From: Marixanthomonas spongiae
Lineage (GTDB): Bacteria; Bacteroidota; Bacteroidia; Flavobacteriales; Flavobacteriaceae
NCBI RefSeq assembly: GCF_003095375.1
Contig: NZ_QEHR01000003.1
Span: forward strand, 1-64,000
Direction: 5' to 3'
DNA: 64,000 nucleotides
The translations under genes and the position numbers were made by a program. Within the stretch, counting starts at the first letter, position 1. Each line of letters starts with the position of its first letter. Positions 1 through 64,000 of the stretch are shown here, piece after piece. Below the pieces are notes generated by a model, which saw only the letters and a list, made by a program, of their open reading frames with translations, was not told the DNA's origin and ran no database searches.

Positions 1-1
1 C

Positions 2-43
2 AGTGAAAACGGTGCCATCACTAAACAGTTGATTAAAGAATAA
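2..43 (+). CDS. C-terminal end of an upstream gene (partial)
   Basis: An open frame enters from the left edge and stops with TAA at 41-43. Only 13 residues are visible, ending in GAITKQLIKE, so the family cannot be told. A strong terminator hairpin begins 40 bp downstream, which fits the end of a transcription unit. The reading frame is inferred from the absence of an earlier stop and from the terminator position. Confidence 0.5.
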   Translation, partial: SENGAITKQLIKE

Positions 44-82
44 CCTGTTTTTATACCTTAGTTTATCAGTTATATTCAAAAT

Positions 83-108
83 GCCCGGGGGACAACCTCC
101 GGGCTTTT
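83..108 (+). terminator. Rho-independent terminator
   Basis: The arms gcccgggg (83-90) and cctccgggc (96-104) form a GC-rich stem with a short loop, followed by a T-run at 105-108. It closes the transcription unit that ends at 43 and insulates the lipoprotein gene downstream. Confidence 0.85.
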
Positions 109-268
109 ATTTGTACTAGTTGGTAACCATACCACCAACAAATATTGATTTCTTACCCTGTCTATGTGAAAAAAGACAAGTTCATGTAGCAGCGCACTGC
201 CCAACAATTTTATGATTATTTTAAAGGCACCGTACGTACAAAACCGTACATTTAAAAAAACAAACGTT

Positions 269-754
269 ATGAAAGGTCTCACAATCACCATACTTGCAAC
301 GGCAATGTGTCTTTTTACGATTGGCTGCAACACTTCGAACAAAGAAAAACCTTCCCCAAAAGCAAAAACAACCAGCCAACTCAACAAGAAGAAACCAAAA
401 GGTTTACAAAAAGGGTGTTATGTATATAATGACAACAGATCCACTATTTCATTGCACGTAATAGAAAAGGAAGATACCATTACAGGCACGTTGTTGATTG
501 CTTTGGCTGAAAAAGATAAAAACACAGGCACCTTTTCAGGACATATAAAAGACAGTGTATTATTAGCCGATTATTTTTTTGAATCGGAAGGGGTGGAAAG
601 TGTTCGCGAAGTGGCTTTTAAAATTAAGAACGACACCTTAGTACAAGGCTATGGCCCTATGGAACTGAAAGACTCCATACAGGTTTTTAAAAATCCAAGT
701 TCGCTTACTTTTGATGCGGAGTTTCCGTTGGTAAAAAAGGCATGTGTGGATTAA
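269..754 (+). CDS. Small hypothetical lipoprotein
   Basis: This encodes about 161 residues of unknown function. The ATG at 269 is preferred over in-frame codons further upstream because it begins a typical lipoprotein signal, MKGLTITILATAMCLF, with the acceptor cysteine in TIGCN at about residue 21. A lysine-rich linker follows (KEKPSPKAKTTSQLNKKKPK), then a beta-rich domain of about 110 residues. The mature protein should be membrane-anchored on the periplasmic side or exported. It stands alone between a terminator and a convergent operon, and its stop overlaps the stop of the phospholipase gene by 4 bp. I do not recognise the family. Confidence is high that it is a lipoprotein gene and nil for a specific activity. 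Confidence 0.75.
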   Translation: MKGLTITILATAMCLFTIGCNTSNKEKPSPKAKTTSQLNKKKPKGLQKGCYVYNDNRSTISLHVIEKEDTITGTLLIALAEKDKNTGTFSGHIKDSVLLADYFFESEGVESVREVAFKIKNDTLVQGYGPMELKDSIQVFKNPSSLTFDAEFPLVKKACVD

Positions 755-1761
755 GGTTTATTTGCAGTTACTTTTGGCGGCTTCACCACAAACGGTGTAA
801 ACCAATCCCAGGTCACACCAATTGAAAACCGTGGAAAACTATCGACAAACCGGTAGTTATAATCATCAAAGCCAAACGTGAAATCGGCAAAGAAACCTAA
901 ATCGGTGTCCCAAGGATACAGTATGCCGTACGTTTTAGAACGGTATGGCTCAGTTGAGGGATGGGAGCCAAAATGCAAGAACACCTCCTGCCCTACTGTA
1001 TAGCGCATGTTTTTATAATAATCGGTAAACTCATAGACCAGCTCCAGCTGGTGCCGGCCGTAAATAGCAATATCTTTTGGGTTGTACCCTCCAAAATCAA
1101 AAAGCCCCATAAAATTGTTGTGGTACAGTTGATAGGTGAGCGTGTACGAATGTATTCGCTGTGGATTGTTATCGGCATCAAAACGGTTTATCCTATAGTT
1201 GAATGACAAGCGGGACAAGTTGGTGGAAAAGTTGCCGTTCGTTCGGTTTAGAATAGCCGAAAGGTCGGTAGTATCGGTGATGGTGTCGTACACGGCCTGT
1301 CCTTCTTCCGATTCATCTTCAAATTCAGTACTGAACGCTGCGCCCGTTTGGCCATTACTGTAATGCCCTGTCTCAATGGCCATGGTAAGGAAGTTATTGT
1401 TGTTGGTTCTTAATATGGTCTGCCAGCCCAATAGAGCTTTATACGATGGGGTTTTAACGGGTTTGGAGTTTTCTTGGTACATCCGCAATTGCGGTTGCAA
1501 ACTCAGGTAAAAAGCATCGCCTCGTACAATGCTGTCCCTGGTGAGTGATTTTCGGATGTCGTTATACACTCCGTAATATACCACGGGTTTGGCATCGAAA
1601 AGGATTTGTTCATACTCATTATTACCAAAGCCTGCTGATAAATAAGGCCGTTGGGCAATGGGGTAATAATCCTTAAACGCTGAATAATCCACTTCGTCTT
1701 TTGTTTGACTCATAGCACTAACGGTTAAGAACAAAAAGAAGGTTGCAACAACAAATTTCAT
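751..1761 (-). CDS. Outer-membrane phospholipase A (PLA1 family)
   Basis: The 336-residue protein begins at ATG 1761 with a signal peptide (MKFVVATFFLFLTVSAMSQ); a longer in-frame extension would bury this signal. The motif GHYSNGQTG, with H133 and S135, matches the catalytic His and Ser of the OMPLA family (pattern HxSNG). The rest alternates aromatic and polar residues as expected for a beta-barrel, and the protein ends in a barrel-like strand followed by a short tail. OMPLA enzymes hydrolyse phospholipids that reach the outer leaflet. The start lies 34 bp after the tamL stop, and the gene is probably the last of a tamB-tamL-pla operon. Linking a phospholipase to the TAM machinery is reasonable because TamB-like proteins are implicated in phospholipid transport to the outer membrane. 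The third catalytic residue, Asn, was not assigned with certainty. Confidence 0.8.
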   Translation of the reverse strand: MKFVVATFFLFLTVSAMSQTKDEVDYSAFKDYYPIAQRPYLSAGFGNNEYEQILFDAKPVVYYGVYNDIRKSLTRDSIVRGDAFYLSLQPQLRMYQENSKPVKTPSYKALLGWQTILRTNNNNFLTMAIETGHYSNGQTGAAFSTEFEDESEEGQAVYDTITDTTDLSAILNRTNGNFSTNLSRLSFNYRINRFDADNNPQRIHSYTLTYQLYHNNFMGLFDFGGYNPKDIAIYGRHQLELVYEFTDYYKNMRYTVGQEVFLHFGSHPSTEPYRSKTYGILYPWDTDLGFFADFTFGFDDYNYRFVDSFPRFSIGVTWDWFTPFVVKPPKVTANKP

Positions 1762-1795
1762 ATTAAATCTATACGGTTTATGAATAGGAAAGAAT

Positions 1796-4084
1796 TTAGA
1801 ATGGATAGCCAATGGCAAAGTTAAACACCGGTTCGTCAACTTTAAAATCGAAACGTTCTCCTTCTTTAAGTGCAGGATCGTGAAATGGCGCTGCTAGATC
1901 GAACCGTAGCACAAACCCTTGTATGTCAATACGCAACCCTATGCCTGCACCCATTCCCAGTTCATTGATAAAATTGGACGTGAATTTGCCTTGGCCACCC
2001 AAGGCTTCATTGGCTTTGGAGGTCCAGATGTTTCCTGCATCGGCAAACACGGCTCCTTTTAAAAAAGAAACCAAGGGGAATCGGTATTCGATATTGGCCT
2101 CTAAGCGAATGTTTCCGGTCTGGTCATAATACGAATCGGGATTGTCGCTCCCGTCGTAGGTTCCTGGTCCCAACGAACGTATTTGGAACGCCCGCACGCT
2201 ATACGGCCCACCCGAAAAATACTGCTTAATGTACGGCAACACTTCCGAGTTTCCATAGGCATATCCATATCCCGCAAACAACCGGGTGGCGATGGTCTGC
2301 TCTTTTCCGAAGTTATAATGATACCTCCCATCAATATCGGCTTTGGCGTATTGGGCATACTCCAAGCCCAGAAAGGTTTTGGAAGCCGTTTCATCGTTCT
2401 CTTTTCCAAATAAACTAATGGAATTCCCGGCGACATCCAATGTGGCGTTCAAGTAAAACTGGTGGGTGTCCTGCGTGTCCACCATCCCGTTGTAGGTAAA
2501 GGAATAGGTGAGTCCAGAAATGAATTCCTGATCGAAACTGCGCTTTAAAAACGGGTTGTCTTTTAAAATAGCATCAAACTCCTTAGTAGTATTGGAGAGC
2601 TTGGTATAATTAATGGATATTGGGTTAATATCGTGCGTAACATACCGATTGGCATTCCACGAATAGCCAAAAAGCGCCGTACCGGAAAGCAAGGTGTACA
2701 GTTTGCTTCGGCTTAAATAATTAACGCCAATACTGGTTTTGGTTTTGGGAATGGAATATTCAAAAAAATCGTTGTTTATTTTTATAGGGAAAATCACCCG
2801 CGGAAAAATAAGTTCGGTTTTTAAGCCTAGGTCGATACTGCTACGCCCCGTGTTTCCGGTGCTGCCCCCGGCCTGAAACTCGTAACCACCATTTGCCGTA
2901 ATGTTTAGCGTTTCGCCACCTTTAAATAAATTGCGATTGCTGAAAGTAAGCGCCAAATGCGGCCCGGCAAAGTTGTTCGATTTGGTAACGCCTTGCAATT
3001 CGGCTCGAATGGCGCGTTTGTTAAGTGGTGACAAGAAAATATTGGTTTCTAATATACCCAAGGAGTCGGTGGCCGATGAATCTTTTACTTTATACTGAAT
3101 GTTGACAAATTTGTACGCCCCAATGGTGGAAAGCCTCCTCGCGGTATTCTTGGAGGTTTTGGGGTCGTAATAATTGCCTTCTTCCAGGGTTACAAATGGG
3201 TCTAAGTATTTTGGCTTAAAGAATGTTCCTTTTTGAATGTAATTTTTATCCTTATACCGCACTGTGTCCATTTCCGAAGAATCGACCTCCACATCTTTGT
3301 GGGGATAAATGTTCACTTCTGAAATTTTATACGGAATAATGGCCTTAGTGGGCACTTCTTTTTTCAGTCTTAAATACAGATCGAACTTTTTATTGTCGTA
3401 CTGGTTGGTATCGGCTTCAAAAATAAGAAAGCCCGGGTTGAAATTATAATAGCCTTTTTGCTTTAAATCGCTGTCTATGCGTTCGCGCTCGAGTTTCATG
3501 TTCGAAAGGTCAAAGCGCATGCCCGGTTGCAGCTTGGTCTCTCCTACACTGGTTTGCAAATCGGTGTACAACGGCTGTGGCACGCTGTCCAATTGGTACG
3601 ATGCCATAGTGTAAGGTTTGGGTACGGTAACGGTATAATCGATGGATGCCTCTTTGTTTTTTTCATCCACATTAAACTTTGAACTTGCCGAACTGTAAAA
3701 AAACCCACGGTTTTCCAAACGGTTGAGCAATATTTCCTCTACTTGATAGGGTTCTACGTCGCTTTGGTAAACCGGCTCCTCGCCTATTTGTTTGTACAGC
3801 CATTTGTTTAAAAAACCGGGCGTGGAATCCTGTACCTTATAATAATAGTATAGCCCGGGATACATGCCCAAAAACTTTTTGTTTGGTGTAGGCCGCAAGG
3901 TTTTTTCCAAGACTGTTTTTAATTGTCCGCGGTTTTTAATGGTGGAATCGGCCTTGATTTCCACTGTGCCACCGGTGTATAGTCTTTCTTCTTCCGGAAT
4001 GAACTTTTTAACGCTACACGCTTGAGCCAAGATCCATACACAGGCGATTAAAATAAGTTTTTTATGTGTTGTAAATACCTTCAC
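1796..4084 (-). CDS. tamL: TamL-type BamA/TamA-family lipoprotein (D15 surface antigen)
   Basis: This 762-residue protein has a lipoprotein-like N-terminus (LILIACVWILAQAC, cysteine near residue 23), POTRA-like segments in the first ~400 residues and a C-terminal D15/Omp85 barrel. The barrel contains YFSGGPYSVRAF, the equivalent of the Omp85 VRGY/F lid motif, and the protein ends in an aromatic strand, FNFAIGYPF. In Bacteroidota the TamA role is taken by such a lipidated Omp85 protein. The start codon is GTG (4084-4082), immediately after the tandem TAA TAA stop of tamB, so translation is probably coupled. The lipobox (AQAC) is non-canonical. Together with TamB it should form an inner-to-outer membrane complex for barrel insertion or lipid transport. 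Confidence 0.88.
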   Translation of the reverse strand: MKVFTTHKKLILIACVWILAQACSVKKFIPEEERLYTGGTVEIKADSTIKNRGQLKTVLEKTLRPTPNKKFLGMYPGLYYYYKVQDSTPGFLNKWLYKQIGEEPVYQSDVEPYQVEEILLNRLENRGFFYSSASSKFNVDEKNKEASIDYTVTVPKPYTMASYQLDSVPQPLYTDLQTSVGETKLQPGMRFDLSNMKLERERIDSDLKQKGYYNFNPGFLIFEADTNQYDNKKFDLYLRLKKEVPTKAIIPYKISEVNIYPHKDVEVDSSEMDTVRYKDKNYIQKGTFFKPKYLDPFVTLEEGNYYDPKTSKNTARRLSTIGAYKFVNIQYKVKDSSATDSLGILETNIFLSPLNKRAIRAELQGVTKSNNFAGPHLALTFSNRNLFKGGETLNITANGGYEFQAGGSTGNTGRSSIDLGLKTELIFPRVIFPIKINNDFFEYSIPKTKTSIGVNYLSRSKLYTLLSGTALFGYSWNANRYVTHDINPISINYTKLSNTTKEFDAILKDNPFLKRSFDQEFISGLTYSFTYNGMVDTQDTHQFYLNATLDVAGNSISLFGKENDETASKTFLGLEYAQYAKADIDGRYHYNFGKEQTIATRLFAGYGYAYGNSEVLPYIKQYFSGGPYSVRAFQIRSLGPGTYDGSDNPDSYYDQTGNIRLEANIEYRFPLVSFLKGAVFADAGNIWTSKANEALGGQGKFTSNFINELGMGAGIGLRIDIQGFVLRFDLAAPFHDPALKEGERFDFKVDEPVFNFAIGYPF

Positions 4085-4087
4085 TTA

Positions 4088-7000
4088 TTAGTTGTTGTTT
4101 GTTGTTTCTTTTGTCGTTTTCTTCTGCTGGTTTGCCTTTTTATCTTTCTCAGTCTTGTTCTTTTGCTTCGCTTCCTGCTCTTCTTCTTTTCCCGATTGCG
4201 AATGGAACATGGCATCCCAAAGATCTTTAAACTCGTTGAACTCTTGGGTGAAAATAAGGGCGATTCCCGTTACAATGGTCTGTCCATCAATAACGTTTTC
4301 AAATTCATTTCTTCGGAAACCTTTTAAGCGGTACCGACCATTTTCGGTTAAAATATATTCTAAACTCACATTCCCTATAAGCGGTGTAGGCTCTCCAGAG
4401 GAACTGCTGCCCTGCAAATCCACTTCACTACCTACACTTACAATTAGCCGGTCGTTAAACAGTTTTTTCTTAGCGGCGATATCCAATTGGGTGCGCTCCT
4501 GTGGGGTGTCGCCTTGATAATCGGTGTAGCTGTCCAGACCAAAGTCAAGTTCCACGCCGGTATCACCCAACAGCTTATCTGAAAAAACATTCAATTGGTC
4601 AGAGAGCGCATCGTTAATGTTATCACGTGCAATGGTAGCCGCTCCTCCCCTGCTTCCGTCACTGCCGGGTTCAGGGTAAAAACGGTTGAGCACCAATAAA
4701 GAAAATACTTGTTTGTTCAGTTCGTTTTCCTGTTGATTTAATTGCTGGATACGGCCATAGACCTGTCCGCCAATGGAGCCTTGTTCATCTTCGGGCATAT
4801 CCAAGTTAAATGAAATTTTAGGCTGCATCAACTCGCCATCAACATTCAAATACACATAAAACGGCAATACCTGCCTGTACTTCCCTTTTACCGATGGGTC
4901 TGCGCCTGAAGTTTGCGCGGCCATTAATGGCGAGGCCGAAGCTTCCACATCATAAATGGCGCGCACGTCGAGTTTGGCGTCAAAAGGGTCACCAGACCAC
5001 GAAATACGGCTGCTTGGCGCTAATTCGAACCGTCGATTTACCAATTTGTATAAATTCATTTCATAATGGCCGTCGGCAACTTCATATACGCCGCTTAAAT
5101 TCATGCGACCATTGGGGTTCATGGAGAAATTAAATTCCCCTTCACCCGACACCTGAAAATTATCACCTGTTTCTTCATCAATAATGATTTTGAACTGTGC
5201 TTCTTTCCCCACGTTTAATACTGCCGAAATGTCAAAACCGGTAACCGTGGCCGTTTGTTCTTCGGTTCGGGTTAAAATGGCATCGGGGTTCTCCCGGTTT
5301 ACAAAGATGACCACTCCGTCGCGCTCTTCAATGTTCACGGCGGCAGATGGCAATATATAGGTAACATTGGTATCGTCGTTTACCGTAAGCGAGCCTTTTA
5401 AAACAGGAACCTGCAAATCGCCGGTAAGGGTGGCATCGGCACTAAAAGTCGCTTTTCCGTATAAAAAGTCGTTGTCTTCCTCGGTGGCGTTCAACACTTG
5501 AAAATTATCGGCAGTCAACTGTAGATCAAACGTTGGGTTTACCAAGTTTTCAGTTCCTATGTTGCCCGACACGGCAAAGGTGTTCCCATTTTCATCGGCA
5601 ACGGTAAAGTTGTTCATGGAAAGGCCTTTGTTATCCACGGTAAGCTTTTCGTCTGCCAAAGTAAATGCGGCGTTGAATTTGGCCACTTTAAAATCGGCAT
5701 TGTTAAAATTGAGCGTTCCATTGTAAATGGGGTTGTTCAACGTACCTTCAATGTTGAATTTTCCCGTAAACGAACCATCGGCTTGGGTGATTTCCCCCTG
5801 CGAGAACCCTTCCAAGGCTTTCATTTTAAACTCGTTGATGTCGATATCCAAATTCAGTTTGGGGGTTTCGGCCGTCGCCAAATATCCACCGGTAACATCC
5901 ATATCAATAGCGCCTTCTTTTAAGGCAGCGTTAAAATCGTAGCGATTTCCGCCAGTAGCATCGGCATCAACGCTCAAGGTGCCTAAATCCACATCCATTA
6001 AACTGAATTGTTGAATGTCCACATCGGCCAAAAGCCCTGTGCTTCCAAAAACATCTTCCAATACCACTTGCCCGTTGAGCACGCCTGTGGCGAGCGTTTC
6101 TTCTGGATTCAGGTAATTGAGGAACTCGCTTAATTTGAAATTTTCAAAAGTAACGCCAATATGGTCCTTTTCGTTGGGCAGTTTGTCGGTAAATTCCAAA
6201 GATTGGTCTTTCCTGCTGAAACGGAAGTCATTGAATTCGATTTTATTTTCCGATATTATAATTTCATTGTCTTTTGGGGTGTTCCAAGGGTTTTTCTGTA
6301 CGATCAACGAGTCTGGGTTTACGTGAAACCGAAGTTTATCACTGGTACCCGTGATTTCAGATTTTACCTGAATCAATTTATCGTCTTTGTGATAGGATAA
6401 AAAGTCCAACAACAGCTTATCGCCTTGCTTTTCGCCTTTTATTTCGGTTCTGTCAATGGCCAAGGGCCCGGCATTGATGGCCTGGAAGCCCGCGCGGTAC
6501 TTAAAGGTTTCTTTTCCGGTTTCCACCGCCACCACAAGGCTGTCCAGCTCGTTGCCGCCATAGTTGATGTGCGGGGCCGTTACATTGGCGGTGAGCTTGC
6601 GTTCTTTTTCTTTGAAATTAAGCGCCAGGGAAATGGTGTCCATATCCTTTACGTTGACAAGAAACACCTCGTTTAAAACGGGCGACTGCCGTATGGTACC
6701 GTTTACGAATAAATTCACCGGATTTTTTAAGGTATCGACATTGACCGGTTTTTTTGAAAAATAACTGGCAATGTGCTTTTGAACGGCCGTACTAAAGCGT
6801 TGCGGATCGGTATTCGACTCCAGTGTGAGATTGAGCATCTTGTTATCCACCCATACCGAAGTGGTGTCCTTGCTTACGTGTGCCGTGGCCAGAAAGTCGC
6901 CCAACAGGTAGCTTTTGTTGTCATAGACCACCACGCCATCGCCAATGGTAGAAATCACGTCAAAACCATCTTCATCGCTAAAAAATTCTGCATTAAACTG

Positions 7001-9184
7001 CATACCAGCCCGCACGTAACGGTCCATTAGCCCCAAGGCTTGCAGGTCGGCACCTATTAAGTTGAGGTCCAAGCTGGCTTCGGGCGCTACGGAATCCAGT
7101 TTTACCGTGCCGTTCAAATCCAAGTTCAGGTTTTTATCTTTGTATTTTGAAGTTATATCAACTTTTCCATTCTTCACGTTCCCGGAAATTTTAAGGTCCC
7201 GAATGTTGTAATCGTTCATCTGGAAGCTGTCCACCACCACTTCGGCCGTAGCATCCAGGGTGTTGATGGTTGCCCCTCTTCCTTCTGCTGTTGCCGTTAG
7301 CGAAAGGTTTCCAAATTGTTCGTCCTGCAACAATGCGCCAATATTGTATTCCTGTATGTTGAAATCGGCGTTGAACGCTATTTCATCTGTATTTTTAAAG
7401 TTTCCTTCAATAATCGCGATCCCTTGTGAGGTAGTTAGTTTTGCTTCTGCGGAAATATCCTCTGGCGTACCACTTGCTGTTCCCGTTAAGGATACGTTTT
7501 TAGGTAATTGTACGCCCAGTTCTTCTTCTGAAACAAACTGAACCACATCGCTTTTTACCGTTTCAGCCGTGAATGATGGCACATTAAAAGAAAGCTCATC
7601 GGGTTCCGTTGCATTATAAATCGTTGCTGTGGCTGAAACATAGGTGGTTTTCCCCCAATTGACTCTTGCTGACGGGACTTGCAACGCACGCAACACCCCG
7701 TTGGCTTGTATGTTCCCGGAAATAGGGCGTTTGCTGGCGGTTTTAAGGTATTCGTTGTTTTTTAAATCGGGTTGAAACTGAAAGACATCTTCTAAGTTCA
7801 CTTTAAAAGAAGGAAAGTTGACCGCGGCTTTGGTGGTTTCGGGTGTTTCGAGAAAGGAATCCAAACTAGCATAATTCAGCTTGGCATTTCCAGAAAGGCT
7901 GCTGTTGTTGGCGGCAACCGAAAGATTGGACACGTTCAAATCAGTATCGGTAACGGTAAGGTTAAGTTGGGCTTTGTGCAATGCATTGCCCGAAGCTTCC
8001 TGAAACGAAAGCTTCTCTAAATCCAATCCGGCTGTTTTGTTTTTCAATGAAATATCTGAAGCTTGAAGCCTTAAATTTGATATTGAAATCGCGTTGGGAT
8101 TAAAGTTACCACGAATGGGTTTTGCGCCATCCACCGAATAGCTGATGTTGTTTTCAGAAAAATCAATATTGTCAACAGCCACGGTAACCTCTGGCCATAG
8201 GGATGCATTTTTGGGGGCCACGTTTTCTTCTATTGCTGACGTATCTTTAGCAACTGTCTTGGTCTCAATCGCAATGATCGATTTTTTTAGTTCTACATCA
8301 CCAATTTCAAAATCTTGGTTTTTTAGGTCAATCTTGGGTATTTCGGCATAAAAATCTATCAAGTCCACATCTGCTTTAAGTCCTTGCCCCATATCTTGAT
8401 AGTTGGCAAACACGTTTTCGATGATCAAATCGTCTATCGCCAAAAAGGGCAACGGGACATCCTCGGCAGGTTGTGTGGGAGGCACCGGACTTTGAATATA
8501 TTTTATCCTACTGTTTTTTATAACCGCATCTGAAGCCCTGAAATCCATAGTTTCCAGGTCGGTGTTGTCCATTTCAAGTTCCAATTCCCCGATAACAAAT
8601 CGACTATCGATACCCAAAACGGCATCGTTGTAAACAATATCAAAATCTTCAAAGTTTAAATCCCCAATAATAATGTCCATAGGTGCCGAGGTGGTGTCGG
8701 TTGCAACGGCTGTGGTGTCTTCTGCAGCAAAGGCATCGATCAAAAACTGAAAGTTATATCCCGCAACCGAGTCTTTTCTAATGATATTGGCACGCAACCC
8801 TTCCCAATCGACCGATTCTACACCGACACCCTTTCCGCGTATCATGGGCAAAAGCGGGACGTCTGCTTCCAACGACTTGGAATAGACCAGGGTATCGCCT
8901 TTTTTGTCTTCGAGATATAATCCTTTTAGCATCACATCGCCATCAAAGGTGACAAACAACTTGTCTATTTCAACCTTGGTATTGGTTTTATTCTGAACAT
9001 AGGAAACAACCTTGTCAACGATTATGCCCTGCCCCCAAGGGCTTCGGATAAACAGCACCAACAGGATAAGGAATATCAAGATGCCCAGCATAACCCGTGC
9101 GAAGCGCCGGAGGATGCGGTATTTCTTCCTGCTTTTCTTTTTGTTGGGTTTTTTATCGTTGGTCTGTTCGTTGGTATCTTTCAA
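4088..9184 (-). CDS. tamB: Translocation and assembly module protein TamB (DUF490)
   Basis: The protein has 1698 residues. A very basic N-terminus (KKPNKKKSRKKYRILRR) precedes one membrane anchor at about residues 31-47. A long repetitive beta-rich body follows, as in AsmA-like/TamB proteins, and the C-terminal DUF490 region lies at roughly 1230-1620 with the characteristic GEFNFSMNPNGRMNLSGVYEV stretch broken over several strands. The C-terminal tail is lysine/glutamate/glutamine-rich and low in complexity. The start appears to be TTG at 9184, since no ATG is available upstream in frame before the basic segment. TamB proteins span the periplasm as a hydrophobic groove and work with TamA/TamL. 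It is the first gene of the tamB-tamL-pla unit. Confidence 0.92.
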   Translation of the reverse strand: MKDTNEQTNDKKPNKKKSRKKYRILRRFARVMLGILIFLILLVLFIRSPWGQGIIVDKVVSYVQNKTNTKVEIDKLFVTFDGDVMLKGLYLEDKKGDTLVYSKSLEADVPLLPMIRGKGVGVESVDWEGLRANIIRKDSVAGYNFQFLIDAFAAEDTTAVATDTTSAPMDIIIGDLNFEDFDIVYNDAVLGIDSRFVIGELELEMDNTDLETMDFRASDAVIKNSRIKYIQSPVPPTQPAEDVPLPFLAIDDLIIENVFANYQDMGQGLKADVDLIDFYAEIPKIDLKNQDFEIGDVELKKSIIAIETKTVAKDTSAIEENVAPKNASLWPEVTVAVDNIDFSENNISYSVDGAKPIRGNFNPNAISISNLRLQASDISLKNKTAGLDLEKLSFQEASGNALHKAQLNLTVTDTDLNVSNLSVAANNSSLSGNAKLNYASLDSFLETPETTKAAVNFPSFKVNLEDVFQFQPDLKNNEYLKTASKRPISGNIQANGVLRALQVPSARVNWGKTTYVSATATIYNATEPDELSFNVPSFTAETVKSDVVQFVSEEELGVQLPKNVSLTGTASGTPEDISAEAKLTTSQGIAIIEGNFKNTDEIAFNADFNIQEYNIGALLQDEQFGNLSLTATAEGRGATINTLDATAEVVVDSFQMNDYNIRDLKISGNVKNGKVDITSKYKDKNLNLDLNGTVKLDSVAPEASLDLNLIGADLQALGLMDRYVRAGMQFNAEFFSDEDGFDVISTIGDGVVVYDNKSYLLGDFLATAHVSKDTTSVWVDNKMLNLTLESNTDPQRFSTAVQKHIASYFSKKPVNVDTLKNPVNLFVNGTIRQSPVLNEVFLVNVKDMDTISLALNFKEKERKLTANVTAPHINYGGNELDSLVVAVETGKETFKYRAGFQAINAGPLAIDRTEIKGEKQGDKLLLDFLSYHKDDKLIQVKSEITGTSDKLRFHVNPDSLIVQKNPWNTPKDNEIIISENKIEFNDFRFSRKDQSLEFTDKLPNEKDHIGVTFENFKLSEFLNYLNPEETLATGVLNGQVVLEDVFGSTGLLADVDIQQFSLMDVDLGTLSVDADATGGNRYDFNAALKEGAIDMDVTGGYLATAETPKLNLDIDINEFKMKALEGFSQGEITQADGSFTGKFNIEGTLNNPIYNGTLNFNNADFKVAKFNAAFTLADEKLTVDNKGLSMNNFTVADENGNTFAVSGNIGTENLVNPTFDLQLTADNFQVLNATEEDNDFLYGKATFSADATLTGDLQVPVLKGSLTVNDDTNVTYILPSAAVNIEERDGVVIFVNRENPDAILTRTEEQTATVTGFDISAVLNVGKEAQFKIIIDEETGDNFQVSGEGEFNFSMNPNGRMNLSGVYEVADGHYEMNLYKLVNRRFELAPSSRISWSGDPFDAKLDVRAIYDVEASASPLMAAQTSGADPSVKGKYRQVLPFYVYLNVDGELMQPKISFNLDMPEDEQGSIGGQVYGRIQQLNQQENELNKQVFSLLVLNRFYPEPGSDGSRGGAATIARDNINDALSDQLNVFSDKLLGDTGVELDFGLDSYTDYQGDTPQERTQLDIAAKKKLFNDRLIVSVGSEVDLQGSSSSGEPTPLIGNVSLEYILTENGRYRLKGFRRNEFENVIDGQTIVTGIALIFTQEFNEFKDLWDAMFHSQSGKEEEQEAKQKNKTEKDKKANQQKKTTKETTNNN

Positions 9185-9296
9185 TTTTATGTAACGTGCT
9201 TTTAACTTAAGAAATCACGTACAAAATATGGCTTTCCGCAAAACTATTTAGTTATAGAAATGATAAGTTTTTGAGAATTCTTTCAGAAGAGAAACA

Positions 9297-10343
9297 TTAT
9301 TGAGCGGTTTTGGGATAATACTTCTTCCGAAGCCAAAAAGAAACCCGAACCAATAAAATTAATGCGGGTACTTCAACCAAAGGCCCAATAACCCCGGCAA
9401 AAGCTTGCCCAGAATTGAGACCGAATACCGCAATGGCGACTGCAATGGCGAGTTCAAAGTTGTTTCCGGCCGCTGTAAAAGATATGGCTGCATTTTTATC
9501 ATAGTCTGCCCCCATTGCTTTACTGAAGAAAAAGCCGATACCGAACATTACAGCAAAGTAAATCAATAATGGAATGGCGATAATTACCACGTCCATGGGT
9601 ATTTCAACGATCAATTCCCCTTTAAGGGAAAACATGATTACAATCGTGAACAATAAGGCAATCAAGGTCAAAGGTGAAATAGCCGGAATAAATGTTTGGG
9701 TGTACCACGTTTCGTCTTTCAGTTTTACCAAAATAAGCCGACTTAAAATCCCCATTAAAAACGGAATCCCGAGATAAATAGCGACGCTTTCTGCTATGGT
9801 TTCGATTGAAATATCGACAATAGCTCCTTCAAAACCAAATAATGGCGGTAGTTTGGTGATAAACAGCCAAGCGTAAAAACTATAGGCAAATACTTGAAAA
9901 ATACTGTTCAATGCTACCAAGCCAGCGCCGTATTCACTACTTCCTTCGGCAAGGTCGTTCCATACCAACACCATCGCAATGCAACGTGCCAGCCCAATAA
10001 GGATAAGCCCTACCATATATTCCGGATACTCCTGTAAAAAAGTTATCGCCAGAACGAACATCAATATTGGGCCGATCACCCAATTAAGAATCAAGGAAAT
10101 GGAAAGGATTTTTACGTTTTTAAACACCTTTGGGAGCAAAGCGTAATTTACTTTTGCCAGTGGCGGATACATCATGATAATCAATCCGATGGCAATGGGG
10201 ATATTCGTGCTACCGGAACTAAAAGAATCTACCACTTCGGGAAACGAAGGATAAAAATACCCAATCCCTACGCCTATTGCCATGGCTATGAAAATCCAAA
10301 GCGTTAGGTAATTGTTTAAAAAGCTTAGTTTTTTTTTCTGCAT
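9297..10343 (-). CDS. acr3: ACR3-family arsenite efflux transporter
   Basis: This 348-residue protein is almost entirely hydrophobic, with about ten predicted membrane helices, the normal size for the ACR3 class of arsenite permeases. The sequence [13 protein letters not shown] carries the conserved membrane cysteine (C121) that ACR3 proteins need for arsenite extrusion, and the second half contains [17 protein letters not shown], another family signature. It is the last gene of the minus-strand order arsR-DUF6428-acr3, which supports arsenite export driven by the membrane potential. No arsenate reductase (ArsC) gene lies in this operon, so arsenate reduction would have to be encoded elsewhere. 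Confidence 0.95.
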
Positions 10344-10352
10344 AGTATTTTT

Positions 10353-10382
10353 AGTGCCCTGAGCAGAGCCTGAGGGTACGGG
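10353..10382. repeat. Short intergenic dyad with CCTGAG direct repeats
   Basis: Within the acr3/DUF6428 gap lies ccctgagcagagcctgaggg, flanked by further g/c-rich bases in an AT-rich spacer. It is a partial dyad, with CCCTGAG and CTGAGGG halves. Flavobacterial genomes often carry short dispersed tags of this kind. It may fold in the ars mRNA, but there is no T-run to call it a terminator. Confidence 0.4.
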
Positions 10383-10430
10383 CTATAAATCTTTGAATAT
10401 TAAATATATGGTTTTTGTAAACACCAAACA

Positions 10431-10907
10431 TTAACAACAACCCGAATTGGGTCTACAAGTAGCTGCTGGTTCTGCTTGTAATTCGGAAAGGTTTTTCTTT
10501 TGTTTCTGTTCTGGTACGCCACAGTTTTCTTTTGCCAAACAATCGGTTTGTTTTGTTGTTAATGTAAAGTGGCTTCCGTTAAAACCCAATCCGTACTTTC
10601 CGATTGTAGTTCCTTGATATTCCACTTCAATTTCAAGGGAATCATCTATTTGAAGGGTTTTCTGGGACAACTCGATAATATGCACCAGTTTTTCAGGATG
10701 TAAACGATGGTCATAATCGTCTGCTTCCCATAACTGAAAGTTGACAACTTCTTCGTTCCTGACCGTGCCGCCACAATCAATAAAATGTTTCGTTACTTTT
10801 CCTACTTCGGTAACGTGAAAATGGTTTGGCACTAAAGATCCATTCGGCAATTGAAATGCGATGGTTTCAGAATTTTTTAAAATGTTTTTTATTTCAGAAA
10901 GTTTCAT
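10431..10907 (-). CDS. DUF6428 family protein of the ars operon
   Basis: This 158-residue soluble protein without a signal peptide matches the DUF6428 pattern as I know it (conserved PNHFHVTEVG near the N-terminus, then FIDCGG and NFQLW). It is rich in cysteine: one in FIDCGG, TDCLAKENCG in the middle, and a C-terminal CRPNSGCC that resembles a metal- or metalloid-binding tail. Members of this family recur between arsR and arsenic-efflux genes in Bacteroidota. It sits 87 bp upstream of acr3 on the same strand. A role in binding arsenite or thiol-based handling is plausible from context and cysteines, but no activity is established. Confidence 0.8.
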   Translation of the reverse strand: MKLSEIKNILKNSETIAFQLPNGSLVPNHFHVTEVGKVTKHFIDCGGTVRNEEVVNFQLWEADDYDHRLHPEKLVHIIELSQKTLQIDDSLEIEVEYQGTTIGKYGLGFNGSHFTLTTKQTDCLAKENCGVPEQKQKKNLSELQAEPAATCRPNSGCC

Positions 10908-11000
10908 AGATAAAAATTTTATTCATTAGTTATTGTCTGAGTGAGCTTTTCGACCTTATTTAAAATAAACTAAAGTCGAAACCTATACCGAGTAATCCAA

Positions 11001-11022
11001 AAGTTCTCGACTGCGCTCGAAC
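11001..11022. repeat. Short dispersed dyad (TCGA...TCGA tag)
   Basis: The sequence gttctcgactgcgctcgaac is an imperfect dyad with TCGA on both sides of a ctgcgc loop and outer GTTC/GAAC-type arms. It lies in the 180-bp gap between arsR and the DUF6428 gene. It resembles short tags scattered through flavobacterial intergenic regions. No function is assigned. Confidence 0.4.
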
Positions 11023-11087
11023 AGACAAGAAAAAAATATTTCACATAATCTATAGAATACGGTTATCTGCAAACCTCTACAGATTCT

Positions 11088-11423
11088 TTAGCAACAAGTA
11101 TCATCAGCTACATCTGTATCTTGGTTTAAAAATGATGACAATACGGTTTTCATTTCTTCCCACACGGTCGGGTTGATGCAATAACACACGCTGGTGCCTT
11201 CTACCGTTCCTTGTATAAGCCCAAGATTTTTTAATTCCTTTAAATGCTGCGAAATGGTTGCTTGCGCCAATCCTATTTCATCTACCAGACTTCCGCAAAC
11301 ACAGCTTTTGGTTTTAAACAAATACTGTAAAATGGCAACGCGGGCCGGATGCGAAAAGGCTTTTGCAAATTGTGCCAGTTGGTTTTGTTCAACCGTGAAT
11401 ATTTCAGATTTGGTAATTCCCAT
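11088..11423 (-). CDS. arsR: ArsR-family metalloregulator
   Basis: This 111-residue winged-helix repressor has the ArsR/SmtB fold: AFSHPARVAILQYLF (helix 1-2), DEIGLAQATISQHLKELKNLGLI (recognition helix, about residues 48-70) and a wing ending in CYCINP. The motif SCVCGSL (C41, C43) lies at the start of the DNA-binding helix, as in the arsenite-sensing ELCVCDL motif of ArsR. An additional C-terminal CC pair is present. It is the first gene of the ars operon, and a palindrome lies 14 bp upstream of its start, which implies autoregulation released by As(III) or Sb(III). Confidence 0.93.
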   Translation of the reverse strand: MGITKSEIFTVEQNQLAQFAKAFSHPARVAILQYLFKTKSCVCGSLVDEIGLAQATISQHLKELKNLGLIQGTVEGTSVCYCINPTVWEEMKTVLSSFLNQDTDVADDTCC

Positions 11424-11434
11424 GACATTGATTG

Positions 11435-11450
11435 TTATATTGCAATATTA
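11435..11450. promoter_or_regulatory. Palindromic operator upstream of arsR
   Basis: The perfect 12-bp palindrome ATATTGCAATAT (11437-11448) extends to 16 bp with one mismatched pair. It lies 14-25 bp upstream of the arsR start in the divergent arsR/GNAT spacer, a typical place for an ArsR operator that overlaps the promoter. Confidence 0.7.
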
Positions 11451-11533
11451 CGATGAATCAAGTTATCTCACAACTTATTTCTAATAAAAATCACTTCTTA
11501 CCATACATCAATGTACAGACTAAAACCCCTACT

Positions 11534-11541
11534 TATCTTTG
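11534..11541 (+). promoter_or_regulatory. Bacteroidota -7 promoter element for the GNAT/pirin unit
   Basis: TATCTTTG matches the consensus TAnnTTTG exactly and lies 17 bp before the ATG at 11559. No clear TTTG -33 element is seen at the usual spacing, so the call rests on the -7 element and its position. Confidence 0.45.
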
Positions 11542-11558
11542 TTACAAATAATTAGGTT

Positions 11559-11852
11559 ATGAACTATCAAATAATAAACAACGAGAAAGAGAAGCGTTTT
11601 GAGGTTCACATAGAAGGCTTAGTGGCTTTTGTGGATTACAAACTTTTTAAAGACAAAATTGCCTATATCCATACCGAAGTCCCGACAGCACTTTCAGGAA
11701 AAGGCGTTGGTTCTTTTATCGCAAAAGGCGTACTGGATTACGCTGCTGAGCATGAGCTGAAGGTGAAGCCGTATTGTCCGTTTATTAAAGCCTATATAGA
11801 TCGACACCCTGAATATCAAGAAAATTCATTATTTCACAATAAACAAGAATAG
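11559..11852 (+). CDS. Small GNAT-like N-acetyltransferase (NATD1/YidJ type)
   Basis: The protein has 97 residues. It has the short GNAT fold of the NATD1-like family: the acetyl-CoA loop appears as TALSGKGVGSFIAKGVLDYA (about residues 45-64), followed by VKPYCPFIKAYIDRHPEY, the conserved C-terminal signature. These proteins are presumed to acetylate small molecules or proteins with acetyl-CoA, but the substrate is unknown. The pirin gene starts 2 bp after its stop, so the two are probably co-transcribed. Confidence 0.85.
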   Translation: MNYQIINNEKEKRFEVHIEGLVAFVDYKLFKDKIAYIHTEVPTALSGKGVGSFIAKGVLDYAAEHELKVKPYCPFIKAYIDRHPEYQENSLFHNKQE

Positions 11853-11854
11853 TT

Positions 11855-12733
11855 ATGAGTACAAAAAATATAGAATTAGTAGCAGAACCCAGAGCACCAC
11901 ATTTTGTAGGTGACGGTTTTCGAGTGCACAACTTTATCCCCAGCGGATTTAGATTGGACATGGAACGTATGAGTCCGTTTATTATGTTGGATTACAATTC
12001 AAAGTTTTACTTCCCTCCCACTGATACCCCAAGAGGTGTCGGCGTGCATCCGCACCGTGGTTTTGAAACCGTGACCATTGCTTATAAAGGAAAAGTCGCG
12101 CACCATGACAGCAGCGGTGGCGGCGGCGTAATTGGTGAAGGCGGCGTACAATGGATGACGGCAGCTTCAGGGGTATTGCATAAAGAATATCACGAAGAAG
12201 AATTCAGTAAAGCCGGTGGAGACTTTCAAATGGTGCAATTGTGGGTGAATTTACCTGCAAAGGATAAAATGTCGCAACCCAAATACCAAGCGCTTTCTGC
12301 TGAAGATATCAACATTCATGAATTGCCAGAGAATTCGGGAACCGTGGAGGTTATTGCTGGAAGGTATAAAGACACCAAAGGATCTGCGTCAACGTTCACC
12401 CCAGTACATATGATGAATGCAAAGCTGAACAAAGGCGGAACCGCCGACTTTAGTTTTCCTGAAAACTACAATACATGTCTATTGGTGATTGAAGGTTCTA
12501 TAACTGTAAATGGCACCGAGCAAGTGCCAACCGACAATTTTGTTTTGTTTGAAAATGAAGGGGAAACGTTTACGGTTGAAGCTACGGAAAATGCGGTGGT
12601 TTTAGTGTTAAGCGGCGAGCCCATCAATGAACCCATTGCTGCCCAAGGTCCGTTTGTAATGAACACCAGAGAGGAATTGATGCAAGCAATCAATGATTTT
12701 AATATGGGTAAATTCGGGTATTTAGAAGATTAA
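11855..12733 (+). CDS. Pirin family protein (bicupin)
   Basis: This 292-residue protein has the pirin double-cupin architecture. The N-terminal cupin contains HPHRGFETVTIAYKG and the downstream GGVQWMTAASGVLHKEYHEE, which supply the three histidines and the glutamate that bind a metal ion in characterised pirins. A second cupin domain lies at about residues 160-290. Pirins act as quercetin 2,3-dioxygenases or redox-sensing regulators, and which applies here cannot be told. It is cytoplasmic, with no signal peptide, and is paired with the GNAT gene. Confidence 0.92.
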   Translation: MSTKNIELVAEPRAPHFVGDGFRVHNFIPSGFRLDMERMSPFIMLDYNSKFYFPPTDTPRGVGVHPHRGFETVTIAYKGKVAHHDSSGGGGVIGEGGVQWMTAASGVLHKEYHEEEFSKAGGDFQMVQLWVNLPAKDKMSQPKYQALSAEDINIHELPENSGTVEVIAGRYKDTKGSASTFTPVHMMNAKLNKGGTADFSFPENYNTCLLVIEGSITVNGTEQVPTDNFVLFENEGETFTVEATENAVVLVLSGEPINEPIAAQGPFVMNTREELMQAINDFNMGKFGYLED

Positions 12734-12741
12734 AAAGAAAT

Positions 12742-12954
12742 TAGTCGAGTCCGACTAAGACTTAAGATCGCTACGCTGATAGACATAAGATGTAAGACTT
12801 TACTTTTTAATACATCGATAAACAGTTAATTGTATTTAAAATATTATATATTTTAAAAAAATAAAATAGCAAGGTGTCCAAAAGAAAGATGCTCGAAACA
12901 GTTATGTTTATTGCACTTTTAAATATCTAAAAAAACTTTAATTGGACACTAATG
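12742..12954. mobile_element. MITE-like non-autonomous element, copy 1
   Basis: This 213-bp non-coding element runs from tagtcgagtccgactaagac to a terminal ...ggacactaatg. It is flanked by an exact 9-bp direct repeat, aaaagaaat, at 12733-12741 and 12955-12963. A second, clearly related copy lies at 44311-44532 with a different 9-bp repeat. The termini are imperfect inverted repeats (GTCC...TAA type), and an internal block agcaaggtgtccaaa is shared by both copies. There is no open frame of useful length. The element sits between the pirin gene and the DUF5996 gene. Confidence 0.8.
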
Positions 12955-12990
12955 AAAAGAAATGACTAACTTTAAAAAAAGCTTTTGATT

Positions 12991-13920
12991 ATGAAACATA
13001 CAGCCAATTTATCAAAACTTCCATACGTGGGAAATGAAAAGAGTAAAGTAACCCTTCACTTATTTCTTCAAATTATAGGAAAAATACGATTAGAACTTAC
13101 CCCCAGAAAAAACCACTGGTGGTATGTCACCGAATACGTTGACACAAATGGCTTTACAACGGGGCCTATTTTTTATAATTCAGGAAACGACACATTCACT
13201 ATTTCCATTAATGTAGTAACACATCAAGTAGAAGTAAGTACCAGTCAAGGAGAGTCGGCCAATTTTGAACTTTACGAAGGCTTGACCGTAGCCGAATTTT
13301 ACAACAACCTAATTACGATCCTTTCCGATTTTAATATTTCAGTAAGCATTCTGGATAAACCTTATGATTTAGATATAAACAAACATTTTTCTGAAATAAC
13401 AGAATACCACCACTACAATAAAGAATACATTAAAAACCTTTGGAAAACCTTTCAATGGACAGATGGCGTATTTAAAGAATTTAGTGGTCGGTTTTACGGA
13501 AAAACCTGTCCGGTACACGTGTATTGGCACTCTATGGATCTAGCGGTTACCCGATTTTCGGGAAGAAAAGCTCCGCCCATGCCAAAAGATGCACGAATAT
13601 CGGACAAAGACGCTTACAGCCACGAATGCATCAGTTTTGGGTTTTGGGCCGGTGATGACAATATGAAAGAGCCTGCTTTTTACTCCTACACCTATCCATC
13701 ACCTGAAGGGATTGATAAAAAACCTTTGCAACCAGACAATGCGTTTTGGATGGATGCCAATGGAAGTCCGATGGCTATTTTAAAATACAACGACCTTCTT
13801 AAAAAAGACAATCCAAGAGAAGCGTTACTTGCTTTTATGGAGTCTAGCTATCGTGCTGGAGCTACCTTGGCAAATTGGGATCTAGAAAAATTAGACGTAC
13901 CACCATTAAAAGAATTATAA
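12991..13920 (+). CDS. DUF5996 family protein
   Basis: This 309-residue soluble protein starts at ATG 12991. A TTG two codons upstream is also open but less likely. The opening WxxT-type segment and HWWYVTEYVDTNGFTTGPI, then FSGRFYGKTCPVHVYWHSMDLAVTRFSGR and the C-terminal YRAGATLANWD, match DUF5996 as I know it. The family is widespread with no established function. It is preceded by the MITE copy and followed 3 bp later by the TMEM175-like gene, which suggests co-transcription. Confidence 0.8.
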   Translation: MKHTANLSKLPYVGNEKSKVTLHLFLQIIGKIRLELTPRKNHWWYVTEYVDTNGFTTGPIFYNSGNDTFTISINVVTHQVEVSTSQGESANFELYEGLTVAEFYNNLITILSDFNISVSILDKPYDLDINKHFSEITEYHHYNKEYIKNLWKTFQWTDGVFKEFSGRFYGKTCPVHVYWHSMDLAVTRFSGRKAPPMPKDARISDKDAYSHECISFGFWAGDDNMKEPAFYSYTYPSPEGIDKKPLQPDNAFWMDANGSPMAILKYNDLLKKDNPREALLAFMESSYRAGATLANWDLEKLDVPPLKEL

Positions 13921-13923
13921 ACC

Positions 13924-14499
13924 ATGAAAACCGGACGATTAGAAGCTTTTAGTGATGGCGTATTGGCTATAATAATCACGATTATGGTCTTGGAAATGCA
14001 AGCACCTGAAGACACCAGTATAGAAGGGTTATTAAAAGTGCTCCCTATTTTTATTAGTTATGTATTGAGTTTTATTTACGTGGGGATTTACTGGAACAAC
14101 CATCACCACTTAATGCAAGTGACCCAAAAAGTAAGTGGCGGTGTTTTATGGGCAAACCTCCATTTGCTGTTTTGGCTGTCCCTTATTCCTTTTGCGACAA
14201 GCTGGGTAAATGAAAATCACACCGAACCACTTCCCATAGCTTTGTATGGTGTCATTTTATTAATGAGTGCGGTTGCGTATCGCATATTGGAATCGGTTTT
14301 GGTGAAAAACCACGATGAAAACGCAGCTCTTAAAAAACTCACAAAGATGGGCAGTAAAGAAAATATCTCGATCGTTATCTACGTAGCTGGAATTGCATTG
14401 GCTTTTGTAAGTGTTTGGTTAGCAGTTGCATGCTTTTCAATTGTGGCCATTCTTTGGGTTATTCCTGATAAAAGAATAGAACGGATACTTACCGATTAA
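13924..14499 (+). CDS. TMEM175/DUF1211 family membrane protein
   Basis: The 191 residues contain about five to six membrane helices. The N-terminal RLEAFSDGVLAIIITIMVLEM carries the RxxxFSDG signature of bacterial TMEM175-family potassium channels. Bacterial members form tetramers that conduct K+ with modest selectivity. The second-helix histidine-rich segment YWNNHHHLM is also typical. The gene starts 3 bp after the DUF5996 stop and overlaps the convergent Crp/Fnr gene by 4 bp at their stops. Confidence 0.88.
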   Translation: MKTGRLEAFSDGVLAIIITIMVLEMQAPEDTSIEGLLKVLPIFISYVLSFIYVGIYWNNHHHLMQVTQKVSGGVLWANLHLLFWLSLIPFATSWVNENHTEPLPIALYGVILLMSAVAYRILESVLVKNHDENAALKKLTKMGSKENISIVIYVAGIALAFVSVWLAVACFSIVAILWVIPDKRIERILTD

Positions 14500-15092
14500 T
14501 ACGGTTTAAAATTTTTGTTGGCCAATGACTTCCGGACCCGGCTTAAGCTTTCTGGAGTGATTCCCAAGTAGGAGGCAATCATCCATTGCGGCACGCGTAA
14601 CAGTAAATCGGGATATAATTCAATAAAGTTTAAATACCTTTTTTCTGCTGAAGCGCCCAACAACAGATCAATTCGTTTTTGAAGGTGTTGAATGTGATTA
14701 TGAAGCAGTTTTTCATTGAACTTTCTAAAAGAAGCACTCAATTCTGAAGCTTTCTCTATAAACTCTTCTGTTACGAAAACTACTTCAGCAGTTTCGATCA
14801 CGTCAATTATAAAATACGAAGGATCATTAAAATAAATGCTGCCCCTGTCACCTATAAACCAATTTTCTGGAGCAAACTGCACAATGTGTTCTTTCCCGTT
14901 TTCATCTAATGTATAAGCCCGGAGCAGCCCTTTTTCAACAAACATAGAGGCTTTGCACGTTTCTGCTTGTTGTAGCAGAATTTCCCCTTTTGAAAAGGTT
15001 TCCGTACGCAAAAAAGGAGTCAATTCATTGAATTCCGATTCGGTGACCCCACCTCTATTCAGTATATATGATTGAAACGTTTCGCACTCCAT
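14496..15092 (-). CDS. Crp/Fnr-family transcriptional regulator
   Basis: This 198-residue protein has an N-terminal cyclic-nucleotide-binding-like jelly roll (about residues 20-130, KGEILLQQAETCKASMFVEKG) and a C-terminal HTH (VPQWMIASYLGITPESLSRV). No iron-sulfur cysteine pattern is present, so it is not an oxygen-sensing FNR. Effector-binding residues cannot be recognised with confidence. Bacteroidota carry many such one-component regulators. It is followed downstream by no same-strand partner, and it overlaps the stop of the TMEM175-like gene. Confidence 0.88.
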   Translation of the reverse strand: MECETFQSYILNRGGVTESEFNELTPFLRTETFSKGEILLQQAETCKASMFVEKGLLRAYTLDENGKEHIVQFAPENWFIGDRGSIYFNDPSYFIIDVIETAEVVFVTEEFIEKASELSASFRKFNEKLLHNHIQHLQKRIDLLLGASAEKRYLNFIELYPDLLLRVPQWMIASYLGITPESLSRVRKSLANKNFKPY

Positions 15093-15103
15093 AACAAAGC
15101 ATA

Positions 15104-15358
15104 TTATTTGGAAGGTTCTTTCTTTTTCTTAGGTGGCATCGGCCCCCGCAAATGCACGACCAATCCGTTTAAAAAATTCCGAAGGAATTGATCGCCACAT
15201 TCCTTATACTTTGGATGCCCTTCTTTTCGGAAAATAGCGCCCAGTTCACTTTTTGAAACCTTAAAATCCACGAGCGCACATATTTTTACAATATCGTCAT
15301 CACGTAACTTGTGGGCCACGCGAAGTTTTTTCATAATGTCGTTATTGGTCAATGCCAT
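15104..15358 (-). CDS. DUF1456 family protein, single-domain
   Basis: This 84-residue protein carries one DUF1456 domain (NNDIMKKLRVAHKLRDDDIV ... FRKEGHPKYKECGDQFLRNFLNGL) and a lysine-rich tail, PPKKKKEPSK. The E. coli relative YehS has two such domains in tandem, so this is a half-length form. The basic tail and its position directly after a DEAD-box RNA helicase gene (5 bp gap, same strand) suggest a link to RNA or ribosome metabolism, but that is inference. Confidence 0.85.
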   Translation of the reverse strand: MALTNNDIMKKLRVAHKLRDDDIVKICALVDFKVSKSELGAIFRKEGHPKYKECGDQFLRNFLNGLVVHLRGPMPPKKKKEPSK

Positions 15359-15363
15359 AGCTT

Positions 15364-16482
15364 TTATATAATTGATTCTTTAAACTTAATATCGAGGGCT
15401 TTTTGCAACTGGTGAATGTCTTGTAATTCACTTGGTAAAATCAGCGCAATAGAAGATCCAGTTTTTCCAGCTCTTGCAGTACGGCCACTTCGGTGAGTGT
15501 AATATTCTTGTTGATCGGGCAATTGGTAATGGATTACAAAACCGAGGTCATTGACATCGATTCCCCTTGCGGAAACATCTGTAGAAACAAGAATCTGCAC
15601 ATTTTCTTTTTTAAATGCGCGCATTACCTTGTCACGTTCTTTCTGTTGCATATCGCCTTCCAATGCTTCAACTGAAAATCCGTCATCCTTTAAAACCCCA
15701 ACTAAGTTTCTGGTACCAGCTTTGGTACGGCAAAAAATGATACCACGATCATCTTTCAAGGTATCTAACAGCCTGATTAACGTTTCCACTTTATCTTTTA
15801 AAGCTGTTTTAATGTAATAATGTGAAATATTAGCATTGACCAAGCTATTTTTATTCACTTCAATTTTTACAGCATCGGCATCCATATAGGTTTTGATGAT
15901 TCTTTTGATATCATCGGGCATCGTAGCCGAAAACAACCACGTACTGCGATGCTTGTTGGCCTGCTCGAGTATTTTATTGAGGTCTTGTTTAAAGCCCATG
16001 CTCAACATTTCATCGGCTTCGTCCAGTACTAATGTGTTTATGGTATGAAGGTTTATCTGTTTGCGCTTCATTAAATCCATGAGTCTTCCTGGTGTTGCAA
16101 CAATAATGTGCGTTGGACGTTGCAAGTTTTTAATTTGAATATCAATTTTTTCCCCACCATACACGCCTTCAGCAAAAATTTTCTCGGGAGCATATTTAGT
16201 GAACTTGAAAAGTTGCTTTTGAATTTGCTGCACCAACTCGCGTGTGGGTGCTAAAATCAAGCCCTGCACCACAGCTTTTGAAGCATCAATGTTTTGCAAT
16301 AATGGTAAGCCATAAGCCGCAGTTTTTCCAGTACCTGTCTGTGCTAAGCCCACTAAATCGGTTTTGTGTTTCAATAATGTGGGGATAACCGCCTCTTGAA
16401 TTTCGGTAGGAGTCGTTATGTTTAATTCTTTTAATGCTTTTATATATTCTTTTTGAATCCCTACTTGTTGAAATGTTGCCAT
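15364..16482 (-). CDS. DEAD-box ATP-dependent RNA helicase
   Basis: The 372 residues cover the complete two-RecA-domain core: the Q motif region (GIQKEYIKALKELNITTPTEIQ), Walker A AQTGTGKT, DEAD in VLDEADEMLSMGF, SAT in LFSATMP, and motif VI HRSGRTARAGKTG. The C-terminal extension is almost absent, which is short compared with the 400-600 residues of most bacterial DEAD-box proteins, so RNA specificity must come from the core or from partners. Roles in ribosome assembly or RNA decay in the cold are typical. The downstream DUF1456 gene is probably co-transcribed. Confidence 0.93.
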   Translation of the reverse strand: MATFQQVGIQKEYIKALKELNITTPTEIQEAVIPTLLKHKTDLVGLAQTGTGKTAAYGLPLLQNIDASKAVVQGLILAPTRELVQQIQKQLFKFTKYAPEKIFAEGVYGGEKIDIQIKNLQRPTHIIVATPGRLMDLMKRKQINLHTINTLVLDEADEMLSMGFKQDLNKILEQANKHRSTWLFSATMPDDIKRIIKTYMDADAVKIEVNKNSLVNANISHYYIKTALKDKVETLIRLLDTLKDDRGIIFCRTKAGTRNLVGVLKDDGFSVEALEGDMQQKERDKVMRAFKKENVQILVSTDVSARGIDVNDLGFVIHYQLPDQQEYYTHRSGRTARAGKTGSSIALILPSELQDIHQLQKALDIKFKESII

Positions 16483-16502
16483 ATAGCTTACTTTTTAGAA
16501 CA

Positions 16503-16510
16503 CAAAGGTA
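16503..16510 (-). promoter_or_regulatory. -7 promoter element for the DEAD-box helicase
   Basis: On the minus strand this reads TACCTTTG, an exact match to TAnnTTTG, 20 bp upstream of the helicase ATG. A 6-bp inverted repeat, ATAACA/TGTTAT (16530-16535 and 16541-16546), lies just upstream of it. Confidence 0.45.
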
Positions 16511-16624
16511 CGTTTTATATTCTGGTAACATAACATATCGTGTTATTTAGAAACCAATCGAAACTAATTTTTTTGAAATATAAATAGCTAATATAAAGCG
16601 ACCTACAACGAAACAAATCCACTC

Positions 16625-16645
16625 TATTTAAAATTAATCTAAATA
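16625..16645. promoter_or_regulatory. Candidate iron-responsive operator (Fur-like dyad)
   Basis: A 21-bp dyad with arms TATTTA and TAAATA and only two internal mismatched pairs lies 75-95 bp upstream of the siderophore-receptor gene. Its AT-rich form resembles Fur-type boxes, and the gene context is iron uptake. The assignment to Fur is inference. Confidence 0.45.
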
Positions 16646-16720
16646 AACTTTGAAGAAATGAAAAGAGGTATTAGTTTTGCGCTAAAACAACCTATTTGTA
16701 TTAAGTCTAAATAATAATAA

Positions 16721-19144
16721 ATGTATAAACTTACCCAACTAATTCTATTTCTTGTAGCTGTGACAGCTGCTAACGCGCAAACAGCAAACATTGAAGGAAC
16801 TGTTACAGACGCAAACAACGAGCCTTTATTAGGCGTAAATGTTTTTCTTAACAATACTCAAAAAGGTGCTCAAACTGACATAAATGGTCATTTTGAAATC
16901 AGTGATATTTCAGAAGGAACTTACACGATTACCTTTTCATATGTGGGCTTTAAAAGCCACGAAGAAACAGTTACCCTTTTAAACAATGAAACCGAACAAC
17001 TTCCTGAAATAACCTTATACGAAGGAAATGAGATTTTACAAGAAGTAGTGGTAAACGGCGAACGCAGGAATAAGTTTTCCCGTAAAAAAACCGCTTATGT
17101 TTCCAAACTGCCGTTGCGCGACCTTGAAAACTCACAAGTGTACAGCACCATCACAACCGATTTACTAAAATCGCAAGTAACCACCAACTTCGAAGATGCC
17201 CTTAAAAACGCTACGGGAATTGAAAAACTCTGGACTTCAACCGGTCGTGGCGGTGACGGAGCGGGGTATTATGCGTTAAGAGGGTTTTCGGTACAGCCAC
17301 AACTGGTCAATGGGGTGCCAGGGATTACCAATGGAACCATCAACGCGGCCAATATTGAACGTATTGAAGTCATAAAAGGCCCTTCGGCTACCTTATTTGG
17401 AAGCACCGTAACATCTTACGGCGGATTAATAAACGTGGTGACCAAAAAGCCCTACATTGGTTTTGGCGGGGAAGTTTCTTTTACATCGGGAACTTATGGC
17501 CTGAATATGTTGTCGGCCGACTTAAACACGCCATTGGATAAAGACAATAATATTTACTTTCGTTTAAATACTTCGTATTCTACCGAAGATAGCTTTCAGG
17601 ATGCAGGCTTCAGGAAATCATTTTTTGTCGCCCCTTCCCTATCCTATAAAGTGAACAACCGCTTGTCGTTCTCGTTCTATGCTGAAATTACACAGGCCGA
17701 ACAAACCAATCCCGTTTTCCTCTTCTTGAACCGTTCGGCACCTTCCGTAGCGAAAAATATGGACGAGCTGAACTACAATAACAAGCTCTCTTTTACCAGC
17801 AACGCTTTATCGTTGAAAAACCCTTCGGCCAATTACCGTGCTGAAATAGATTATAAACTGTCCGAAACGTGGCAGTCGCAGACCATTCTTTCCAAAAGCA
17901 GCACGTCAACCGATGGATATTACTCCTATTTGTTCGATTATGGGGTTTTTGGCGGTAACGCTTTTACCCGATTGATCAACAAACAAAATTCGCGTACCAA
18001 CACCACCGATATACAGCAGAATTTCATTGGGGATTTTAAACTGGGTACCTTGAGAAACCGAGTGGTGGCTGGTATTGATTATTATAACTCCACGGTAACC
18101 GACAACAGTTCTGGTTATGCGTTCTACGGAAATGTTCGCCCTAATGGACAAATAATCAACGACAACCCCTTTACGGCCGAAGTTGAGGAAGCACCTTTGC
18201 CATTGACCACTGCTGGCGTGGATGCGGCCTTGGCTTCGCAACCGATCAACAATATAAAATCGAAAACCCACGTGTACAGCGCGTATGTTTCCGATGTGTT
18301 GAACATTACGCCCACGTTTTCAGCAATGGCCGGTGTTCGGTTTGACGTGTTTGACAATGAAGGTAATTTAACAAACCCTGATGATGATTACGACCAAAGC
18401 ACGTTTTCGCCAAAATTCGGTTTACTGTACCAACCTATTGCTGATGTGATTTCGGTATTTGCCAATTATCAAAACGGGTTTACCAACGTGGCCCCAGCTT
18501 TGGTAGGCGACCCACAACAAGGAGCACAGACTTTGAAAACCTTCGATCCCGAACAGGCCAACCAGTTGGAGTTTGGGGTGAAAACAAACTTTTTCAACAA
18601 CCGTTTAAATGCGACCATAAGCTATTACGACATTAAGGTGACCGATAAAGTGATCACCGATCCCACAACACCTTTCAACAAAATCCAAGGCGGCAAAGTG
18701 GAAAGCAAGGGTTTTGAAATAGAAGTAAACGCAAACCCGGTGCGTGGATTGAACTTAAAAGGCGGTTTCAGTAACAATGACAGCGAAATAACAAAAACCG
18801 ACAACCCTATATTGTTTGGCACACGCCCTAATGAAGCTGGCCCAGAAACTTTATATCATTTATGGGCAAATTACGAGTTTCAAGAGGGTGCTTTAGACGG
18901 ATTTGGGCTTGGCGCAGGATTTAACGGCGCCAGTGAACGCGTGACCATCGATTACGGTCCGGGCGGCCAGTTTATATTGCCAGCCTATACCATTGCCAAT
19001 GCATCGGTGTTTTACCAAGCCAACAAATACCGCATTGGGTTAAAGCTCAACAATGTTTTCAATAAAGAATACTATAAAGGGTGGACCACCATTACACCGC
19101 AAACCCCACGGGCGTTATATGCGAATTTCACCTATAAGTTTTAA
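16721..19144 (+). CDS. TonB-dependent siderophore receptor with carboxypeptidase-regulatory domain
   Basis: This 807-residue outer-membrane receptor has a signal peptide at residues 1-20 (ends ANAQ) and a CarboxypepD_reg-like domain at about 23-108 (GTVTDANNEPLLGVNVF). The plug lies at about 110-245, containing YYALRGFSVQPQLVNGVPG and IERIEVIKGPSATLFG, and a 22-strand barrel ends in the aromatic strand LYANFTYKF. The plug resembles FhuA/siderophore-type receptors more than SusC. It should import a ferric siderophore with TonB-ExbBD energy. The gene is preceded by a Fur-like dyad and followed by a terminator-like hairpin and three membrane genes that fit iron release from siderophores. Confidence 0.92.
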   Translation: MYKLTQLILFLVAVTAANAQTANIEGTVTDANNEPLLGVNVFLNNTQKGAQTDINGHFEISDISEGTYTITFSYVGFKSHEETVTLLNNETEQLPEITLYEGNEILQEVVVNGERRNKFSRKKTAYVSKLPLRDLENSQVYSTITTDLLKSQVTTNFEDALKNATGIEKLWTSTGRGGDGAGYYALRGFSVQPQLVNGVPGITNGTINAANIERIEVIKGPSATLFGSTVTSYGGLINVVTKKPYIGFGGEVSFTSGTYGLNMLSADLNTPLDKDNNIYFRLNTSYSTEDSFQDAGFRKSFFVAPSLSYKVNNRLSFSFYAEITQAEQTNPVFLFLNRSAPSVAKNMDELNYNNKLSFTSNALSLKNPSANYRAEIDYKLSETWQSQTILSKSSTSTDGYYSYLFDYGVFGGNAFTRLINKQNSRTNTTDIQQNFIGDFKLGTLRNRVVAGIDYYNSTVTDNSSGYAFYGNVRPNGQIINDNPFTAEVEEAPLPLTTAGVDAALASQPINNIKSKTHVYSAYVSDVLNITPTFSAMAGVRFDVFDNEGNLTNPDDDYDQSTFSPKFGLLYQPIADVISVFANYQNGFTNVAPALVGDPQQGAQTLKTFDPEQANQLEFGVKTNFFNNRLNATISYYDIKVTDKVITDPTTPFNKIQGGKVESKGFEIEVNANPVRGLNLKGGFSNNDSEITKTDNPILFGTRPNEAGPETLYHLWANYEFQEGALDGFGLGAGFNGASERVTIDYGPGGQFILPAYTIANASVFYQANKYRIGLKLNNVFNKEYYKGWTTITPQTPRALYANFTYKF

Positions 19145-19183
19145 ACCATTGGATTTTTGTTTTGATTGTTTTTGTTAAGTAAC

Positions 19184-19217
19184 AATAACCCTGTAATGGT
19201 TCAGGGTTATTACTTTT
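19184..19217 (+). terminator. Hairpin between the receptor and the membrane-protein genes
   Basis: The arms AATAACCCTG (19184-19193) and CAGGGTTATT (19202-19211) pair perfectly over 10 bp, followed by a weak T-stretch (acttttaaa). It may be a leaky terminator that lowers expression of the downstream genes relative to the receptor. Confidence 0.65.
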
Positions 19218-19228
19218 AAATAAACCAG

Positions 19229-19570
19229 ATGATAACCACAACGATACTTTTTACTGTTTTAGGCTTTTATTTGCTGCTATTGGCTTCAAAAAGAGCAGCT
19301 GTTCCAGCAAGGGTTCCTGAAAGAGAGTTAGCTTTAAAAAACAAACAGGTCTTTAAAATTTCTGGAGTGGTGTTGCTCCTCATTGCTTTTGTTGCAGGAT
19401 CTTTGTTTTGGGGTCTTGTCGCCGGGATTATTTCAGAGTTTATTATCCTCTCTATCGTGGCTAGTCTTGCAATAATTTTAGTTCCGTTACAGCTTATTAA
19501 TTACAAGCAAATGACCGTGATTTTTATCCTTTCATTCATTTTTGAAGTATATCTAACCTATGCCAGCTAA
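19229..19570 (+). CDS. Small membrane protein of the iron module (DUF3325-like)
   Basis: This 113-residue protein has a helix at the N-terminus (MITTTILFTVLGFYLLLLAS), a basic loop, and two to three more helices. Its size, topology and position before a PepSY-type reductase resemble the DUF3325 proteins found beside such reductases in proteobacterial siderophore clusters. The family call is tentative. Its stop overlaps the next gene by 11 bp, so the three genes are surely one unit. Confidence 0.6.
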   Translation: MITTTILFTVLGFYLLLLASKRAAVPARVPERELALKNKQVFKISGVVLLLIAFVAGSLFWGLVAGIISEFIILSIVASLAIILVPLQLINYKQMTVIFILSFIFEVYLTYAS

Positions 19571-19862
19571 TAAAAAGTATTTAACAACGTCATCGTGGCA
19601 ACGCTTTGCTAAAATTTCAGCAGGAATTGTTGGCGGATATATTATTTCAGCGTTGCTACACATCGCATTGGCTTTTTGGTTACCTAACCCAAAGATGGTT
19701 TTAATCACTTCGGTTTACACCCTTTATATGCTCTGGGTTGCCATTATAATCCTGTCCTTTTTAGCCAAAAACGGGTGGAAGTTATGGGCTCTTTATGTAG
19801 CTATTATCCTTGTTTTTAGCGTTTTAATTCACTTCGGAAAACTATATAATCCCGTTAATTGA
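19560..19862 (+). CDS. Small membrane protein of the iron module (DUF3649-like)
   Basis: This 100-residue protein has three hydrophobic helices. The opening WQRFAKISAGIVGGYIISALLHIALAFWLP resembles the N-terminus of DUF3649 iron-uptake membrane proteins, which accompany PepSY reductases. The gene overlaps both neighbours. A structural role in a ferrisiderophore-reducing membrane complex is inferred from context. Confidence 0.6.
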   Translation: MPANKKYLTTSSWQRFAKISAGIVGGYIISALLHIALAFWLPNPKMVLITSVYTLYMLWVAIIILSFLAKNGWKLWALYVAIILVFSVLIHFGKLYNPVN

Positions 19863-19867
19863 GCACC

Positions 19868-21919
19868 ATGAGCAAACGTAATTATAACGTATTTTTTCAT
19901 ACCCATACCGTTAGCGGCATTGTTATCAGTGTTGCCCTATATATTATTTTCTTTGCCGGGGCTTTTGCGCTGATAAAAGATGAAATCACCGCTTGGGAAA
20001 AAGGTGACCTTGTTCATATAGAACAGGCTCAAAAAATTGATTACAATCGTGTAGTTGATAGTATTAAAGCACAAGGTTTTAATCTCTACGGAAGAGATGT
20101 GAGAATGATCGCTCCAGATGCGAAACAGCAATTATATGTGCTGTTAAGCAAATCGCAAGACACCACGATTGTCAATAATCCAGACAAGAAGTATTACTTC
20201 TTTTTAGATGCTTTAGATTACAGTCATTCAGAATATTATGATTTTTATAGTATTGGCGAATTAATATATAGATTACACTTTTTTAGTCAGATACCAGTCG
20301 TTGGTATTTACATTGCCGGGTTCATAGCACTTTTCTTTTTATTCGCCATTGTAACCGGAGTAATTGTCCATTGGAAAAAGATCATTCAGAACTTTTACAC
20401 CTTTAGGCCGAAAAAGAAATTAAAGACCATTTGGACCGATGCGCATACGGCCTTGGGCGTCATTGGGCTGCCATTTCAATTTGTATTCGCTGTCACTAGT
20501 TGTTTTTTATGTCTTTCGGCTTTGGTCTTGTTACCGGCAAATTATGTCTATAACAACGATCAAGACAAGACAATTTCAGAACTCCGCCCAATGGCAAAAA
20601 CCTATGAGCTAACAGATGAAAAAGTAGCTGACATTCCCGATTTAAACGTTTTTATGGATAAAACGCTTAGCAAGTGGGAAACCTTCATGCCTGCTCAAGT
20701 GTATATTCGTAATTACGGTGCCACTAATATGAAATTTCAGGTTGACGGTTTATTGGATCCTGGCGATAAGTTCTTAGGAAATGGTCGTACTGTTTATGAT
20801 GTAGCTTCCGGAAAGCTTGTTTCAGAAAAAAATCCGTACGACAATGATTATCTGGAAGATGTAGAACTAACAATACGGAGGCTTCACTTTGGCGATTTTG
20901 GTGGCCTGCCATTGAAGTTTCTTTATTTCGTATTGGCATTGATCACCTGTTTCGTGATTATTTCGGGAGTTTTAATTTGGTTGGAAGCACGGAATAAAAA
21001 AAATGTCCCTATTGAGCAAAAGTTATTCAACCGAAAGGTAGGGCATATTTATTTGGCTATTTGCTTGAGTATGTATCCCATCACCGCCTTCTCTTTTATT
21101 ATTGCGAAGGTACTGCCTAGGTCTATGGACGACTCCCGCAAAACCATTTTATACGCTGTTTACTTTTTAGGATGGATCGCCGTTGCTGTTATCTTTCGGT
21201 TTATGCGCGATAACTACAAAACCAATAAATACACTTTATTATCAGGAAGCATTTTAGGGTTTTTAATCCCATTAGTAAATGGAATCACCTCCGGAAACTG
21301 GGTATGGAAAACATTTTCAGAAGGTCAATATGAAATTTTCTGCGTTGATCTTTTCTGGATTATCATGAGCATCGTTTCATTATGGGTTGTTTTAAAATTA
21401 AAGCGACCAGTTACTAATATTGACCATTCTGAATTAATCCAAGAACGCAATCAAAAGATTAAACAAACGCAAACTACTTCAACAAAAACTACAAACAACT
21501 TAAAATTTATGAGAACAAAAACTGCATTGTTATGGCTTTTCTTGGCCATCGGGTTTATTTTACATCACCTTTACGGCGTCATGAGCGTGTACTATAACGA
21601 AAGTGTGATGATTGAGGGCGCTACTGGCAAAACGCCCATCAACCACCACTTATGGCGCATCGGCTTGGAAGGGTTGGCTTTTCTTTTCTTTTTATTGACG
21701 TTGGAAGTGAACAAATCGTGGTTTCGTTGGACGGCTTTCTGTTGGGCAATGGTCGTAGGACTATTTAACGTATATCATTTTATGGGGGCACTTTTTTATG
21801 AAGCTTCGAACATTTCAGAAATACTCATCCTCGCTATGATGGTGCTGGCCAATGTATTTCTTGGTAAAAGCATCTTGATCTGGAACAAGGAAGAGATTGC
21901 ATTAAGCGGTAAGCTGTGA
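19868..21919 (+). CDS. PepSY-associated TM protein, ferrisiderophore-reductase-like, with extra C-terminal membrane domain
   Basis: This encodes about 683 residues, starting at ATG 19868; an in-frame TTG lies 9 bp upstream. The N-terminal part (about 1-530) has the PepSY-TM architecture: FFHTHTVSGIVISVALYIIFFAGAFALIKDE, further helices with HWKKI and DAHTALGVIGLPFQF, then three more helices. Such proteins (PiuB/FpvG-like) reduce siderophore-bound iron at the inner membrane. After a polar linker rich in T, K and N, residue 548 is a methionine that starts an independent-looking four-helix domain (MRTKTALLWLFLAIGF). The DNA just before it (acttaaaatttATG) looks like an intergenic leader, so this may be a natural fusion of two genes. 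It follows the two small membrane genes without a gap. Confidence 0.85.
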   Translation: MSKRNYNVFFHTHTVSGIVISVALYIIFFAGAFALIKDEITAWEKGDLVHIEQAQKIDYNRVVDSIKAQGFNLYGRDVRMIAPDAKQQLYVLLSKSQDTTIVNNPDKKYYFFLDALDYSHSEYYDFYSIGELIYRLHFFSQIPVVGIYIAGFIALFFLFAIVTGVIVHWKKIIQNFYTFRPKKKLKTIWTDAHTALGVIGLPFQFVFAVTSCFLCLSALVLLPANYVYNNDQDKTISELRPMAKTYELTDEKVADIPDLNVFMDKTLSKWETFMPAQVYIRNYGATNMKFQVDGLLDPGDKFLGNGRTVYDVASGKLVSEKNPYDNDYLEDVELTIRRLHFGDFGGLPLKFLYFVLALITCFVIISGVLIWLEARNKKNVPIEQKLFNRKVGHIYLAICLSMYPITAFSFIIAKVLPRSMDDSRKTILYAVYFLGWIAVAVIFRFMRDNYKTNKYTLLSGSILGFLIPLVNGITSGNWVWKTFSEGQYEIFCVDLFWIIMSIVSLWVVLKLKRPVTNIDHSELIQERNQKIKQTQTTSTKTTNNLKFMRTKTALLWLFLAIGFILHHLYGVMSVYYNESVMIEGATGKTPINHHLWRIGLEGLAFLFFLLTLEVNKSWFRWTAFCWAMVVGLFNVYHFMGALFYEASNISEILILAMMVLANVFLGKSILIWNKEEIALSGKL

Positions 21920-21964
21920 GCTATTAGCCGTGAGTTACCTTCTGTGAAAATAACACCCATTAGC

Positions 21965-21983
21965 AGTTCTTTATTTGAGAACT
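21965..21983. promoter_or_regulatory. Inverted-repeat operator of the higBA promoter
   Basis: AGTTCT and AGAACT form a perfect 6-bp inverted repeat around a 7-bp spacer, ending 5 bp before the -7 element at 21989. This is the expected position for HigA autorepression. Confidence 0.65.
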
Positions 21984-21988
21984 AATCG

Positions 21989-21996
21989 TATATTTG
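21989..21996 (+). promoter_or_regulatory. -7 promoter element of higBA
   Basis: TATATTTG matches TAnnTTTG exactly, 17 bp before the higB ATG. Confidence 0.6.
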
Positions 21997-22012
21997 TTTT
22001 ACAATAGAGCGA

Positions 22013-22309
22013 ATGAAACGAATAGTTGCGAAAAGTACGTTACGAGAATTCTGGGAAAACCACGCAGATGCTGAACAATATTTAAAAACCTGGTACGATA
22101 CAGTCAATAAGGCAATCTGGCTAACTCCAAACGACGTAAAGCAAACATATATTTCTGCAAGTATTCTGAAGAACGGCCGGGTGGTTTTCAATATCAAGGG
22201 AAATTCCTATGGACTGGTGGTAAAGTTCAATTACGAAAAACAATGGGCATTTATTCGGTTTATCGGTACGCAAGCCGAATATGATAAAATAGATGCAGAC
22301 ACAATTTAA
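22013..22309 (+). CDS. higB: HigB-type mRNA interferase toxin
   Basis: This 98-residue RelE/HigB-superfamily toxin contains REFWENHADAEQYLKTWYDTVNKAIW near the N-terminus and the C-terminal strand motif KQWAFIRFIGTQAEYDKID, the signature of HigB proteins. HigB toxins cleave mRNA on the ribosome. As usual for HigBA the toxin gene precedes the antitoxin, with a 5-bp gap. An inverted-repeat operator and a promoter lie directly upstream. No defects are visible. Confidence 0.93.
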   Translation: MKRIVAKSTLREFWENHADAEQYLKTWYDTVNKAIWLTPNDVKQTYISASILKNGRVVFNIKGNSYGLVVKFNYEKQWAFIRFIGTQAEYDKIDADTI

Positions 22310-22314
22310 AAAGT

Positions 22315-22692
22315 ATGGTGATGAGAATGAAACCAATTAAGACAGAAAAAGATTATCGAAATGCACTTGACAGGCTTGAAGTGATTTTTGATGCGCCAGT
22401 AGATACAAAAGAAGGCGATGAGGCGGAAATACTTTCACTGCTCATTGAAAATTATGAAAACGAGCACTACCCTATCGAAGCGCTAGACCCGATAGAAGCG
22501 ATAAAAATTCGAATGGAAGAGCTTAATATGCGGCAAAAGGATTTGGTAGGTATTATAGGTGGAAAAAGTCGAGTTTCGGAAATTCTGAGCCGAAAGAAAA
22601 GGTTAACGGTTGATATGATACGAGAACTGGAGCGAACGCTTCAAATATCGGCATCTGTTTTGGTCAATAATTACCAACTTGCGAAAAAATAA
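22315..22692 (+). CDS. higA: HigA-type antitoxin (HTH)
   Basis: This protein has up to 125 residues; the start is ATG 22315, with alternatives at 22321 and 22327. The N-terminal region is acidic (DTKEGDEAEILSLLIENYE), and a C-terminal Xre-type HTH (RMEELNMRQKDLVGIIGGKSRVSEIL) should bind the upstream operator. HigA neutralises HigB and represses the pair. Confidence 0.93.
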   Translation: MVMRMKPIKTEKDYRNALDRLEVIFDAPVDTKEGDEAEILSLLIENYENEHYPIEALDPIEAIKIRMEELNMRQKDLVGIIGGKSRVSEILSRKKRLTVDMIRELERTLQISASVLVNNYQLAKK

Positions 22693-22920
22693 CAAAAAGC
22701 AACAAAGGTTATAAGCAATTCGGGTTTAAGTGCTTAAAACAAAAAAAACACTACTTTTTAATGAGCGAGAAACAAGGTTTTGGCTCGGTGTCCAACCGAA
22801 CGGCAATCTCCTATCTGCTCCAACAATACTCTTAGCCACGACAACTATGATCAGTAATATAAATTGCGCCAACCTTAGCGGCTCGACGGCTTTCGAAAAC
22901 TAAGCTATAAGTAAAATCAC
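22693..22920. other. Convergent intergenic region, no gene seen
   Basis: These 228 bp separate higA from the convergent MFS gene. They hold a short hairpin, tcggtgtccaaccga, and no open frame with coding character. There is no clear T-run terminator. Confidence 0.5.
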
Positions 22921-24183
22921 TTATTCTGAAAATTCCTTTAAATCTTCTTCCAAATCGAGTTTTCTGAACTTCGGAAGAATCGCTCCAGTGGCCACTACCG
23001 TAACCAAGGTCATACAGCCTCCAAAAACAACGGCGGTAACGGTACCCATTAATTTGGCCGTGAGCCCACTTTCAAAAGCGCCCAGCTCATTGGAAGACCC
23101 AACAAACATAGAATTCACCGATGCTACGCGACCTCGCATGGCGTCGGGTGTTTTTAATTGCAAAATGGTTTGCCGGATGATCATAGATATACCATCGGTC
23201 ACCCCGCTCATAAACAAGGCGAAAACCGAAAGCCAGAACCAGGTTGAGAGTCCAAACACAATAATACATAGCCCAAAACCAAAAATAGCGGCCAAAAGTT
23301 TCATCCCTGCATTTTTGTTAAGCGGAAAATAAGCAGAAGTAAACATAATTATAGCAGCGCCAACAGCCGGTGCCGCACGTAAGATTCCGAAGCCTTCAGA
23401 GCCTACGTTTAAAATATCCTGTGCAAAGATGGGAAGCAGCGCCACTGCACCACCAAACAACACGGCAATCATATCTAAACTTAAGGCCCCTAAGATCACT
23501 TTATTACTATACACAAATTTAAGCCCTCCTTTTAAGCTTTTCATAACCGGTTCGCCAATATTGGGATTTAAAACGGGTTTTTTCGGAATTTGAAATAAAC
23601 AGATCAATGCCAATAGCGACAAGGCAAAAATAAAGCACATAGCCCAGTGCACGCCAATCCAGTGAATGGCAAATCCGCCAAAAGCAGGGCCTAAAACAGC
23701 ACCTACTTGCCATACCGAACTGCTCCAAGTAGCTGCATTGGGATATACTTTTTTTGGAATTAATAAGGAAAACAACGAGAAAATCGTGGGACCGAGAAAT
23801 GCACGGACAATCCCGCCCATAAACACCAAAAAATAAACGATGTACAAAATGGTATTGGTCGTTAAACCACCGATTAACCGCGGCCAAGTAATTAAAAACA
23901 ACCCTAAGCTTACTACGGAAAAGCCGATAATACACTTTATAAGCAGGCTCTTTTTCTCTTTTTGATCCACTACATGCCCGGCAAACAGTGCCATGGAAAC
24001 AGCTGGAATCACTTCCATCAAGCCAATGATACCCAATGAAAGCGGGTCTTTGGTAATGCTATACACTTCCCATTCTATAACAACAAATTGCATGGTCCAA
24101 GCAAAGACCAAAGCAAACCGAAGCAGTAAAAAAATATTGAATTCACGGTAGCGTAGCGCTGCGTAAGGGTCGTTTTTAGGCAT
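22921..24183 (-). CDS. MFS exporter (EntS-like, MFS_3)
   Basis: This 420-residue protein has about twelve membrane helices. LRFALVFAWTMQFVVIEWEVYSITKDPLSLGIIGLMEVIP near the start and LRAAPAVGAAIIMF after the central loop are typical of the MFS_3 group, which includes the enterobactin exporter EntS. Its substrate is unknown. A siderophore-export role is conceivable because a siderophore receptor lies 4 kb away, but the gene is not in that operon. Confidence 0.85.
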   Translation of the reverse strand: MPKNDPYAALRYREFNIFLLLRFALVFAWTMQFVVIEWEVYSITKDPLSLGIIGLMEVIPAVSMALFAGHVVDQKEKKSLLIKCIIGFSVVSLGLFLITWPRLIGGLTTNTILYIVYFLVFMGGIVRAFLGPTIFSLFSLLIPKKVYPNAATWSSSVWQVGAVLGPAFGGFAIHWIGVHWAMCFIFALSLLALICLFQIPKKPVLNPNIGEPVMKSLKGGLKFVYSNKVILGALSLDMIAVLFGGAVALLPIFAQDILNVGSEGFGILRAAPAVGAAIIMFTSAYFPLNKNAGMKLLAAIFGFGLCIIVFGLSTWFWLSVFALFMSGVTDGISMIIRQTILQLKTPDAMRGRVASVNSMFVGSSNELGAFESGLTAKLMGTVTAVVFGGCMTLVTVVATGAILPKFRKLDLEEDLKEFSE

Positions 24184-24237
24184 AAAAGAAAAAGCTTATT
24201 GCTGTGCCAACAAAAGTACTATTCTTTTAGAAGCCTA

Positions 24238-24855
24238 TCATTGCATAAGGCTGAAAATTGCGATGCCATAAATGGCAAAACGCGCAAATCGCAATAACCC
24301 GAACATAAGATAGTTCCCAAATTTATAATTGATGGTTCCCGCCGCCATACTGGTAATGGAAAAAGGAATGGGCAACAACGCACCCACAACGATTAAAAAA
24401 CCGCCCCATTTGCGAACGTTCTTAAGGTGTTTTTTCATCTTTACTTCAACATACTCATATACCGATGGTATTTGCAAGATCCACTTTCCTATAAAATAGC
24501 TTCCAATTCCACCGAGATAGGATAAACCCGCCAAAAAAGAAAGATATAGTACAGGATCGGACATTTTACTGGACCAAGCGATGAATATTTCAGGCGGAAT
24601 CAATCCCAATAAAGTCTCGCTGGCAAAAAATACCAATAACACACTTAAAGGTGGGTAGGTTTCAGTAACGTGAGTGAAAAAAGCACTGAAATCGAGCAAC
24701 AGCCAATCAACTAAAAACAATACACCTATAAACAGAAGAATAGGGATAATGCTTTTTTTAAGGCTATGACCCACAAAGTTATAAAAACCCGTGAGGCTGT
24801 AATATTTGTGCATCCGTTTTAAACCGCTTTCTTTTTTCTTTTCTGTCTTGTCCAT
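24238..24855 (-). CDS. VTT-domain (SNARE-associated/DedA-like) membrane protein
   Basis: This 205-residue protein has a basic N-terminus and about five helices. LGLIPPEIFIAWSSK and LPIPFSITSMAAGTINYKFGNYLMFGLLRFARFAIYG are VTT-type features, like YqaA/DedA proteins, which are implicated in lipid scrambling and membrane homeostasis. It faces rlmF divergently. Confidence 0.75.
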   Translation of the reverse strand: MDKTEKKKESGLKRMHKYYSLTGFYNFVGHSLKKSIIPILLFIGVLFLVDWLLLDFSAFFTHVTETYPPLSVLLVFFASETLLGLIPPEIFIAWSSKMSDPVLYLSFLAGLSYLGGIGSYFIGKWILQIPSVYEYVEVKMKKHLKNVRKWGGFLIVVGALLPIPFSITSMAAGTINYKFGNYLMFGLLRFARFAIYGIAIFSLMQ

Positions 24856-24906
24856 GGGCTCGTACTTATTTTAATGTAATATAAATACTTTGTTTTTTTC
24901 AGGGTG

Positions 24907-24914
24907 CAAATATA
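24907..24914 (-). promoter_or_regulatory. -7 promoter element for the VTT-domain gene
   Basis: On the minus strand this reads TATATTTG, an exact TAnnTTTG match 51 bp upstream of the ATG at 24855. A TTTG lies 23 bp further upstream, slightly beyond the usual spacing. Confidence 0.5.
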
Positions 24915-25070
24915 ATGCTAAAAAAGAGCATAATACACAAAATATTTTGGTATAAAGGGTTAAACTTTGTTAATTGCACCCTACTGCGTTTTTTTAGAAT
25001 AAGATACGGGGAAACACGTATAACACACAACATAAGAAGCAGTACTTTTAAAGTTAACTAACCAACCACC

Positions 25071-25928
25071 ATGCATCCAAAAAACATACACAATAAGTCC
25101 TATGATTTTCAAGGGTTAAGCGAGACTCATCCAGCATTGACATCACACGTTTTTGTAAATGGATACGGAATTAGGACCATAGATTTTTCAGATAAAGAAG
25201 CCGTTTTCCATTTAAACAAGGCAATTTTAATGCGCCAATACCATATTAACGATTGGCATATCCCAAAAAACTATCTTTGCCCACCAATCCCCGGGCGTGC
25301 AGATTATATTTACCATCTGAATGATTTGGTTTCAGAAAACAATTCAAAACCTCCTGTAAAAGGTTTAGACATAGGCGTTGGCGCCAGCTGCATCTATCCT
25401 ATTCTCGGGGCGCGTCTTTACAACTGGCAGATGGTGGGATGCGATATCCATGAAAACTCGGTGAAATCGGCCTTGGAGAATATTGAAGCTACGCCCGATT
25501 TGAAGAAGAATATAGAGATCAGGCACCAAAAAAACAACGCCCATATTTTTGAAGGCATCATTAATACGGGAGAGCAATACCATTTTACTATGTGCAATCC
25601 GCCTTTTCATGCTTCGGAAGAGGAAGCGGTTAAATTAACCAACACCAAAATGAAAAACCTCGGGTATGCTGAAACGAACACGTCAAATTTTGGCGGTCAA
25701 GCAAATGAGCTTTGGTGCAATGGCGGGGAAGCGCTTTTTATAAAACGAATGATTAAGCAAAGTGTGGACTTTAAGAACCAAGTGGGTTGGTTTACCTCAT
25801 TGGTGTCAAAGAGTGACAACCTTCCAAAAATCCAGAAACAGATAAAAAAGACAAACGCCAGGCATAAAATCATCGAGATGTCGCAAGGAAACAAGAAAAG
25901 CAGGATCGTGGCTTGGACATATCAGTAG
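25071..25928 (+). CDS. rlmF: 23S rRNA (adenine-1618-N6)-methyltransferase RlmF
   Basis: This 285-residue SAM-dependent methyltransferase has motif I GLDIGVGASCIYP (98-110) and the N6-adenine catalytic motif CNPPFH (175-180), as in E. coli RlmF/YbiN. The N-terminal HPKNIHNKSYDFQGL is also characteristic. It methylates A1618 of 23S rRNA, so it acts on the large ribosomal subunit. It stands alone, with a convergent helicase downstream. Confidence 0.93.
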   Translation: MHPKNIHNKSYDFQGLSETHPALTSHVFVNGYGIRTIDFSDKEAVFHLNKAILMRQYHINDWHIPKNYLCPPIPGRADYIYHLNDLVSENNSKPPVKGLDIGVGASCIYPILGARLYNWQMVGCDIHENSVKSALENIEATPDLKKNIEIRHQKNNAHIFEGIINTGEQYHFTMCNPPFHASEEEAVKLTNTKMKNLGYAETNTSNFGGQANELWCNGGEALFIKRMIKQSVDFKNQVGWFTSLVSKSDNLPKIQKQIKKTNARHKIIEMSQGNKKSRIVAWTYQ

Positions 25929-26078
25929 AAATTATATTTGAGAAGTTAGATTGCCGACTTGAGTAAATGACGTGAATGTAGCATAAACAACTTTAACCAT
26001 ATGATTTTAATTGTATGACTCAAGTTTACCTTCTGTTTAGCTATAGAGCTTAAGCTTAAATGCAAAAGTTTAAGTGCT

Positions 26079-27638
26079 CTACTCTTCTGGCGGATAGCCG
26101 TGAATGTCTTCAAAAACTTCGTCAAAGTTCTCGCGCAGGTATGAGCGCAACTTTAACCGGTAGTCTTTTTTTAACCAGCTTACAAAATTGTGCGTGCTCT
26201 TGCTTATGCATTTGGTATATCGCTCAATGCGGTGGTCTATATCGTCACCCAGTTCTTTGGCCAGAATAAGGGCATCAAACACGTCTTCGCTGTTTTCAAT
26301 GCAAATTTTGGCGTGCTGTTCTACCGACCGTTCCAGAATGACCTTTGTGGATTCCCCATTTTTAACCGATTCGGTATAGGCTTTTTTAATGTCGAAATAC
26401 ACATCTTCAGATTTTGAGAACTGCTCCCTTATTTCATCGGGCATTTCATATTTAAAATTACTTTCCAGTTCTTCATCGTCTATCAGGTTGTCCAAAAAGT
26501 ATTTTGGCGACTTGAAAATGCGTTGCCAGTCCAAATCTTCGCCCCAAGCTCCAAAACGGTAAAAATTGTTCCCCAGGTCGATTACGTTAAACGTGGATTT
26601 ATCATTGGTAATACGCGAACCACGGCCAATCATCTGGTAATACAGGGTTAAAGAACGTGTGGCGCGGTTCAGGATAATGGTTTCTACAGAAGGTTCGTCA
26701 AACCCAGTGGTCAAAATACTTACCGAAGTCAATATCGCATCAGGCGTTTCCCGGAACCACTTCAAAATCATATTGCGTTCTTTTTTTGAAGCGGTATTGT
26801 CCAAGTGCATAATGGGATAGCCCGCCCGCTTAAAAGTATCGTACACATAGAGCGAGGTGTTGATCCCGTTATTGAAGATTAATGTTTTCTTGCCCTTGCT
26901 GCGTTCTTCATACGCTTGTAGCAAGCGGCTCAACATATCGGTACCGGTATATAGGTCGTCGGAAGATTGCACCGTATAATCACCGTTGGAACCAACCACC
27001 AAAGACGTAAGCCCTACATTATAGGAATAATTAATGGCACGGGCCAAAAATTCATTTTCAATAAGGGCCGGAATGCTCTCGCCAACAATCAACTCGTCAT
27101 AATTATCTTTCATTGGAAGTTCTATGTTCGAGCTCAACGGGGTTGCGGTAACACCCAATAAAAATGATTTGTCGAAATACTTGAACAGTTTTGTGAACGA
27201 ATTGTAATGCGCTTCATCAATAATTACCAACCCAATGTCTGAAATATCCAGCATATTGTCCCGCAACCTGTTGTTCAAGGTTTCTACCATGGCCACAAAA
27301 CAACTGTATTGTGCTTGGTCGTCAAGATTAGCGGTACTATTGATCACTTTATTGACCACACCAAATTCGGTCAACATCTTTGAAGTTTGTTTGCACAGTT
27401 CAATACGGTGGGTCAATACCAGTACTTTTTTATTTCGGGTACGCAGGTATTCCCTTACAATTTCAGAAAAAATAACCGTCTTACCACCACCCGTGGGCAG
27501 TTGATACAATAAATGATAATCCTCGGGAGCTTCCTCAAAACTTTTAAAAATCTTGCTGATTGCCCCTCGTTGGTAGTTATACAGGTCTTTATCGGTTTTC
27601 TTTTCTTTTAAAACGGTTGTGTTGCTTGTTGTGCTCAT
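26079..27638 (-). CDS. SF2 DEAD/DEAH helicase (SSL2/type III Res-like)
   Basis: This 519-residue helicase has Walker A LPTGGGKT (47-54), DEAH in VIIDEAHYNSF, SAT-like GVTATPLSS and motif VI QMIGRGSRI. It lacks a nuclease domain and has an alpha-helical C-terminal region of about 130 residues. It resembles the stand-alone ResIII/helicase_C proteins common in Bacteroidota. DNA or RNA specificity is unknown. No restriction or defence partner genes lie beside it, so a defence role is not supported here. Confidence 0.82.
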   Translation of the reverse strand: MSTTSNTTVLKEKKTDKDLYNYQRGAISKIFKSFEEAPEDYHLLYQLPTGGGKTVIFSEIVREYLRTRNKKVLVLTHRIELCKQTSKMLTEFGVVNKVINSTANLDDQAQYSCFVAMVETLNNRLRDNMLDISDIGLVIIDEAHYNSFTKLFKYFDKSFLLGVTATPLSSNIELPMKDNYDELIVGESIPALIENEFLARAINYSYNVGLTSLVVGSNGDYTVQSSDDLYTGTDMLSRLLQAYEERSKGKKTLIFNNGINTSLYVYDTFKRAGYPIMHLDNTASKKERNMILKWFRETPDAILTSVSILTTGFDEPSVETIILNRATRSLTLYYQMIGRGSRITNDKSTFNVIDLGNNFYRFGAWGEDLDWQRIFKSPKYFLDNLIDDEELESNFKYEMPDEIREQFSKSEDVYFDIKKAYTESVKNGESTKVILERSVEQHAKICIENSEDVFDALILAKELGDDIDHRIERYTKCISKSTHNFVSWLKKDYRLKLRSYLRENFDEVFEDIHGYPPEE

Positions 27639-27937
27639 TTATAGTCCCTTCTGAAAAATGAGGTGCAAAAATAAGGCCTTTTAAGTGTTTTCAACGAGTT
27701 TTTAGAGAATAATTTTAAAGTCGTTTTATAAGATTGAAAAAACAACCATCACACCCATTAGCTCCTCTCCTATTGCAGCCAATTTAAACCATGCATGTTA
27801 AATAGTTGTTAAATTACTACTTTGCATTGCATAGTACTGTAACAAAAATGATACTCCGTCGTCTATTTAATACAACCGGTTAAAAACAAAAGGTTTAAAA
27901 CGCCAATTTTTCATCAACCCATTAAAACCCAATTATC
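27639..27937. other. Regulatory spacer upstream of the microprotein locus
   Basis: These 299 bp hold no gene. The main features are the near-perfect palindrome at 27816-27838 and an AT-rich leader before the first microprotein ATG. Confidence 0.6.
27816..27838. promoter_or_regulatory. 23-bp operator-like palindrome upstream of tandem microproteins
   Basis: The core TACTnTGCAnTGCAnAGTA is symmetric, and 18 of the 22 off-centre positions pair across the dyad. It includes a TACTTTG string that is one base short of the TAnnTTTG promoter element, so a bound repressor would block initiation. PadR- and GntR-type regulators recognise dyads of this form, but no such regulator gene is in the window. 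Confidence 0.6.
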
Positions 27938-28033
27938 ATGAGGACATTAGACAGCGATCAAATTACAGAGCGATTACACAACTCAAAGAGCTATGCTTGG
28001 AACCAAAAGAGAAGATACCGGCAAAAAGCCTAA
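27938..28033 (+). CDS. Tandem microprotein 1 (31 aa, MRTLDS family)
   Basis: An ATG at 27938 opens 31 residues, beginning MRTLDSDQITERL and ending in a very basic WNQKRRYRQKA. The next gene encodes a paralogue in which 22 of the first 28 residues are identical and no indel occurs. Nine of the 22 conserved codons differ only synonymously, which is strong evidence of selection on the peptide. The leaders attatcATGAG and the upstream aaaacc are also conserved between copies. There is no signal peptide or membrane helix. The function is unknown; the basic WNQKRRYR tail could bind nucleic acid or a membrane surface. Confidence 0.75.
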   Translation: MRTLDSDQITERLHNSKSYAWNQKRRYRQKA

Positions 28034-28077
28034 AACCTCTAAAATCAAAAAATATTAATCATTTAAAACCAATTATC

Positions 28078-28164
28078 ATGAGAACATTAGACAGCAATCA
28101 AATTACCGAACGGTTACAAAACACACACGGCTACACGTGGAACCAAAAACGAAGGTACCGATAA
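28078..28164 (+). CDS. Tandem microprotein 2 (28 aa, MRTLDS family)
   Basis: This paralogue of the preceding gene is offset by 140 bp. It reads MRTLDSNQITERL, then a variable middle, then YTWNQKRRYR and TAA. The start context aattatcATGAG is the same as in copy 1. The variation is concentrated at residues 14-20, while both ends are fixed, so the N-terminal MRTLDS-QITERL and the C-terminal WNQKRRYR seem to be the functional parts. Confidence 0.75.
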   Translation: MRTLDSNQITERLQNTHGYTWNQKRRYR

Positions 28165-28203
28165 GGCCGAGTCATCATCAATCAATTTTATAAATCAACT
28201 ACC

Positions 28204-28338
28204 ATGAAAACCCAGAGGAATGTAAGGAAAAGGCTAATTAGTGCTGCCAGAAAACAGCACGATTTCTTTCCTTTTAGAGAAAACACCCATACTTATGAAG
28301 ACCCTTATTTTGAAGAAACCAACCGCTACGCCTACTAA
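28204..28338 (+). CDS. Microprotein 3 (44 aa, charged/aromatic)
   Basis: An ATG at 28204 opens 44 residues with a basic N-terminal half (MKTQRNVRKRLISAARKQ) and an acidic, tyrosine- and phenylalanine-rich C-terminal half (YEDPYFEETNRYAY). It starts 39 bp after microprotein 2 and ends just before a shared terminator, so it is likely the third gene of the same transcript. The leader (atcaactaccATG) resembles those of the other two. No homology to the MRTLDS peptides is evident and no function is known. Confidence 0.6.
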   Translation: MKTQRNVRKRLISAARKQHDFFPFRENTHTYEDPYFEETNRYAY

Positions 28339-28361
28339 GCCAAAACGGTTGACAGAAACGT

Positions 28362-28395
28362 AAAAAGCTGAAATTTTAAACGATTTCAGCTTTTT
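28362..28395. terminator. Bidirectional terminator between microproteins and PKS cluster
   Basis: AAAAAGCTGAAAT (28362-28374) and ATTTCAGCTTTTT (28383-28395) pair perfectly. T-runs on both strands let it end the plus-strand microprotein transcript and the minus-strand PKS operon. Confidence 0.88.
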
Positions 28396-28404
28396 CTTTT
28401 TTCC

Positions 28405-28659
28405 CTATCTTATATTTAATTTCTGCTTTATAATAGCAATTGCGTCATTCAGGGTCCGTAAATTCTCCATATCGGCATTGGCAAACTCCACATCAAATTC
28501 ATCTTCAACATCCAAAACCACATCGACCAAATGGGCCGAGTTGATGTTCAATTCGCCAGTAAGGTCTTTATCTGCAGCAATAGCTTCTTCTGAAACATCT
28601 TCGGGCAGATAGGTTTTTACAATTGGGAGCAGTTTTGCATAAATTTGTTCGGTGGTCAT
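28405..28659 (-). CDS. Acyl carrier protein of the type III PKS cluster
   Basis: This 84-residue acidic helical protein is the size of an ACP. The phosphopantetheine site is S41 in LNINSAHLVDVV, where the usual DSL is replaced by NSA, so this is a dedicated carrier and not the housekeeping AcpP. FDVEFANADMENLRTLNDAI forms helix III. It is the last gene of the minus-strand cluster, 3 bp after the ketosynthase gene, and should carry the acyl chain handled by the KS, dehydratase and enoyl reductase of the cluster. Confidence 0.88.
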   Translation of the reverse strand: MTTEQIYAKLLPIVKTYLPEDVSEEAIAADKDLTGELNINSAHLVDVVLDVEDEFDVEFANADMENLRTLNDAIAIIKQKLNIR

Positions 28660-28662
28660 AGA

Positions 28663-29937
28663 TCAACTTTTTCTTCTAAAGATAATACACGCATTCACAT
28701 CGCCAAAACCAAAACTGGCTTTTATTACGGTTTGAAGATTCGTTTTAAAAGTTTCCTTCGGAATTTTTTCAGAAGAAATCAACCTTTCAATCTCCGGATG
28801 CACGGTTTCACAATTTACATTCGGAAATAAAAAACCATCTTTTAACTGAAGTATGGTTGAAACCGCCTCAATACTGCCGCTTGCAGCTAAACAATGGCCG
28901 GTCATTCCTTTCAGTGAATTGATATAAGGGAAATCTGCCCCATTTCTGTACAGCGCTTCGCACCAATTCCGTATTTCCAACGGGTCTTTAGTAGTGGCGG
29001 TAAGGTGGCCATTGATATAGTCAATTTCCGAGACGTCAATTTCAGCCTGTTTTAAACTTTCGGTGATACATCGTTTCACCGCTATACTGTTAGGTGCGGT
29101 CATACTGCCTTCGCCTCGTTGACCACCACTGTTTACGTGACCGCCCAACACTTCAGCATAAATGGTTGCGCCTCTTTCTTGGGCACTTTTCAACGATTCT
29201 AAAACCAAGGCCCCGGCGCCGCAACCGGGTACAAATCCGCTGGCATTTGCATCCATCGGCCTGGAGGCTGCCGTAGGATCGTTATTGTACTGATAAGGCA
29301 AAATCCGCATCGCATCAAAGCCACCCCAAACATACGGACCGCCGTCGTTGCTGCTTCCGCAAAGCATTTGTGTTGCTTTTCCCGAAGCAATGTGCTCATA
29401 CCCCATAACAATCGCTTCGGTTCCCGTGGCACAGGCTGATGCATTGCTTGTCACCCAGTTTCCGGCACCGCTCATTCCGCCCAGATACGCTGCAACGCTG
29501 CTCGCCATGGTTTGGGCCACGCTCGTGCTTCCCAACCGGCGTACGTTACCCTCATCAATTTTATAGAACGATTCCCTGAATTTTTCAACGGAACTATTCC
29601 CTGAGCCAAAAATAATCCCCAAATCCCACAACGGTTCTCCTTGTTTGCCAGCGAGACTAATGTCAGCATCCTTAAGCGCATCCATTCCGGCAATAACGCC
29701 GTACAAAATATTGTCGCTTTTAAAATTTTTAAGTTGAAGATCGGTAAAATATTCTTTTATTTTTTCTTCTGAAATGTTCGGCATTCCCCCTATTTGGCAA
29801 GAAAAACCCAATTCTTTTAATTTTTGATGAAATGCAATTCCCGATGTGCCCGATTGGATTGCTTCTGAAAAAACCGGTACGCCCACACCGTTAGGAGCAA
29901 CCACGCCAAGCCCTGTAACCACAACCCTATGCTTCAT
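28663..29937 (-). CDS. Beta-ketoacyl-ACP synthase (FabF/KAS II-like)
   Basis: This 424-residue condensing enzyme starts at ATG 29937 (MKHRVVVTGLGVVAPNG); an upstream in-frame extension overlaps the dehydratase gene and is rejected. The active-site cysteine is C169 in SNASACATGTEA. The two histidines are H311 (INGHLTATTKDP, where most FabF enzymes have HGTGT) and H348 (GMTGHCLAASGSIE), with K343 just before. The Cys-His-His triad indicates a decarboxylating condensing enzyme. It overlaps the dehydratase stop by 11 bp. With the other genes it should elongate an acyl starter on the cluster ACP. Confidence 0.9.
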   Translation of the reverse strand: MKHRVVVTGLGVVAPNGVGVPVFSEAIQSGTSGIAFHQKLKELGFSCQIGGMPNISEEKIKEYFTDLQLKNFKSDNILYGVIAGMDALKDADISLAGKQGEPLWDLGIIFGSGNSSVEKFRESFYKIDEGNVRRLGSTSVAQTMASSVAAYLGGMSGAGNWVTSNASACATGTEAIVMGYEHIASGKATQMLCGSSNDGGPYVWGGFDAMRILPYQYNNDPTAASRPMDANASGFVPGCGAGALVLESLKSAQERGATIYAEVLGGHVNSGGQRGEGSMTAPNSIAVKRCITESLKQAEIDVSEIDYINGHLTATTKDPLEIRNWCEALYRNGADFPYINSLKGMTGHCLAASGSIEAVSTILQLKDGFLFPNVNCETVHPEIERLISSEKIPKETFKTNLQTVIKASFGFGDVNACIIFRRKS

Positions 29938-30391
29938 CTCCTGAAATTTTAACCATTCCGCTAATGGTGCCTTTGCAGATGATTTCATTTCGGCTGTTCA
30001 GCATATTAACCGCACATTTCAGTTTATTGAACCGAAAATATTCTTTTTTTGAAACCACGCTAACGGTTTCCCCAGGATAAACGGGTTTTAAAAAATCGAT
30101 ATTCGTATTGCTCAACACTATATGCAAATTTTTGAATGAATTTTCAGAATCCGTTTTAGAAATTAAATAAATACCAAGGCAGACCACACCAATTTGCGCC
30201 ATACATTCGGTTAATATGACTCCCGGTGTTACGGCTATTTCCTTAAAATGCCCTTCGTAAAAATAGGCCGTAGGGTTAAACGTATAAAGACCTTCCGCTT
30301 TTTCTTCGGAAATAAATATCAGTTCATCTACAAACAAAAAAGGTTCTTGATACGGCAGTCTTTTTAAGATATTTTCAAATTTCGTGTCCAT
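29927..30391 (-). CDS. FabZ-like 3-hydroxyacyl-ACP dehydratase (hotdog fold)
   Basis: This 154-residue protein has the FabA/FabZ signature. RLPYQEPFLFVDEL opens the fold, FYEGHFKEIAVTPGVILTECMAQ supplies the catalytic H48 and the acid E62, and DFLKPVYPGETV follows. It should dehydrate 3-hydroxyacyl-ACP to enoyl-ACP. The gene directly abuts the SDR gene upstream and overlaps the KS gene downstream. Confidence 0.88.
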   Translation of the reverse strand: MDTKFENILKRLPYQEPFLFVDELIFISEEKAEGLYTFNPTAYFYEGHFKEIAVTPGVILTECMAQIGVVCLGIYLISKTDSENSFKNLHIVLSNTNIDFLKPVYPGETVSVVSKKEYFRFNKLKCAVNMLNSRNEIICKGTISGMVKISGDEA

Positions 30392-31168
30392 TTACTGCAA
30401 ACTTTCGCCCCCGTCAACCGTTAAAATGGTGCCATTTATCCAGTTCGCTTCGTCTTTGCAAAGCAAATACACCGAGTTTGCCACATCTTCAGGGGTTGTT
30501 AATCTATTAAACGGACTTCTTTTCTTAGCCTGTTCGGTGAGGGTTTCGCTGCCGGGGATCATTTTAAATGAAGGGGTCAGCGTTGTTCCGGCCTGTATGC
30601 AATTGGTGGTAATGTTAAGCGGTGCCAATTCTACGGCCATTTGGCGCATCAAGGCCTCCAAAGTGGCTTTTGCTGCCGAAACTGCTCCGTAGCCCGGCCA
30701 GACTTTTGCGTTTCCTTCGCTGGTAAAGGCAATGTTCCGGGCATTTTCGGTAAAGGTTTCATGGGCAATCAAGGCTTGGGTCCATTCGTACCAACTGGTG
30801 GCCATCCCGTGCAAGGTGATGTCCAAGTCGGTCATGGAAAGCATATTCAACTGGGCGGCCTGCATGGTTTTTAAACTGCCTTTGGCAATGCTGTGCAACA
30901 ATAGTTTACAACTGTTTTTTGGTATGGAAGCAAGAACAGCTTTGATGGTTGTTTCTTTTAAAGCATCTTTATTGAAATCCATTACTTCCACCCCCGCATC
31001 TTTCATTCTTTTTAATTCTTCGTGCAACGCTTGCATGTCGCTTTTCCGCGTACGGTGCACGATACAAACATTCATTCCCGCTTCAGCCAGTTTATGTGCA
31101 GAGGCAAGGCCTAAGCCGCTACTGCCGCCTAAAATTAATGCCCACTGATTTGAAAATTCTTTTGCCAT
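30392..31168 (-). CDS. SDR with enoyl-ACP-reductase-type active site (FabL/FabI-like)
   Basis: This 258-residue Rossmann protein has a nucleotide-binding GGSSGLG motif (14-20). The catalytic pair is Y160 and K167, spaced Y-x6-K (YGAVSAAK), as in enoyl-ACP reductases FabI and FabL and unlike the Y-x3-K of classical SDR ketoreductases. LLHSIAKGS (90-98) matches the HSI segment of the enoyl reductases, and the helix after the lysine (TLEALMRQMAVELAP) is FabL-like. I therefore read it as the enoyl reductase of the cluster. It starts 1 bp after the PKS stop. Confidence 0.8.
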   Translation of the reverse strand: MAKEFSNQWALILGGSSGLGLASAHKLAEAGMNVCIVHRTRKSDMQALHEELKRMKDAGVEVMDFNKDALKETTIKAVLASIPKNSCKLLLHSIAKGSLKTMQAAQLNMLSMTDLDITLHGMATSWYEWTQALIAHETFTENARNIAFTSEGNAKVWPGYGAVSAAKATLEALMRQMAVELAPLNITTNCIQAGTTLTPSFKMIPGSETLTEQAKKRSPFNRLTTPEDVANSVYLLCKDEANWINGTILTVDGGESLQ

Positions 31169-31169
31169 A

Positions 31170-32222
31170 TTAAAATTGTAAAAGGATTCGTTGCGCTGAA
31201 AAACCAGGACCGAAACTCAACATTAATCCCAAATCACCTGGTTTGGTAGTTTTTTTCATAAACCGTTCCAATACAAACAGCACGGTAACGCTGCTCATAT
31301 TACCGTACAATTTAAGGGTTTCTTTGGTATCATCTATGTTTTTACCCAAACTTCCGAAAAGTTCTTCCACAGTTTGCACTATTTTTTTTCCGCCGGGATG
31401 AAAAATCAAATGGTCCACATCTTCAATACGTATATTGTTTTCTTCAAGAAATGGATGGACTATTTTTGGAAAATGATCGGCTATGGTTTGTGGTACTGCT
31501 TTATCCAAAATCATTTGCAGACCGGTGTTTACCAGTTTAAAACCCATTAAATTGGTGGCATCATAAAAATGGTACATGGCTTCATCTAACAACTTTGGCC
31601 CCTTATCCTCTTCATTTGAAGATAACAGCACACAAGCCGCTCCATCCCCAAAAATAGCGGCACTAACAATATTTGCCATTGAATAATCATCTAATTGAAA
31701 GGTTGCTGTTGGAGCTTCCAACGCAATAACGGCAGCCCGTTTTCCGGGATTGGCTTTTAAGAAGTTTTTAGCATAAATCATTCCTGAAACGCCTGCCGCG
31801 CAGCCCATTTCGGTAACGGGAAGGCGCACCACATCTTGCCGCAGTTGCAATTCATTGATCAAATACGCATCGACCGAAGGAATCATAAACCCCGTACAAC
31901 TTACAGTTATAATGTAATCGATGTCTGTTGGTTTCCAATTGGCTTGTTGCAAAGCTTTTTCCAGACACTGCCTGCCCAGCTGTTTTATTTCCTGTACGTA
32001 CAATTCGTTTTTAGACTCAAAATCGGTATGCGTAAACACCTGTTTCGGGTCCATGATAGAATACCGCCGCTCTACGCCAGAGCCTTCAAAAATTTTGATC
32101 ACTTTCCGTTTAAAACGTTGTTCTTGGCCTTCTAACCACAGTTTTACCAACGGCAAGGTCTCTTCCGTGCGCTGGGAAAAAGGCGGCAATTGCGTGGCTA
32201 CTGTTTTTATTATTACGTTCAT
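31170..32222 (-). CDS. Type III polyketide synthase (chalcone/stilbene synthase family)
   Basis: This 350-residue enzyme starts at ATG 32222 and overlaps the methyltransferase stop by ATGA; an upstream in-frame extension into that gene is rejected. The catalytic triad is complete: C141 in VTEMGCAAGVSG, H275 in HLIFHPGGKK and N308 in KLYGNMSSVTV. The C-terminal GFGPGF equivalent is SFGPGFSAQ. The N-terminal sequence is typical of the bacterial type III PKSs that make alkylresorcinols or alkylpyrones from long acyl starters. The starter may be delivered by the cluster ACP. Methyltransferase and flavoprotein genes lie upstream in the same operon, as in phenolic-lipid operons. Confidence 0.93.
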   Translation of the reverse strand: MNVIIKTVATQLPPFSQRTEETLPLVKLWLEGQEQRFKRKVIKIFEGSGVERRYSIMDPKQVFTHTDFESKNELYVQEIKQLGRQCLEKALQQANWKPTDIDYIITVSCTGFMIPSVDAYLINELQLRQDVVRLPVTEMGCAAGVSGMIYAKNFLKANPGKRAAVIALEAPTATFQLDDYSMANIVSAAIFGDGAACVLLSSNEEDKGPKLLDEAMYHFYDATNLMGFKLVNTGLQMILDKAVPQTIADHFPKIVHPFLEENNIRIEDVDHLIFHPGGKKIVQTVEELFGSLGKNIDDTKETLKLYGNMSSVTVLFVLERFMKKTTKPGDLGLMLSFGPGFSAQRILLQF

Positions 32223-32935
32223 CGTTGCTTTTTTAATATCCATTGGTAGCGGAAGGCCCATTTCCAGCGGATGGTGGATTGTTGTTGGTCTATTTTTTCT
32301 GAAATTTGCCACAGCTCTTCTTTTTTAAATCCTCGTGCCACGGAAACCAAACCATCATAACGGGCTATTTTGGTTTTCAGAAACAACCTGCTAAACCCTT
32401 TGAATAAGTGGAAGGCGAGGTTACTGCGTTGTAAATCGTTTACTACAATCCCGACTTTGGAAATATTCATCAAATTCTTAAGAATGGCTGTAATCTCATC
32501 GTTCTTGAAATGGTGCAAAAACAAATTACACAGGGCAATATCGGCTTTTGGAAGGTTTTTTTCTGAAAACACATCGACCGTTTTAAAAGTTATGTTCTGG
32601 TTTTTTTTGGACCGTTTTTTAGCTTCTGAAATAATATGGGCATTGGCATCGATCCCTATTAATTGAAACTCATAATCGTTTTTAAGGCCTAATCGGGCAC
32701 ATTTCCGAAGCATCTCGCCATCACCGCATCCTACGTCCAAAATTGTGATGGGTCGCTCTTTAGGCAGTGAGGCCAAAAGGCTTTTAAGGCCGTTAAGTGT
32801 TGTATTGGCACCTCCCAATATGGTGTTAACGGTTTTTAAATCGGTTAACACGGCTTGCATTTCTTTTCCCTGTAAATTAAAATCGTCCATGATTTCAACT
32901 TCATTGGAGCGGTATGTGGATGAAAATTCTGGCAT
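32219..32935 (-). CDS. Class I SAM-dependent methyltransferase of the PKS cluster
   Basis: This 238-residue soluble methyltransferase has motif I ILDVGCGDGEM (65-75) and the post-motif ADIALCNLFLHHF. It starts with ATG overlapping the flavoprotein stop by one base (TAATG) and ends overlapping the PKS start (ATGA). Its likely substrate is the polyketide product; O- versus C-methylation cannot be told. Confidence 0.88.
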   Translation of the reverse strand: MPEFSSTYRSNEVEIMDDFNLQGKEMQAVLTDLKTVNTILGGANTTLNGLKSLLASLPKERPITILDVGCGDGEMLRKCARLGLKNDYEFQLIGIDANAHIISEAKKRSKKNQNITFKTVDVFSEKNLPKADIALCNLFLHHFKNDEITAILKNLMNISKVGIVVNDLQRSNLAFHLFKGFSRLFLKTKIARYDGLVSVARGFKKEELWQISEKIDQQQSTIRWKWAFRYQWILKKQR

Positions 32936-34059
32936 TAGCGTAAGCGGGTTCCATGCGTTTTATTAATGAGTGTTTTGAGCAAGCCGGGAAATGCATTCAG
33001 CAATGAAAAACCGAAATGGGAAGCAGTTTCGTTCAATACAACTTTTTGAAGGTAACGCCCCATCTTTAAACGGCTTGAAAAGGTGTTGTTCCATTGTTTT
33101 TCGTATTCTTTCTCCAATAAACTTCTGTCTATATTTTTTGTTTGTTGCTGCTTCAGAAATAATTCAGAAAACAATTTTGCGCTATGAATGGCCATCGCCA
33201 TGCCGTTTCCGCACAAGGGATGGATCAAACCTGCGCTGTCCCCTATCATAAAGATATGGTTTTCTACTGGTTTTTTGGGCTGAAACGATATTTGCCCAAT
33301 GGTCAACGGCGAATCGAACAGCGGGACGGCTTCAGAAAAGAAATGTTTTAAATTGGGGTTTTTGGCCATGTTGTTTTCCTGAAAATCATCTATTCCGTTA
33401 TAGTTCTTAAAAGAAGCATAGGTCGTTAAATAACACGCGTTTACAGCACCCGTTTCAGTTTTGGAAAGCCCGCAATATCCGCCTTTAAAAGTATGCAACG
33501 CAACGGTATTTGCTTGAAAATCAAACTGATAATGTGCTTTTACGGCCAACCAGGAAGATTTTTGTGCAATAAACTTCCGGTTGAGTTTTTTATCGATATT
33601 TGAACGTTTTCCGTGGGCACCCACCACATACGTGGCTTTGTACATTGTGCTGTCCTGTGTTGCAATCTCAAAAGCCTCTTTCTGGAATGAAATGGATTCA
33701 ACTGTTTTAAAAACTACGTCGCAATTTTTGTTTACCTGCTCGTATAGTAGGGTATCGAAAGCATAACGGCTTATCCCAAAACCACCCAACGGCAATGTGG
33801 TTTTCAGGGTTTTGTGGTTTGGAGAGGTAATTTTTAGTGTTGAAATAGGCACAGCCCCTTCACTTAAAGGGTCAAGGCCGAGTGAATTAAGGTATGGCAA
33901 TACCTCATTGGACACATATTCGCCACAAACTTTATGGTTCGGGAACGGGTTTTTTTCAATCAAAAGCACGCTAACACCTTGTTTGGAAAGGTGCAAGGCA
34001 CAGGTTAACCCTGCTAAGCCTCCTCCTATAATCGCAACTTCATAAAGTGTATTGTCCAT
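32935..34059 (-). CDS. FAD-dependent oxidoreductase (geranylgeranyl-reductase/PHBH-like)
   Basis: This 374-residue flavoprotein has a GGGLAG dinucleotide-binding motif (12-17), KNPFPNHKVCGEYVS, which is typical of the geranylgeranyl-reductase-like group, and the second FAD motif GDSAGLIHPLCGNGMAMA. It could hydroxylate an aromatic polyketide or reduce an isoprenoid or alkyl side chain; the motif set does not separate the two. It is the first gene of the PKS operon. Confidence 0.85.
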   Translation of the reverse strand: MDNTLYEVAIIGGGLAGLTCALHLSKQGVSVLLIEKNPFPNHKVCGEYVSNEVLPYLNSLGLDPLSEGAVPISTLKITSPNHKTLKTTLPLGGFGISRYAFDTLLYEQVNKNCDVVFKTVESISFQKEAFEIATQDSTMYKATYVVGAHGKRSNIDKKLNRKFIAQKSSWLAVKAHYQFDFQANTVALHTFKGGYCGLSKTETGAVNACYLTTYASFKNYNGIDDFQENNMAKNPNLKHFFSEAVPLFDSPLTIGQISFQPKKPVENHIFMIGDSAGLIHPLCGNGMAMAIHSAKLFSELFLKQQQTKNIDRSLLEKEYEKQWNNTFSSRLKMGRYLQKVVLNETASHFGFSLLNAFPGLLKTLINKTHGTRLR

Positions 34060-34084
34060 TGGCGTAACTGCAAAGTGGAATGTA

Positions 34085-34118
34085 CAAAAAAAATCCTGCT
34101 TCGTTAAAAACAGGACTT
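34085..34118 (-). terminator. Terminator of the ompA-like/lipocalin operon
   Basis: Read on the minus strand, AAGTCCTG (34118-34111) pairs with CAGGATT (34098-34092), followed by a run of eight T. It ends the OmpA-like transcript 25 bp before the PKS operon begins, so the PKS operon needs its own promoter in about 30 bp or receives readthrough. Confidence 0.8.
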
Positions 34119-34143
34119 GTTGTGCATTAGTGAGGGGTATAAA

Positions 34144-34857
34144 TTAGTTTCTTTGTTGCGCTTCTTGCTCGGCTTCGTTTACCATTTTCTCGTTAGGAAC
34201 AATGGCTACGTTAACACGGCGGTTTTGCGCACGGCCTTCTGCTGTGCTGTTGTCTGCAACTGGGCTTTGTTCGCCAAACCAATTGGTGGTAAAGCGCCCG
34301 TTGCTCAATCCTTTATTTTGTGTAAAATAATTGGTAACAGCTTGTGCTCTCTGTTTGGAAAGCGTCATGTTATATTCGGCAGATCCGGTACTGTCGGTAT
34401 GCCCAACTACCAATACATCGGTATCTGGGTATTCGCGCAGTACATTGGCGAGTTTATCAAGCGTAGCTTGTGAGGCCGCATTGATGTTATATTTATTGGT
34501 GTCGAAGTACACGCCACTGTTTTCATCGAATGTTACCACAATACCATCATCCACGCGTTCTACTTGTGCGCCCGGAATTTCGGTTTCGATTTTTTGGGCT
34601 TGCTTGTCCATTTTATTACCAATGATAACCCCGGCAGCTCCTCCTGCCACACCGCCAATAACGGCACCGAGCTCTCCATTACCGCCTTCTCCCACATTAT
34701 TACCGAGAATGGCTCCAAGGATAGCTCCTCCAGTAGCACCTATTACAGCACCTTTTTGTTTGTTATTTGCATTTTTAACGGCTTCACAATTGGTGAAAGC
34801 GGTTAAAAACATAAACGCCATTGTTACTGTTGCTATTTTTTTGAGTGTCTTGTTCAT
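34144..34857 (-). CDS. OmpA-family lipoprotein with glycine zipper
   Basis: This 237-residue protein has a signal peptide with a candidate lipid-acceptor cysteine at TNCEAV (about residue 24), a glycine-zipper region (GAVIGATGGAILGAILG and GGVAGGAAGVIIG), and an OmpA-like peptidoglycan-binding domain at about 110-225 (FDTNKYNINAASQATL, GHTDSTGSAEYNMTLSKQRA, NRRVNVAI). It anchors the outer membrane to peptidoglycan. Its start overlaps the lipocalin-like stop by one base, so the two form an operon. Confidence 0.9.
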   Translation of the reverse strand: MNKTLKKIATVTMAFMFLTAFTNCEAVKNANNKQKGAVIGATGGAILGAILGNNVGEGGNGELGAVIGGVAGGAAGVIIGNKMDKQAQKIETEIPGAQVERVDDGIVVTFDENSGVYFDTNKYNINAASQATLDKLANVLREYPDTDVLVVGHTDSTGSAEYNMTLSKQRAQAVTNYFTQNKGLSNGRFTTNWFGEQSPVADNSTAEGRAQNRRVNVAIVPNEKMVNEAEQEAQQRN

Positions 34858-35336
34858 TATTCATTGATTTTTGTAAAGTTCATATTAATTGTGAAAGGGG
34901 ACCCGTCAAGATCTACGGTCTGTTCCCAACGCATAGTCGATTCGTTTAACTGCGTCAATTGCAGGCGGAAACCTACATCATTTTCAGATTTCCCCTTGGC
35001 GTTGGTCGGTTTCAATAAGAAATCGTAAAGCCCTGTTTCGGGATCTATTTCCTGAATGGTAAAGATGAAATTTCTATCGCCCGTAGGACAATCTTGGTTA
35101 TTTATCGTATAAACTCCCGTGTTGTTATTGGGGATAAATCGCCATGTGCTGCCCTCAAAGCATTCTTTTGAGGTGTCGCCCAAAAGCGAAACGTTAAATT
35201 CACCCGATTCGCTGTAGGTGATATTATCCAAAGACCAGTAGCCTTTGATTATTTTACGGGACTCGATGACTGTTTTGGGAGTTCCGCAAGCCAATACGGT
35301 CATAGCCACAACAGCCAGTACAATAAGTTTTTTCAT
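34857..35336 (-). CDS. Lipocalin-like lipoprotein
   Basis: This 159-residue protein has a signal MKKLIVLAVVAMTVLACG with the lipobox cysteine at residue 17. The body matches the bacterial lipocalin-like family (KGYWSLDNITYSESG near the start, STWRFIPNNNTGVYTI in the middle). Such proteins often travel with OmpA-like lipoproteins. The ligand is unknown. Confidence 0.82.
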   Translation of the reverse strand: MKKLIVLAVVAMTVLACGTPKTVIESRKIIKGYWSLDNITYSESGEFNVSLLGDTSKECFEGSTWRFIPNNNTGVYTINNQDCPTGDRNFIFTIQEIDPETGLYDFLLKPTNAKGKSENDVGFRLQLTQLNESTMRWEQTVDLDGSPFTINMNFTKINE

Positions 35337-35381
35337 ACTTGGTGGTTTTAATTTTAAGGTTAATAGAATTGAAGTTTGATA

Positions 35382-35543
35382 TTATCTTCTGAAAAGTCTA
35401 GAAAGCAAAGAAAGTACTAAAAGCACTAAAAATATCCAGAAAATGATCATTGCGATATCGGTTGCACCTTCTGCGATGCCTCCAAATCCAAATATTGCCG
35501 CAATAATTGCAATTACAAGAAAAATAATAATCCAGCGTACCAT
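35382..35543 (-). CDS. DUF1328 family small membrane protein
   Basis: An ATG at 35543 opens 53 residues that read as a DUF1328/YtjA protein: [22 protein letters not shown], then [25 protein letters not shown] and a basic tail RLFRR. Two membrane helices flank the conserved GFGGIA turn. The family is stress-linked in several bacteria with no known mechanism. It lies upstream of the lipocalin/OmpA genes on the same strand. The gene is too short for many gene callers. Confidence 0.9.
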
Positions 35544-35621
35544 AATTTTTGAGTTTTATTGATTAGTAATGATACTAAGGTACGTAAGAAAACCCCTTGC
35601 TGTATCATGTTTAGAATAAGT

Positions 35622-35639
35622 TTAACAGCTTATGTTAAC
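35622..35639. promoter_or_regulatory. TTAAC direct repeat upstream of DUF1328
   Basis: Two TTAAC units start 13 bp apart (35622 and 35635), about 80-95 bp upstream of the DUF1328 start. They may be an activator site, given the similar units elsewhere in the window, but the spacing differs. Confidence 0.3.
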
Positions 35640-35642
35640 ATT

Positions 35643-37649
35643 TTAATAAGCTATTAATAACGCCAATTCTTCTTTAAAACGTTCTTTTGGAAGGTACTGT
35701 TTTTCAAGGTTTACAGCGAATGGGACCGGGGTTTCCATACTGGCCACACGTTTAATTGGAGCGTCCAAATATTCAAAACAATTTTCAGAAATCAATGCAG
35801 AAATATCCGATGCGATCCCCCCGAACATAGAATCTTCTTGAAGGATAATTACCTTACCGGTTTTCTTTACCGAAGTGAAAATAGCTTCGGTATCTAAAGG
35901 GGAAAGGGTACGCAAATCGATTAAATCTGCTGAAATTTCTGGCGTTTCATCCAAAGTTTCCATCGCCCAATGGACACCGGCGCCATAAGTAACAATTGTA
36001 ATGTCATCACCTTCTCTTATTAAAGAAGCTTTACCAAGTGGTAAGGTAAAATAATCGGTTGGTACTTCTTGTCGTACACTTCTATATAATGCTTTATGTT
36101 CGAAAAATAGAACTGGATTAGGATCTTCAATTGATGTAGCCAATAACCCCTTTGCATCATAAGGAAACGCTGGATACACAACTTTTAATCCGGGGGTGTG
36201 CGTAAACCAAGCCTCGTTGGTCTGGCTGTGGAAAGGTCCTGCCCCTACTCCCGCTCCGCAAGGCATACGGATCACCACATCTGCTTTTTGGTTCCAACGG
36301 TAATGGCTTTTCGCCAAATAATTGACAATGGGATTGAACCCAGAGGTCACAAAATCGCCAAATTGCATTTCCATTACCGCTTTAAAGCCGTTGATCGACA
36401 GCCCCATCGCCGTAGAAACAATGGCCGACTCACATATAGGAGTGTTGCGTACCCGCTCTTTGCCAAAAGCATCCAAAAAACCATCGGTTATTTTAAAAAC
36501 GCCGCCGTATTCGGCGACATCTTGGCCCATGATCACTAAGTTGTCGTGGCGCTGCATGGCCTGTTTCAATCCTTGGGAAATAGCATCGACCAAGCGCAAT
36601 TCTTCCTTTTCTGAATTTACTGTAATTTCTTGATATTCATATTCTTCAAACAAATCATTTAATTCATTACTTTGAGTTGAAGTGATGGGATTTTCAGAAA
36701 AAGCAAGGTCTAAGTTTTCATTAATTTCAGCTAAAATCCTTTCTTTAAAACGAACAACATCTTCTTCTGAAAGGATGTTTTCCTTCCGAAGAAAAGCTTC
36801 ATAGTTTTCCAGCGGATCCTTTGCCGCCCACGCGCCCATCAATTCTTGCGGTACATATTTGGTGCCGCTCGCCTCTTCATGGCCGCGCATCCTAAAGGTT
36901 TTGAATTCCAATAATACAGGCCGGGGATTGCTGCGCATATCTTCTACAAGTTCTTTTACTTTGGTATAAACCTCTAAAATATTGTTTCCCTCAATAATAT
37001 GTGCTTCCATTCCGTAGCCCTTGCCGCGATCGGCGAGGTTTTCACAGTTGTATTGCTCATTGGTTGGCGTGGAAAGTCCGTAGCCGTTATTTTCTATGCA
37101 AAACAAAACCGGAAGTTGCCATACCGAAGCCACATTGAGCGCCTCGTGGATGTCGCCTTCACTGGTTCCGCCCTCGCCGGTAAATACCGCACAAACCTGA
37201 TTGTTTTCTTTTAATTTATTGCCGAGTGCGATGCCGTCGGCCACGCCAAATTGTGGGCCCAAATGCGAGATCATCCCCACGATTTTAAATTCTTGTGTCC
37301 CAAAATGAAAACTTCGGTCGCGGCCTTTGGTAAACCCATTGGCTTTGCCCTGCCATTGCGAAAACAGCCGGTTCAAAGGAATCTCACGGGTAGTGAAAAC
37401 CCCCAGGTTTCGGTGCATGGGCAAAATGTATTCGTCTTTGTCCAAAACCGAGGTAACGCCCACCGAAATGGCCTCTTGCCCTATCCCGCTGAACCATTTG
37501 GAAATTTTACCCTGCCGTAGCAAGATCAGCATCTTCTCTTCTATCAATCGGGGTTTCAGCATTTTTTTATATAAGGAAAGCAAGGTTTTGCTGTCCAAGT
37601 TGGTGGTGTCATATTCAAATAACTGTTCGGTTGCGGTTTTGGAGCTCAT
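35643..37649 (-). CDS. Fused E1 alpha-beta dehydrogenase component (2-oxo acid dehydrogenase)
   Basis: This 668-residue protein starts at ATG 37649 (MSSKTATEQ). The N-terminal ~330 residues are an E1-alpha subunit with the thiamine-diphosphate motif GEGGTSEGD...ENN (158-188). After a polar linker, residues from about 345 form an E1-beta subunit (VDAISQGLKQAMQRHDNLVIMGQDVAEYGGVF, then QFGDFVTSGFNPIVN). Such fusions are common in Bacteroidota and are annotated as branched-chain 2-oxo acid dehydrogenase E1. No E2 or E3 gene is adjacent. Confidence 0.92.
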   Translation of the reverse strand: MSSKTATEQLFEYDTTNLDSKTLLSLYKKMLKPRLIEEKMLILLRQGKISKWFSGIGQEAISVGVTSVLDKDEYILPMHRNLGVFTTREIPLNRLFSQWQGKANGFTKGRDRSFHFGTQEFKIVGMISHLGPQFGVADGIALGNKLKENNQVCAVFTGEGGTSEGDIHEALNVASVWQLPVLFCIENNGYGLSTPTNEQYNCENLADRGKGYGMEAHIIEGNNILEVYTKVKELVEDMRSNPRPVLLEFKTFRMRGHEEASGTKYVPQELMGAWAAKDPLENYEAFLRKENILSEEDVVRFKERILAEINENLDLAFSENPITSTQSNELNDLFEEYEYQEITVNSEKEELRLVDAISQGLKQAMQRHDNLVIMGQDVAEYGGVFKITDGFLDAFGKERVRNTPICESAIVSTAMGLSINGFKAVMEMQFGDFVTSGFNPIVNYLAKSHYRWNQKADVVIRMPCGAGVGAGPFHSQTNEAWFTHTPGLKVVYPAFPYDAKGLLATSIEDPNPVLFFEHKALYRSVRQEVPTDYFTLPLGKASLIREGDDITIVTYGAGVHWAMETLDETPEISADLIDLRTLSPLDTEAIFTSVKKTGKVIILQEDSMFGGIASDISALISENCFEYLDAPIKRVASMETPVPFAVNLEKQYLPKERFKEELALLIAY

Positions 37650-37669
37650 ATTCGTTTGTTTAAGACTTT

Positions 37670-37677
37670 CAAAAGTA
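37670..37677 (-). promoter_or_regulatory. -7 promoter element for the fused E1 gene
   Basis: On the minus strand this reads TACTTTTG, an exact TAnnTTTG match 20 bp upstream of the ATG at 37649, which supports that start. Confidence 0.5.
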
Positions 37678-37780
37678 AGAAATATAGTGTTCACCACAGA
37701 TTTTAATCCATTTTTTTACCTTCGGGAATAACCGCTATATTTGGTATATTTGTATTTTAAAATTGGTGCTATCACAATTA

Positions 37781-37851
37781 ATGTGGAATTTCACTTTTAA
37801 CAAAAGACTTTTTGGCGTACGACATAGGATTTAAATTAGCTTATTCCACAT
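37781..37851. repeat. 9-bp inverted repeat ATGTGGAAT/ATTCCACAT
   Basis: Perfect arms at 37781-37789 and 37843-37851, spaced 53 bp, lie in the divergent promoter region. They could be paired regulator sites or the ends of a degenerate small element. Confidence 0.4.
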
Positions 37852-37985
37852 CTAATAATATCGGAACACATCTTAAGTCTTACGTCATCTTATTATAAGT
37901 CAAATTGAAGCCATGAAAATTTCATAAATATAAATTCGCCATTAAAATAGGTTGGATACGATTAGTACCTTGAAAATTAAACCTT

Positions 37986-38936
37986 ATGAACAATATACCC
38001 AGTGTGGACCTTGCAGACTTCGTGTCTGACGACCCAAAAAGAAAACAAAAATTTGTTGACGAAATTGGCAAAGCTTATGAAGAAATAGGCTTTGTATCCT
38101 TAAAAAACCATTTTTTGAGCGATGATTTGGTAGCGAACCTATACAAAGAAGTAAAGGCCTTTTTCGCTATGCCGGTGGAAACCAAAGAAAAGTATGAAAT
38201 AGAAGGTCTGGGCGGTCAGCGCGGTTATGTTTCCTTCGGAAAAGAGCATGCAAAAGGCAAGAAAGAAGGCGATTTAAAAGAATTTTGGCATTTTGGCCAA
38301 GAACCCGACCCCGAGGCAAACTTAACCGAAGAATATCCCGAAAATGTACAAGTAGAAGAGCTCCCCGATTTTAATCCTACTGGAATGGAGGCCTACCGTA
38401 TGCTCGAAAAAACCGGAATCTATGTACTTCGCGCCTTGGCGTTATACATAGGCATTGAAGAAACCTATTTTGACAAATGGGCCACCAACGGAAACAGTAT
38501 ATTGCGCCCAATTCACTATCCGCCCATTACCGAAGAACCCAAAGGCGCCGTACGTGCCGGGGCCCACGGCGATATTAACTTGATTACGTTGTTAATGGGA
38601 GCTTCGGCTGGAGGCTTGCAGGTTTTGCGAAAGGACGGCGAATGGATCGATGCCATTCCGAAGGAGGACGAATTGGTCATTAACGTTGGCGATATGCTGG
38701 AGCGCCATACCAACAACAAACTGCGATCAACCATCCACCGCGTGGTGAACCCTCCTAAAGAAGAATGGGACACGCCACGATACAGCATCCCGTTTTTTAT
38801 GCACCCGAGAAGTGACATGAAACTCAACTGTTTAGAGGCCTGTATTGACGAAGACCATCCTAAAGCCTATCCCGATATTACGGCCGGAGAATTTTTACAC
38901 CAGCGTTTGGTGGAGATTGGGTTGATAAAAGAGTAG
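37986..38936 (+). CDS. Isopenicillin N synthase-like 2OG/Fe(II) oxygenase
   Basis: This 316-residue enzyme has the N-terminal DIOX_N region (PSVDLADFVSDDPKRKQKFV...) and a double-stranded beta-helix core. The iron ligands are H194 and D196 in GAHGDINLITLL and H251 in STIHRVVNP, and RYSIPFF supplies the RxS co-substrate motif. Members of this family oxidise small molecules with Fe(II), O2 and usually 2-oxoglutarate. The substrate is unknown; no antibiotic-biosynthesis partner is present. Confidence 0.9.
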   Translation: MNNIPSVDLADFVSDDPKRKQKFVDEIGKAYEEIGFVSLKNHFLSDDLVANLYKEVKAFFAMPVETKEKYEIEGLGGQRGYVSFGKEHAKGKKEGDLKEFWHFGQEPDPEANLTEEYPENVQVEELPDFNPTGMEAYRMLEKTGIYVLRALALYIGIEETYFDKWATNGNSILRPIHYPPITEEPKGAVRAGAHGDINLITLLMGASAGGLQVLRKDGEWIDAIPKEDELVINVGDMLERHTNNKLRSTIHRVVNPPKEEWDTPRYSIPFFMHPRSDMKLNCLEACIDEDHPKAYPDITAGEFLHQRLVEIGLIKE

Positions 38937-38953
38937 TTTCTAATTTTTTTTAA

Positions 38954-38980
38954 GAATTCAGAATGTAAAATTCAGAATTC
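38954..38980. repeat. Imperfect palindrome of gaattc units
   Basis: GAATTCaGAAT and ATTCaGAATTC form a 27-bp near-palindrome between the oxygenase and SUI1-type genes. It has no T-run and looks like a short dispersed intergenic tag. Confidence 0.4.
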
Positions 38981-39000
38981 ATGATTCCAAATTCACAACA

Positions 39001-39324
39001 ATGGACTTAAAAGATCAGTTAAAAGACTTATTTCCCGACCATCAACCGCCCAAGGAACCCAAGGAAGAAAAACCGACCGTTTGGCTTCAGGACGATCCGT
39101 TGCATTGTAAATATGAAAAACGACGCGGGAAACCCATCACCATTATTGACAATTACAACGGGGCACAAAGCGATTTTAAGCAACTGGCCAAAGAACTGAA
39201 AAAAATGCTAGGCGTGGGCGGCAGTTTTAAAAATGAACAAATCATCATTCAAGGAGATTATCGCAAAGAAATTATGGCATATTTGCAAGAAAAAGGCTTT
39301 AACGTAAAACGTGTGGGCGGATGA
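39001..39324 (+). CDS. SUI1/eIF1-family translation factor (YciH-like)
   Basis: This 107-residue protein has an acidic/basic N-terminal arm and the SUI1 fold (RGKPITIIDNYNG, LAKELKKMLGVGGSFKNEQIIIQGDY, then KEIMAYLQEKGFNVKRVGG). Bacterial YciH proteins are implicated in start-site fidelity. The stop overlaps the nucleoside phosphorylase start by ATGA. Confidence 0.9.
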   Translation: MDLKDQLKDLFPDHQPPKEPKEEKPTVWLQDDPLHCKYEKRRGKPITIIDNYNGAQSDFKQLAKELKKMLGVGGSFKNEQIIIQGDYRKEIMAYLQEKGFNVKRVGG

Positions 39325-40190
39325 GAATAACAGAATCTGAACTTATTTTAAACCCAGACGGCAGTATTTACCACCTTAACCTAAAGCCAGAGGACCTCGC
39401 CCAGACCGTGATAACCGTTGGCGACCCCGGACGGGTGGAACGAATATCAAAACATTTTGATGCTCTGGAAGTAGATGTGCACAAAAGGGAGTTTAAAACC
39501 CACACCGGAACCTACAAGGGCAAACGTATATCGGTTATTTCTACAGGAATTGGTACCGATAATATCGATATTGTCATTAACGAGTTGGATGCGTTGGCCA
39601 ACATCGATTTTGATACCCGTACCCTAAAAGAAAACCATACCCAACTTACCATCGTTAGGGTGGGTACATCCGGAGCCATACAAAGCAACATTCCCATTGA
39701 TAGTCTTTTGGTTTCTGAAACAGCCGTGGGATTTGACAATTTGCTTCATTTTTATAATAATACGGGGTTTCTGGATGCTGCTTTTTCCGAAGCTTTGATC
39801 GCGCATACGCAATGGTCGCCAAAAAACTCGGCACCTTATGTAGTACATGCCGATGAAAACCTGCTTCAGCTTTTTTCAGCTTCAGATTTCATAAAAGGAA
39901 CTACGGCCACTAATGTAGGCTTTTATGGTCCGCAAGGCCGCGTCCTTCGTTTACCTTTGCAAGATGGGCGATTGAACGATAAACTTGCTTCCTTCACATT
40001 TCAGAAAAAACGAATCACCAATATGGAGATGGAAACCTCGGCCATTTATGGTATGTCGCGTTTATTGGGCCATAAAGCCATATCGTTGAATGCGATCGTG
40101 GCCAATCGCGTTAATGGAACTTTTAGTGCCGCCCCAAAGGAAACGGTAAACAAACTCATTGAAAAGACCTTGGAAATACTTACAAAATGA
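39321..40190 (+). CDS. Nucleoside (uridine) phosphorylase family protein
   Basis: This 289-residue protein has the phosphate-site motif VGDPGRVERI, VISTGIGTDNIDIVINEL, and the substrate-site NMEMETSAIYGMSRLLGH, typical of NP-I family uridine or purine phosphorylases. It would cleave a nucleoside to base and ribose 1-phosphate. It is longer than E. coli Udp (253). It overlaps both neighbours by 4 bp. Confidence 0.9.
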   Translation: MRITESELILNPDGSIYHLNLKPEDLAQTVITVGDPGRVERISKHFDALEVDVHKREFKTHTGTYKGKRISVISTGIGTDNIDIVINELDALANIDFDTRTLKENHTQLTIVRVGTSGAIQSNIPIDSLLVSETAVGFDNLLHFYNNTGFLDAAFSEALIAHTQWSPKNSAPYVVHADENLLQLFSASDFIKGTTATNVGFYGPQGRVLRLPLQDGRLNDKLASFTFQKKRITNMEMETSAIYGMSRLLGHKAISLNAIVANRVNGTFSAAPKETVNKLIEKTLEILTK

Positions 40191-41044
40191 AAAAAATGAT
40201 CATTGGCGGTGTCCCTGAACACTTCAACTTGCCCTGGTACCTTACCCTTCGCGACAAAAAGTACGATACCCACAACATCAACCTGCGCTGGATAGATTAT
40301 CATGGTGGCACGGGCGAAATGTGCCAAGCGTTACGTGATGGCTCCATCGATATGGCCGTTATTCTTACCGAAGGTATTGTGCGCGACATCATCAACGGCA
40401 ACGATTCTAAAATTGTACAGGTTTTTGTAAAATCGCCGTTATTATGGGGGATCCATGTTGCTGAAAATTCAGACTATGAAACGGTGTTAGATTTAAAAGG
40501 AACCGAAGCCGCCATAAGCCGTTATGGTTCCGGTTCGCATTTAATGGCATACGTAAATGCCGAAAACCAAGGTTGGGATTACGAAGATGACCTAAACTTT
40601 AAAGAGATAAAAAACCTGGAGGGCGCCTTGAAAAACCTGCCACAAGGCAATGGCGATTATTTTATGTGGGAAAAATTCACCACCAAACCTTATGTTGATA
40701 ACGGTCCCTTACGGTTGGTTGGCGAGTGCCCTACCCCGTGGCCATGTTTTGTAATCGCAGTACGTAACGAAGTGTTGGAACAAGATGAGGAAACCATTAA
40801 AAAAGTATTGGACGTTATAAATGAAAATACCCGAAACTTTAAGAATATTCCTGCAATAGACAAAATGATCTCCAAACGCTACGACCAAAAATTGGAAGAC
40901 GTGCAACAATGGTTAAAATTAACCGAATGGAGCCAGCGCAACCTCACAAAACCCGAATTGAAACGGGTACAGGAAAAATTGCTCGAACTAAAATTAATAG
41001 ACCGCATAATACCTTCGGAAAACATTCTTTGGAACCCAATGTAA
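40187..41044 (+). CDS. Substrate-binding-like protein without signal peptide
   Basis: This 285-residue protein has the type II periplasmic-binding fold (MIIGGVPEHFNLPWYLT, GGTGEMCQALRDGSIDMAVILTEG, AISRYGSGSHLMAYV), akin to NMT1/TauA-type binding proteins. The start has no signal peptide or lipobox, and no ABC permease or ATPase is nearby. It overlaps the nucleoside phosphorylase gene by ATGA. A cytoplasmic ligand-binding or enzymatic role, as in menaquinone-pathway MqnA/D-like proteins, is more likely than transport. Confidence 0.75.
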   Translation: MKKMIIGGVPEHFNLPWYLTLRDKKYDTHNINLRWIDYHGGTGEMCQALRDGSIDMAVILTEGIVRDIINGNDSKIVQVFVKSPLLWGIHVAENSDYETVLDLKGTEAAISRYGSGSHLMAYVNAENQGWDYEDDLNFKEIKNLEGALKNLPQGNGDYFMWEKFTTKPYVDNGPLRLVGECPTPWPCFVIAVRNEVLEQDEETIKKVLDVINENTRNFKNIPAIDKMISKRYDQKLEDVQQWLKLTEWSQRNLTKPELKRVQEKLLELKLIDRIIPSENILWNPM

Positions 41045-41110
41045 AAAAAACCAAAACTTTTACGCAACCTTTTTCTACTGCTTCCATCTTGTTAGCGTAA
41101 GATAAGAATT

Positions 41111-41218
41111 ATGACGACTTTTTTAATCATTTTAGGGGCATTGTTGGTAACCAACTTTTTGTTACTGCAATTTAGCTGCAATGATACCGCAGAACCCGAA
41201 ACGCCAGAGGACGAGTAA
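41111..41218 (+). CDS. Small single-helix membrane peptide (35 aa)
   Basis: An ATG at 41111 opens MTTFLIILGALLVTNFLLLQ, one membrane helix, then FSCNDTAEPETPEDE and TAA. A cysteine at the membrane edge and an acidic tail resemble a tiny lipoprotein or a membrane subunit. It lies 66 bp after the binding-protein gene. The function is unknown, and coding status rests on the helix-plus-acidic-tail composition only. Confidence 0.5.
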   Translation: MTTFLIILGALLVTNFLLLQFSCNDTAEPETPEDE

Positions 41219-41287
41219 AAATAGCTCGACTTTACCGTTTACGCTTAAAGTAAATCTCAAATCGAGTAATGCCTATTCATCAATAGG

Positions 41288-41953
41288 TTACCACTCGATT
41301 TTTTCCATTCCATTTTCTTCTAAAAAAGCATTTGCTTTACTGAAATGTTTATTGCCAAACCAATAGCCCCTGTTGGCACTTAAAGGTGATGGATGGCCAC
41401 TTGTTAATACTAAGTGCTTATCTGAATTTATCTTCGCGCCTTTTTTCTTTGCATATCCTCCCCACAATAAAAACACCAACCCTTCCCTGTTTTCAGAAAG
41501 TTTTGTGATTACCGCATCGGTAAATTGCTCCCATCCTTTTTTTTGATGGCTGCCGGCTTGGTTTGCCCTAACCGTCAACGTGGCGTTCAATAGCAACACG
41601 CCTTGGTCTGCCCACCGTTCTAAGTTTCCGCTTGGAGGGACGGGAATTCCGATGTCGCTTTTTATTTCTTCAAAAATATTGATGAGCGAAGGCGGTTTGG
41701 CAATACCATCGGCAACCGAAAAGCACAATCCATTGGCCTGTCCCAAGCCATGATAGGGATCCTGGCCCAATATCACCACTTTTACTTTATGAAAAGGCGT
41801 GTGGTCAAAGGCGGAAAAAATCTGCCGCCCGGGCGGAAAGCAAGTATTTTTGTCATATTCGTTTTTTACAAACCGGATCAATTCTTTAAAGTACGGCTTC
41901 TCAAACTCATCGGCCAATTGCCGCTTCCAACTTTCTTCAATGGTTACCTGCAT
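41288..41953 (-). CDS. ung: Uracil-DNA glycosylase, family 1
   Basis: This 221-residue enzyme starts at ATG 41953 (MQVTIEESW). The water-activating motif is GQDPYHG (D65, Y67, H68), followed by GLCFSV. The C-terminal HPSPLSANRGYWFG is the DNA-intercalation loop with its histidine. It excises uracil from DNA in base-excision repair. The mutS2 gene lies divergently 50 bp away. Confidence 0.96.
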   Translation of the reverse strand: MQVTIEESWKRQLADEFEKPYFKELIRFVKNEYDKNTCFPPGRQIFSAFDHTPFHKVKVVILGQDPYHGLGQANGLCFSVADGIAKPPSLINIFEEIKSDIGIPVPPSGNLERWADQGVLLLNATLTVRANQAGSHQKKGWEQFTDAVITKLSENREGLVFLLWGGYAKKKGAKINSDKHLVLTSGHPSPLSANRGYWFGNKHFSKANAFLEENGMEKIEW

Positions 41954-42003
41954 TATGTGTATTTTTGTATGCTGAAAACGTAAAAATACAGTATTATAGG
42001 CGA

Positions 42004-44193
42004 ATGGTCCGTATCGATTCAAAAACATTGCAGGATTTGGAGTTTCCCTCCGTACTGCAGCAAATCTCAGAAAATTGCATTACCCAACCTGGCAGCGAGC
42101 GGGTTTTGAAGATAAAACCGTTTAAAGAAACAGACGACATCGCTCCAGAACTGCACCGGGTAAAGGAATTCACAGCTTCGTTTGAAAGTGACAGCCCCAT
42201 TCCCAATCACGATTTTGAACCTATTGACAAAGCGCTTCAGCTTCTGGGCATTGAAAACAGTGTGCTGGACGTTTCAAGTTTCAGAAGAATCCGTTCGGTA
42301 ACCGATACCACAATCGATTTGCTGAAATTCTTCCAGAAATTTGAAGAGTTTTATGTTTATCTCAATCGTTTTTCTTCAAAAGTAGAGTACACTTCGAGTA
42401 TTTCTGAAGAAATTCAGAAAAAAATAGACCGCTTTGGCGATGTGAAAAATGAAGCTTCGGAAGAATTAGCCGCCATCCGCAGGCGGTTAAACCAAGTGAA
42501 GGGGCAAATAAACTCATCTTTTACAAAAGCGTTAAATAATTACTCACAGGCCGATTACTTGGACGAAATTAAAGAGTCCGTAGTTGAAAACCGCCGTGTT
42601 TTGGCAGTTAAAGCCATGTACCGAAAAAAAGTGCGCGGGGCGGTTTTGGGCAATTCAAAAACCGGGAGCATTGTTTACATAGAACCGCAAGAAACTTTAG
42701 AGTACACCAACGAGTTGAGCAACTTGATCTATGAAGAACAAGAAGAAATAAAACGGATTTTAAAACAGCTTACCGAATTTGTACGCCCGTACAAAAAACT
42801 GCTAAAGCAATATCAAAACTACTTATCGAAGATTGACGTTTTATATGCAAAAGCAAAGTACGCCCGCACCATTAATGGTGTTCTTCCTGTTTTGACCAAC
42901 AACAAGTTTCTGCTTTTAAAAGATGCGTACCACCCCTTGTTGTGGATCGCCAACAAAAAAAGAAAGGAAAAAACCTTTCCGCAGACCATTTCGCTGGAAC
43001 CTGAAAAACGCATAATCGTCATCAGCGGGCCCAATGCCGGCGGAAAGAGCATCACGTTAAAAACCGTTGGTTTATTGCAGGTTATGCTGCAAAGTGGTCT
43101 GTTGGTCCCAGTGGAACCGTTGAGCGAATTTAGTTTTTTTGACAGAATTTTAACTGATATTGGAGACAACCAGTCCATCGAAAACCATTTGAGCACATAC
43201 AGTTACCGGTTAAAAAAGATGAACCAGTTTCTTCGGAAATGCAATAAAAACACCCTCTTTTTAATAGATGAATTTGGTACTGGAAGTGATCCTGAACTAG
43301 GCGGTGCCTTGGCCGAAATATTTTTAGAAGTATTTTACGAGCGTGAAGCCTTTGGAATTATCACCACGCACTACGCCAACTTAAAAGTATTGGCCAGCGA
43401 ACTGCCACACGCCATCAACGCAAATATGCAGTTTGACAATAGAAGTTTGGAACCTTTGTACCAATTGCACCTTGGTGAAGCCGGAAGCTCCTTTACCTTT
43501 GAGGTGGCACAAAAAAATGGTATTCCGTATAGTTTAATTAATAAAGCCAAAAAGAAAATTGAACGCGGGAAAGTGCGGTTTGACAAAACCATTGCCAAGC
43601 TGCAGCAAGAACGGTCTAAATTGCGAAAAACTTCGGCTAACTTAAAGACCGAAGAACAAAAAGCCCGGGAAGAAAGCAAGCAGCTGGAAGAGATAAACAA
43701 TCGTGTGCAAGAAAAACTGGAAAGTTATCAAGAACTGTACGACAGCAACCAAAAAATGATTTCATTGGGCAGAAAAGTGGATTCATTGGCCGAAAAATTC
43801 TTCAACAACAAAAAGAAAAAACCACTGTTGGAGGAGCTTTTCAAACTAGTGTTAAAAGAAAACAGCAAACGCAAAAAACCAAAGCCTAAAAAGAAACAAA
43901 TCAGTAAAGCACAAAAAAAAGCTGAAAAAGCCGAAAAGGCAAAAAAACACGAAGTAAAGCAAGAGTTGGAACAAAAGGTAGCGGCCATTCGAAAACGTAA
44001 AAAGCAAGAAAAGGCCGAAGCCAAAAAAGCACCACCCCCAAAACCAAAAGTGACTTTAAAACTTGGTGATCGGGTGCGAATGGTTGACGGACGGGCCATA
44101 GGGACCATCGACAAAATAGAAAAGAAAAAAGCCATTGTAAATTACGGGATGTTCACGGCCGATGTGAGTTTGGAGGAGCTGGAAAAGGTTTGA
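42004..44193 (+). CDS. mutS2: MutS2-like protein lacking the Smr domain
   Basis: This 729-residue protein (ATG 42004; an earlier TTG extends the frame) has the MutS core: lever/clamp region with coiled coil, Walker A SGPNAGGKS, then DEFGTGSDPELGGALAEI and THYANLKVLA. The long lysine/glutamate-rich coiled coil at about 500-680 precedes a KOW-like end (LGDRVRMVDGRAIGTIDKIEKKKAIVNYG). The C-terminal Smr nuclease domain of Bacillus MutS2 (about 785 aa) is absent. It probably acts in recombination suppression or ribosome collision rescue, as described for MutS2, but without the Smr activity. Confidence 0.88.
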   Translation: MVRIDSKTLQDLEFPSVLQQISENCITQPGSERVLKIKPFKETDDIAPELHRVKEFTASFESDSPIPNHDFEPIDKALQLLGIENSVLDVSSFRRIRSVTDTTIDLLKFFQKFEEFYVYLNRFSSKVEYTSSISEEIQKKIDRFGDVKNEASEELAAIRRRLNQVKGQINSSFTKALNNYSQADYLDEIKESVVENRRVLAVKAMYRKKVRGAVLGNSKTGSIVYIEPQETLEYTNELSNLIYEEQEEIKRILKQLTEFVRPYKKLLKQYQNYLSKIDVLYAKAKYARTINGVLPVLTNNKFLLLKDAYHPLLWIANKKRKEKTFPQTISLEPEKRIIVISGPNAGGKSITLKTVGLLQVMLQSGLLVPVEPLSEFSFFDRILTDIGDNQSIENHLSTYSYRLKKMNQFLRKCNKNTLFLIDEFGTGSDPELGGALAEIFLEVFYEREAFGIITTHYANLKVLASELPHAINANMQFDNRSLEPLYQLHLGEAGSSFTFEVAQKNGIPYSLINKAKKKIERGKVRFDKTIAKLQQERSKLRKTSANLKTEEQKAREESKQLEEINNRVQEKLESYQELYDSNQKMISLGRKVDSLAEKFFNNKKKKPLLEELFKLVLKENSKRKKPKPKKKQISKAQKKAEKAEKAKKHEVKQELEQKVAAIRKRKKQEKAEAKKAPPPKPKVTLKLGDRVRMVDGRAIGTIDKIEKKKAIVNYGMFTADVSLEELEKV

Positions 44194-44219
44194 TGCTGGA
44201 TGACGGATGCTAGATGACG
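44192..44219. repeat. Tandem 14-bp repeat, two units
   Basis: gatgctggatgacg and gatgctagatgacg are identical at 13 of 14 positions and begin at the mutS2 stop. Confidence 0.6.
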
Positions 44220-44222
44220 AGC

Positions 44223-44263
44223 CTTCGATACAACCCTCCTATCGTCGGGCCACTCAGGCACCG
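44223..44263. repeat. Dispersed 41-bp intergenic tag, copy 1
   Basis: It begins cttcgatacaa and ends ccactcaggcacc, with a variable middle. The same two end blocks recur at 55948-55990. It resembles REP-like elements. Confidence 0.65.
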
Positions 44264-44310
44264 AGAAAATAAAATGAAGCAAGGTATCTGAGTGTTTTAT
44301 GCTTTTTAAA

Positions 44311-44532
44311 TAGTCGTGTCCGACTAAGATTTAAGACCGCTACGCTGATAGACATAAGACTTAAGACTTGATTGTTAATAAATTGATAATAAGATAGTTA
44401 TATTTAAAAGCATTTTATAGTTTAAAAAAGTAACAAAACTAAAATAGCAAGGTGTCCAAATGAAAAAACGCTAGGAACAGTTATGTTTCTTGAAGTTTTA
44501 AAAGTCTAAAAAACTTTAATCGAACACCAATG
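44311..44532. mobile_element. MITE-like non-autonomous element, copy 2
   Basis: This 222-bp element begins tagtcgtgtccgactaag and ends ...cgaacaccaatg. It is flanked by the exact 9-bp direct repeat ctttttaaa at 44302-44310 and 44533-44541. Its left end and the complement of its right end match at about 16 of 22 positions (GTGTyCGAyTAA core), which makes them terminal inverted repeats. It is closely related to 12742-12954 over its whole length. No transposase is encoded. Confidence 0.85.
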
Positions 44533-44625
44533 CTTTTTAAATAAGGTACTTTGATTAACGAAAAACACGATGTACTAAGCCTATCAAAACGTAAAGAAGG
44601 CACCTAGAAAAAATTTTTAAATTAA

Positions 44626-45033
44626 ATGAACAACAATCCAAAACATAAAATCATCCTTTTTGACGGCGTTTGCAACCTGTGCAACAGCTCTGTCATCTTT
44701 GCAATTAAACGGGATAAAAACGATGTGTTTCGGTTTGCAGCATTGCAAAGTGAAATTGGTGAAGAACTAACTTCAAAATTAAATATAGATACTTCAAAAA
44801 CCGATTCCATTATTTTAATCGATGGCGATGCGCATTACGAGAAGTCTTCTGCCGCGCTCTGTATTGCAAAACATCTTTCTGGAGGTTGGCCACTACTCTA
44901 CGCCTTTATTATTATTCCAAAATTTATTCGAGACTCAGTTTACAACTTTATTGCAAAAAACCGCTACAAATGGTATGGTAAAAAGGAAAGCTGTATGATT
45001 CCTACACCCGAGCTGCAGGCTAAGTTTTTATAG
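44626..45033 (+). CDS. Thiol-disulfide oxidoreductase, DCC family
   Basis: This 135-residue protein has the DxxCxxC signature DGVCNLC (C16, C19), the mark of the DCC (DUF393) family with a thioredoxin-like fold. The C-terminal part (FIRDSVYNFIAKNRYKWYGKKESC) is also conserved. The physiological substrate is unknown. Confidence 0.92.
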   Translation: MNNNPKHKIILFDGVCNLCNSSVIFAIKRDKNDVFRFAALQSEIGEELTSKLNIDTSKTDSIILIDGDAHYEKSSAALCIAKHLSGGWPLLYAFIIIPKFIRDSVYNFIAKNRYKWYGKKESCMIPTPELQAKFL

Positions 45034-45134
45034 TTTTTCGGGTTTTTTCAGAAAATCCTCTTAAGAAACTACCAGATATGTTTTTTATTTTAATTGTTGC
45101 TCCAATAAATGAAATCGGAGCAGGCCCTTTTTTT

Positions 45135-45156
45135 GTCGTTAACCGTTCATTAACCG
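45135..45156. promoter_or_regulatory. Direct repeat TTAACCG, 11-bp period
   Basis: The 11-mers gtcgttaaccg and ttcattaaccg are identical at 9 of 11 positions in tandem. They end 20 bp before the -7 element at 45177. This matches the placement of an OmpR-family activator site, and a similar repeat lies before the histidine-kinase gene. Confidence 0.55.
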
Positions 45157-45176
45157 AGGCATATTAAATTCCTCCA

Positions 45177-45184
45177 TAACTTTG
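45177..45184 (+). promoter_or_regulatory. -7 promoter element for the YCF48-like T9SS protein
   Basis: TAACTTTG matches TAnnTTTG exactly, 75 bp before the ATG at 45260. The usual TTTG -33 element is missing, and the direct repeat lies there instead, as expected for an activator-dependent promoter. Confidence 0.5.
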
Positions 45185-45259
45185 TACCCTAAAATTGAAG
45201 ACACAATTAAAAAGACACGGTCAAAAATTAAAATCGATTCTTATACTAAATAATATCTT

Positions 45260-46483
45260 ATGAAAACAATTACCTTAATTTTTACACTTTGTATTTCTTT
45301 ATTTTCAGTCTCTATGTACGCTCAGGATTGGGAACCATTAAATACGAACACTACAGCACGAATTTACGATATGTCTTTCCCTGCAGGACAAAATGAAGTT
45401 GGTTATGCGGCAACAGGTTCTGGTTTATTTGAAGGAGAAGGAACTATTATTAAAACTATAGATGGAGGAGACTCTTGGTCGCAGATCTACCCTGCTTCGG
45501 GCACAGCAGATATTTTACGGAGTATATTTTTTACATCCGTTGATGTTGGGTATGCAGGAGGATTGAACGATATTCTTATGAAAACAACAGACGGCGGTGC
45601 AACTTGGACAGATATTTCCCCGAGTACCGCAGGAGATTTTTTTCAAACGATTGTTTTTTTTGATGATGACAACGGAATAGCAGCAGCCAATCCAGAAGGT
45701 GTAGCCTCAACTAAAATTTATGTTACGGATGATGCTGGTGCAAATTGGCAAGAAGCTACTGGATTAATCCACGCAGCTTATGACGTATCATATGTTTCAG
45801 ATGTAAATACTTTAATCGCTGCTGGTCAGCCTAATCAAAGAATCTCAAAGTCCACGGATGGAGGTTTGACATGGACGGTTGTAAACACAGGGCTTCCAAC
45901 TAAACTGCTTTTAGGTGTGGATTTTGCGGGTGATTATGGTGTTGCTGTTGGCTCTAATGGTGATACGTACATTACCAATGACGCTGGTGACACTTGGGAA
46001 AGAAATTTATTGCAAGAGTCAGGAAATTTTCAAGGTATCCACGTTTTTGATTCTGAACGGACAATCATCGGAGGATCTAATGAAAAAATGTTCATGACAA
46101 CAGACGGCGGTATGAATTGGGAATTGGAATATGATGGCCCAAATACCGAATTCTTTTACGATATCGAATTTACAGATAACAACACTGGGTTTGCTGGTTT
46201 GTCCAGCGGTGTTATTTTAAGGAAAGCAGCACCGTTATCCATTGGAGAAAGTAATATAGATTCTGAATTTGTTATATACCCAAACCCCACAACAGGAGTC
46301 TTAACCGTTTCTTCAAAAACAAGTATTGTTCAAATAGAAATATACAACCAATTGGGACAAGTGCTACAATCAAGTTCCAATGAAAATACTATAGATATAA
46401 CTAAATTAAATTCAGGAATTTATCTTGCAAAAATAAAAGATGATAATGGAAACACTGCTAGTAAAAAAATAGTGAAGCAATAA
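45260..46483 (+). CDS. T9SS-secreted YCF48/BNR-repeat protein
   Basis: This 407-residue protein has a signal peptide ending MYAQ (1-22) and a beta-propeller of repeated KTTDGGATW / TNDAGDTW units, as in YCF48-like and sialidase-type BNR repeats. A T9SS type A sorting domain follows at about 335-407 (FVIYPNPTTGVLTV ... GIYLAKIKDDNG). It should be exported by the Por machinery and kept at or released from the surface. The ligand is unknown. Upstream it has an 11-bp-period direct repeat shared with the adjacent kinase gene. Confidence 0.9.
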   Translation: MKTITLIFTLCISLFSVSMYAQDWEPLNTNTTARIYDMSFPAGQNEVGYAATGSGLFEGEGTIIKTIDGGDSWSQIYPASGTADILRSIFFTSVDVGYAGGLNDILMKTTDGGATWTDISPSTAGDFFQTIVFFDDDNGIAAANPEGVASTKIYVTDDAGANWQEATGLIHAAYDVSYVSDVNTLIAAGQPNQRISKSTDGGLTWTVVNTGLPTKLLLGVDFAGDYGVAVGSNGDTYITNDAGDTWERNLLQESGNFQGIHVFDSERTIIGGSNEKMFMTTDGGMNWELEYDGPNTEFFYDIEFTDNNTGFAGLSSGVILRKAAPLSIGESNIDSEFVIYPNPTTGVLTVSSKTSIVQIEIYNQLGQVLQSSSNENTIDITKLNSGIYLAKIKDDNGNTASKKIVKQ

Positions 46484-46521
46484 AAAAAAGATGCATACAC
46501 CTAAATTTTAAGTATAAACAT

Positions 46522-46553
46522 AAACCCCTTTTCAACTTTTGAAGGGGTTTTTT
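46522..46553 (+). terminator. Rho-independent terminator
   Basis: AAACCCCTT (46522-46530) pairs with AAGGGGTTT (46542-46550), followed by a T-run to 46553. It ends the transcript of the YCF48-like gene. Confidence 0.92.
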
Positions 46554-46616
46554 AATATCGAAGTCGTATAGACACTTGATTTTTAATCTATTAAATTTTA
46601 TGGTCAACAAACACAA

Positions 46617-46638
46617 ATAAGTTAACGATAAGTTAACG
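46617..46638. promoter_or_regulatory. Exact tandem 11-mer ataagttaacg upstream of the kinase gene
   Basis: The 11-mer occurs twice without a gap (46617-46627, 46628-46638), 49 bp before the histidine-kinase start. It shares TTAAC and the 11-bp period with 45135-45156, so it is a candidate site for the RR encoded next door (autoregulation). Confidence 0.6.
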
Positions 46639-46686
46639 GCCATTTTTATAGCTATATTTAGTAGGCTAATCTTCTATATTTACGCT

Positions 46687-48072
46687 ATGCAACTAAAGTC
46701 CAAGGTGTTAATTTTATTTTCAGTTTTTACACTGATTGCCTTAATAGGTATTCAAGGCTACCTTATTTATAACAGTTATGAGTTAAAACAGAAAACCATA
46801 ACCATCGATGCTCGTAATGCCATCGCTAAAATTTACAACACGCCCACGGTCGATTCCATCGCTTGGTTATACCGAAACGATTTTCTTGAAGCGCTTGAAG
46901 CTTATAAAAACAAGCGTATTTCTAAACAACAAATGCTTCAGCGATTAGATGAAAAAACGACGGAAATCAATTCAGGTTTTCTCAAAACCTATAATAAGAA
47001 GTTAAAAGAGTACGGAGATGATTTTGATGTTCGGTTTAAAAAAATTGTCACCTCCATTTCGGTAAAAGACTCCTTAGGAAATATGGAAATGCTCTATTCA
47101 GAAAAGAATACCGATACCATTTTACTTTTGGGTGAGAACTTTCCACAATCTGAAGCAACGCTCATCAACAACAGCACGTGGCAAAAAGATCACGAAATTG
47201 CTTTAAAAGATGGTCCGGCGATGTTTGATTTAAGTTTCAAATCTAGTATTTTCATGAACATTTCAAACTGGAACAACTTGATAATACGGGAACTCTCCGG
47301 TTTGTTGATATTGTCCAGTTTATTGTTCCTTTTTGTTGTGGGACTGTTGTACTATTCCATTCAAAATTTGTTCAAACAAAAACGAGTTGCTGAAATAAAA
47401 ACCGATTTCATCAACAACATTACCCACGAGCTCAAAACCCCGCTCTCTACCTTATCGTTGGCCACCAAAACCCTTACCAGTGAACACGCCAAGGGAAACG
47501 AAGAGATGACATCGGAAGCCATACAGATTATCGACCGACAGAACACCCGGCTCCAAAATTTAATAGATCAGGTGTTAAAAAGCAGTTTAGGGTATCAACA
47601 AATCCAACTTTCGACCGAAGCTTTTAACGGATGTACGTTTTTAAAGGAATTGTTAGACGATTATTGCTTGACCATTTCATCTTCTATAACCATTGACCGA
47701 AATATTGAAAACACTGGGATCCCCATAATAGCCGATAAATTTTATCTGAGCACCGCCATTATCAACATACTGAACAATGCTATAAAATATGGCGGCACAA
47801 AATTGAATGTAGGTTATAGCATAGATAAAAATGATTCAACCCACACCTTTACCGTTCAAGACAACGGGATTGGCATTTCAAAAAAATACCAAAAATTCAT
47901 TTTTCATAAGTTTTACCGCATTAGTGAACAGAACACCCACAATTACAAGGGGTTGGGGCTTGGTTTGTATTACACCAGCCAGATTATAAAGGCTCATGAC
48001 GGCACCATTTCAGTAGAAAGCGAAACCGAAAAAGGCGCCACGTTCATTATAAAAATACCCATAGTATCATGA
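46687..48072 (+). CDS. Sensor histidine kinase
   Basis: This 461-residue membrane kinase has an N-terminal helix (5-28), a periplasmic sensor of about 165 residues without a recognised fold, a second helix (198-226), a HisKA domain with phosphoacceptor H247 in FINNITHELKTPLS, and a HATPase_c domain (IINILNNAIKYGG N-box, VQDNGIGI, GLGLGLYY). It overlaps the response-regulator gene by ATGA. The pair lies between two genes for T9SS-exported proteins. Confidence 0.95.
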   Translation: MQLKSKVLILFSVFTLIALIGIQGYLIYNSYELKQKTITIDARNAIAKIYNTPTVDSIAWLYRNDFLEALEAYKNKRISKQQMLQRLDEKTTEINSGFLKTYNKKLKEYGDDFDVRFKKIVTSISVKDSLGNMEMLYSEKNTDTILLLGENFPQSEATLINNSTWQKDHEIALKDGPAMFDLSFKSSIFMNISNWNNLIIRELSGLLILSSLLFLFVVGLLYYSIQNLFKQKRVAEIKTDFINNITHELKTPLSTLSLATKTLTSEHAKGNEEMTSEAIQIIDRQNTRLQNLIDQVLKSSLGYQQIQLSTEAFNGCTFLKELLDDYCLTISSSITIDRNIENTGIPIIADKFYLSTAIINILNNAIKYGGTKLNVGYSIDKNDSTHTFTVQDNGIGISKKYQKFIFHKFYRISEQNTHNYKGLGLGLYYTSQIIKAHDGTISVESETEKGATFIIKIPIVS

Positions 48073-48764
48073 AAAACATTCTATTGGCAGAAGACGACCA
48101 AGATTTTGGAACGATGTTGAAGCAGTATTTAACGCTCAATAAATTCAACGTCACCTGGGCCACAAATGGCGAAGAAGCTTTTGAGGCCTTTAGTAAAGAT
48201 AATTTTGATCTCTGCATCCTGGATGTTATGATGCCCGTTATGGACGGGTTTACCTTGGCAAAAAAGATAATTGATATAAACCCTGAAGTTCCATTCCTGT
48301 TTTTAACGGCACGGAAAACCAAAGAAGATAAAGTAAAAGGGTTAAAGCTCGGCGCTGATGACTATGTGGTAAAACCCTTTGAGGCTGAAGAGTTGATTTT
48401 CAGGATAAAAAACATTATAAAGCGCACCGAACAGCAAAACACCTTGCGACCCGAAACACCCCAGGAAAAACAGTTGCACATAGGAAAATACACTTTCGAC
48501 ACCGAAAACTTAACGCTGAATATAAACGGCAAGACCAATAAGATAACCGCTAAAGAAGCCAAGCTGCTGTATTTTTTGTACCGCAACAGAAACCAACTGA
48601 TACGCCGCGACGATATTTTGTCCAACGTTTGGGGAAAAACCGATTTTTTTTCCGGCAGGAGCATGGACGTTTTTATAAGCCGAATCAGGAAATCGTTAAA
48701 AGACGACCCATCCATTGCCATTGAAAGCGTTCGGGGAATTGGTCTGGAATTCAATATTAAATAA
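48069..48764 (+). CDS. OmpR-family response regulator
   Basis: This 231-residue protein has a receiver domain with phosphoacceptor D52 (CILDVMMPVMDG), acidic pocket EDD (8-10) and K in VVKPFEAEEL. A winged-helix DNA-binding domain follows (KITAKEAKLLYFLYRNRNQLIRRDDIL ... VFISRIRKSLKDDP). OmpR-family regulators bind tandem direct repeats with a period of 10-11 bp, consistent with the repeats found upstream of the kinase gene and of the YCF48-like gene. Confidence 0.95.
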   Translation: MKNILLAEDDQDFGTMLKQYLTLNKFNVTWATNGEEAFEAFSKDNFDLCILDVMMPVMDGFTLAKKIIDINPEVPFLFLTARKTKEDKVKGLKLGADDYVVKPFEAEELIFRIKNIIKRTEQQNTLRPETPQEKQLHIGKYTFDTENLTLNINGKTNKITAKEAKLLYFLYRNRNQLIRRDDILSNVWGKTDFFSGRSMDVFISRIRKSLKDDPSIAIESVRGIGLEFNIK

Positions 48765-48803
48765 CAAAACAGATAATCAATTATTAATCATTAAACAATC
48801 ATT

Positions 48804-51677
48804 ATGAAAACAATTACAAAAACGGTGCTTTTAGTACAATTACTGTTGTTTGGCAGCACGGTAATGGCACAAGAGTATTTTGGCACCACCACCTTTGGGG
48901 ATGCAAGTATTGAGAATTCGTTCCATTCGGCTGTGGACAGCAATGGTACTATTTACACCCCCGGGCTTTATTCTGGGTCTATAACCGTAGGTTCGGAAAC
49001 CATAACCTGGGCCGGCGGAAATGCCGATGGCTTTTTGGCCATTCACGACAGCGACGGCAACCCAACAGGCGTGTTAGGCTTTGGCGGTGGTTTTGACGAC
49101 GTCGTTATCGATGTTGCCATTGATGCCGATGACAATATTTACCTTACCGGGTATTTTCAAGGAGCCAACCCTAACAACCCTTTTGATGCCGATCCGGGAC
49201 CAGATGTATTTCCCTTATCGGTACGTTCATTCTTGAACAGTCGAGATCTTTTTGTTATTAAATTGGATAGCAATCAAGAGTTCGTTTGGGCCAAACAAGT
49301 AAGTAATCCCTTTGGCGCGGCAAGTGAAGATGCACAGACCATTAATGTTGATAGTCAAGGAAATGTATATATTGGTGGTTCATTTTTAGTAGCAGATTTT
49401 GATCCTGACCCTAATGTAGATAATATAATATTCTCAGCAGATAGTTCCACTTCTGATGGTTTTTTACTGAAGTTAGATACTGATGGAAATTTTGTTTGGG
49501 TAAAAACCTACGATGGTGCTGGTGGTATAGTAGAAATAGAAAGCATGCAATTTGATGCCAATGAAGACATTTTCCTTACCGGTAGGTTTGCCAACCAAGT
49601 AGATCTTGATACTGGAGCCGATGTTGACAATTATACAACCAATGGAGGTGATGATATTTTCATTACCAAAGTTGACATAGATGGTAATTATATCTGGGGC
49701 CAGGTATTTGGCGGTGCTGGCCTTGACGCTGTAAACAACATAGAAATATTGCAGTCAGGCATTTATATCAGTGGTATGTTCTCCGGAACTGTTGACTTAG
49801 ATCCTACAGCAGGCGAAAATAGTGTAACGTCAAATGGCGATTGGGATGCATTCTTTTCAAAATTCGATACCGACGGAAACTATGATTATTCCTATACAAC
49901 GGGCGGCGAGACCAACGATAATCTGGAAAACATTTATGATATTGCCGAAGGCCCCACTGGAAACCTCTTTGTTTCGGGAAGCTTTGTTGGAACATCCGAT
50001 TTTGATAACGATACGGGTGAAGCCACAACGACCTCAAACGGAAATGCTGATAACTTTTTAGTTGAATTGAGCACTGCTGGCGTTTATAGAAATCATTGGA
50101 CAGTTGGTGGGCTTGCACCTGAAAATAATCCACAAATCCTCTTTAACAATAACGACGAAGTAGTATCGATAGGGGTATTTCAAGACAGCGTTGATTTCAA
50201 TCCTTTTTCTGGAGAAGACATCCAGACCAGTACAGGAAACAGGGATATTTATGTATCGCGTTATTCTACCATTAATACCGGCAACGACAGTTGTGAAAAT
50301 GCAGTGGCAGTATCCTGTGGTGATGTTGTAAATGGTGAAACGATTTCCGATTCCGATTCTGGAGGAAACGCTGCCCCGGATGAGTTTTACAGCTATACCG
50401 GAAACGGTTCTTTGGAAGAAGTAACCCTTTCGCTTTGCAACAACACCGATTTCAACTCCGTGATAAGGGTATTTGAAGATTGTACCCTAACAAACGAAAT
50501 AGCCATGAACGATGACTCTTGTGGAGAGCAATCTGAAGTTTCTTTTATATCAGACGGGACTTCTACCTATTTCATTATGGTTGAAGGGTTTGAAAGCGAA
50601 GCAGGTAATTTCAATTTAGAGGTTTCTTGTGAAGAGTTACCAGAAAACGATATTTGTAGCGGAGCTTTACCTATTAGCTGTGGAGAAACCCTTTCAGGTT
50701 CTACTGCCGATGCTACTATAGATACAAATGCTCCAGTATGTGCAACAGACATTACAGCACCAGGAGTATGGTACACATTTACCGATGATAGCGGATTGGT
50801 AACCGATTATACTGTTTCACTTTGTGATTCAGATTACGATACCAAAGTAACCGTTTACACAGGTGATTGTGGAGCTTTGGTTTGCGAAACCGATAATGAC
50901 GATTCGTGTGGGTTGCAATCTGAAGCAACCTTCCAAGGAGACGGAAACACCACCTATTATATTTTCGTACACGGTTTTGGAAGCAACACCGGTAATTTTA
51001 ATTTGACAGTTGATTGTGTTCCGGTACCTCCGGCCAACGATATGATTGCCAACTCTATTGATGTTGACGAAGTTGGTTTCCCTTACACAGATGTTGCAGT
51101 GCCCATGCCAGCAGCAACAACCGAAGCAGGTAATCCAACTGGATGTAATATTGATGGCGCCAATGGTGTTTGGTATAATTTTGTATCCAATGGTGATGGG
51201 GAAGCTACTGCAAGCATTGTAGATCCTGCTGGTACCAGTGTGGTGACGTTTTTTGAGGCACCCAACGAGAATGCCACCGAAACAGACCTTACATTGGTGA
51301 ACCAAGGAACAAATCAATGTCTGCCTGGAACTTCTACAACCATCACCACTACTGCCGGACAGGCATATTACGTGTTTGTGGTAAATACTGAAGGAACGAC
51401 CGATATCACCATTGACGGAACCAATTTAGGAACCAATGAAAACACCCTTAAAGGATTTACCTTCTACCCTAACCCAACAACAGGTGTTGTAAATTTAAAT
51501 GCTACGGAAACGATTGAGCGTGCAACTATTTATAGCTTATTAGGACAAAAGGTGATCGATGAGACCATAGGAACTTCAAAATCTGAACTTTCTGTTTCAA
51601 GCCTTTCAGCAGGTACTTATATTTTAAAAGTAGTTGTTGATGGTCAAGTAGGAACCTATAAAATAATTAAACAGTAA
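48804..51677 (+). CDS. Large T9SS-secreted protein with SBBP-like and PPC-like domains
   Basis: This 957-residue secreted protein has a signal peptide ending MAQ (1-23) and an N-terminal propeller-like region at about 24-490, made of repeated D-G-N-F/Y-x-W units (SBBP type). Two tandem cysteine-rich modules begin at about 494 (NDSCENAVAVSCGD) and 614 (NDICSGALPISCGE), each with a second CNNTDFNSV/CDSDYDTKV cysteine, resembling pre-peptidase C-terminal domains. A third, cysteine-poor module begins at about 745. A T9SS type A sorting domain occupies 882-957 (FTFYPNPTTGVVNL). It begins 39 bp after the response-regulator stop and may be a target of that regulator. Confidence 0.88.
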   Translation: MKTITKTVLLVQLLLFGSTVMAQEYFGTTTFGDASIENSFHSAVDSNGTIYTPGLYSGSITVGSETITWAGGNADGFLAIHDSDGNPTGVLGFGGGFDDVVIDVAIDADDNIYLTGYFQGANPNNPFDADPGPDVFPLSVRSFLNSRDLFVIKLDSNQEFVWAKQVSNPFGAASEDAQTINVDSQGNVYIGGSFLVADFDPDPNVDNIIFSADSSTSDGFLLKLDTDGNFVWVKTYDGAGGIVEIESMQFDANEDIFLTGRFANQVDLDTGADVDNYTTNGGDDIFITKVDIDGNYIWGQVFGGAGLDAVNNIEILQSGIYISGMFSGTVDLDPTAGENSVTSNGDWDAFFSKFDTDGNYDYSYTTGGETNDNLENIYDIAEGPTGNLFVSGSFVGTSDFDNDTGEATTTSNGNADNFLVELSTAGVYRNHWTVGGLAPENNPQILFNNNDEVVSIGVFQDSVDFNPFSGEDIQTSTGNRDIYVSRYSTINTGNDSCENAVAVSCGDVVNGETISDSDSGGNAAPDEFYSYTGNGSLEEVTLSLCNNTDFNSVIRVFEDCTLTNEIAMNDDSCGEQSEVSFISDGTSTYFIMVEGFESEAGNFNLEVSCEELPENDICSGALPISCGETLSGSTADATIDTNAPVCATDITAPGVWYTFTDDSGLVTDYTVSLCDSDYDTKVTVYTGDCGALVCETDNDDSCGLQSEATFQGDGNTTYYIFVHGFGSNTGNFNLTVDCVPVPPANDMIANSIDVDEVGFPYTDVAVPMPAATTEAGNPTGCNIDGANGVWYNFVSNGDGEATASIVDPAGTSVVTFFEAPNENATETDLTLVNQGTNQCLPGTSTTITTTAGQAYYVFVVNTEGTTDITIDGTNLGTNENTLKGFTFYPNPTTGVVNLNATETIERATIYSLLGQKVIDETIGTSKSELSVSSLSAGTYILKVVVDGQVGTYKIIKQ

Positions 51678-51713
51678 ATTTTCTCATAGTTTAGTAACTA
51701 TGTAATTAGGTGA

Positions 51714-51740
51714 GCGGGCAGGAAACTGTCCGCTTTTTTA
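51714..51740 (+). terminator. Rho-independent terminator
   Basis: AGCGGGCAG (51714-51722) pairs with CTGTCCGCT (51727-51735) with one G-T pair across a short loop, followed by six T. Confidence 0.9.
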
Positions 51741-51769
51741 TTTCAATAGTTCATTTAAAATTTTATAGT

Positions 51770-51777
51770 AGATTTGT
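51770..51777 (+). promoter_or_regulatory. -7 promoter element for the DUF4139 gene
   Basis: TAGATTTG matches TAnnTTTG exactly, 18 bp before the ATG at 51796, in the 55-bp space after the terminator. Confidence 0.55.
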
Positions 51778-51795
51778 TACTATAAATACTATTTC

Positions 51796-53667
51796 ATGAA
51801 AAATCTTCTCTTTCTGTTCATTTTACTTCCGTCGCTAATTTTTGCATCCAACACCGATCCAACGCTTTCAACCATAAAAAATGTAACCGTTTACCTCAAT
51901 GGCGCTTCTATTGAGCGAACGGCATCGATTAATTTACTTTCGGGCGAAAATGAAGTTGTTTTTAACAATTTGTCGCCAGATATAAATGAAAATAGCATAC
52001 AAATTTCAGGGCTGGAAAATGCATCAATATTGTCTTTAAATTACACTGTTGATTATCTTGAAAAAGGAACACTCACAGAAGAATATAAGCTTTTGGAAAC
52101 AAAATTGGACAAACTCAAAAAACAGAAAAACGAAATACAGAACAGCATAACGGGTTATCAAAAAGAACTGGAGTTATTGGATAAAAACCAACGTATCAAT
52201 AGCGATGCAACAGACCTTTCCTTGTTGAAAGTTAAAGAAATGTCCACGTATTATAGAACCAGGGTTACTGAAATTAAAAATGCAATCTACAATAAAACCC
52301 TTGCCCTAACCAAATTGAACAAAAAAATCCAGGACCATACCAATGAACTTTATAAAATAAAAGATGAAAGTAAGGAAACAAGGGGCAAAATAACTGCAAA
52401 GCTTGATGCTAAAAAGGCAATAAATCTTTCTTTGGCTATTAAATATACCATTAACAATGCCGGTTGGTTTCCTATTTATGATATAAAAGCCAAAAACACC
52501 GATGCCCCTATCAACATACTATATAAAGCAAACGTATATCAACAAAGTGGGACGGATTGGGATAATGTCGCAGTTGTTTTGTCCACTGGCGACCCAAATA
52601 CCAATAATTTGAAACCGGAAATTTCAACTAAGTACTTAAATTTTGTAAACCGGTATTATACAAACCGCACACCCATACGCCGAAACAACCACAAATACAA
52701 TCCTTCCATAAAACGGGTAAGCGGAACGGTGTTCGACGAAACCGGATTACCACTTCCAGGTGTAAACGTAATTATTAAAGGGACATCACAGGGAACACAA
52801 ACCGATTTTGACGGGAATTATTCGTTGGAAATCAATGATGGAGAAGAATTGGTATATAGCTATGTTGGGTTTGATAATATTAGCCAACCTATTTACGCAA
52901 GTGTCATGAATGTGCAATTAAACGCAACTTTAGAATACTTAGAAGAAGTGGTCGTTACAGGTTATGGTGGGCGTGGAAAAAGAAGAAATGATAGTGAGCT
53001 TGATGCAGCAGCTCAAGAATTAAAAAAGCCTGAGCCTAGTTTCACTAAAGAAGTTGGGATTACCAATACGCAGTTTAAAATAAGAAAACCTTACACCATC
53101 CCTTCTAACAAAGATGTTACCAGCATTGAAATTGATAACATTGCACTTCCGGCGACCTATCAACATTATGCTGCCCCAGAGCTCAATGAAAACGTATTTT
53201 TAACCGCCACCATTAAAGATTATGAACAGCATGATTTTTTACCCGGCGAAGCCAATATTTATTTTGAAGGAAATTATGCCGGAAAATCTATTATAAACCC
53301 ACAAGTGGCTACCGATAGTTTAAGCCTTTCATTGGGAACAGACCCCAACGTGGTGGTAACCCGAGAAAAGTTGAAAAACTATAAAAGCAAATCCTTTTTG
53401 GGGAGCAATCGTATTGTTGACAAAGGATATAAGATTGAAATAAAAAACAACAAAAACACAACAATCAATCTACTTTTGGAAGACCGTATCCCCATTTCCC
53501 AAAACGAAAAAATAAAAGTGGATGATATGGAAACCAGAAAGGCCAAATACAATAAGGAAACCGGGATATTGCGATGGAACCTTACTTTGCCTGCCAACAA
53601 AAAAGAAGAAAAAGAGTTTTCCTACACCGTAAAATACCCGAAAGACAAGCGAATAAACCTTGATTAA
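51796..53667 (+). CDS. DUF4139/mucoidy-inhibitor (MuiA)-like protein with inserted SusC-type domain
   Basis: This 623-residue protein has a signal peptide ending IFAS (1-18), a DUF4140-like N-terminal domain (TVYLNGASIERTASINL), a coiled coil at about 95-205, and DUF4139 in two parts. The two parts are separated by a carboxypeptidase-regulatory domain at about 310-375 (VSGTVFDETGLPLPGVNVI ... TDFDGNYSLEI), followed directly by LEEVVVTGYG, the sequence that precedes the plug in SusC/RagA receptors. There is no plug or barrel. The DUF4139 part resumes near residue 425 (ITNTQFKIRKPYTIPSNKDVTSIEI) and ends with FSYTVKYPK. The normal family lacks this insert. Confidence 0.88.
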   Translation: MKNLLFLFILLPSLIFASNTDPTLSTIKNVTVYLNGASIERTASINLLSGENEVVFNNLSPDINENSIQISGLENASILSLNYTVDYLEKGTLTEEYKLLETKLDKLKKQKNEIQNSITGYQKELELLDKNQRINSDATDLSLLKVKEMSTYYRTRVTEIKNAIYNKTLALTKLNKKIQDHTNELYKIKDESKETRGKITAKLDAKKAINLSLAIKYTINNAGWFPIYDIKAKNTDAPINILYKANVYQQSGTDWDNVAVVLSTGDPNTNNLKPEISTKYLNFVNRYYTNRTPIRRNNHKYNPSIKRVSGTVFDETGLPLPGVNVIIKGTSQGTQTDFDGNYSLEINDGEELVYSYVGFDNISQPIYASVMNVQLNATLEYLEEVVVTGYGGRGKRRNDSELDAAAQELKKPEPSFTKEVGITNTQFKIRKPYTIPSNKDVTSIEIDNIALPATYQHYAAPELNENVFLTATIKDYEQHDFLPGEANIYFEGNYAGKSIINPQVATDSLSLSLGTDPNVVVTREKLKNYKSKSFLGSNRIVDKGYKIEIKNNKNTTINLLLEDRIPISQNEKIKVDDMETRKAKYNKETGILRWNLTLPANKKEEKEFSYTVKYPKDKRINLD

Positions 53668-53681
53668 TTAATCATCATTGC

Positions 53682-54845
53682 TTATTTCAAATTCTGAAGA
53701 ATAAAATCCAGTTTTGAATTAGCGTTCTCGTTACTGTCAAAAGCGAAGTTTTTATACCGGTTTTCCGTTGCCAACCCTTCTTTTTTCCACTTCTGGACTA
53801 ATGGTTCGTTTTCTAAAGTAACTTTACCGGCCAGGAGGTTTTCCAAAGAAACCCCTTGCTCGTAAAGGTTATATATTTTTTTCAACCCTGTTAAATACAG
53901 GTGGTCTTTGGTAAAACCACCGCCGCGATGTGCGCGCAGGGTAATGTTGTAGGCCTCTTCTCTGTTCAGTTTGTATTGGTTGTGCAACAAATCGAAGGTA
54001 TCGCAAAAATTAAAACCTTTTCGTAGGCTATCTGTCGCCAGCACACGATAACTCAACTCTTTTAATCGGAATAGAGTCAAGCATCCGCTCATATATTCAC
54101 TGAAAACGGCCAGCCCTTCTTGGGTTTCCACATTTTTGGGAAAACCATTGTGAAAAATTTTAAGCGGTTGGTTCAGCCCATTGAAAGTGGTTACAAGGTG
54201 GACGCCTATTTCGTGATTGGCCAGAACCTTCAACTGGTTGGCACTAAATTTATGGTTTTTTTTGAGCACCAAAGTCTGTTTGTTGTTTATGACCATGGCC
54301 GCAGCCGAAATTTTTGTGGAAAACCGGATGTTGAATTGAAAATCGTATTGTTTCGTGAATTCATCAAAATATTCGGCAGCTTCTTGGGCGGTGAAGGCCG
54401 GTATCATTTCCTTATCGTAATCCTCATCTTCAAAATGAAGAATAAAACGGGCGTTTTCTACACTATTTTGTGTGGGTGTCCCAAATGATTTCAACGAATT
54501 GAAATAAAACTTTTCTTTTTGGCCAACAGTTTCCACACATTGCACCAAGCCCGAATAATCGTAAATCACTTCCCGGTAAAAAACACGGGTTTCTTCATCT
54601 TTAATACTGTCAATATCCTGCGAAAAAAGTTCTTGTTGCAGTTTATGCGCATTAAAGTCAAGCTTTCGGTACTTAAAATTAGGATTGACATTGTATTTTG
54701 AAGCAAAAAAATTTCGTTTTTCCTGTTCAATATTAATAGGGTTTACAAAGTTTAACACTTCTATCTTTTGAACCAGTTTGTTCAAGTTATAATCAATCCT
54801 AAAAAGGTTAGGGTACGTGTCTATTATTGCCTGGGTGTCTGTCAT
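53682..54845 (-). CDS. QEGLA-motif protein (DUF1704, predicted zinc peptidase)
   Basis: This 387-residue protein starts at ATG 54845 (MTDTQAI), one base after the stop of the upstream gene (TAA-T-ATG). NHEIGVHLVTTFNG provides an HExxxH-like metal site, and VETQEGLAVFSEYMSG is the family signature. RAHRGGGFTKDHLYLTGL is conserved near the end. The family is annotated as a modulator of flavohemoglobin expression, a label with little direct support; comparative work on ATP-grasp gene neighbourhoods treats it as a metallopeptidase. It is the third gene of the cluster. Confidence 0.85.
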   Translation of the reverse strand: MTDTQAIIDTYPNLFRIDYNLNKLVQKIEVLNFVNPINIEQEKRNFFASKYNVNPNFKYRKLDFNAHKLQQELFSQDIDSIKDEETRVFYREVIYDYSGLVQCVETVGQKEKFYFNSLKSFGTPTQNSVENARFILHFEDEDYDKEMIPAFTAQEAAEYFDEFTKQYDFQFNIRFSTKISAAAMVINNKQTLVLKKNHKFSANQLKVLANHEIGVHLVTTFNGLNQPLKIFHNGFPKNVETQEGLAVFSEYMSGCLTLFRLKELSYRVLATDSLRKGFNFCDTFDLLHNQYKLNREEAYNITLRAHRGGGFTKDHLYLTGLKKIYNLYEQGVSLENLLAGKVTLENEPLVQKWKKEGLATENRYKNFAFDSNENANSKLDFILQNLK

Positions 54846-54846
54846 A

Positions 54847-55677
54847 TTAACTGTTGAACGTTTTGTGAAATAATGCAGCGTGCTCCTTAACTTTTTTCTG
54901 AAGTTGTTGTTCAATAGCTGAAATCACTTCAGGATAAATTACTTCTCGCAACTCGTCACAATAAATCTTCTTGAATTCAGTCGCTAAAACTAAGGTATTT
55001 TTGAAGTTTTTGGTAATAAATTTCAGGAAATAACCATTTCCGAAAAACGTGTCATTAATTTTTGAGGTAGCTTGTATTTCGTGGGGCAATTGTAATTCTG
55101 AAAGCGATTGCCGCCAATTTTCAACCAAATCACCAAAGCGTTCATTGTCAATATTTGAGGTCCCCAAATTGATGACCGGCACTTCCCTATCCCATCGGCG
55201 CCAATTGTAGCTATGTATATCGTACACAACAACGGCTCCAAATTTTTCTTCCAATTTTGAAACCAAGGCGTGGACCACTGAATAAAATGCGGTGTGCTTT
55301 TCCAGACTTTGTTTTTTTTCTGAAGGACTCAACGGTTCTTTCCACAACTGTTTGCCCCAAGCTTCATCAAAAATAGCGTTATCGGGCTCACGGTTTAGAT
55401 CGTATTCAAATCGGCTGTCGCGACCGGCTAACACAATTGGATTTGTTTTTATAAACGCTTTGGTACACGGGTCTTCTTCAAACCAACGTTCGTATTCGGT
55501 GTGTAAACAGTTTTCCCACAATTCTTTCCTGAATTGATGTCCATCGTGCACAGCACCACAAACGTAGGATACATATTCCTCAATTTTTAAAGTGAAGGAA
55601 TAATCGTCAGCCACAGCTTCAAAAGTTTCCTCAGCCTCAATCTTTTTTATAATTTCTGAAATGGATAATTTTTGCAT
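54847..55677 (-). CDS. N-formylglutamate amidohydrolase family protein
   Basis: This 276-residue protein contains DGHQFRKELWENC, LAGRDSRFEYDLNREPD and VVVYDIHSYNWRR, the metal- and substrate-site signatures of the N-formylglutamate amidohydrolase fold. The gene is translationally coupled to the QEGLA gene. In histidine degradation the enzyme frees glutamate, but no hut genes are nearby. With a GshB-like ligase and a peptidase it more likely processes a gamma-glutamyl or peptide-like product. Confidence 0.85.
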   Translation of the reverse strand: MQKLSISEIIKKIEAEETFEAVADDYSFTLKIEEYVSYVCGAVHDGHQFRKELWENCLHTEYERWFEEDPCTKAFIKTNPIVLAGRDSRFEYDLNREPDNAIFDEAWGKQLWKEPLSPSEKKQSLEKHTAFYSVVHALVSKLEEKFGAVVVYDIHSYNWRRWDREVPVINLGTSNIDNERFGDLVENWRQSLSELQLPHEIQATSKINDTFFGNGYFLKFITKNFKNTLVLATEFKKIYCDELREVIYPEVISAIEQQLQKKVKEHAALFHKTFNS

Positions 55678-55888
55678 AAATTTTGTTCAATTTTCGAAAT
55701 AAAGAACCACTCTCTTTCCAAACGACAATATACTCATCTAAAGGAACAAGATTCGAAGTTGGTTGATTATGCGTGCTATTATAAACTGGATTATAGCTTT
55801 CATAACCAACAATCGTTTTTTTATTAAATTCATAAATGTGCTTTCGGTACAAATTCGTAATCCCTACTGGTCTTACAAATTCACTCAA
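55637..55888 (-). pseudogene. Possible gene remnant or small unknown protein
   Basis: A frame of 83 codons (TTG at 55888, no ATG) reads GITNLYRKHIYEFNKK, then TIVGYESYNPVYN and LVPLDEYIVVWKESG. The composition looks like real protein, but it ends inside the N-formylglutamate amidohydrolase gene and is bounded upstream by the repeat at 55948. It may be the 3' part of a gene cut by a repeat insertion. The family was not recognised. Confidence 0.3.
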
Positions 55889-56030
55889 TCAACTTTTATT
55901 CAAAATCGTACCTCGTCATTCATTATTCGACCTTCATCCGGCGGTCGCTTCGATACAATTCCGCAGAAAAAGCGGAACCACTCAGCCACCTTTGTTGAAA
56001 ATCCTGTATAAATCGTAAATCAAAAATCGT
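55678..56030. other. Intergenic region in the ligase/amidohydrolase cluster
   Basis: These 353 bp hold the possible gene remnant, the dispersed tag at 55948-55990 and short atcgtaaatc-like direct repeats near 56008-56030. No other gene is seen. Confidence 0.6.
55948..55990. repeat. Dispersed 43-bp intergenic tag, copy 2
   Basis: The end blocks cttcgatacaa and ccactcagccacc match those of copy 1 at 44223-44263. The middle forms a perfect hairpin, ttccgc/gcggaa (55959-55977). Confidence 0.65.
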
Positions 56031-57059
56031 CTAAGCATCACTTACATGCTTGCGCAGTTTTTGGCGACGTTCGAAAGCATTGACGCGTTCCACCACTTTA
56101 TCTTCAACAAAGTCAATAATCTTTTCTTGTATCTTGCTTTTGTACACCTTGTTCATATAGGTAATGCCGCCGGGCGACATCACATTTACTTCTACCAACT
56201 TCCCACCAATAACGTCAATGCCTACAAAATACAGGCCGTCTTTCACCAATTTTGGGCCGATACGACGGCACAGCTCTTTTTCTTGTTTGCTCAAACTATG
56301 TTTTTGTACACTGCCCCCAGCACTTACATTACTTCTATGATCTTCATCGCCCGGTACACGGCGCATCGCTCCAATAGGTTGACCGTTCAACAATAAAATA
56401 CGAACATCGCCTTGATCGGCTCCTTCAATATAATCCTGTAAAATCACATAATTTGTAGTTCCATCTTTATTGTCAATATAGAAGTCCAACAAAGAATTGA
56501 TACTCTTCATAGCACTTTTTTCAATTAAAATGACACCAGAACCACCAAATCCATTTAGAGGTTTTAAAATCATTCGGTCAGGACCTTCTTTAATTATTTT
56601 CTTTAAATACTGTTTGTTTTTTGTCACATGAGTCCGTGGAATCATTTCGTTTTTTTCGTCTTCAAAAACTGCAGTGTAGAGTTTATTGTTTGCACGACGA
56701 ATTCCATCAAGATCGTTCATTATAAACACATCATCCTTAACTGAATCCAGAAAATTGAGCATAATCATATCCAGTGGTGGGTTGCTACGAAGTATAATTA
56801 CATCAAAGCCCGCCATTGGTAACATTTCGTCATAAAATTCCGCACTTTTATGAAATGCTTTTAATCCTTTAGCCAATTTATCTTTTCGCTTTAAACATCT
56901 AGAAAATGCAAAAGCAACACTATCCCGTATGGTTAGGTTTGCCGGTGTAGTAGTGACTATTCCGTGGCCACGTTTGGCAAATTCTTTAATTAAAGCTAAA
57001 GTTGAGTCGTTTTCAGGGTCTATTTCATCCCAAGGGTACATGATAAAGCAAACGTTCAT
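56031..57059 (-). CDS. GshB-like ATP-grasp ligase
   Basis: This 342-residue protein has the prokaryotic glutathione synthetase layout: an N-terminal Rossmann-like domain (MNVCFIMYPWDEIDPENDST) and an ATP-grasp domain (ILKPLNGFGGSGVILIEK glycine loop, DVRILLLNGQPIGAMRRVPG, VGIDVIGGKLVEVNVMSPGG). It condenses an amino acid with a peptide carboxylate, using ATP. No gshA or gshF gene is visible in the window. The two downstream genes (amidohydrolase and QEGLA protein) suggest that the product is a modified peptide and not necessarily glutathione. Confidence 0.85.
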   Translation of the reverse strand: MNVCFIMYPWDEIDPENDSTLALIKEFAKRGHGIVTTTPANLTIRDSVAFAFSRCLKRKDKLAKGLKAFHKSAEFYDEMLPMAGFDVIILRSNPPLDMIMLNFLDSVKDDVFIMNDLDGIRRANNKLYTAVFEDEKNEMIPRTHVTKNKQYLKKIIKEGPDRMILKPLNGFGGSGVILIEKSAMKSINSLLDFYIDNKDGTTNYVILQDYIEGADQGDVRILLLNGQPIGAMRRVPGDEDHRSNVSAGGSVQKHSLSKQEKELCRRIGPKLVKDGLYFVGIDVIGGKLVEVNVMSPGGITYMNKVYKSKIQEKIIDFVEDKVVERVNAFERRQKLRKHVSDA

Positions 57060-57147
57060 GAGGGTTGGTTTTAATTAGTCTTTTAAATATACTAATTATG
57101 GCAAAACCTCAAAGTTTTTTTGGAGAAAGGTTGGAGAAATCATTTTT

Positions 57148-57945
57148 TTATTGCCCATAAATCCTAAAGTTATCGAAGCCTGCATAATCAGGATCTCCAT
57201 CCTGTTCAATTGAAACAGTGATTCTTACATTTGTGACGGAAGCTGGAATTGTAATGATTTCTGTTCCTTGGACCGTAAGGTTAGAGTTTCCATTAATTAA
57301 ATTAACTACTGGCTGACCAACGCCATCGTGAAAAACTTGATAATTTACATCATCTCCATTATCAAATTCGAAAACATCATAATCAAATGCGATCCTTGGG
57401 TTAGTTAAGGAGGATACATCAACATCTACAAATCTAATTTCGTGCTGAATACCTCCTGGGTGAATTGGATTGTCTAAGTCACGACAAGCCAAGAAATCAC
57501 CCGAAACAATATCTATCGCTGAAGTGTCGCCGGTACCAAGTGAATTACCAATATCCCAAATATCATTTCCCGTTGCGTATGCTGTAGGATTCAAAGTGTA
57601 ATTCCAAGTCAAGTTTCCATCAAAATCTTGTGCAGCTAACGTAGTTGTATTTGTAGTTAATGTATAGATAGTTTCCCAGTTTATACCATTCCAAATTTCC
57701 AAAGTACCAGTATCAATAACAAAAATTAAAAGTCCTACATCTGTAGAGGTAGCATTGATTTGGTTTTTATCAGATTGATTATCAACTCTGGCGGGCATAA
57801 ACCCTTTATAGGTTGTGCCACCATCGGCAGTACCACTAACCTCCAACATAGCCGCAGGCGATGGGTTTACCGTGCCAATCCCCACTTGGGCCGATACGAA
57901 AAACGTGAAAAAACTACATACGATAAAAAAGAAATAGTGCTTCAT
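57148..57945 (-). CDS. Secreted surface protein, unknown
   Basis: This 265-residue protein has a signal peptide ending VSAQ (1-19) and the flavobacterial opening VGIGTVNPSPAAMLEVSG, used by many surface or fibre-like proteins. A beta-rich domain follows (DLDNPIHPGGIQHEIRFVDVDVSS ... DYDVFEFDNGDDVNYQVF). There is no T9SS sorting domain. It could be an adhesin or a polymer-binding protein, but no activity is indicated. Confidence 0.7.
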   Translation of the reverse strand: MKHYFFFIVCSFFTFFVSAQVGIGTVNPSPAAMLEVSGTADGGTTYKGFMPARVDNQSDKNQINATSTDVGLLIFVIDTGTLEIWNGINWETIYTLTTNTTTLAAQDFDGNLTWNYTLNPTAYATGNDIWDIGNSLGTGDTSAIDIVSGDFLACRDLDNPIHPGGIQHEIRFVDVDVSSLTNPRIAFDYDVFEFDNGDDVNYQVFHDGVGQPVVNLINGNSNLTVQGTEIITIPASVTNVRITVSIEQDGDPDYAGFDNFRIYGQ

Positions 57946-58064
57946 AACTATGATTTTTAAACTTAAATCATAGCTAAATAGATGACAGAAAAGTAGATAG
58001 GGAAACTAAAAATAAAACAATAATCGGATTCCCGACATTAAAAATCGGTTAAATCGATGAACGA

Positions 58065-59366
58065 TCACTTTTTATAGTTATCATCCCAATCCTTCACATG
58101 CGGCACGCCCAATTTACCTTGCGATTTTGCCACCATCATAGAAACAGCAGCGTCACCGGTTACGTTCACGGTGGTTCGGCACATATCTAAAGGCCTGTCG
58201 ATGGCAAAAATCAACGCCAGTCCAGCTTCAGGAATACCCGCTTGTGCCAAAACAATGACCAACATCACCATCCCTGCTCCAGGTACGGCTGCTGAACCGA
58301 TAGAAGCCAAGGTTGCAGTGGCGATAATACCTAATTGGGTTCCGAAAGAGAGGTCCATCCCAAAGGCTTGTGCTATAAATACGGCCGCCACGGCTTGGTA
58401 TAAACTGGTTCCGTCCATATTAATGGTGGCACCAATGGGCAACACAAAACTGGTTACCTCACGTTTTACCCCTAAGTGCTCTTCTACCCGTTCCATAGTG
58501 ACCGGTAAGGTTGCCGCACTGGAACTGGTTGAAAAAGCCAATAATTGAGCTGGGCCGATTCCGTTTAGGAAACTCCTTGGTGTGTGTCTTGTAAATATCC
58601 ATACCAATAAAATATACACGCCAATCATTAATGCCAATCCGCCCAATACACATAAGGCATACATTCCTAGGGCGGCAAAAAGGTCGGCACTTGGGGCTTC
58701 TACGACCAAAGCTGCCAATAATGCAAAAACCCCATACGGAGCCGCAAGCATAATGAGATCGATCATCTTCAGGATAACTTCATTAAAGCCATCGAAGAAG
58801 TCTTTTACCGGTTGTGCCGTTTTTTCAGGGATCAAGATCAATCCTATTCCGAAGAAAATAGCGAAAAATATTACTTGGAGCATATTTCGGTTACTGGAAG
58901 AAGCCCCAATAATATTACTAGGTACTAAATCTACCAAAGCCTGTAACGGACCAGCATCTTTTTGTCTTTGGGCATCTTGACGTTTCATTTCGGCTTCGCC
59001 ACCGTAGGCTTCCACCAATTCAGAACGGGTTTCTTCAGTTATGGTTTTTCCCGGTTTGATAAGGTTAACAACCCCTAACCCAATGGATACGGCAATTACC
59101 GTGGTAATTATATAGGTGACAATGGTGCGCAAACCCATTTGGGAGAGACTGGAAATATCTTTTAAATCGGAAACTCCTTTAATCAATGACGCAAGAATCA
59201 AGGGGACGGCGATTAACTTCAAGGCATTTATAAAAATGGTTCCGAAGGGTTTTATCCAATCTTCAATAAAATCGGGGCCCCAACCAAAGTTGGTCAAGAT
59301 AAGGGCGAAAACCACCCCGAGTGCCATTCCAAGTAAAATTTGCCAATGTAATGCCAGTTTCTTCAT
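58065..59366 (-). CDS. Dicarboxylate/amino acid:cation symporter (DAACS)
   Basis: This 433-residue protein has the glutamate/aspartate transporter fold: eight helices and two re-entrant loops, with SSSAATLPVTM (HP1) and GATINMDGTSLYQA (the NMDGT sodium site). It imports C4-dicarboxylates or acidic amino acids with Na+ or H+. It is monocistronic. Confidence 0.93.
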   Translation of the reverse strand: MKKLALHWQILLGMALGVVFALILTNFGWGPDFIEDWIKPFGTIFINALKLIAVPLILASLIKGVSDLKDISSLSQMGLRTIVTYIITTVIAVSIGLGVVNLIKPGKTITEETRSELVEAYGGEAEMKRQDAQRQKDAGPLQALVDLVPSNIIGASSSNRNMLQVIFFAIFFGIGLILIPEKTAQPVKDFFDGFNEVILKMIDLIMLAAPYGVFALLAALVVEAPSADLFAALGMYALCVLGGLALMIGVYILLVWIFTRHTPRSFLNGIGPAQLLAFSTSSSAATLPVTMERVEEHLGVKREVTSFVLPIGATINMDGTSLYQAVAAVFIAQAFGMDLSFGTQLGIIATATLASIGSAAVPGAGMVMLVIVLAQAGIPEAGLALIFAIDRPLDMCRTTVNVTGDAAVSMMVAKSQGKLGVPHVKDWDDNYKK

Positions 59367-59420
59367 ATAAGTACTAATGATCGTTTATTTTTTTATGTCG
59401 CGTAATATACAGATAATCTT

Positions 59421-60485
59421 TTAGAGTTTTGAAACCTTATTTAAAAGCCAAAAGTCTGCCAATACCAATGCCGCCATCGCCTCTACAATAGGCACGGCAC
59501 GCGGCACTACACAAGGATCATGACGGCCTTTGCCCTGCATTTCAACTTGTTTGCCTTCTGAGTTGATAGTCTGTTGTTTCTGCATAATGGTGGCCACCGG
59601 TTTAAATGCTACATTAAAATAGATGGGTTCTCCATTACTTATCCCACCCTGAATACCACCACTGTAATTGGTTTTGGTGCTACCATCGCTGTTGAAAAGG
59701 TCGTTGTGCAGACTGCCTTGCATTTTTGTCCCTTCAAAACCGCTGCCATATTCAAAGCCTTTTACAGCGTTTATGGACAGCATCGCTTTGCCCAATTGGG
59801 CGTGCAGCTTATCGAAAACAGGCTCGCCCAGGCCAATAGGAACGTTTTCGATCACACAGGTAATTTGCCCGCCTACGGTATCCCCTTGTTTTCTAATGTC
59901 TTTTATATAGGCTTCCATTTTTGAAGCCATATTGGCATCGGCACAGCGAACAGGATTGTTTTCTATTTCATCGAAGTTAACTTCTGAATAGTTTTTCTGA
60001 AGGGATAATTCACCCACAGCCGAAACGTAAGCCGTTATTTTAATATCCTTCAACAACTGTTTGGCAATGGCTCCTGCTGCCACCCTGCAAGCGGTTTCAC
60101 GCGCTGAAGAACGCCCGCCACCCCGATAATCACGATTGCCATACTTTTTATCATAGGTGTAATCTGCGTGCGAAGGCCGGTAGGTATCTTTTATATGCGA
60201 ATAGTCTTTAGACTTCTGGTTGGTGTTTTCAATAACAAAACCAATGGGCGTTCCGGTAGTTTTTCCTTCAAAAATACCGCTGATAAATTGTACCGTATCG
60301 GGTTCTTTTCGTTGGGTAACAATGGCAGATTGACCGGGTTTTCGGCGTTGCATGTCGGCTTCAACAGCCTTGAAATCTATGGGCAACCCTGCAGGACAAC
60401 CATCGATAATACCGCCAATGGCCTCGCCGTGCGATTCGCCAAAGGTGGTGAGTTTAAATATAGTTCCAAAGGAATTTCCTGCCAT
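59421..60485 (-). CDS. aroC: Chorismate synthase
   Basis: This 354-residue enzyme contains the signatures [31 protein letters not shown] and [17 protein letters not shown]. It converts EPSP to chorismate with reduced FMN, the last shikimate-pathway step. Length and motifs are normal. The other aro genes are not in this window. Confidence 0.97.
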
Positions 60486-60552
60486 AGCCTGTTTTTAACA
60501 AATGTAAATCTTACAACTGAAAAGGGAAAAAATATTTCCGTTTTATAATTCG

Positions 60553-63477
60553 TCAATTTTGGGTTTGTATAAGCGCTTGCTTTAAAATAGTGAGCGGATG
60601 CAGTGCTTCCACTCCTGTCCCATCTTTTATTTGATGCCGGCAACTCGTGCCATTGGCAGCGATAATCGTGTTTTTTGAAGCTTTCCGCACCGCTGGGAAT
60701 AATTTCAATTCCCCAATTTGCATACTTACCTTATAATGTTCTTTTTCGTAGCCGAAGCTCCCAGCCATGCCACAACAACCTGAGGGAATAATGGTGGGCT
60801 TGTAATTTTTGGGAAGGTTCAGTAAATCGAACGTAACTTTTTGATTGCTCAAAGCTTTTTGATGGCAATGGTTGTGTATTTTAATGATTTTTTCTTCGGA
60901 AGTAAACTTGGCTTCGGAAATGTTCCCCAATTTAATTTCTGAGGCCAGAAACTCTTCCACTAAAAAACTGTTATTTGATAGTTCTTTTGCTGAAACGATA
61001 TCATCTGCAATCCGAAGATATTCATCACGAAAGCCCAAAATAGCGGAAGGCTCAATACCGAGTAACGGTTTATTTGCTGAAACAATGCCTTTTAAATAAG
61101 CGATGTTTTTATTGACTTGCTTTTTTGCTTCTTCCAAAAACCCCTTGCTTATCAACGCCCTTGCGCTGTCCAAATGATGAATGACCGTTACTTTATACCC
61201 TAAACCAATCAATAAATCATAGGCATCTTCAGCGATTTCGGCATCCAGATAATTACTGAATTCATCTACAAACAACACCACTTCTTTTATATATTCATTA
61301 AGTTGATTTTGTTTTGATTGCAACAGTTTACCAAAACGTTCACTTGAAACAAAAGGCAAGCTCCTTTCAGTAGCCATCCCGCTTATTTTTTTAATCAACT
61401 GTGAAGTGAATCCATTTTTGTAGAGCGCATTGGTGAGCTTTGGAAACCGTGCTGCCATTTTATTCAACCGACTGCTTTTTGCAAATAATTTGTTTGATAA
61501 AGAAACCCCGTTTGCTTTGTTATATTGATATAAAAATTCGGCTTTTGCCGTAGCCATATCCACATCGCTGGGACATTCGTTTGCACAGGCTTTGCAACTG
61601 ATGCACAAATCAAAAACTTCTTTTAAGTCCTTATTGTTAAATTTATTCGTTGCAGTATTGTTTGTCAATACTTCACGTAACATGTTGGCTCGGGCCCTTG
61701 TAGTGTCCTTTTCGTTTTTGGTGGCGTGGTAACTGGGGCACATCGCACCGGCCATTTCGGCTGTTTTGCGGCAATCGCCACTTCCGTTGCACTTCTCGGC
61801 CAAACGAAGGATTCCTTCAGAATCTGAAAAATTTAAAATCGTATCAATTTCAGGTTCTTTACGGTCGGTTTCGTACCGCAACGACTGGTCCATTTTCCAT
61901 GCATCGGTTATTTTTCCAGGGTTGAAGATGTTCTCTGGATCGAATGCGTGTTTAATTTTCTTCAGAAGGGAAAAATTCTGCTGTCCAATAAGCAGTTCCA
62001 GAAACTCGGCTCGCACAATACCGTCGCCATGCTCGCCCGAAAACGAACCCTTGTATTTTTTGCAAAGTTTGGCAACATCGGTCGTTATTTTCCTAAAATA
62101 GGCAACCCCTTCCCCATCCTTTAAATTTAAAATAGGCCGTAAATGCAACTCTCCAGCTCCAGCGTGGGCATAATACACTGCTTTTTGGTCATATTCTTGC
62201 ATCAATGCGGTGAAATCAGCTATGTAATTGGGTAAGTCTTCTAACGCTACTGCCGTATCTTCAATACACGCCACGGCTTTATTGTCACCTACCATATTGC
62301 CCAACAGCCCGAGCCCCGCCTTTCGGAGCTCTAAGGCCATCGCTATCTCTTCATTTTTCAATACCGGCATGGTGTAGCTCAAGCCTGATTTTGAGAGGGA
62401 TTGCAATAAGGCTTCGGTTTGTTGCTGAAGCCCCGAAGCTGTATCTGCTTTTAATTCCAACAACAGTAATGCTTTTGGTGTTCCTTCTACAAAAAAGCGG
62501 TACGGCTCGTACTTTTTGCTCTGTTTGGTGCAATCTAGTATTACATCATCCATCATTTCGCAGGTGTGCAGGTTGTGCTGCATGGCGATAGCCACATCAT
62601 TCAAGCAGTTTTCAAGGGTTTTGTACTGCGACACCACCATTGCCGTGTGCTGGGGCGGCAAATCGTCCAACTGGAGCGTGATTTCGGTAGTGAACGCAAG
62701 GGTACCTTCACTTCCGCAGAGCAATTTACAGAGGTTGATTTTTTCGGAAGAATTTTCATCAAACACTTCATTTTTCAAAAGCGCATCGACTGCATAGCCC
62801 GTATTTCGACGGTGGATTTCAGGTTTTGGGAAGTGTTTTTTAATTTCGGCACGGGCGGTTTCCGAAGCTAATTCAGCATAAATCGTTTTATAGATGCGAC
62901 CTTCAAAACTGTCTTCTTTTGTTTTTTGAAGAAATGCTGCTTTGGAAAGTGGACTGAAAACTACCGGATCGCCATTGGCCAAAATGGTTTTAAGCTGCAA
63001 GACCTTATCGCGGGTAACGCCATATTGAATGGAGGTCGTGCCGCTGCTGTTATTGCCTACCATCCCGCCAAGCATGCACCTGTTGGAGGTCGAGGTGTTG
63101 GGGCCAAAAAACAGTCCATATTGCTTTAAATAGGCATTCAGTTCGTCTCTAATAACGCCCGGTTGCAGGGTTACCGTTTTATTTTGAGTATCAACCGAGA
63201 TGATGTTAGTAAAATATTTAGAAACATCGACTACGATACCATCGCCAACACATTGCCCTGCGAGCGACGTTCCTGCTGTTCGCGGAATGAGTGATGTATT
63301 ATTCTCCTGTGAAAACTCAATAAGTTGTAGAATTGCTTGGTCAGTCTTCGGAAAAGCTACTGCCAAAGGGAGTTTACGGTACACCGAAGCATCTGTGGCA
63401 TATAGTGCTTTGTGTAGGTCGCCGTAGTGAAAATCACCTTTAAACGTTTCTTTAAAATAAGCAAGTTGGTTTTTCAT
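60553..63477 (-). CDS. FAD-linked oxidase fused to Fe-S/CCG domains (D-2-hydroxyacid dehydrogenase-like)
   Basis: This 974-residue protein has, in order, an FAD_binding_4 domain (about 35-230, IPRTAGTSLAGQCVGDGIVVD, GGMVGNNSSGTTS), an FAD oxidase C-terminal domain (about 260-520, SGEHGDG), two 4Fe-4S clusters (CNGSGDCRKT...CP near 560-580; CISCKACANECPSDV near 635-650) and a CCG domain (SGCCGMAGSFGYEKEHY). It resembles the YdiJ/D-lactate or glycolate dehydrogenase fusion type. It oxidises a D-2-hydroxy acid and passes electrons to quinone. The exact substrate is not defined by sequence. Confidence 0.9.
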   Translation of the reverse strand: MKNQLAYFKETFKGDFHYGDLHKALYATDASVYRKLPLAVAFPKTDQAILQLIEFSQENNTSLIPRTAGTSLAGQCVGDGIVVDVSKYFTNIISVDTQNKTVTLQPGVIRDELNAYLKQYGLFFGPNTSTSNRCMLGGMVGNNSSGTTSIQYGVTRDKVLQLKTILANGDPVVFSPLSKAAFLQKTKEDSFEGRIYKTIYAELASETARAEIKKHFPKPEIHRRNTGYAVDALLKNEVFDENSSEKINLCKLLCGSEGTLAFTTEITLQLDDLPPQHTAMVVSQYKTLENCLNDVAIAMQHNLHTCEMMDDVILDCTKQSKKYEPYRFFVEGTPKALLLLELKADTASGLQQQTEALLQSLSKSGLSYTMPVLKNEEIAMALELRKAGLGLLGNMVGDNKAVACIEDTAVALEDLPNYIADFTALMQEYDQKAVYYAHAGAGELHLRPILNLKDGEGVAYFRKITTDVAKLCKKYKGSFSGEHGDGIVRAEFLELLIGQQNFSLLKKIKHAFDPENIFNPGKITDAWKMDQSLRYETDRKEPEIDTILNFSDSEGILRLAEKCNGSGDCRKTAEMAGAMCPSYHATKNEKDTTRARANMLREVLTNNTATNKFNNKDLKEVFDLCISCKACANECPSDVDMATAKAEFLYQYNKANGVSLSNKLFAKSSRLNKMAARFPKLTNALYKNGFTSQLIKKISGMATERSLPFVSSERFGKLLQSKQNQLNEYIKEVVLFVDEFSNYLDAEIAEDAYDLLIGLGYKVTVIHHLDSARALISKGFLEEAKKQVNKNIAYLKGIVSANKPLLGIEPSAILGFRDEYLRIADDIVSAKELSNNSFLVEEFLASEIKLGNISEAKFTSEEKIIKIHNHCHQKALSNQKVTFDLLNLPKNYKPTIIPSGCCGMAGSFGYEKEHYKVSMQIGELKLFPAVRKASKNTIIAANGTSCRHQIKDGTGVEALHPLTILKQALIQTQN

Positions 63478-63584
63478 AGGTTTCTGTAAATGTAAAAAAA
63501 CGAATGCTTCTTCTTTAACAAAAATTTGCCAAATGCACTTTTAAAGTTAGGAACGCATTAACACAAACCAGCGGATAATCAGCC

Positions 63585-63592
63585 TACATTTG
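63585..63592 (+). promoter_or_regulatory. -7 promoter element for the last gene
   Basis: TACATTTG matches TAnnTTTG exactly, 28 bp before the ATG at 63621. Confidence 0.5.
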
Positions 63593-63620
63593 CTATTGAT
63601 AACAAACAAAAAACACAATT

Positions 63621-64000
63621 ATGAAAAAATTTGTATTGATTTTAGTAGCTATTGGAGCTTTTTCATTTTCTGCACAGTCGCAGGTGATATCCGATAATGC
63701 CATTGGACTTCGATTAGGAGGTAATGACGGTTTCGGTCCCGAAATCAACTATCAACGTGCCGTTGGCAGTGACAATAACCGACTTGAATTTGGTTTGGGC
63801 TGGAGAAGCAATAGCGATTTTAACGCCTTTAAATTAATTGGCCTGTACCAATGGGTATGGAACATAGACGGCGGTTTCAATTGGTACGTTGGTCCTGGTG
63901 CTGGTATCGCCAATGTGGATTATGACGACGATTTCTTTCCAGAAAACAGGTACGATGATTCAGAAACGTATGTTTTTTTAGCTGGTGATGTGGGTATCGA
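63621..64000 (+). CDS. Outer-membrane beta-barrel protein (partial)
   Basis: The gene starts at ATG 63621 and runs off the right edge. The 126 visible residues begin with a signal peptide (MKKFVLILVAIGAFSFSAQSQ) and continue with alternating strands: IGLRLGGNDGFGPEINYQRA, LEFGLGWRSNSDFNAFKL, WYVGPGAGIANVDY. This is the pattern of small OmpW/porin-like barrels of Bacteroidota. The exact family depends on the missing part. Confidence 0.8.
   Translation, partial: MKKFVLILVAIGAFSFSAQSQVISDNAIGLRLGGNDGFGPEINYQRAVGSDNNRLEFGLGWRSNSDFNAFKLIGLYQWVWNIDGGFNWYVGPGAGIANVDYDDDFFPENRYDDSETYVFLAGDVGI

Follow-up and report, generated by a model that had tools for sequence, protein, structure and literature searches.

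Tandem basic microproteins behind a conserved ECF-type promoter in the Flavobacteriaceae

A stretch of 64,000 nucleotides of Marixanthomonas spongiae DNA (hereafter, the window) carries a genuine locus of very short genes arranged in tandem behind a conserved upstream element that, by its form, is an ECF-type promoter. Taken as a whole, we interpret this locus as a polycistronic operon for basic microproteins that are not secreted and that serve in stress, a reading to which we assign a probability of about 0.5. An ECF sigma factor would transcribe the operon, and its expression would be modulated by the PadR regulator of a HAAS/PspC/Toastrack envelope-stress operon or by a different factor that recognizes the same site; on these two premises, the peptides would be made under envelope stress.

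The microprotein locus of the window

The locus comprises three frames on the plus strand: microprotein 1 (ORF1, 27938..28033), whose 31 residues correspond to a 28-residue family plus three residues; its 28-residue paralogue, microprotein 2 (ORF2, 28078..28164); and microprotein 3 (ORF3, 28204..28338), a 44-residue protein with a C-terminal NRYAY that is the counterpart of a last cistron of 42-46 residues elsewhere. These are the two paralogous frames and the third, 44-codon frame that an earlier note on this DNA had described from the letters alone, and the sequence agrees with it in detail: ORF1 and ORF2 are offset by 140 bp and have 22 of 28 residues in common with no indels, 13 of these 22 residues being encoded by the same codon and nine by synonymous codons, and the leaders of the two genes are alike (..AAAACC(C)AATTATC before the ATG). 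Comparison of the two frames yields 10 synonymous changes on 16 sites and seven non-synonymous changes on 68. The terminator proposed to close the set is likewise present on the plus strand (28362..28402), as an intrinsic terminator with a hairpin and a U-run that folds at -17 kcal/mol (z -3.2; one of 200 shuffles folds equally well), and a similar hairpin lies 3' of the third frame in five congeneric loci. A helicase gene flanks the operon on one side and a gene for an acyl-carrier-like protein on the other, and the same arrangement is found in the congeneric loci wherever the flanks were read. On the minus strand, positions 28405-32312 of the window hold carrier protein, ketosynthase, dehydratase-like, SDR-like and chalcone-synthase-like genes, named by eye, with the carrier protein alone scanned; by eye, this group looks like a flexirubin-type pigment cluster.

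A 28-residue family under purifying selection

The family follows the 28-residue pattern MRTLxxNQ(I/L)T...TKSYxWNxKRRYR. Conserved homologues occur in six of the seven genomes of the genus (that of the window included) and in other genera; the seventh genome, without a match, is 55% complete. A search of 60 genomes, again including that of the window and with E allowed up to 10, matched 25 of them; the weakest matches are due to chance, and the clear ones extend to several genera beyond its own and are frequently tandem. In a profile-based search of the order (395 genomes), the family was identified in at least 12 genomes at E up to 0.01, all of the same taxonomic family and two of them weak, which is a lower bound because the first pass scored at most 21 candidates per genome. 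When one genome per species was scanned, 284 stretches matched and 264 were confirmed, the best 80 of these 264 being retained, and the titles of the matches named Flavobacteriaceae genera or less closely classified bacteria.

We read 288 copies (up to 36 residues, E < 0.001), of which 248 differ in their surroundings, distributed over 112 arrays that each contain one to six copies. Of 299 raw places, 261 give a length of 28 residues; longer readings of these genes in the same frame are included in this count. M1, W21, N22, R25 and R26 do not vary among 236 distinct coding sequences, in agreement with the earlier proposal that the peptides form a selected family whose ends are fixed and whose middle varies. 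The invariant R25 and R26 are nevertheless encoded by five and six codons, respectively, and heterozygosity in these sequences is 0.43 at the third codon position, compared to 0.29 and 0.26 at the other two. The dN/dS ratio is clearly below 1, with a pN/pS of 0.077 within the genus (12 sequences) and of 0.39 over all sequences. Judged by these comparisons of coding sequences, the 28-mers are a protein-coding family under purifying selection, borne in tandem copies.

The last cistron recurs as well: a frame of 42-46 residues starts within 160 nt after the last 28-mer in 73 of 110 arrays, compared to 113 of 2200 Markov shuffles, and a frame of 21-24 residues takes its place in six of the 110 arrays, compared to one of the 2200 shuffles. 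In three loci (L035, L036 and L039), runs of ATCA/TCAA repeats, longest in L039, lie between the cistrons and are possibly length-variable leaders.

An ECF-type promoter upstream of the arrays

In the window, a direct TGTTAAA repeat, its two copies 11 bp apart (27796-27802 and 27807-27813, plus strand), forms part of the upstream element and is followed by the dyad TACTTTGCATTGCATAGTA (27818..27836) and by the promoter (27838..27865, plus strand; -35 TGTAACA, 15 nt, -10 CGTCTA), which begins one base past the dyad. The dyad had been described as overlapping a promoter-like string; its position stands, but the conserved promoter itself is of the ECF type and lies just downstream of it. Within 300 bp upstream, GTAAC-N16-CGTC is found in 96 of the 112 arrays, and the spacing is 16 in all 96, spacings of 15 to 18 having been permitted. 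The right half of the dyad adjoins the -35 box in 98 of the 112 arrays, and the repeat GTTAA-n4-6-TGTTAA is present within 300 bp in 84. Among the 16 arrays without the exact promoter, eight keep both the -35 box and the dyad's right half and differ by a single base in CGTC; eight of the 112 lack both promoter and half-site (some of these lie just before an ABC transporter or a hydrolase-like gene), and six have the promoter without the right half of the dyad.

To gauge the spread of the element, we searched for an extended promoter, CATAGTACTGTAAC-N16-CGTC, with two mismatches permitted. It matched 188 of 397 genomes of the family and 128 of its 237 genera, compared to 27 matches in 26 genomes (hand count) for a reversed-pattern control. 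Among 395 genomes of the class, 23 were matched: six from the own family, which has 14 genomes in this set, and 17 from outside it. Every exact match of this class-wide search fell in the own family; the matches outside it each had one or two mismatches, and the control produced more matches than these.

The dyad and PadR-PspC operons

The 23-bp dyad claimed by the earlier note is present, positions 27816-27838 matching their reverse complement at 18 of 23 positions. Allowing up to two mismatches, TACTTTGCATTGCATAGTA has its sole match in the 3.4-Mb genome at this place and the control has none; with the inner positions relaxed, there are six matches in the genome and seven in the control, that of the window alone being free of mismatches. 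A looser form of the dyad matched in 22 of 60 genomes and precedes PadR genes in five. The expectation that the dyad would be found beside a PadR-type regulator was borne out in part: what appears to be the same dyad precedes PadR-PspC operons of relatives, but the array of the window is not beside padR. The PadR-PspC operon of this genome, located on another contig, encodes a DUF4870 protein, PadR and a protein with PspC, LiaI-LiaF-TM and Toastrack domains (HAAS was below the cut-off), and its operator shows three mismatches to the dyad pattern.

We then compared the regions upstream of PspC-linked PadR genes, one per genome, in 38 genomes most of which had been selected as carriers. Of these 38 regions, 19 came within two mismatches of the dyad, compared to one of 380 shuffles and none of 132 other stretches; a further 18 showed three mismatches, a level also reached by 28 of the 380 shuffles and 15 of the 132 stretches. 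A composite of repeat and dyad, defined by a regular expression written post hoc with the sites in view, occurs in 36 of the 38 PadR upstream regions and in none of the 512 controls (380 shuffles and 132 stretches), and in full in 53 of the 112 microprotein arrays and 49 of 109 promoter rows. TGTTAA-type repeats also lie before PadR operons of relatives, at a distance from the dyad that, by eye, differs from that in the microprotein promoters. A fixed-spacing weight matrix built from the microprotein promoters placed 10 of the 38 PadR upstream regions above both controls and 14 above the 99th percentile; it was dropped as weak, and the mismatch counts and composite regular expression were used instead. 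Comparison of sites in this manner supports the dyad as a candidate PadR-type operator.

Alternatively, the dyad could be a second housekeeping-type promoter or the site of some other factor, with the ECF promoter alone being of consequence, an explanation compatible with any of those weighed below. Its left half, TACTTTGC, agrees with the TAnnTTGY box (SM5) of Flavobacterium psychrophilum as given in the available part of PMC9723704. This half is degraded in about half of the microprotein promoters, notably in Aquimarina and in many of the sites preceding the 37-mers described below, the right half and the -35 box being better conserved. The occurrence of the same dyad before PadR-PspC operons in distant genera speaks against such an assignment, and we regard it as a minority view that nonetheless carries appreciable weight.

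A sister dyad, TACTTTGnAnTnCAAAGTA (AAAGTA form), recurs in L058, L060-L067, L074 and L075, sometimes twice about 1 kb apart, and in most of these loci it lies near a gene that, by eye, encodes a small winged-helix-like regulator; its presence around other regulator genes tells against the PadR reading of the dyad.

Other peptide types behind the promoter

Among the extended-promoter matches listed, we read 110 loci, of which 30 were given by the search tool and 80 were chosen, mostly with zero or one mismatch; some are from genomes already known from the peptide search. Two loci had no site by the pattern used, and the 109 rows represent 108 distinct sites, L292 and L296 being a single one. 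A small protein with a W-x3-R-(R/N)-(Y/F)-like tail, according to a pattern written post hoc from sight of the sites, was found at 97 of the 108 sites, all distinct, compared to one of 545 shuffles and one of 924 random places. By a simple pattern, 62 of the 109 rows carry a 28-mer-like tail. Many sites carry another family, mostly of proteins of 36-39 residues (37-mers, MKASxxKTATESKTGQYFS...; 67 distinct by a loose pattern). Since 97 of the 108 sites keep the tail even though many are otherwise different, the promoter and the basic tail appear to be conserved while the rest of the protein diverges.

Profile comparison of the 28-mers and 37-mers gave an E of 4.7e-5 and a probability of 68%, with an alignment covering the tail only, and their common descent is likely, not proved. 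The corresponding values were 6e-4 and 28% for the 37-mers and 44-mers, and 0.002 and 13% for the 28-mers and 44-mers. Of the 12 rows without the tail, five are variants or are cut by contig ends (L310, L325, L339, L360 and L365). L302 has at least four near-identical tandem 29-mers (MRTSSETKNRKQFMNSEATSLGYFKRRIA) under the same promoter that do not carry the conserved tryptophan, and L338 has nothing resembling the microproteins. In five rows (four sites), the promoter precedes larger frames of 141-188 residues that are acidic and secreted-looking. The same extended promoter lies in L292, L296, L334 and L337 before acidic, secreted-looking repeat proteins (..LDWSTIELIEIEEEVELGFDTSKYLPKNFN..) rather than microproteins; the two of these acidic repeat proteins that were scanned had no Pfam match over the cut-off.

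These comparisons could point to a system spanning the Flavobacteriaceae, in which the promoter and the W-x3-R-(R/N)-(Y/F) tail have been kept while the microproteins diverged into 28-mers, 37-mers and 44-mers, forming a class of envelope-stress effectors that acts through RNA or the ribosome. We put this forward tentatively and consider it rather doubtful; if true, the class would be new, and overlooked because its genes are so short.

Peptide properties and proposed function

Calculated over 201 28-mers, the mean charge is +6 and the highest 15-residue mean Kyte-Doolittle hydropathy is 0.56, with no hydrophobic membrane or signal stretch in any of them, and the helical amphipathicity (hydrophobic moment) is not above that of shuffles; the last two properties speak somewhat against membrane insertion. 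A structure model computed from 40 aligned sequences has two helices (mean pLDDT 75.5, pTM 0.33). The earlier remark that the family belongs to no described system was upheld by the searches, which gave no clear match in Pfam, NCBIfam, PHROGs, PADLOC or PDB: no match exceeded the cut-off in Pfam, NCBIfam or PDB (the best Pfam entry, HAB, reached an E of 0.0075, in three of 29 members), none of 40 members matched PHROGs, and one of 40 matched PADLOC at a chance-level E of 0.024. The phage and plasmid collections contained no match to the 28-mers and no match to viral contigs was confirmed, and a mobile or viral origin was rejected on these grounds. Literature searches in an open-access library, a coverage that largely excludes subscription papers, brought up no description of the family, and the letters of the promoter and of the tail peptide retrieved a single open-access text, which is unrelated.

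The peptides are basic, have no membrane stretch and show no clear match to described, phage, plasmid or defence families, which leads us to favor a cytoplasmic role through an acidic partner. They would remain in the cytoplasm, where the fixed W-x3-R-(R/N)-(Y/F) tail, probably helical, might bind RNA, the ribosome or a regulatory protein, the partner itself being a guess; the tandem copies would provide variants or a higher dose, with the weakly conserved middle serving as a spacer.

The neighborhood of the arrays bears on the competing explanations. Of 92 arrays with enough flanking sequence, 15 have a relative of the helicase as the first or second gene upstream and 23 have an ExbD-like gene nearby (families named by eye), and 13 mostly Aquimarina loci have, by eye, a different common neighbor. 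Neighbors common across genera suggest that the arrays have been inherited vertically. Single 28-mer genes without the promoter immediately precede a pair of ABC transporter genes in two genera (L042 and L050) and a hydrolase-like gene in L040, these neighbors being named by eye.

The peptides might instead regulate their own circuit, binding the ECF sigma factor, its anti-sigma factor, PadR or RNA polymerase in a feedback loop. Their being small, basic and soluble suits such a role, and a promoter conserved more widely than any single peptide type fits a closed loop. Yet no relative of the PadR of this genome is present among 357 near neighbors of the 92 arrays, nothing among the 12 commonest neighbor clusters resembles, by eye, an ECF or anti-sigma factor, and the PadR-PspC operon of the genome lies on a different contig from the array; we hold a loop of this kind to be improbable. 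Slightly less probable still is that they are exported cationic peptides, antimicrobial or signaling, acting on membranes or on neighboring cells, as their charge, their tryptophan, their tandem diverging paralogues, the ABC transporter genes that follow L042 and L050 and the ExbD-like gene in 23 of 92 arrays might suggest; the lack of a signal-like hydrophobic stretch and of amphipathicity above shuffles argues against export, and inspection of the 12 commonest clusters by eye showed no evident gene for maturation or export other than the ExbD-like gene and the two ABC cases.

Type I toxins have a hydrophobic membrane-spanning helix. The presence in one operon of small tandem genes of two kinds, a 28-mer and a 44-mer, would agree with a toxin, or a toxin and its antidote, of a toxin-antitoxin type, but the peptides have no such transmembrane stretch, the family has no phage, plasmid or viral-contig match and a sole, chance-level PADLOC match, and the shared neighbors suggest vertical inheritance, making this very improbable. 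Hardly any credence attaches to the transcript acting as a small regulatory RNA or leader with incidental peptides, for although another conserved intergenic stretch of the genus (see below) bears the same promoter and a hairpin-like end, the codon pattern and pN/pS indicate selection on the protein and the length of 28 residues is kept in most of the raw places.

Comparison with known systems

In E. coli and other bacteria, small proteins and RNAs of the envelope-stress response belong to ECF/sigma-E-type regulons. The operon of basic microproteins proposed here resembles them in its small products and ECF-type promoter, but differs in that no family match was found for it, in its tandem paralogues and in having been found here only in Flavobacteriaceae or unclassified relatives. 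Arginine-rich RNA-binding peptides such as lambda N consist of a short basic helix with a tryptophan, which the microproteins may resemble, RNA binding being putative here.

A closer parallel for the promoter is the ECF promoter class of F. psychrophilum, SM6 (sigma-ECF), which has a CGT box at -10 as in the arrays; in the available part of PMC9723704, the tabulated SM6 genes include T9SS, Band-7, ABC transporter ATPase, sRNA, an ECF operon and others, with no microproteins among them. The large genus g51, which we take without proof to be Flavobacterium, lacks the promoter in its five genomes of the class-wide search and, among the genomes listed from the profile search of the order, the peptide in 13. 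The HAAS-PadR-PspC-Toastrack modules are described as envelope-stress systems in the accessible portion of PMC11237479. The element of repeat and dyad seen in the arrays is also found at the PadR operons of relatives; that portion of PMC11237479, however, mentions no microproteins, and the two operons are unlinked in the genome of the window.

Small stress-induced proteins are already known; what appears new is this family, together with an arrangement defined by its promoter. Among the Flavobacteriaceae genomes sampled, nearly half have the promoter, and the libraries searched hold no family for its peptides. The promoter locates microprotein genes that are missed by a sequence search with one peptide family, and the system offers a testable entry into ECF and PadR-PspC stress signaling in a large marine group.

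An intergenic stretch that is conserved within the genus, represented by L079 (G000:C2:222119-222146), L181, L182 and L183, presents TGTAACA-N15-CGTCTA and a hairpin-like end with no obvious frame. An Rfam scan of four loci (the microprotein locus, L079, L182 and L183) gave nothing above the gathering score. The stretch has a FabH-like gene as its neighbor in three of the loci L079 and L181-L183 and is a candidate for an ECF-driven small RNA.
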